DNA of 17,419 nt from an uncultured beta proteobacterium (GTDB taxonomy: Bacteria > Pseudomonadota > Gammaproteobacteria > Burkholderiales > Burkholderiaceae_C), in the NCBI GenBank assembly GCA_903920405.1, contig CAIXMC010000053.1, positions 1-17,419 on the forward strand, in the 5' to 3' direction. The notes beneath the pieces were generated by a model, which was not told where the DNA came from, made no database searches, and saw only the letters and a list, made by a program, of their open reading frames with translations. Of this stretch, positions 1 through 17,419 are shown piece by piece; the first letter of the stretch is position 1; every line of letters begins with the position of its first letter. The position numbers and the translations under genes were made by a program.

Positions 1-133
1 AATTTTTCATTATTTGGAATCTTGTTTTTGCAGGTTACATGAATACAAAATGAAAATCAATAACATACAACTAATGACCTACCATCCAGAAAGTGGGACA
101 GGAAATTGAGGAAAAACCATCGAATTTCGACAG

Positions 134-286
134 CCTAGGGTGGTTATCCAGGGTGAATTTGTTCTGAAGGCAAGTTGTTGAATTTTCGTCATTCCCGCGA
201 AGGCGGGAATCTAGTGCATTCTGGATTCCCGCCTTCGCGGGAATGACGGAACTGGCTGAAGAACCAATTCACCCTGGGTGGTTATC
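134..286. repeat. Nested palindrome carrying two dRS3-like 20-bp repeats
   Basis: Two 20-bp units of the form ATTCCC-N8-GGGAAT lie at 191-210 and 225-244 in opposite orientation, so the pair forms a long hairpin with a short spacer. An outer inverted repeat encloses them: CCAGGGTGAATTTGTTC at 148-164 pairs with the complement of 261-277 at 16 of 17 positions. An 11-bp direct repeat, GGGTGGTTATC, sits at 138-148 and again at 276-286, which could be a target-site duplication. The ATTCCC-N8-GGGAAT pattern is that of the Neisseria dRS3 element; homology here, rather than shared form, is inference. It looks like a non-coding miniature element. Confidence 0.7.
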
Positions 287-305
287 AGTGCATCGCGCCT
301 GAGCA

Positions 306-345
306 TTTTTATTGTTCCCACGCTCTTGGCGTAAGAACGATAAAA
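306..345. repeat. Degenerate GTTCCCACGC hairpin repeat
   Basis: This is an imperfect inverted repeat built on TTGTTCCCACGCTCTTG followed by CGTAAGAACGATAAAA. It resembles the better-preserved copies at 494-597 and 7151-7188 but has several mismatches in the right arm, so it is probably a decayed copy of the same family. Confidence 0.55.
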
Positions 346-405
346 CTATTTTGATAGCTGCCAACGCAATACCCATCTGCATTACAGGCCATTTTGACAC
401 TTGAA
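346..405. repeat. Possible Comamonadaceae-type dispersed intergenic repeat
   Basis: The stretch contains TTTTGATAGCTGCCAACGC and, shortly after, ACAGGCCATTTTGACACTTG. This arrangement (TAGCTGC..CGC, then AGGCC and TTTGAC) resembles a short dispersed intergenic repeat I recall from Comamonadaceae genomes. The identification is from memory and no second complete copy lies in this window. Confidence 0.35.
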
Positions 406-493
406 AATTGCGGATAAACGTGTTGGATTGAAGTCTGTCGCCAGCAGCCTACATGGAGCGTTTTGCTGCGCTTGGCAGAGGGTTTGCAGTATT

Positions 494-597
494 TATTTTT
501 ATCGTTCCCACGCTCCTGCGTGGGAACGTGGTTAGTTTGGATATGAGCGTGTGGTGAGGCTGCGTTCCTACGCAGGAGCGTTGGAACGATAAAAATA
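494..597. repeat. Inverted pair of GTTCCCACGC hairpin repeats
   Basis: Two hairpin units face each other. The left one (501-528) contains CGTTCCCACGC and GCGTGGGAACG; the right one (562-590) contains GCGTTCCTACGC and GCGTTGGAACGATAAAA. The outer arms, TATTTTTATCGTTCC at the left and its complement at the right, also pair, so the whole block of about 104 bp is a palindrome of palindromes. It lies just downstream of the stop of the 628-2907 gene and could form strong secondary structure at its transcript end, but there is no classical U-tract terminator. Confidence 0.7.
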
Positions 598-627
598 CAT
601 AGGGATATGGTTACAGTGTCAGGTGAA

Positions 628-2907
628 TCAACGCGCCACCTGCTTTTGCCGCACCAATTCCTCAAACCCCGCCAAGGGGATGGGGCGACTAAACAAATAA
701 CCCTGGTAGGCCAGACAGCCTGAGCTGGCCAGAAAATCCATTTGTTCCTGGGTTTCAACACCCTCGGCAATCACGCCTAGTCCCAGGCCTTGTGCCAGGG
801 CCACAATGGTTTTGGCAATGGCGGCATCGTTGGGGTCAATCAGCACATCGCGAACAAATGCTTGATCAATCTTCAATTGATCAAGTGGCAAACGCTTGAG
901 GTAAGACAGGGAAGAGTAGCCGGTGCCAAAGTCATCCAGTGCAAAGCTCACGCCATGTGTTTTCAGGATGCTCATTTTTCTGACAATTTCCTCGACTTTA
1001 TCAACCATCATGCTCTCAGTCAGTTCGAGCTTGAGCCGTTCTGGGTTGGCACCACTGGCATGGAGTGCTGAAAGCACCTGATCCACAAAATCAGTTTGTT
1101 TGAATTGCAGCGCACTGACATTGACCGCCACCGTCAGTTCGGCCATCTCGCTTTTGTGTTCCCAAAGCGCCAGTTGCTGACAAACCATTTCCAATACCCA
1201 TTGACCCAAGGGTAGGATCAAGCCGGTTTCTTCGGTCAAAGGAATGAAATGCAATGGCGGCACAAGGCCACGTTTTGGATGTTGCCAGCGCAAGAGCACT
1301 TCAGCACCGGTGACCTGGCCTGTGTGCGTCACTTGGGCCTGGTAGTAAAGCACGAACTGTTTGGCATGCCATGCCTGGCGTAAATCGTATTCCAGCGCTG
1401 CGCGTTCTCGCACCACTTTTTCCATGCTGGGGTCAAAGAAACGCAAGGTGTTACGTCCTGCATCCTTGGATTTGTACATGGCCAGTTCAGCCTGCTTCAT
1501 GAGTTCATCCGCAGGCATCTGTGTGTCACCAAACACGGTGATGCCAAGACTGGCCGTGCTGTGATGCGAGACCCCCTCCACCTCATACGGTTCGTTGAGT
1601 GCAATGCGTATTTTTTGCGCCACCGTTTCTATGGCGTTGGCTGCCTCCACCATGTTCGCGTTCAGGCTGGCCAGTACTATCACCACAACAAATTCATCAC
1701 CGCCTATGCGGGCGACGGTGTCTCCTTCTCGCACACAGTAAGTCAGTCGCTCTGCAACCTGTTTGAGCAAACTGTTACCCCGATCATGGCCCAGGGTGTC
1801 GTTCAGGTTCTTGAAATTGTCCAGATCAATAACGACCAGCGCACCACATGTGCCGTTGCGAGTACAGGCCGTCATGGCTTGTCTGAGTCGATCCATCAAC
1901 AAAACGCGATTGGGCAGGCCTGTGAGCTGATCAAAAAATGCCAATGCATTGATTTTTTCTTCCGCCTTTTTTTGCTTGGTCATGTCGTGGTGTTCACCGA
2001 CGTAATGCGTGACGCTGCCATCATCACCTTTGACGGCTGAAACGGTCAGCCATTTGGGATAAATCTCGCCATTTTTGCGACGACCCCAGATTTCGCCCTG
2101 CCAGCCACCAGTGTCCTGAATGGTTTGCCACATGGTTTGATAAAAATGGGTATCGTGATATCCTGATTTGAGCAAGCGCGGGTTCTTGCCTACCACATCT
2201 TCAGCCGTGAACCCCGTAACTTGGGTAAATGCCTGATTGACCCGAAGAATCACGCTATGGGCATCGGTGATCACCATGCATTCCTGAGACTCAAAAGCGA
2301 CTGCTGAAATGCGCAATTGTTCTTGCGAATGCAGGCGCTCGGTCATGTCGCGAATGGCACAGACAAAAACAACGCCCTGCGCCGTGGTGACACTGCTTAA
2401 TCTGATTTCCACATCACATTCACTGCCATCTTTTTTCAGCGACTGGAAATGGACACCCTGGCTCATTTGCTGTGCCATGGAGGAGGTGGCAAACGCATCA
2501 CGACGCTGTGCGTACGCCGCCCGATAACGCAACGGTATTATTTTTTCAATTGACTGCCCCACCAAATCTGCCTCGGTGAACCCCAGCAGGTGTTCGACTT
2601 GTCGGTTGATCAGGGTGATGATGTCGTGCGTGTCGATCACCAGCATGGCATCTGGACTGGCATCAAAAATGGCGTGTTGCAGTGCTTCGCTGGCTTGCCG
2701 ATCAAAATGAAAATCAGCAGGCAATTGACTGTGGTACTGCACCAGGCGTTCCAGCAACTCTTTTGCTAATGGATTTTTGGCAACATCAAACGAGCGGGTA
2801 CCCACCAGATGAAGATCAATGTCATCGCCTTCTTTCAGGTCAAGCGCTTCTACCAGGATTGCTGGAAAACGCACTGCCAACGAATCACCCCATTTGGAAA
2901 CTTGCAT
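628..2907 (-). CDS. AbrB/antitoxin-PAS-PAS-GGDEF-EAL fusion, c-di-GMP signalling protein
   Basis: This 759-residue soluble protein combines a transcription-factor-like module with c-di-GMP synthesis and degradation domains. Residues 1 to about 75 look like a whole MazE/VapB-type AbrB antitoxin: MQVSKWGDSLAVRFP at the start, KEGDDI near 25-30, and LPADFHFDR at 62-70, the C-terminal toxin-binding signature of such antitoxins. The usual KWGNS reads KWGDS. Two PAS domains follow (about 78-195 and 199-315), with no membrane segment. The GGDEF domain (about 320-492) has an intact GGDEF at 402-406 and an RxxD inhibitory site (REGD, 393-396). The EAL domain (about 505-750) reads EVL instead of EAL, but keeps the first Glu (536), ELTES, DDFGTGYSS (658-666), KID (679-681) and AEGVE. 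The start is the ATG at 2907; the upstream Shine-Dalgarno is weak. No PIN or other toxin gene is adjacent. A regulator whose DNA binding depends on c-di-GMP state is possible but inferred. Confidence 0.93.
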   Translation of the reverse strand: MQVSKWGDSLAVRFPAILVEALDLKEGDDIDLHLVGTRSFDVAKNPLAKELLERLVQYHSQLPADFHFDRQASEALQHAIFDASPDAMLVIDTHDIITLINRQVEHLLGFTEADLVGQSIEKIIPLRYRAAYAQRRDAFATSSMAQQMSQGVHFQSLKKDGSECDVEIRLSSVTTAQGVVFVCAIRDMTERLHSQEQLRISAVAFESQECMVITDAHSVILRVNQAFTQVTGFTAEDVVGKNPRLLKSGYHDTHFYQTMWQTIQDTGGWQGEIWGRRKNGEIYPKWLTVSAVKGDDGSVTHYVGEHHDMTKQKKAEEKINALAFFDQLTGLPNRVLLMDRLRQAMTACTRNGTCGALVVIDLDNFKNLNDTLGHDRGNSLLKQVAERLTYCVREGDTVARIGGDEFVVVIVLASLNANMVEAANAIETVAQKIRIALNEPYEVEGVSHHSTASLGITVFGDTQMPADELMKQAELAMYKSKDAGRNTLRFFDPSMEKVVRERAALEYDLRQAWHAKQFVLYYQAQVTHTGQVTGAEVLLRWQHPKRGLVPPLHFIPLTEETGLILPLGQWVLEMVCQQLALWEHKSEMAELTVAVNVSALQFKQTDFVDQVLSALHASGANPERLKLELTESMMVDKVEEIVRKMSILKTHGVSFALDDFGTGYSSLSYLKRLPLDQLKIDQAFVRDVLIDPNDAAIAKTIVALAQGLGLGVIAEGVETQEQMDFLASSGCLAYQGYLFSRPIPLAGFEELVRQKQVAR

Positions 2908-2923
2908 AAGAGATTCTCACTTG

Positions 2924-3082
2924 GGATATGGTCCGCAATAAGTTCCGTATTTGGCCGTCTGAGTTGGGATGCAGTGCCAGGCGCAAATCGCGCAGTGTGG
3001 CCCAGCCACATAAGCGATTTGTAACGACGCAGTGCGCCCAAATCTGACGAGCCAAATGCGAAACTTATTGTTGACCATATCC
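2924..3082. repeat. Long intergenic palindrome of the GGATATGGTC family
   Basis: The left arm (2924-2968) begins GGATATGGTC and ends TTGGG. The right arm (3037-3082) is its imperfect complement, ending GACCATATCC; about 80 percent of the bases pair with one or two gaps. Complementarity continues inward (CAAATCGC against GCGATTTG) to a central TGTGGC-CCA-GCCACA at 2996-3010. It fills most of the 195-bp gap between pyrC' and the AbrB-fusion gene and contains no credible ORF. A half copy lies at 6891-6942 and a fragment at 13892-13909. It could be a miniature transposable or REP-like element; transcribed, it would fold into a strong hairpin between the two genes. Confidence 0.75.
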
Positions 3083-3102
3083 TTGATGTACACCTTCATA
3101 AC

Positions 3103-4410
3103 TCAACGTGCCTGATACGCCACCCGTCCCCCCACCACGGTCGCACGAACTCGTCCGGGCAGTTCATAACCCCCAAACGGTGTGTGCTTGCCTTGACTGA
3201 TCAAAGAAGATGCCTGTACCGTCCAGAAAGCGTGTGGATCAAATACACACACATCTGCCAAACCACCCACCTGCAAATGCCCGGTGCGCCCCATTCGAGA
3301 ACCCAAAGCGTTACCCAAAACACCGGCAGGGCAACAAGTGACGGTGGCCAAGGCACGCAACAGGTTCACGCCGCAGTCAAGATGCCACTTGTAGGCCAGA
3401 TTCAATAACAACTCCAGCCCGGTCGCACCTGCTTCAGCGTCTGCAAAAGGCAAGGTTTTGGCATCTTCGCCAACGGGCGTGTGATCGGATACCAGCGCAT
3501 CAAGAGTGCCATCCATCAAACCGGTGCGCAAGGCATCCCGGTCACGCTGCTGGCGCAAAGGTGGGTTCAGGCGCGCACGGCTGTCAAAGTAACCCATGTC
3601 CATATCGGTCAGATGCAGTGAATTGATGCTCACATCACAGCTCACAGCCAAGCCCTGTGATTTAGCCTGTCGCACCAGTTCAACACCGTCGGCGCTGCTG
3701 ATGCGGCACACATGCACACGCGCACCTGTTGCGCGCATCAGTTCAAAAATGGTGTGCAGTGCAATGGTTTCAGCCATCACGGGGATGCCACAAAGCCCCA
3801 TGCGTGTTGCCAAGGCGCCACTGGCAGCTACTCCCGTGCCCAGCCAGGCATCCTGTGGGCGAAGCCACACAGCGTACCCGAAGGTACTGGCGTATTGCAT
3901 GGCACGCTTCAACACCTGTGTATTGGTCAGGGCGACATCGGCTTGACTGAAAGCCACGCAACCGGCCTCCGAGAGTTCAACCATCTCGGTAATCATTTCG
4001 CCTTGCAGGTTGCGAGTCAAGGCACCCAAGGGATAGACCCTCGCCTGCTGCAATTTTTCTGCCCGAAAACGCAGCATTTCCACCAGACCAGGCTCATCGA
4101 GCACGGGGTCGGTGTCTGGCAGGCAGACCAGACTGGTGATACCGCCGGCCATGGCAGCACTCATTTCAGATTCGAGCATGCGCGCATGTTCGTTACCCGG
4201 TTCACGTAGCCGAACAGCCAAATCTACCAAACCCGGCAAGACCCAGCAGCCCTTGGCATCAATGACTTGCTTTGGCTGAAAATCAGATGCTATATTTTTA
4301 ATAGCTATCACCGCGCCACCAGCAAGGGCTACATCCACTTTTTCATCAAAACCACTGGACGGATCCATCACCCGACCGCCCTGAATTAACACACTTGTTT
4401 GATTGTTCAT
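3103..4410 (-). CDS. pyrC': Dihydroorotase-like subunit (PyrC'/PyrX) of aspartate transcarbamoylase, probably non-catalytic
   Basis: The product belongs to the amidohydrolase/dihydroorotase family (435 residues from the ATG at 4410). It should be a structural partner of PyrB in the dodecameric ATCase known from Pseudomonas and relatives. The family frame is clear: VLPGLVD near 57-63, LREPG at 68-72, SDHTP at 308-312 and a C-terminal GRVRATVVGG. The zinc-ligand motif DxHxH reads DLAVR (63-67), so both histidines are missing. The strand ending in the next His ligand reads HVCRISS (233-239), and the HAED-type site is also absent. Catalytic dihydroorotase activity is therefore unlikely. An in-frame start 30 bases further upstream (4440) lies inside pyrB and is not preferred. 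The ATG follows the pyrB stop by 7 bp, indicating translational coupling. The true dihydroorotase must be encoded elsewhere. Confidence 0.92.
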   Translation of the reverse strand: MNNQTSVLIQGGRVMDPSSGFDEKVDVALAGGAVIAIKNIASDFQPKQVIDAKGCWVLPGLVDLAVRLREPGNEHARMLESEMSAAMAGGITSLVCLPDTDPVLDEPGLVEMLRFRAEKLQQARVYPLGALTRNLQGEMITEMVELSEAGCVAFSQADVALTNTQVLKRAMQYASTFGYAVWLRPQDAWLGTGVAASGALATRMGLCGIPVMAETIALHTIFELMRATGARVHVCRISSADGVELVRQAKSQGLAVSCDVSINSLHLTDMDMGYFDSRARLNPPLRQQRDRDALRTGLMDGTLDALVSDHTPVGEDAKTLPFADAEAGATGLELLLNLAYKWHLDCGVNLLRALATVTCCPAGVLGNALGSRMGRTGHLQVGGLADVCVFDPHAFWTVQASSLISQGKHTPFGGYELPGRVRATVVGGRVAYQAR

Positions 4411-4417
4411 TTTGATC

Positions 4418-5380
4418 TCAGGCTTCGTTGCCCGCCACAATGCTCATCACCGCCATGCGCACAGCAATGCCAAAAGTGACTTGCGGCAAGATGACGCTCT
4501 GGCTGCCATCGACCACTGCCGAATCAATTTCAACGCCCCGATTGATGGGGCCGGGGTGCATCACGATGGCATGGGGCTTGGCCAACTGCAGTTTGTCTTG
4601 CGTTAAGCCAAAACTTTTGAAAAATTCCTGGCTGGAAGGCAGCAAAGCACCGCTCATGCGTTCATTTTGCAAGCGCAGCATGATGATGACATCGCAACCC
4701 TTGATACCCTCGGTCAGGGTGTGGCACACCCGAACGCCCATGGGCGCCACATCATCTGGCACCAGGGTTTTGGGGCCGACTACGCGAACCTCGGCACATC
4801 CCAATGTGGTCAGGGCATGAATGTCCGAGCGTGCCACCCTTGAATGCAAAACGTCGCCCACAATGGCCACGGTCAAATTGGAAAAATCTCCCTTGTAGTG
4901 CCGTATGGTGTACATGTCCAACAAAGCCTGTGTGGGGTGAGCGTGACTACCATCACCCGCATTGATAACGTGAACATGGGGTGCGACGTGCTGGGCAATC
5001 AAATACGGGGCACCAGACTCGCTGTGGCGCACCACAAAAATATCAGCAGCCATGGCGCTCAAGTTGGCAATGGTGTCAAGCAGAGATTCACCTTTGGATG
5101 CCGATGATCGGGCAATATCCAGGTTAATGACATCGGCACTCAGCCGTGTGGCGGCAATTTCAAAGGTGGTTCGGGTTCGTGTGGAATTTTCAAAAAACAA
5201 ATTAAAAACACTTTTGCCACGCAGCAAGGGCACTTTCTTGACCTCTCGGTTGTTGACGGAAACAAAGTTGGTGGCAGTATCGAGCACATGGGTCAAAATG
5301 CTTTTGGGCAGACCCTCTGTGGAGAGCAGATGGATGAGTTCACCCTGTTGATTAAGCTGCGGGTTGCGTTGGTTTAGCAT
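4418..5380 (-). CDS. pyrB: Aspartate carbamoyltransferase catalytic subunit
   Basis: The enzyme condenses carbamoyl phosphate with L-aspartate to N-carbamoyl-L-aspartate, the committed step of pyrimidine synthesis, in the cytoplasm. The carbamoyl-phosphate site STRTR lies at residues 66-70, the SASKGES loop near 93-99, HPTQALLD at 148-155, and [12 protein letters not shown] in the C-terminal third. At 320 residues the length is normal for class A ATCases of Burkholderiales. The ATG at 5380 is chosen; an in-frame TTG at 5386 would add only two residues. The start overlaps the end of pyrR by 7 bp, so translation is probably coupled. The following gene encodes the dihydroorotase-like partner needed for the holoenzyme. 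No PyrI regulatory subunit is present, as expected for this class. Confidence 0.97.
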
Positions 5381-5880
5381 GAGCAATGGTCTTTCACGTT
5401 GAAGGTGAATCGACCGGCTTCATCTTGCTGTAGTCTGAGTGATTGTGTGCAAGGCAAGCTGATACGCGCAGCATAAACATCGGCCTGAATAGGCAATTCG
5501 CGTCCGCCGCGATCGACCAAAACGGCCAGTTTGACACTGGCCGGTCGGCCAAAGTCAAACAGTTCGTTGATGACAGCACGCACCGTGCGACCCGTGAACA
5601 GCACATCATCGAGCAAATAGATATGAGCTTGATTAACATCAAATGGAATTTGTGTCTGTGCAGCAGCAGCCATGCCACGGCGAGCGTAATCGTCGCGGTG
5701 CATGGCTGATGAAATGATGCCTACAGATTCTGTGAGCGCCAAGTCCCGCCAAAGCCGCTCAGCCAGCCAAACACCGCCAGAGGTGATGCCAACCAGGTGA
5801 GTGCCAGGTCTGACTTGGTTGCGCATGTTGAGTGCCAAATCAGCGTACAGTGCCTCGGCATCAAGTGCAAGCAAACTCAT
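5374..5880 (-). CDS. pyrR: PyrR-type pyrimidine regulator / uracil phosphoribosyltransferase
   Basis: The protein is a type I phosphoribosyltransferase of 168 residues. The PRPP-binding signature [15 protein letters not shown] covers 88-102, with the two aspartates at 91-92 and TGRT at 96-99. [13 protein letters not shown] (31-43) matches the PPi-loop region, and HRDDYARRG (61-69) corresponds to the YRDD segment of PyrR. PyrR proteins convert uracil and PRPP to UMP, and in Gram-positive bacteria they also bind pyr mRNA leaders to control attenuation. Whether the RNA-binding role exists here is unknown, and I saw no PyrR-type leader in the operon. It overlaps ruvX by 4 bp (ATGA-type junction) and pyrB by 7 bp, so it belongs to the same transcript. 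Two cysteines lie at the very C-terminus (CSC). Confidence 0.92.
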
Positions 5881-6296
5881 GGAAAACTCCTTAAAAACTG
5901 TTCCAAAATGATACAGGCCGCAGCAGCATCAGCATCTTTGGCACCCATGGAGCGTGCCTCTGTGGTGGTGTAACGCTCATCGACTTCAAATACCTGCAAG
6001 CCAAAACGCCCACGCAACTGGCGGGCAAAACGTTGAGCGCGTGCGGTGTTCTCGTGGGCTGCACCATCAGGGTGAAACGGAACACCCAACACCAAGGCAT
6101 CGGGTTGCCACACTTTAAGTTGTTTGGCAACCTCAACAAAACGGGCATCCCCAGAGGCGGTGAGAGTGCCTTGGGGCTGTGCCGTTCTCAGTAGTCGGTT
6201 GCCCACGGCAAAACCCGTGCGTTTCAGACCAAAATCAAGGGCAAGAAAGGTTTGAAAATGCGGGGGAACGTAAGGGAATTCAGGCGTGTCCAACAT
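5877..6296 (-). CDS. ruvX: Putative pre-16S rRNA nuclease / Holliday junction resolvase-like YqgF
   Basis: The 139-residue protein is of the RNase H-like YqgF/RuvX family, which matures the 5' end of 16S rRNA and was first predicted to be a Holliday junction resolvase. The first catalytic Asp is in LALDFGLKRTGFAVG (18-32). LVLGVPFHPDG (69-78) is the second conserved strand, and DERYTT (106-111) carries the conserved Glu. KDADAAAACIILE (120-132) holds the C-terminal acidic residues. All expected acidic positions appear to be present. The start ATG at 6296 lies within the end of yqgE (17-bp overlap), and the stop overlaps pyrR. The yqgE-ruvX-pyrR-pyrB order is typical of betaproteobacteria. Confidence 0.95.
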   Translation of the reverse strand: MLDTPEFPYVPPHFQTFLALDFGLKRTGFAVGNRLLRTAQPQGTLTASGDARFVEVAKQLKVWQPDALVLGVPFHPDGAAHENTARAQRFARQLRGRFGLQVFEVDERYTTTEARSMGAKDADAAAACIILEQFLRSFP

Positions 6297-6879
6297 CGGG
6301 TGAGATCATCCAGGCTTGCAACCCCAACAACTGTAGTGCAGCCGTCCAACGTTGTGCTACGGGGGTATCAAAAATAAGACGACGGTCAGCCACGACGGTC
6401 AGCCAACTGTTGTCGGACAATTCTGACTCCAACTGCCCCTGTCCCCACGCCGAATATCCCAGTGAAATGAGCACTTGACGGGGTCCTGACCCTGTGGATA
6501 ACGCATCCAGAATATCTTTGGATGTGGTCATTTCCAACCCACCGGGGATGCTCAAAGTGGAGGTAAAAACAGAATTTATCGGTTTGTGAGCTTGATCAAA
6601 AATAGGTTCATGCAGTACAAAACCGCGTTCAATTTGTACCGGCCCACCGACAAAGACAGGGGCTGTCGTTAAATCAGTACGCTGCAACGGCAGATCAACC
6701 TGATCAAACAAACCCTTGATGTTGATGCCACAAGGTTTGTTGATGACCAAACCCATGGCCCCATGCAAACCGTGCTCACACAAATAGACAACACTGCGTG
6801 AAAACAGATCATCTTGCAAGCTGGGCATGGCGATCAAAAAATGATTCGTCAGGTTGGTGGGGGCAGAATCTACGGGCAT
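6280..6879 (-). CDS. yqgE: YqgE/AlgH family protein
   Basis: The 199-residue protein matches the AlgH/YqgE (DUF179) family from end to end. LTNHFLIAMPSL (10-21) is the family N-terminus, followed by VVYLCEHG, GAMGLVINKP and VFVGGPVQIERGFVLH; the conserved SLGYSAWGQGQLESEL segment lies in the C-terminal half. No enzymatic role is firmly established for the family; AlgH was linked to alginate regulation in Pseudomonas. It is the first gene of the pyr cluster and overlaps ruvX by 17 bp. The ATG at 6879 has only a weak upstream ribosome-binding sequence. A half copy of the GGATATGGTC repeat begins 12 bp upstream, so the operon promoter lies within or beyond that repeat. Confidence 0.95.
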   Translation of the reverse strand: MPVDSAPTNLTNHFLIAMPSLQDDLFSRSVVYLCEHGLHGAMGLVINKPCGINIKGLFDQVDLPLQRTDLTTAPVFVGGPVQIERGFVLHEPIFDQAHKPINSVFTSTLSIPGGLEMTTSKDILDALSTGSGPRQVLISLGYSAWGQGQLESELSDNSWLTVVADRRLIFDTPVAQRWTAALQLLGLQAWMISPDVGHA

Positions 6880-6890
6880 AAAACGATTTT

Positions 6891-6942
6891 AGGATATGGT
6901 CAGCACTCAGTTTTGCATTTGGCTGTCAGATTTGGGATGCAA
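6891..6942. repeat. Half copy of the GGATATGGTC palindromic repeat
   Basis: The sequence runs GGATATGGTCAGCA, then TTTTGCATTTGGCTGTCAGA and TTTGGGATGCA. It is collinear with both arms of the 2924-3082 palindrome and closest to the right arm read in reverse. The matching opposite arm is missing, although a 15-bp fragment at 7063-7077 may be what is left of the inner part after an AT-rich stretch was inserted or replaced it. Confidence 0.65.
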
Positions 6943-7150
6943 TCTTGGCAGCCTGCCATCATTGTTTTTGAAGTTGTTGATTTATAATGATATTATAAAA
7001 ATTTCACTCTGTTGAAAATTATTTACTGATCAAACAATGACGCATTGAAGTTCAACAGACTCCCAGGCGCAAATTGCTTGTTTTATCTTTAACATGTGAC
7101 TACAATAGTATAAAAATCAATATCTTATGTAGCTTCAGTCGCAGCGATTT

Positions 7151-7188
7151 TTTTATCGTTCCCACGCAGGAGCGTGGGAACGATAAAA
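7151..7188. repeat. Perfect GTTCCCACGC hairpin repeat
   Basis: TTTTATCGTTCCCACGC (7151-7167) and GCGTGGGAACGATAAAA (7172-7188) are exact reverse complements around an AGGA loop, giving a 17-bp stem. This is the cleanest copy of the repeat also seen at 306-345 and 494-597. It lies 18 bp past the stop of the minus-strand gene ending at 7207. It may act as a transcript-end hairpin, though the outer T and A runs are part of the stem rather than a free U-tract. Confidence 0.75.
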
Positions 7189-7206
7189 CTTTGAATCGCA
7201 CCCTCT

Positions 7207-7887
7207 TTAGGGTGTCATTGGTTTTTGATTGGCCATGCGACATCGCTGAATATCACAGGCTGTAGGCAAGTCTGAACGGTATTCAATACCCGGTTGAATT
7301 TGACCTCCTCCACGAATTTGGCAAGTGTCTCCTTGGCCATTGTTGTAGTACGAAATCACATCAACGCAGCGTTTGGAATGAGACATCACACCAAAAAAAT
7401 GTCCCATTTCATGGGAGATGACCATCTGCAAGGTGGAGCGAGCATCAAAATCCGGACGACGGGTTTTCAGCAGTTGAAACGCTGAAAGCCCCAAAGACAG
7501 CGTGCGATCGCCTAAATTGGCCAGCCCAAAGTTACCGCGACTGCCTGCCTCGCTCCATTGAACCAAAATACGGTCCGTTGGCGGTGCATTTGACCCACGG
7601 GTCACACGGCTTGCAATGCCGCAAGGCGACCAGGCTTGTGCTGACCGCTGGATCGCCGCCAAAACCAGAGGTTCATCAAACCACGCTGGCGCATTGGCAT
7701 GTTGGTAAACAAACAGGATGGGCGAGCTGATGGCTGCACGGTCTTGGCCGTCACCCCAAGTTGAAATTTCACCCGGCAGGCACTGGGCAATTTCCTGTTC
7801 ACGTACCAGAGTTGTGGCAAAAGCAACCTGGCCACATGCCAAAAGGCACAGAGTGAACAGGCCGTAAAAAAAGGTTTTTTTGAACAT
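7207..7887 (-). CDS. Exported metzincin-like zinc protease homologue with shifted zinc motif
   Basis: From the ATG at 7887 the protein has 226 residues. A TTG 15 bases upstream is in frame but would put MWPCP before the signal peptide and is less likely. Residues 1-24 (MFKKTFFYGLFTLCLLACGQ then VAFA) form a signal peptide. LLAC at 15-18 could be a weak lipobox, so either signal peptidase I cleavage after AFA or lipidation is possible. The core is SHEMGHFFGVMSH (158-170), which gives HExxHxxG like matrixins and other metzincins. The third histidine comes one residue late (HExxHxxGxxxH), and the expected Met-turn reads VISYY (177-181) with Ile. Several cysteines (36, 89, 174, 189, 211, 216) suggest disulfides. 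It stands alone between the porin and the pyr operon. The family assignment is reasonable; activity and substrate are unknown. Confidence 0.75.
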   Translation of the reverse strand: MFKKTFFYGLFTLCLLACGQVAFATTLVREQEIAQCLPGEISTWGDGQDRAAISSPILFVYQHANAPAWFDEPLVLAAIQRSAQAWSPCGIASRVTRGSNAPPTDRILVQWSEAGSRGNFGLANLGDRTLSLGLSAFQLLKTRRPDFDARSTLQMVISHEMGHFFGVMSHSKRCVDVISYYNNGQGDTCQIRGGGQIQPGIEYRSDLPTACDIQRCRMANQKPMTP

Positions 7888-7975
7888 AGGGCAAGGCCAC
7901 AATCATCAAAGCTAAACCATCGTACCCCGTCCTCTGGCTGTGCTGTGGTAGGCATTGTCAGGGTATTTTTGGCGT

Positions 7976-8000
7976 AAAAAAACCGCCCAAAAGGGCGGTT
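7976..8000 (-). terminator. Rho-independent terminator of the porin gene
   Basis: Read on the minus strand, a 6-bp GC stem (CCGCCC with GGGCGG, extendable by flanking AA/TT) closes a TTTT loop and runs straight into seven T residues (complement of 7976-7982). It lies 47 bp past the porin stop codon and is a textbook intrinsic terminator. Confidence 0.9.
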
Positions 8001-8046
8001 TGGATGAACCCAAACATGTCAGGCAAGCTGACATTGAAAGGATGGT

Positions 8047-9105
8047 TTAGAACTTGTGATTGATACCGACTGCGACCAAGCTGGTGTCAGTGTCACCATT
8101 GACAGTTTTGTCTGCTGTGCTGGATTGGTAGCCACCATAAACCGCTGTCCGCTTGGACAGGGAGTAAGAAGCACCCAAGCCATAGCCACTACGCACTTGT
8201 TCACCCTTGGCTGCGTTGTCGCTGGAACGAGCAAAACCACCCGAGAGCTTCAAAGTGCTGGAGACAGGGTAGTCAACACCAATTTGCCATTCATTGGTCT
8301 CTTGGGTTTCACCGACTACAGCATCCTGACTCACAAAACCATAACCGGCGAGCAATTTCACAACGCCCAAGTCATAAGTAGCATTCAGACGGGTAAAGTT
8401 AAGGCTTTTTGCATCACCAGTGGCTTTTTCAGTTTGATAAGCAAAACCAGCATACAAAGGACCACCTTCATACTGAGCGCGCAAGCTGGTGACAGAACCA
8501 GCATCTTGAGCGGTGACACGAGGAGTAGTTGCAGTTGCAGGTGCAGCATTAACTTTATTTTCACCCAAGCTATAGCTTAAAGCGCCGCTAAAGCCACTGA
8601 TATTGGGTGTGGCGTAATAGATAGAGCTGCCGGGGTTGGCAGCATAGTTTTCGCTTAACCAAACATTCTTTTGTGGTGAAAGCCCAGAGTCAAAAACTGC
8701 GTTGGCAACGCCCTTGGTATCGTCATAAGGGGTGAACATTTTGCCCAATTTGACTTCACCAAAATTGCCCGCAAAACCTGCATACGACTGACGGCTGAAC
8801 GATTGGCCTGCCGGAGCGGGAGATGTAAAAGTTGGACCTGAGGGATTAGACGCGCCGCTGTCAATTGAGAAACCCTGTTCCAGCAAGAAGTTGGCTTTCA
8901 AACCACCACCCAAATCTTCAGTGCCCTTGAAACCAAAACGGCTCTCATCAACACCGCCGCTGTTCACCACGGTTTGCGTGGGTTGGTTGGTTTGACGTGT
9001 GCTACCAAAATAAACATCAGCAATACCATAAACATTCACGCTGGATTGCGCAAACGATGCACCTGTTGCAGAAAGAACTGCCAGGGCAATCAGACTCTTT
9101 TTCAT
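8047..9105 (-). CDS. General (Gram-negative) porin, outer membrane
   Basis: The 352-residue protein matches the trimeric 16-stranded porins of Burkholderiales, which allow passive diffusion of small solutes. A signal peptide MKKSLIALAVLSATGASFA (1-19) is followed by mature QSSVNVYGIADVYFGS, the usual first beta strand. Alternating hydrophobic and polar beta-strand segments continue throughout, including FGFKGTEDLGGGLKANFLLE and SYAGFAGNFGEVKLGK, which are porin hallmarks. The chain ends GINHKF with the terminal Phe required for Bam-dependent assembly. The ATG is preceded by TTTAGGAG at good spacing. It is a single-gene unit with its own terminator (7976-8000) and a candidate promoter at 9165-9193. 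Substrate preference cannot be read from the sequence. Confidence 0.95.
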   Translation of the reverse strand: MKKSLIALAVLSATGASFAQSSVNVYGIADVYFGSTRQTNQPTQTVVNSGGVDESRFGFKGTEDLGGGLKANFLLEQGFSIDSGASNPSGPTFTSPAPAGQSFSRQSYAGFAGNFGEVKLGKMFTPYDDTKGVANAVFDSGLSPQKNVWLSENYAANPGSSIYYATPNISGFSGALSYSLGENKVNAAPATATTPRVTAQDAGSVTSLRAQYEGGPLYAGFAYQTEKATGDAKSLNFTRLNATYDLGVVKLLAGYGFVSQDAVVGETQETNEWQIGVDYPVSSTLKLSGGFARSSDNAAKGEQVRSGYGLGASYSLSKRTAVYGGYQSSTADKTVNGDTDTSLVAVGINHKF

Positions 9106-9120
9106 AAAAAAACTCCTAAA
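9106..9120 (-). promoter_or_regulatory. Strong ribosome binding site of the porin gene
   Basis: On the minus strand TTTAGGAGTTTTTTT directly precedes the ATG at 9105, placing AGGAG about 8 bases from the start. This fits high expression of an outer membrane porin. Confidence 0.8.
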
Positions 9121-9164
9121 GTTAAAAAATTCAACCCCCCTTGGAACAGGTGGTTTTGAAACAG

Positions 9165-9193
9165 TGAATAACCATCCACACCGATAATTTCAA
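9165..9193 (-). promoter_or_regulatory. Candidate sigma70 promoter for the porin
   Basis: Reading the minus strand, TTGAAA (complement of 9188-9193) and TATTCA (complement of 9165-9170) are separated by 17 bases. The -35 box matches at 5 of 6 positions but the -10 box only weakly, so this is a tentative call. Confidence 0.3.
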
Positions 9194-9303
9194 CATGAAT
9201 GCCCTTGAAAAAACACCCAGACGGCAAAATTTAGCACCTTCACTGGTTATTTGATTTCTATTTTGTGGCAATGCTGCAACATATGCACCCATCTACATGA
9301 ATC

Positions 9304-10200
9304 TTATTTGTTGCCACCTGTTTCCACCGTATAGCCATCGCTTCGATGGTTCGAGAGCACTTGAGCTACTTGCTTCAAAGTGTCTTGCAAGGTCGCTTTC
9401 AAGGTGTAGGGTGGGTGAATGACAAAGATTCCGCTGGCTGGCAACCCTGGGCGAATGATATCGCCTGCGTCGTCGGTGATGAATTTGCTGGATTTAACGG
9501 TCAGTGTGGCGTTCAACCAGGGCTTGCCTGTTTTGTTGCACAGGGTTTTGAGCTTGCGCGGCAACTGGTGGGCCTCGGGGCGTGGGATGATGGGATACCA
9601 CACGGCATAAATTCCGGTGGCAAAGCGGGTGAGCGCATCCGTCACCATGTTAGTCACACGGTCATAATCGCTCTTGATTTCATAGCTTGGATCGCAAAGT
9701 ACAAGCGCCCTGCAAGTCGGTGGAGGCAAAAATTTCCGGATGCCTTCAAAGCCATCCTCACACAATACAGCCACTTGACGCCCCACATCAAGTTGATCAA
9801 TATGGGCTGTGAGTGTCTTGATGTCGGTGGGGTGAAGCTCGAACAGTTTGAGCTTGTCTCTGCCGCAGAGCAGATGTTGAATTAAAAATGGCGAACCGGG
9901 ATACACCTTGTGGCTGCCCCCTGAGTTAAAGCTCGCCACCACATCCATATAGTCTTGCAGTGCGGGAGACGGGTGAATGGATGAAATTTGTTCAACCAGA
10001 CGCAAGTAGCCCTGGCTGGCCTCCTTGGTGGTGTTGGCGTAGTCACCGTCCAGCCGGTATAAACCTGCGCCGGCATGGGTGTCAAACACGGTCAGTGCCG
10101 TGTCTTTGAGCTTGAGATGGCGCAAAATGGCCAGCAGCGTGGTGTGCTTGAGAACATCGGCATGGTTGCCGGCATGAAAGGCGTGACGATAACTAAACAT
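9304..10200 (-). CDS. rlmJ: 23S rRNA (adenine(2030)-N6)-methyltransferase RlmJ
   Basis: The 298-residue protein is an RlmJ-type methyltransferase that uses S-adenosylmethionine to methylate N6 of A2030 in 23S rRNA. The family N-terminus MFSYRHAFHAGNHADVLKH (1-19) is essentially invariant. The SAM-binding motif FDTHAGAGLY covers 39-48, and the catalytic motif is LVLCDPSYEIKSDY (166-179), where most N6-adenine methyltransferases have DPPY. I believe the Pro-to-Ser change is tolerated in related proteins, but cannot verify it here. The start ATG at 10200 is certain from the conserved N-terminus. It is divergent from rplM with 179 bp between the rlmJ start and the conventional rplM ATG. Confidence 0.95.
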   Translation of the reverse strand: MFSYRHAFHAGNHADVLKHTTLLAILRHLKLKDTALTVFDTHAGAGLYRLDGDYANTTKEASQGYLRLVEQISSIHPSPALQDYMDVVASFNSGGSHKVYPGSPFLIQHLLCGRDKLKLFELHPTDIKTLTAHIDQLDVGRQVAVLCEDGFEGIRKFLPPPTCRALVLCDPSYEIKSDYDRVTNMVTDALTRFATGIYAVWYPIIPRPEAHQLPRKLKTLCNKTGKPWLNATLTVKSSKFITDDAGDIIRPGLPASGIFVIHPPYTLKATLQDTLKQVAQVLSNHRSDGYTVETGGNK

Positions 10201-10227
10201 GATGGCATATTAACCGCTTCGAGTTCT

Positions 10228-10233
10228 TATAAT
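10228..10233 (+). promoter_or_regulatory. Probable -10 box of the rplM-rpsI operon
   Basis: A perfect TATAAT lies between divergent rlmJ and rplM. I see no good -35 hexamer at 16-18 bp upstream. Transcription would start near 10240, just at the hairpin at 10240-10271. Confidence 0.5.
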
Positions 10234-10239
10234 GCCCGC

Positions 10240-10271
10240 CTTCGCAGCGCTTTTGTGGCTCCGCGGCGAAG
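10240..10271 (+). promoter_or_regulatory. Possible leader hairpin of the ribosomal protein operon
   Basis: CTTCGC (10240-10245) pairs with GCGAAG (10266-10271), and CGC (10248-10250) with GCG (10263-10265) after a 2-nt bulge. The structure would sit at the very 5' end of the mRNA if the TATAAT at 10228 is used. E. coli L13 represses its own rplM-rpsI mRNA through a leader; a similar role here is only inference. Confidence 0.35.
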
Positions 10272-10337
10272 AAGTATCGCGGTTTAACGCCCGTGCTTGG
10301 TCTCACCTAAGAGATTCCCATCAGAGGAACGCCGACC

Positions 10338-10817
10338 GTGAAAAAGAGCCTCTCACTCCCTTTCCATCCAAAAAATCCCATGAAAACTTTCAGCGCAAAA
10401 CCCGCTGAGGTCGTGCATGAGTGGTTTGTGATTGACGCGACCGATAAGATCCTCGGACGAGTAGCCAGCGAAGTTGCTCTCCGGTTGCGCGGCAAACACA
10501 AGGCCATTTACACGCCTCACGTCGATACTGGCGACTATATTATCGTGATCCACGCAGACAAACTGCGTGTGACCGGTGCCAAGTCTCTTGACAAAATTTA
10601 CTACCGGCATACAGGTTATCCGGGTGGCATTCGCTCCATCAATTTTCGTGACATGCAGGCCAAACATCCCGGTCGTGCTTTGGAAAAAGCGGTCAAAGGC
10701 ATGTTGCCCAAAGGTCCTTTGGGCTACGCCATGATTAAAAAACTCAAGGTCTATGCAGGGGATACACACCCGCACACGGCACAGCAACCCAAAGTGTTGG
10801 AAATTTTAGGAGCTTGA
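10338..10817 (+). CDS. rplM: 50S ribosomal protein L13
   Basis: L13 binds 23S rRNA early in large-subunit assembly. The typical Burkholderiales sequence begins [20 protein letters not shown] at the ATG at 10380 (145 residues). It continues through [45 protein letters not shown] and [13 protein letters not shown], all L13 signatures. The start is uncertain. No Shine-Dalgarno precedes 10380, whereas AGAGGAA (10323-10329) stands 8 bases before an in-frame GTG at 10338. Initiation there would add 14 residues ([14 protein letters not shown]). I give the longer form on the ribosome-binding-site evidence; the conserved protein itself starts at 10380. rpsI follows after 1 bp. Confidence 0.93.
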
Positions 10818-10818
10818 T

Positions 10819-11211
10819 ATGATTGGTGAATGGAACAATGGTACGGGGCGTCGTAAATCCAGCGTCGCACGTGTATTTCTCAAAAAAGGCTCCGGCCAGA
10901 TCGTCGTCAACGGTAAAGCCATTGACAAATTTTTTGGGCGCGCTACGTCTATCATGATTTGCAAACAGCCTTTGGTGCTGACACACCATACTGAAACTTT
11001 TGACATCATGGTCAACGTTGCAGGCGGTGGAGAGTCCGGTCAGGCGGGTGCTGTGCGTCATGGCATTACGCGTGCTTTGATGGATTACGATGCTACGCTC
11101 AAGCCTGAGTTAAGCAAAGCTGGTTTTGTGACCCGCGATGCCCGCGAAGTGGAACGTAAAAAAGTGGGTTTACACGGTGCACGCCGTCGCAAACAGTTCA
11201 GCAAACGTTAA
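10819..11211 (+). CDS. rpsI: 30S ribosomal protein S9
   Basis: S9 is a small-subunit head protein whose C-terminal tail reaches the P-site tRNA. The 130-residue length and sequence are canonical. [24 protein letters not shown] (3-26) is the N-terminal signature, [19 protein letters not shown] lies in the centre, and the basic tail ends [11 protein letters not shown]. The ATG at 10819 has TTAGGAG (10806-10812) six bases upstream, overlapping the end of rplM. The two genes form the conserved L13-S9 operon. A candidate terminator lies 18 bp downstream. Confidence 0.98.
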
Positions 11212-11229
11212 TTTTTCGTTGGCAACCCC

Positions 11230-11263
11230 CCAAAATGCAAATTTTGGCAGAGGTTTGTTTTTT
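11230..11263 (+). terminator. Candidate terminator after rpsI
   Basis: CCAAAAT (11230-11236) and ATTTTGG (11241-11247) form a 7-bp stem around a GCAA tetraloop, followed after 6 bases by GGTTTGTTTTTTT. The stem is AT-rich and the T-run is slightly displaced, so termination may be partial. Confidence 0.5.
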
Positions 11264-11277
11264 AACAATATCTTGGG

Positions 11278-11379
11278 ATGAGACTGCGTCTGACTTTGCG
11301 CCCTTTGACCATTTTGCTGGGCGAAATGATCCTTGTGGCGCGGTTGTATTCTTCCATTGCTTACGATATGGGCGTTTGA
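11278..11379 (+). other. Short unassigned ORF of 33 codons within a possible repeat remnant
   Basis: Starting at the ATG at 11278, a 33-codon frame reads MRLRLTLRPLTILLGEMILV and then ARLYSSIAYDMGV before TGA. It would be basic at the N-terminus and hydrophobic in the middle, like a tiny membrane peptide. There is no Shine-Dalgarno sequence. The surrounding segment begins CTTGGGATG and ends CTGACCACATCC, echoing the ends of the 2924-3082 element. I treat it as intergenic repeat remnant rather than a gene. Confidence 0.2.
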
Positions 11380-11402
11380 ATTTCTGACCACATCCTATGC
11401 GA

Positions 11403-11418
11403 ATTGAAACATTTCAAT
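11403..11418. promoter_or_regulatory. 16-bp palindrome immediately upstream of the erpA ribosome binding site
   Basis: ATTGAAA (11403-11409) and TTTCAAT (11412-11418) are exact reverse complements around CA. It lies 4 bases before GGAG (11423-11426). It could be an operator or a small mRNA hairpin controlling erpA. It does not match any iron-sulfur regulator site I recognise. Confidence 0.3.
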
Positions 11419-11432
11419 AATCGGAGAAATTC

Positions 11433-11798
11433 ATGAGTGACATCGCTCCAACTGTCCCTGCAGATAGGCCCGCCTCCATTGCGTTTACCGACAGTGCTGC
11501 CGCCAAGGTGGCTGACCTGATTGCTGAAGAGGGTAACCCTGATTTAAAACTGCGTGTGTTTGTTCAGGGCGGAGGGTGCGCAGGCTTTCAGTATGGTTTT
11601 ACCTTTGATGACATCACCAACGATGACGATACCATCATGACTAAAAATGGGGTATCGCTGCTGATTGATGCCATGAGTTACCAATACTTGATAGGCGCTG
11701 AAATCGACTACAAGGAAAACTTGCAGGGTGCGCAGTTTGTTATCAAAAACCCCAATGCCATCACAACCTGTGGTTGCGGATCAAGTTTTTCAGTGTGA
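11433..11798 (+). CDS. erpA: Iron-sulfur cluster insertion protein ErpA
   Basis: The 121-residue product is an A-type carrier that passes [Fe-S] clusters to apo-proteins, essential for respiratory enzymes and isoprenoid synthesis in many bacteria. The three cluster-ligand cysteines are present: Cys49 in [11 protein letters not shown], and Cys113 and Cys115 in [11 protein letters not shown] at the C-terminus. [19 protein letters not shown] (91-109) is the conserved segment before them. The ATG at 11433 has GGAG 6 bases upstream. A 16-bp palindrome precedes that ribosome-binding site. It is separated from rpsI by 221 bp and may have its own promoter. IscA and SufA are the alternatives; the erpA assignment rests on the N-terminal extension and on the rpsI neighbourhood common in Burkholderiales. 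Confidence 0.93.
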
Positions 11799-11887
11799 TG
11801 TCATTTCATCGGCTGGGAGATAAGCGTGTGACAATAAATTAGATACGTATAAATAGTATTAGTTCTATTTCGAATCAACTACTTACG

Positions 11888-11916
11888 ATGCAAAAGTAGG
11901 TATAAAACTTATTATT
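11888..11916. repeat. Faint remnant of the GGATATGGTC repeat arm
   Basis: AAACTTATTATTGACC here matches AAACTTATTGTTGACC in the right arm of the 2924-3082 palindrome at all but one base. The flanks diverge. It lies between convergent erpA and midA. It may be a decayed copy or chance in AT-rich DNA. Confidence 0.3.
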
Positions 11917-11949
11917 GACCGCTTAACCGTTTAGACACTGAATTGACCC

Positions 11950-13086
11950 TCAAAGCGTATGGGTTTTATCGCCTTGTGCAAACCCCAAAGCCTGCCAGGG
12001 TTGGCCTTTGTAAAAACCAATCACTTTGAATAACTCGCCCATTTCATGTTCTAGGACGAGTTTTTGAGCCATGACCCGAGTGGGGAGGTCAGCACACTCC
12101 AACGGCGTGAGCAAACCGCAATTCATCAAAAATCGGGCTTGATTGCAGTAGCCCAGAATACCCAGACCTGCCTCCATCCCTGCCAGTGCCACACCGGTAA
12201 AGTTGATGTGAGCCGTGATGTCTTTTTGACCCACATCCACCAAAGGATGGCTGTCCGCCTGGTGCGCCTGGTGGCACATCACGGTGCCCATGTGCCGCTG
12301 TGGATGGTAGTACTCGGCTTGTGGAAAACCATAGTCAATCAAAAATACGGCACCAACGCTGAGTTTGTCACCCAGTGTGCGAACAAATGACTCTGCCTGG
12401 GGGTGAATTTCTGTCAAATAATCGTGCGTGCCTTCGATGTCCATGGGCGGGCGCAAGTCGGTAGGGCGGTCTTGCCAAACAAAGCGTGGCGCACCACCCC
12501 CATCATCCAAAGCCACACCGCGCTCGTGCCAGAGACCTTGAATGCGTGTCAGCAACTGAACCGGCATGGCATCCAAAACTTCGTTACCCAGTACAACACC
12601 TTGCAGCGTGTCGGGTAGCTTGTGTACCCAATGCACCTGATCGGCATACGCTGCCAGTGTGGCCTGTTGACGTGCGCGCAAACAGTCTGAAATATCGACG
12701 ATGGTGTAGCGCGACAGCACCACACCCTGTGCTTTCAAGGTTTGCAACACCTGCAATGCCAAAGCCCCAGAGCCTGCCCCAAACTCCCAAACTTCCTGTG
12801 TGCCGGTGGTTTGCAGGGCTTGGGCTACTTGTTGCGCTACCGTCCAGCCAAACAGGGGAGACATTTCTGGCGCGGTCACAAAGTCGCTGCCCGCTGTGCG
12901 CTGTGCATGGTGAACGGTGTAAGGCAGGTGGCCAAATTTGGTGCTGCCGTTTGCGTAGTAACCTGAGCCTGGCGTGTAAAGTGCCTGCGCCATAAAGGCA
13001 TCAAAACCCATCCAGCCTGAGGAATCCTGGATGCTTTGGCTCATTTTGTGCGCTAGATCGTTCGTTAAACTTGGTGTTGGTTTCAT
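11950..13086 (-). CDS. MidA/NDUFAF7-family SAM-dependent methyltransferase
   Basis: The 378-residue protein is a member of the MidA (DUF185) class I methyltransferase family. Its mitochondrial relative NDUFAF7 dimethylates an arginine of complex I; the bacterial substrate is not established. Family motifs occur in order: FDAFMAQALYTPGSGYYANG (28-47), SDFVTAPEMSPLFG (67-80), the SAM-binding EFGAGSGALAL (101-111), VVLGNEVLDAMPV (164-176) and FLIDYGFPQAEYYHP further on, with the GTVMCHQAHQ region after it. Length is normal. The ATG at 13086 is followed within 20 bp by the divergent pteridine reductase start, so the promoter must lie inside the neighbouring coding region or be extremely compact. 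The order midA / SDR / folB is, as far as I recall, conserved in Burkholderiales. Confidence 0.92.
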   Translation of the reverse strand: MKPTPSLTNDLAHKMSQSIQDSSGWMGFDAFMAQALYTPGSGYYANGSTKFGHLPYTVHHAQRTAGSDFVTAPEMSPLFGWTVAQQVAQALQTTGTQEVWEFGAGSGALALQVLQTLKAQGVVLSRYTIVDISDCLRARQQATLAAYADQVHWVHKLPDTLQGVVLGNEVLDAMPVQLLTRIQGLWHERGVALDDGGGAPRFVWQDRPTDLRPPMDIEGTHDYLTEIHPQAESFVRTLGDKLSVGAVFLIDYGFPQAEYYHPQRHMGTVMCHQAHQADSHPLVDVGQKDITAHINFTGVALAGMEAGLGILGYCNQARFLMNCGLLTPLECADLPTRVMAQKLVLEHEMGELFKVIGFYKGQPWQALGFAQGDKTHTL

Positions 13087-13106
13087 AACTTGCGGATTGT
13101 CACCGA

Positions 13107-13886
13107 GTGTCCAACGAATTTTTTCAAGCCCATCCTCCCCGCACTGTATTGATCACCGGTGCTGCCAAGCGCTTGGGTCGTGAAATAGCACTGACCCTGG
13201 CCAAAGAGGGCTGGCAGGTGGCGGTGCATTACAGAAACTCTGCAGAAGACGCTTTTAAAACAGTAGCAGACTGTGCAAGACTGGCGGGGGTTAGCGCCTC
13301 TTTTTGTGCTGATTTAAACGATGAAACGGCAGTGCGTCAATTGTTGCCTGATGTGGTTCATCATTTTGGCCATGTGGATGCTGTGGTGAACAATGCTTCT
13401 ACTTTTGACCATGACACTGCCGCCAATTTTGGTTTTGCGGCGATGGAAAAACACATGCGAAGCAACGTGGGTGCAGCCATTGTGCTGAGCCAATTGTTGG
13501 CAGATCACTTGCGCGCCCGTGGTGCCCATGGCGTGGTGGTTAATTTGCTGGACCAAAAATTATGGAATCCTAACCCCGATTTTTTGAGTTACACCTTGTC
13601 CAAAGCGGCGTTGGAGGTTGCAACCAACATGCTGGCCATTGAATTGGCACCGCGCGTTCGGGTGGTGGGGGTAGCGCCAGGCTTGACTTTGCCAAGCCAG
13701 ATGCAGAGCCAGGAGAAGTTTGATAGGCTGCACAAGCTGTCGCCTTTAGGTCATTCTTCAAGTGCTGCCGATGTGGCTGCCACCGTGTCTTTTGCGCTGA
13801 ACAATAACGCCATCACCGGCACCACGCTGCTGGTGGATGGAGGTCAGCATTTGATGGCGTTCAAGCACGATTTTTCCTTGATGTAG
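13107..13886 (+). CDS. folM: Pteridine reductase-type SDR (FolM/PTR1-like)
   Basis: The 259-residue protein is a short-chain dehydrogenase likely to reduce dihydropterins or dihydrofolate with NADPH. The cofactor loop is TGAAKRLGR (17-25), and HYRNSAEDA (41-49) resembles the NADPH-specific HYxRS loop of PTR1. NNAS occupies 95-98. The catalytic set is Asp149 (NLLDQ), Tyr162 and Lys166 (YTLSK). Asp replaces the usual SDR serine, and its 13-residue distance to Tyr equals that of Asp181/Tyr194 in Leishmania PTR1. The C-terminus has TGTTLLVDGGQHL. The start is GTG at 13107; an in-frame stop at 13086-13088 rules out a longer frame, and the ribosome-binding site is weak. It precedes folB by 10 bp, which supports a pterin/folate role. 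The symbol is by analogy. Confidence 0.85.
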   Translation: MSNEFFQAHPPRTVLITGAAKRLGREIALTLAKEGWQVAVHYRNSAEDAFKTVADCARLAGVSASFCADLNDETAVRQLLPDVVHHFGHVDAVVNNASTFDHDTAANFGFAAMEKHMRSNVGAAIVLSQLLADHLRARGAHGVVVNLLDQKLWNPNPDFLSYTLSKAALEVATNMLAIELAPRVRVVGVAPGLTLPSQMQSQEKFDRLHKLSPLGHSSSAADVAATVSFALNNNAITGTTLLVDGGQHLMAFKHDFSLM

Positions 13887-13891
13887 TGCTT

Positions 13892-13909
13892 GGGATATGG
13901 TCAACAATA
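13892..13909. repeat. Fragment of the GGATATGGTC repeat at the folB start
   Basis: GGGATATGGTCAACAATA is identical to the outer part of the repeat arm (read in reverse from 3082) over 17 of 18 bases, then diverges. The upstream in-frame ATG of folB (13897) is formed by this repeat. Confidence 0.5.
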
Positions 13910-14298
13910 GTGCTTTCATGGCATCTTATGCCTTGGGTTTTCAAACCTTGACTTTGACCGGACTGCGATTTGATACCCATCTTGGCATTCTTGACACAGA
14001 AAAAATCGCACCGCAACCTATTTTGGTGGATGCCGAACTTTGCCTGGGTTCACAGCCTTTGCTGCCTGCCGATGATGACATTACCCATGTGCTCGACTAC
14101 CGTAAAGTGCGCAAAATCATCATCGACGAATGCACATCCGAACACGTTAATCTGCTTGAAACCTTGATTGGAAAACTGTGTCGGCGTTTGATGCAACTGC
14201 CTGGTGTGACAGGCGTTCGCGTGAAAATTGCCAAACTTGAAATATTTGAAGATTGCGAAGTGGCCATCCGCATGGAAACGGGCCAGTGGTCAAAATGA
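13897..14298 (+). CDS. folB: Dihydroneopterin aldolase
   Basis: FolB splits 7,8-dihydroneopterin into 6-hydroxymethyl-7,8-dihydropterin and glycolaldehyde in folate synthesis. The 133-residue sequence shows the family pattern LTGLRFDTHLGILDTEKIAPQ (20-40) containing the conserved Glu, then ILVDAELCL, DYRKVRKIIIDE, HVNLLETLIGKL and the C-terminal VRVKIAKLEIFEDCEVAIRME with the catalytic-site Lys. Two starts are possible. The ATG at 13897 lies within a repeat fragment; the ATG at 13918 (MASYALGFQTL) would give 126 residues, closer to the family. Neither has a good Shine-Dalgarno, so translation is probably coupled to the reductase gene ending 10 bp upstream. folB ends convergently with phoR. 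Confidence 0.92.
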   Translation: MVNNSAFMASYALGFQTLTLTGLRFDTHLGILDTEKIAPQPILVDAELCLGSQPLLPADDDITHVLDYRKVRKIIIDECTSEHVNLLETLIGKLCRRLMQLPGVTGVRVKIAKLEIFEDCEVAIRMETGQWSK

Positions 14299-14438
14299 TT
14301 GGCGCATCACTTGGACGTGCATCAGTGATTCACAATAAATTTTCTACCCAATAATTTCAAAAAACATAGCACACAATGCAATACCAGAGCGGGTTAGAAC
14401 CGAATTTAGTACAATTTTTTGGGGTTGTTAAAGATCGG

Positions 14439-15791
14439 CTAAACAAATTTTTCTGACGGATATTCGTTCAGTCGCAAGCGCGATGCCTCAAAGGTGATGC
14501 AAAACTTTGAACCCTGGCCGGGTGTGCTTTCAATCGTCAAAGTGGCACCGTGGCGCTGTACCACGTGTTTGACGATGGCCAACCCCAAGCCCGTGCCACC
14601 GGTTTCACGTGATCGGCTGCGATCGACCCTGTAAAAACGTTCAGTTAAACGCGGTAAATGCTCTTGTGCAATGCCGGGGCCGTTGTCGGTGACTTCAAAG
14701 ACCGCCCGACCATCGGGCAAGGGACGCATCATGACGCCAATACGACCGCCTGGGGGCGTGTAGCGAATGGCGTTGCTGACCAAATTGATCATGGCACTGT
14801 GCAATTCTTGAAAAATGCCGGCAACGACACCATGACATTGACAGTCAAAGCTCAAATGATGGGGGCGATCATGGCCAAAGACACTTTGCATCAAGGCCTG
14901 TGCATCTTGCTCGACCTGATGCATCAGGATGGGGATTGAACCCCAGGTTTCACTGTCTGGCACCGGGCTGCCTTCCAGGTGCGAGAGTGTCAGCAAATCG
15001 TCCACCAGAGTTTGCATGCGTACCGACTGCTGTGCCATCAACTCCAAGTAGTGTTCTTGCTCTTTTTGTGAAAGTGTGAGCGTTTGCAAGGTTTCAACAA
15101 ACCCCGTCAAAACGGTCAAAGGGGTACGAATTTCATGCGACACATTGGCCACAAAATCCCGCCGCATGGCTTCAGCTTGCTCCAGTGCTGTGACATCACG
15201 AGACAGCAACAAAAATCGGCCACCACCGTAAGGATACAGTTGCACCGACAAACGAATGGGGAGATGGGGTGAATGGCCACGCCCGGGCAAAATTAGTTCT
15301 TCTTCAAAATTGCGACTGGCCAAATAAGTCGCAAAACCAGGATCGCGCACCAAATTACCGATGGTTTGTGCCATATCGCGTCGTGCATCCAGACCAAAGT
15401 GTGCCGCCGCTGTTTGATTGCACCACTCAATGCGATTTTGGGAATCCAGCAAAATGACCCCATTGGGCGAGGCCTGCAATGCCGATAAAAAATCTTGCAG
15501 ACGCTTTTGACAGTCACAAATGGCGTTGTCTTTGGATCGCAACAAACGCAAAGTCCGGTCAAACACATCACCCCAAATGCCACTTGGCAAAGTCTGACCT
15601 GGCGGCATGTCGAAGCGCAGGCAACGCAGCAGGGTTGCCGCATGAGAAGTATCAAGCATCAACCAGAGTACAGCCCCCAACCAACCGCCCCACAGGGCAG
15701 CATGGATGCCGTGAAATGCCATGTCCAACAACCAGCCACCCAAAGCGCCTGTGGCCTGAAAGCTAAAAAAAGTGATAACGCGCCAAAACAT
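14439..15791 (-). CDS. phoR: Phosphate-regulon-type sensor histidine kinase PhoR
   Basis: From the ATG at 15791 the protein has 450 residues. The in-frame extension up to 15917 lies inside the preceding gene and is not preferred. Two hydrophobic segments (about 5-22 and 28-47) form a short membrane anchor without a large periplasmic domain, as in PhoR. A PAS domain follows (about 98-205), then the H-box FVANVSHEIRTPLTVLTGF with His219. The ATPase carries the N-box NLVSNAIRYTPPGG (337-349), DNGPGI (369-374), ERFYRVDRSR and GGTGLGLAIVKHV (398-410). The H-box and F-box wording is that of PhoR proteins, which phosphorylate PhoB under phosphate limitation. No phoB lies next to it. The upstream gene ends 7 bp before it and AAGAGAA provides a ribosome-binding site, so it is probably cotranscribed with a c-di-GMP gene. 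Confidence 0.88.
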   Translation of the reverse strand: MFWRVITFFSFQATGALGGWLLDMAFHGIHAALWGGWLGAVLWLMLDTSHAATLLRCLRFDMPPGQTLPSGIWGDVFDRTLRLLRSKDNAICDCQKRLQDFLSALQASPNGVILLDSQNRIEWCNQTAAAHFGLDARRDMAQTIGNLVRDPGFATYLASRNFEEELILPGRGHSPHLPIRLSVQLYPYGGGRFLLLSRDVTALEQAEAMRRDFVANVSHEIRTPLTVLTGFVETLQTLTLSQKEQEHYLELMAQQSVRMQTLVDDLLTLSHLEGSPVPDSETWGSIPILMHQVEQDAQALMQSVFGHDRPHHLSFDCQCHGVVAGIFQELHSAMINLVSNAIRYTPPGGRIGVMMRPLPDGRAVFEVTDNGPGIAQEHLPRLTERFYRVDRSRSRETGGTGLGLAIVKHVVQRHGATLTIESTPGQGSKFCITFEASRLRLNEYPSEKFV

Positions 15792-15798
15792 AATATTT

Positions 15799-17419
15799 TT
15801 AATTCTCTTGAATAAAGAAACCCTCACCCGCCATTTTGGCTTTGTGCTTGGCCCGAGCAGCGATGGATGCCACTTGTTCAGCAGTTGCCAGTTCACCGCC
15901 ACGAACCTTGACTGCACCGATGGACAGCGTGGTCAATGGGAAAAATCTGGGAACACCATAGCGGTCATCTGCATGAATGCCACCGGCCGCACGAGCGGGT
16001 TCATCAAACAATGCGATGGCAAGTTCTGCAAATTTAGCAATGATGTTCTGGCATTGCTGATGCCAGTCAGTACTTTGATACAAAATAATAAAGTCATCAC
16101 CGCCCACATGCCCGACAAAATCGCGCTGAGGATCGCAATGTGCTACGGCCAGTCGCGCCAGCAAGCGAATCATTTCATCTCCGCGCCAGTAACCGTACTG
16201 ATCGTTAAAGGGCTTGAAATTGTTCAGATCAGCATAGCAGGCTACAAAATCCACACCACTGCTCAGCAACCGATCAATGTGCTGGTTGATTGGAATATTG
16301 CCTGGTAAAAAGGTGAGTGGATTGGCGTGGCGGGCTGCCTCTATGCGTGTTTCAGTGACGGAGCGAACCAATTGATCGCCTGTACCCAAACCCATATACC
16401 GACCGTTATCCGTGACAATAAATCCATCCGTCAGGTAGCGTTGATCGTCAGATGTCAGGATGCCGATCAAATCATCAACGTTGTGTCGGCGCTCAATCAA
16501 TCGGGGCGCCAAATTGGCATGCACCAGACAGGGTTTTTTGCCCCATACTTCCCTGTAATACAGTTTGCAGTATGCGTTCATGAAGACTGCCCGGTTGATG
16601 ATGCCCACCGGACGGTTGCCATCAATGACAGCTACAGCATGGAGTTTGCTATGGCTGATAAACAGGGCTGCCAACTCATTATTGGTAGTGACCAATTCCA
16701 CTGACGGCGCATCAATGACCGCAAAACGACTCATAGCTCCAGCGCTTGATACCCTTCGTAACTCAGGCAAGACCGATACCCTTCGGTCACGCATGGCATT
16801 CTGTGCCAGGGACTCGATGTGTACAAAGGGTATCTGGTTTGGCCGACCCAAAAAATAGCCTTGCCCAAAGGGGATGCCAAGATCACGCAAAACGCGCATG
16901 TCGTCTTCCGTCTCAATGCCTTCAGCCACCAATGCTGTGTCGAAAATAGCCGCAATTTGTTGTATGGCCTGAATGGTTTTGATCTTGTCCGCATATTGAG
17001 AAATATTTTGGGTAAAGTATTTGTCGATCTTCACAAACTCTGGTTTGAGTTGGGACCAGAGCCGCAAACTTGACCTGCCATCACCAAAATCATCGAGCGC
17101 AAGCGACACACCCGCAGAGCGTATGTCAGATATTACGCAGGCCAGGTAGTCCATGTCCTCCACCCGTTCGTACTCGGTGATCTCAAGAACCAACATCCGT
17201 GGCGCAACACCAAAATGACCCATCAAGGCGATCAGCGCTTCGCTTCCTCGGTGCTTTAAGACTTGAATCAAAACATCAGCGCTGATATTGACAAACAACC
17301 GACCTGATTCGTTGTATTCGCCCCAACGTGCCAGTGCCAGAGTGACGCAGTGGTTCTCAAACTCAAAATTCAGATTTTCTTGAGCTGCGGCAGCCAACAA
17401 GGCATCAGGTGAATGAAAT
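15799..17419 (-). CDS. EAL-CBS-GGDEF c-di-GMP signalling protein (5' end beyond window)
   Basis: The reading frame is open to the window edge and the start of the EAL domain, including the EAL motif, is missing, so this is a partial gene. Counting from 17400, VNIS (37-40), LEITE (72-76), LALDDFGDGRSSL (100-112), FVKIDKYF (122-129), VAEGIET and GQGYFLGRP give a phosphodiesterase domain with all visible catalytic residues. A pair of CBS domains fills about 224-350. The C-terminal GGDEF domain (about 360-530) has DLNNFKPFNDQYG and GGDDF at 433-437, an Asp in the position of the signature Glu. The RxxD inhibitory site is absent (PQRD). A net phosphodiesterase seems likely, with CBS domains sensing adenosine nucleotides, but that is inference. 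It ends 7 bp before phoR. Confidence 0.92.
   Translation of the reverse strand, partial: FHSPDALLAAAAQENLNFEFENHCVTLALARWGEYNESGRLFVNISADVLIQVLKHRGSEALIALMGHFGVAPRMLVLEITEYERVEDMDYLACVISDIRSAGVSLALDDFGDGRSSLRLWSQLKPEFVKIDKYFTQNISQYADKIKTIQAIQQIAAIFDTALVAEGIETEDDMRVLRDLGIPFGQGYFLGRPNQIPFVHIESLAQNAMRDRRVSVLPELRRVSSAGAMSRFAVIDAPSVELVTTNNELAALFISHSKLHAVAVIDGNRPVGIINRAVFMNAYCKLYYREVWGKKPCLVHANLAPRLIERRHNVDDLIGILTSDDQRYLTDGFIVTDNGRYMGLGTGDQLVRSVTETRIEAARHANPLTFLPGNIPINQHIDRLLSSGVDFVACYADLNNFKPFNDQYGYWRGDEMIRLLARLAVAHCDPQRDFVGHVGGDDFIILYQSTDWHQQCQNIIAKFAELAIALFDEPARAAGGIHADDRYGVPRFFPLTTLSIGAVKVRGGELATAEQVASIAARAKHKAKMAGEGFFIQEN

What the first reader, a model, noticed from the sequence alone, without database searches (positions are those of the whole stretch)
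628..2907. Antitoxin module fused to a c-di-GMP synthase/phosphodiesterase
Residues 1-75 reproduce a complete MazE/VapB-type AbrB antitoxin, from KWGDSLAVRFP through KEGDDI to the toxin-binding tail LPADFHFDR, directly followed by PAS-PAS-GGDEF-EAL in one uninterrupted frame. AbrB-type modules bind palindromic operators and, through such tails, PIN or MazF toxins. No toxin gene is adjacent. The fusion could be a c-di-GMP-responsive DNA-binding protein or an antitoxin whose activity follows second-messenger state. I know of no described system of this architecture. The motifs are seen; the function is inference.
Basis: partly seen in the sequence, partly recalled or inferred. Interest (0 to 1): 0.8.

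Follow-up and report, generated by a model that had tools for sequence, protein, structure and literature searches.

The report
Antitoxin domain replaced an enzyme's sensor
In a small group of related bacteria, a gene for an enzyme that handles the signal molecule c-di-GMP has lost its membrane sensor and carries instead a complete toxin-neutralising (antitoxin) domain, which now seems to be changing almost freely.

Summary
One 759-aa ORF (window 2907..628, minus strand) starts with a MazE/VapB-type AbrB domain and continues as PAS-PAS-GGDEF-EAL. It is no assembly fault: genome G080 and protein clusters P0002 and P0003 carry it too. Residues 1-70 belong to a VapB family whose stand-alone members precede a PIN (VapC) gene in 42 of 45 loci. 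So the antitoxin replaced the sensor in place, at a shared LQA(N/S)E stretch. Residues 1-70 give dN/dS 0.73 (95% 0.33-2.3), against 0.15-0.21 for PAS2, GGDEF and EAL and about 0.05 for stand-alone VapBs. Most likely this is now a cytosolic c-di-GMP enzyme with a domesticated, loosely constrained dimeric cap. DNA binding is not excluded: residues 1-16 are unchanged in all four fused sequences.

The parts
628..2907 (-). fused ORF, 759 aa: VapB/AbrB domain + PAS-PAS-GGDEF-EAL
   Evidence: same fusion in G080 (L002, L016, L069), P0002, P0003
2698..2907 (-). residues 1-70: VapB-type AbrB antitoxin (hairpin 1-16, tail LPADFHFDR 62-70)
   Evidence: PF04014 over cut-off; tree inside stand-alone VapBs of the genus; fold model and PDB matches, modest scores
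2686..2697 (-). junction, residues 71-74 (QASE), in a stretch LQA(N/S)E that both parents share
   Evidence: DNA of window, G080, G006 and 13 stand-alone vapBs printed side by side; alignment A2
2323..2697 (-). PAS 1 (residues 71-195)
   Evidence: boundaries approximate
1963..2322 (-). PAS 2 (residues 196-315)
   Evidence: boundaries approximate
1450..1941 (-). GGDEF domain (residues 323-486); GGDEF at 402, RxxD (REGD) at 393
682..1386 (-). EAL domain (residues 508-742), EVL variant; motif strings found, their meaning recalled
3103..4440 (-). pyrC-type dihydroorotase gene directly upstream, same strand
   Evidence: ORF; orthologue next to the same enzyme in G080 and G006; gene name from own knowledge
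2920..3085 (.). about 160-bp palindromic repeat element between pyrC and the fused ORF, absent at this site in G080
   Evidence: inverted arms 2924-2955/3051-3082; many copies per genome; G080 lacks it here

Best explanation
In the common ancestor of a small clade, the 5' part of a pyrC-linked gene for a membrane-anchored sensor (TM-Cache-type-TM) PAS-PAS-GGDEF-EAL enzyme was replaced in place by the coding sequence of a vapB, without its operator and without vapC; the break lies in a short LQA(N/S)E stretch that both genes share (origin: shown by comparison). The product is a cytosolic c-di-GMP synthase/phosphodiesterase, with the motif strings of both catalytic domains present, whose membrane input is gone. 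The VapB part supplies the start of translation and, by inference from the AbrB/MazE fold, a dimeric cap that holds the PAS helices and the GGDEF/EAL domains together. Neither toxin neutralisation nor operator binding appears to be kept under strong selection.
For: Fusion in G000, G080, P0002 and P0003 (P0003 and G080 are near-copies, so about three lineages). Stand-alone parent identified; the four fused domains form one clade (100/97) inside a supported group (95/87) with the genus VapBs. Enzyme parent: fused enzymes form one clade (100/100) grouped with P0024 and P0048 (100/99), both with two N-terminal hydrophobic segments and a sensor region alike in the two (48% over 317 aa) that scores as dCache_1 in P0024, 44.6 bits against a cut-off of 45. 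Synteny: the enzyme lies directly behind pyrC on the same strand in window, G080 and G006, and in none of 28 other pyrC loci read, of 81 genomes with a match (3 of the 28 end within 225 nt of pyrC). No operator upstream of the fused gene. No close VapC. dN/dS 0.73 in residues 1-70 vs 0.15-0.21 in PAS2, GGDEF and EAL; 5-7 of 49 stand-alone-invariant columns altered vs 0-2 in 11 leave-one-out controls. 386-bit match to solved GGDEF-EAL chain 4rnh over residues 317-749.
Against: The dN/dS rests on one pair of genomes: 19 differences, 95% codon bootstrap 0.33-2.3; the stand-alone figure uses dS that is mostly saturated. Against the whole rest of the protein the contrast is only p 0.044, as PAS1 is loose too (0.58). 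Residues 1-16 show no change in four fused sequences (P 0.004 if the 18 variable positions fell at random, chosen post hoc), and codons 1-16 no nucleotide change between window and G080, so a function of the hairpin may survive. In 3 of 4 fused sequences the tail LPADFHFDR is intact. Dimerisation, enzyme activity, solubility and co-transcription with pyrC are inferred; full-length model confidence is below 50 in residues 49-73.
Confidence: 0.62

Rival explanations
1. c-di-GMP-linked transcription factor: the AbrB hairpin still binds palindromic DNA and the GGDEF/EAL part senses or sets c-di-GMP at the bound promoter.
For: AbrB-type domain; residues 1-16 invariant in the four fused sequences; D8 also occurs in rhizobial VapBs that have palindromes upstream; SpoVT is an AbrB-type regulator with a GAF-like domain (PMC5061766, passages).
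Against: Operator ATATACA-N9-TGTATAT with up to 1 mismatch: one place per genome, at the 3' end of a glycosyltransferase-like frame; none in the window with up to 3 mismatches; N8D lies in the WGNS motif that is invariant in 24 stand-alones (11 genus and 13 of 20 family loci, those without gaps). A changed specificity or N10 spacing was not searched in the genomes.
Confidence: 0.14
2. Orphan (anti-addiction) antitoxin: the retained tail neutralises VapC toxins of incoming vapBC modules, with the enzyme as passenger or stabiliser.
For: Tail identical to stand-alones in 3 of 4 fused sequences; stand-alone vapB of this family with a PIN gene behind it in 12 of the other 88 genomes of the genus at E <= 1.8e-28; orphan antitoxins are discussed as anti-addiction (PMC7354431, passages).
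Against: RGR before the tail changed (R61Q in all four; R59H and G60S in the window), L62W and F68L in P0002; residues 37-70 evolve at dN/dS 0.88.
Confidence: 0.12
3. Pure relic: residues 1-70 are a non-functional leader kept only because they carry the start codon.
For: dN/dS not distinguishable from neutral (14 of 19 changes non-synonymous by rounded count; 77% of sites are non-synonymous); operator lost.
Against: Frame open in all four; the AbrB strands are still predicted; no change in residues 1-16.
Confidence: 0.1
4. Assembly chimera or binning artefact.
For: Draft genome in 458 contigs, about 90% complete.
Against: Same junction in G080 and in two further clusters with 10 member sequences, 92-95% identical to the window protein.
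Confidence: 0.01

Closest known systems
VapBC with AbrB-type VapB (e.g. R. felis VapBC2 3zvk, C. crescentus VapBC1 5l6l, Shigella VapBC 3tnd)
   Same: Residues 1-70 are a homologous AbrB-type antitoxin with a tail; stand-alone relatives precede PIN genes.
   Different: No vapC, no operator, fused to an enzyme, relaxed constraint.
E. coli MazE (1mvf, 1ub4, 2mru)
   Same: Best PDB sequence match and among the best fold matches.
   Different: MazE partners MazF; here the relatives partner PIN proteins. The NCBIfam MazE cut-off is not reached.
Membrane-bound sensor-PAS-PAS-GGDEF-EAL enzymes (P0024, Ca. Symbiobacter P0048)
   Same: Orthologous enzyme half and, for P0048, the same place behind pyrC.
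   Different: N-terminal TM-sensor-TM replaced by VapB; no hydrophobic segment left at the N-terminus.
SpoVT (AbrB + GAF-like domain)
   Same: AbrB-type domain joined to a sensor-type domain (PMC5061766, passages).
   Different: SpoVT is a sporulation regulator without GGDEF or EAL (own knowledge); alike only in the AbrB part.
Toxin and antitoxin in one polypeptide (PMC4826407, start of abstract in a listing only)
   Same: Antitoxin in a multi-domain protein.
   Different: There the partner is the toxin; here it is a second-messenger enzyme.

Membership tests
VapB-type (AbrB) antitoxin | AbrB/MazE N-terminal domain | tested here: met
   PF04014 over cut-off; clade with stand-alone VapBs
VapB-type (AbrB) antitoxin | partner vapC (PIN) gene adjacent | tested here: not met
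   no PIN match on the window's contig C53; no close VapC in G000 or G080
VapB-type (AbrB) antitoxin | autoregulatory palindromic operator upstream | tested here: not met
   seen by eye in 12 of 12 genus loci L017-L028, not before the fused gene in window and G080
VapB-type (AbrB) antitoxin | neutralises a PIN toxin | not testable with these tools
   needs co-expression
MazE (NCBIfam PRK09798) | curated score cut-off | tested here: not met
   27.2 bits, cut-off 113
GGDEF-EAL c-di-GMP enzyme | GGDEF and EAL domains with catalytic motifs | tested here: met
   (motif meaning recalled)
GGDEF-EAL c-di-GMP enzyme | synthesis or hydrolysis of c-di-GMP | not testable with these tools
   needs assay
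Membrane Cache-type sensor GGDEF-EAL enzyme | N-terminal TM-sensor-TM | tested here: not met
   no hydrophobic segment at the N-terminus of P0001; two in P0024 and P0048
AbrB-family transcription regulator (SpoVT-like) | specific DNA binding at target promoters | tested here: inconclusive
   one near-match operator per genome, at the end of a coding frame; binding itself not testable

The most novel reading that the evidence does not exclude
The VapB cap is still a DNA-binding dimer: the hairpin (residues 1-16, unchanged in four fused sequences, with the derived D8) reads a new operator, and c-di-GMP or GTP bound by the attached GGDEF-EAL part sets its affinity. That would be a one-protein c-di-GMP switch made by capture of an antitoxin.
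Probability: 0.12. Interest if true: 0.82.

Novelty: new variant of a known kind. Interest (0 to 1): 0.52.

Why it matters
It shows a toxin-antitoxin gene as raw material for signalling proteins: an antitoxin reading frame displaced a membrane sensor in place, turning a probable membrane receptor into a probable cytosolic enzyme. Parents, locus and junction can be read from living relatives, so the effect of swapping an input domain on a c-di-GMP enzyme can be tested directly (before: G006 type; after: this type; donor: stand-alone VapB).

Tried and rejected
Assembly artefact: rejected, further copies in G080, P0002 and P0003. MazF partner: no reason for it, relatives precede PIN genes. Other fusions of this VapB family: among proteins of about 417-1328 aa in the 5.8-billion set only P0002 and P0003 at E <= 1e-3 (2 hits of 88 candidates); in genomes, own and G080 among 32 genus genomes with a match (89 searched), own alone among 21 family genomes with a match (399 searched) and own alone among 29 order genomes with a match (399 searched; judged by open frame, at most 161 aa in the rest). 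The family and order samples overlap in part with earlier ones. Long open frames at G086, G087 and in family loci are stop-to-stop extensions upstream of the VapB start; the VapB frames themselves are 76-84 aa (G086:C142 is cut by the contig end). Fusions of other AbrB families to GGDEF/EAL were not searched. The inverted repeat upstream as an operator: rejected, it is a repeated element missing at this site in G080. Rfam: no match in the window at gathering scores. Literature searches for an AbrB/VapB-GGDEF fusion found none (listings and starts of abstracts only; one search listed 15 of 128 and 8 of 10; PMC7824862 and PMC9800504, which hold all terms, were not opened). Opened by passages only: PMC4803016, PMC7354431, PMC5061766. 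A first enzyme tree used gapped rows by mistake and is replaced. One search read the wrong strand. The scripts (upstream part) found nothing because of a too-short test string and were repeated.

Full report

Is it real. Two protein clusters (P0002, 6 members; P0003, 4 members) and genome G080 carry the same fusion; P0002 and P0003 are 95% and 92% identical to the window protein, and the N-domains are 82-83% identical. G080:C203 has the contig number and length of L002 (Loclat_bin-01332) and the same letters where both were printed. P0003 is a near-copy of G080. So it is not an assembly fault. Residues 1-72 have no second match in G000.

Antitoxin parent. I read 47 loci that hold a close relative of residues 1-72. 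Two are the G080 fusion. The other 45 are stand-alone frames of 76-84 aa, and 42 of these have a frame with a PIN-type start just downstream by a simple text rule; the three misses are L007 (where the rule picked a different VapB), L129 and L130. Some loci are the same place twice (L003 and L024) or near-copies (L026, L027). Upstream of the stand-alone genes stands a palindrome GATATACA-N9-TGTATATC, seen by eye in 12 of 12 genus loci L017-L028 with a few mismatches (L020 has N10; L025 is imperfect) and in most of the 20 family loci L111-L130 (not L112, poorly L130). Rhizobial relatives have other palindromes. In a tree of 46 domains the four fused ones form one clade (100/97) in a supported group (95/87) with the 11 genus VapBs, L004 and L111. 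This places the donor in or near the same genus pool; 76 columns resolve no more.

Enzyme parent. A search with residues 68-330 gave 6043 hits, 120 listed. By identity over the whole stretch the nearest non-fused protein listed is P0024 (69%, 99% covered); by score other multi-PAS proteins rank above it. In a tree of 36 enzyme halves the fused four are one clade (100/100) grouped with P0024 and P0048 (100/99). P0048 is named Ca. Symbiobacter mobilis and its contig length equals that of G006. P0024 and P0048 have two hydrophobic segments around a sensor region that is 48% identical between them and scores as dCache_1 in P0024 at 44.6 bits against a cut-off of 45 (not listed for the G006 protein). 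P0001 has no such segment at its N-terminus.

Same locus. In G006 that gene starts 62 nt behind pyrC on the same strand. In G080 the fusion starts 33 nt behind pyrC, and in the window the same gap is widened by a repeat element. pyrC was found in 81 of 89 genus genomes. I read 30 of these loci: only window and G080 have this enzyme on the same strand behind pyrC; three others have 39-45% matches on the opposite strand; three end within 225 nt of pyrC. So the fused gene is best read as the orthologue of the G006 gene, with its roughly 340-residue N-terminus exchanged for 70 residues of VapB.

Junction. VapB genes read ...FDR-LQANE... (or LEAN), the G006 enzyme reads ...EFLQASEALQ..., the fusions read ...FDR-QASEALQ.... 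At DNA level vapB of L025 has CAAGCCAACGAA and the fusion CAAGCCAGCGAA. A break in this short shared stretch is the simplest reading (inference).

Has it kept antitoxin function? The genus VapC used as query finds in G000 a best match of 40% identity at C343, which follows a frame ending ...GYHFDRWDANAR that is a different antitoxin by eye, and in G080 nothing better than E 0.26. G000 is about 90% complete and G080 97%. G000 has 14 PIN matches (12 over cut-off) and 8 MazE-type matches (7 over cut-off, the fusion among them), so cross-talk cannot be excluded. Between window and G080, residues 1-70 have 13.5 non-synonymous and 5.5 synonymous differences, dN/dS 0.73, codon bootstrap 0.33-2.3. PAS1 gives 0.58, PAS2 0.15, GGDEF 0.21 and EAL 0.18. 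N-domain against PAS2-EAL: Fisher p 0.011; against all the rest p 0.044, with rounded counts. Ten genus VapBs, compared in pairs with undefined pairs left out, have median 0.05, mostly with saturated dS. Of 49 columns invariant in 11 genus VapBs, the fused sequences change 5-7; each stand-alone left out in turn changes 0-2. Against free decay: residues 1-16 are the same in all four, and codons 1-16 have no nucleotide difference between window and G080. The post-hoc P for the former is 0.004.

Has it kept DNA targets? The pattern ATATACA-N9-TGTATAT with up to one mismatch occurs once in G000 and once in G080, at the same place at the 3' end of a glycosyltransferase-like frame; the reversed control gives none. 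About 0.4 places per genome are expected by chance (own rough estimate, even base use). N10 spacing and other palindromes were not searched genome-wide.

Mechanism. Shown: the architecture, its conservation, both parents, the shared locus, the GGDEF (402), RxxD (393) and EAL-domain motif strings (meaning recalled). Inferred: activity, dimerisation through the AbrB fold (two molecules form the fold: PMC4803016, passage; GGDEF domains must pair to make c-di-GMP: PMC7825114, start of abstract in a listing), loss of the membrane location, transcription with pyrC. I commit to a cytosolic c-di-GMP enzyme with a domesticated VapB cap.

Known or new. Each half is ordinary. The combination was not found in the searches of the held library. 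I call it a new variant of a known kind: a GGDEF-EAL enzyme with an input-side domain that I did not find described.

Noticed in passing
window 2920-3085: About 160-bp palindromic repeat element (arms GGATATGG.../...CCATATCC) at some 40 places in each of G000 and G080 (85 and 78 matches, both orientations of the palindrome counted; only 40 of 282 and 284 first-look candidates were scored), none in G006; it lies upstream of the fused gene in the window and is absent at that site in G080.
   Followed up: partly
window 184-251 and 490-601: Two other inverted repeats (CGTCATTCCCGCGAAGGCGGGAATC and CGTTCCCACGCTCCTGCGTGGGAACG types) downstream of the fused gene; sequence like the second recurs near window 7157 and several times in the G080 contig.
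   Followed up: no
L006, L008-L012, L014 (Bradyrhizobium), upstream of vapB: Rhizobial members of this VapB family have a different tandem palindrome, about ATGATATCAT-N5-ATGATATCAT, so operator specificity seems to have changed within one VapB family (by eye).
   Followed up: no
window 15799-17418: A second c-di-GMP-type protein, EAL-like part followed by a GGDEF-like part, cut by the window end (by eye).
   Followed up: no
L004: A bin labelled Chlorobiaceae holds a VapBC that groups with the genus VapBs but lacks the usual operator: mis-binning or transfer.
   Followed up: no
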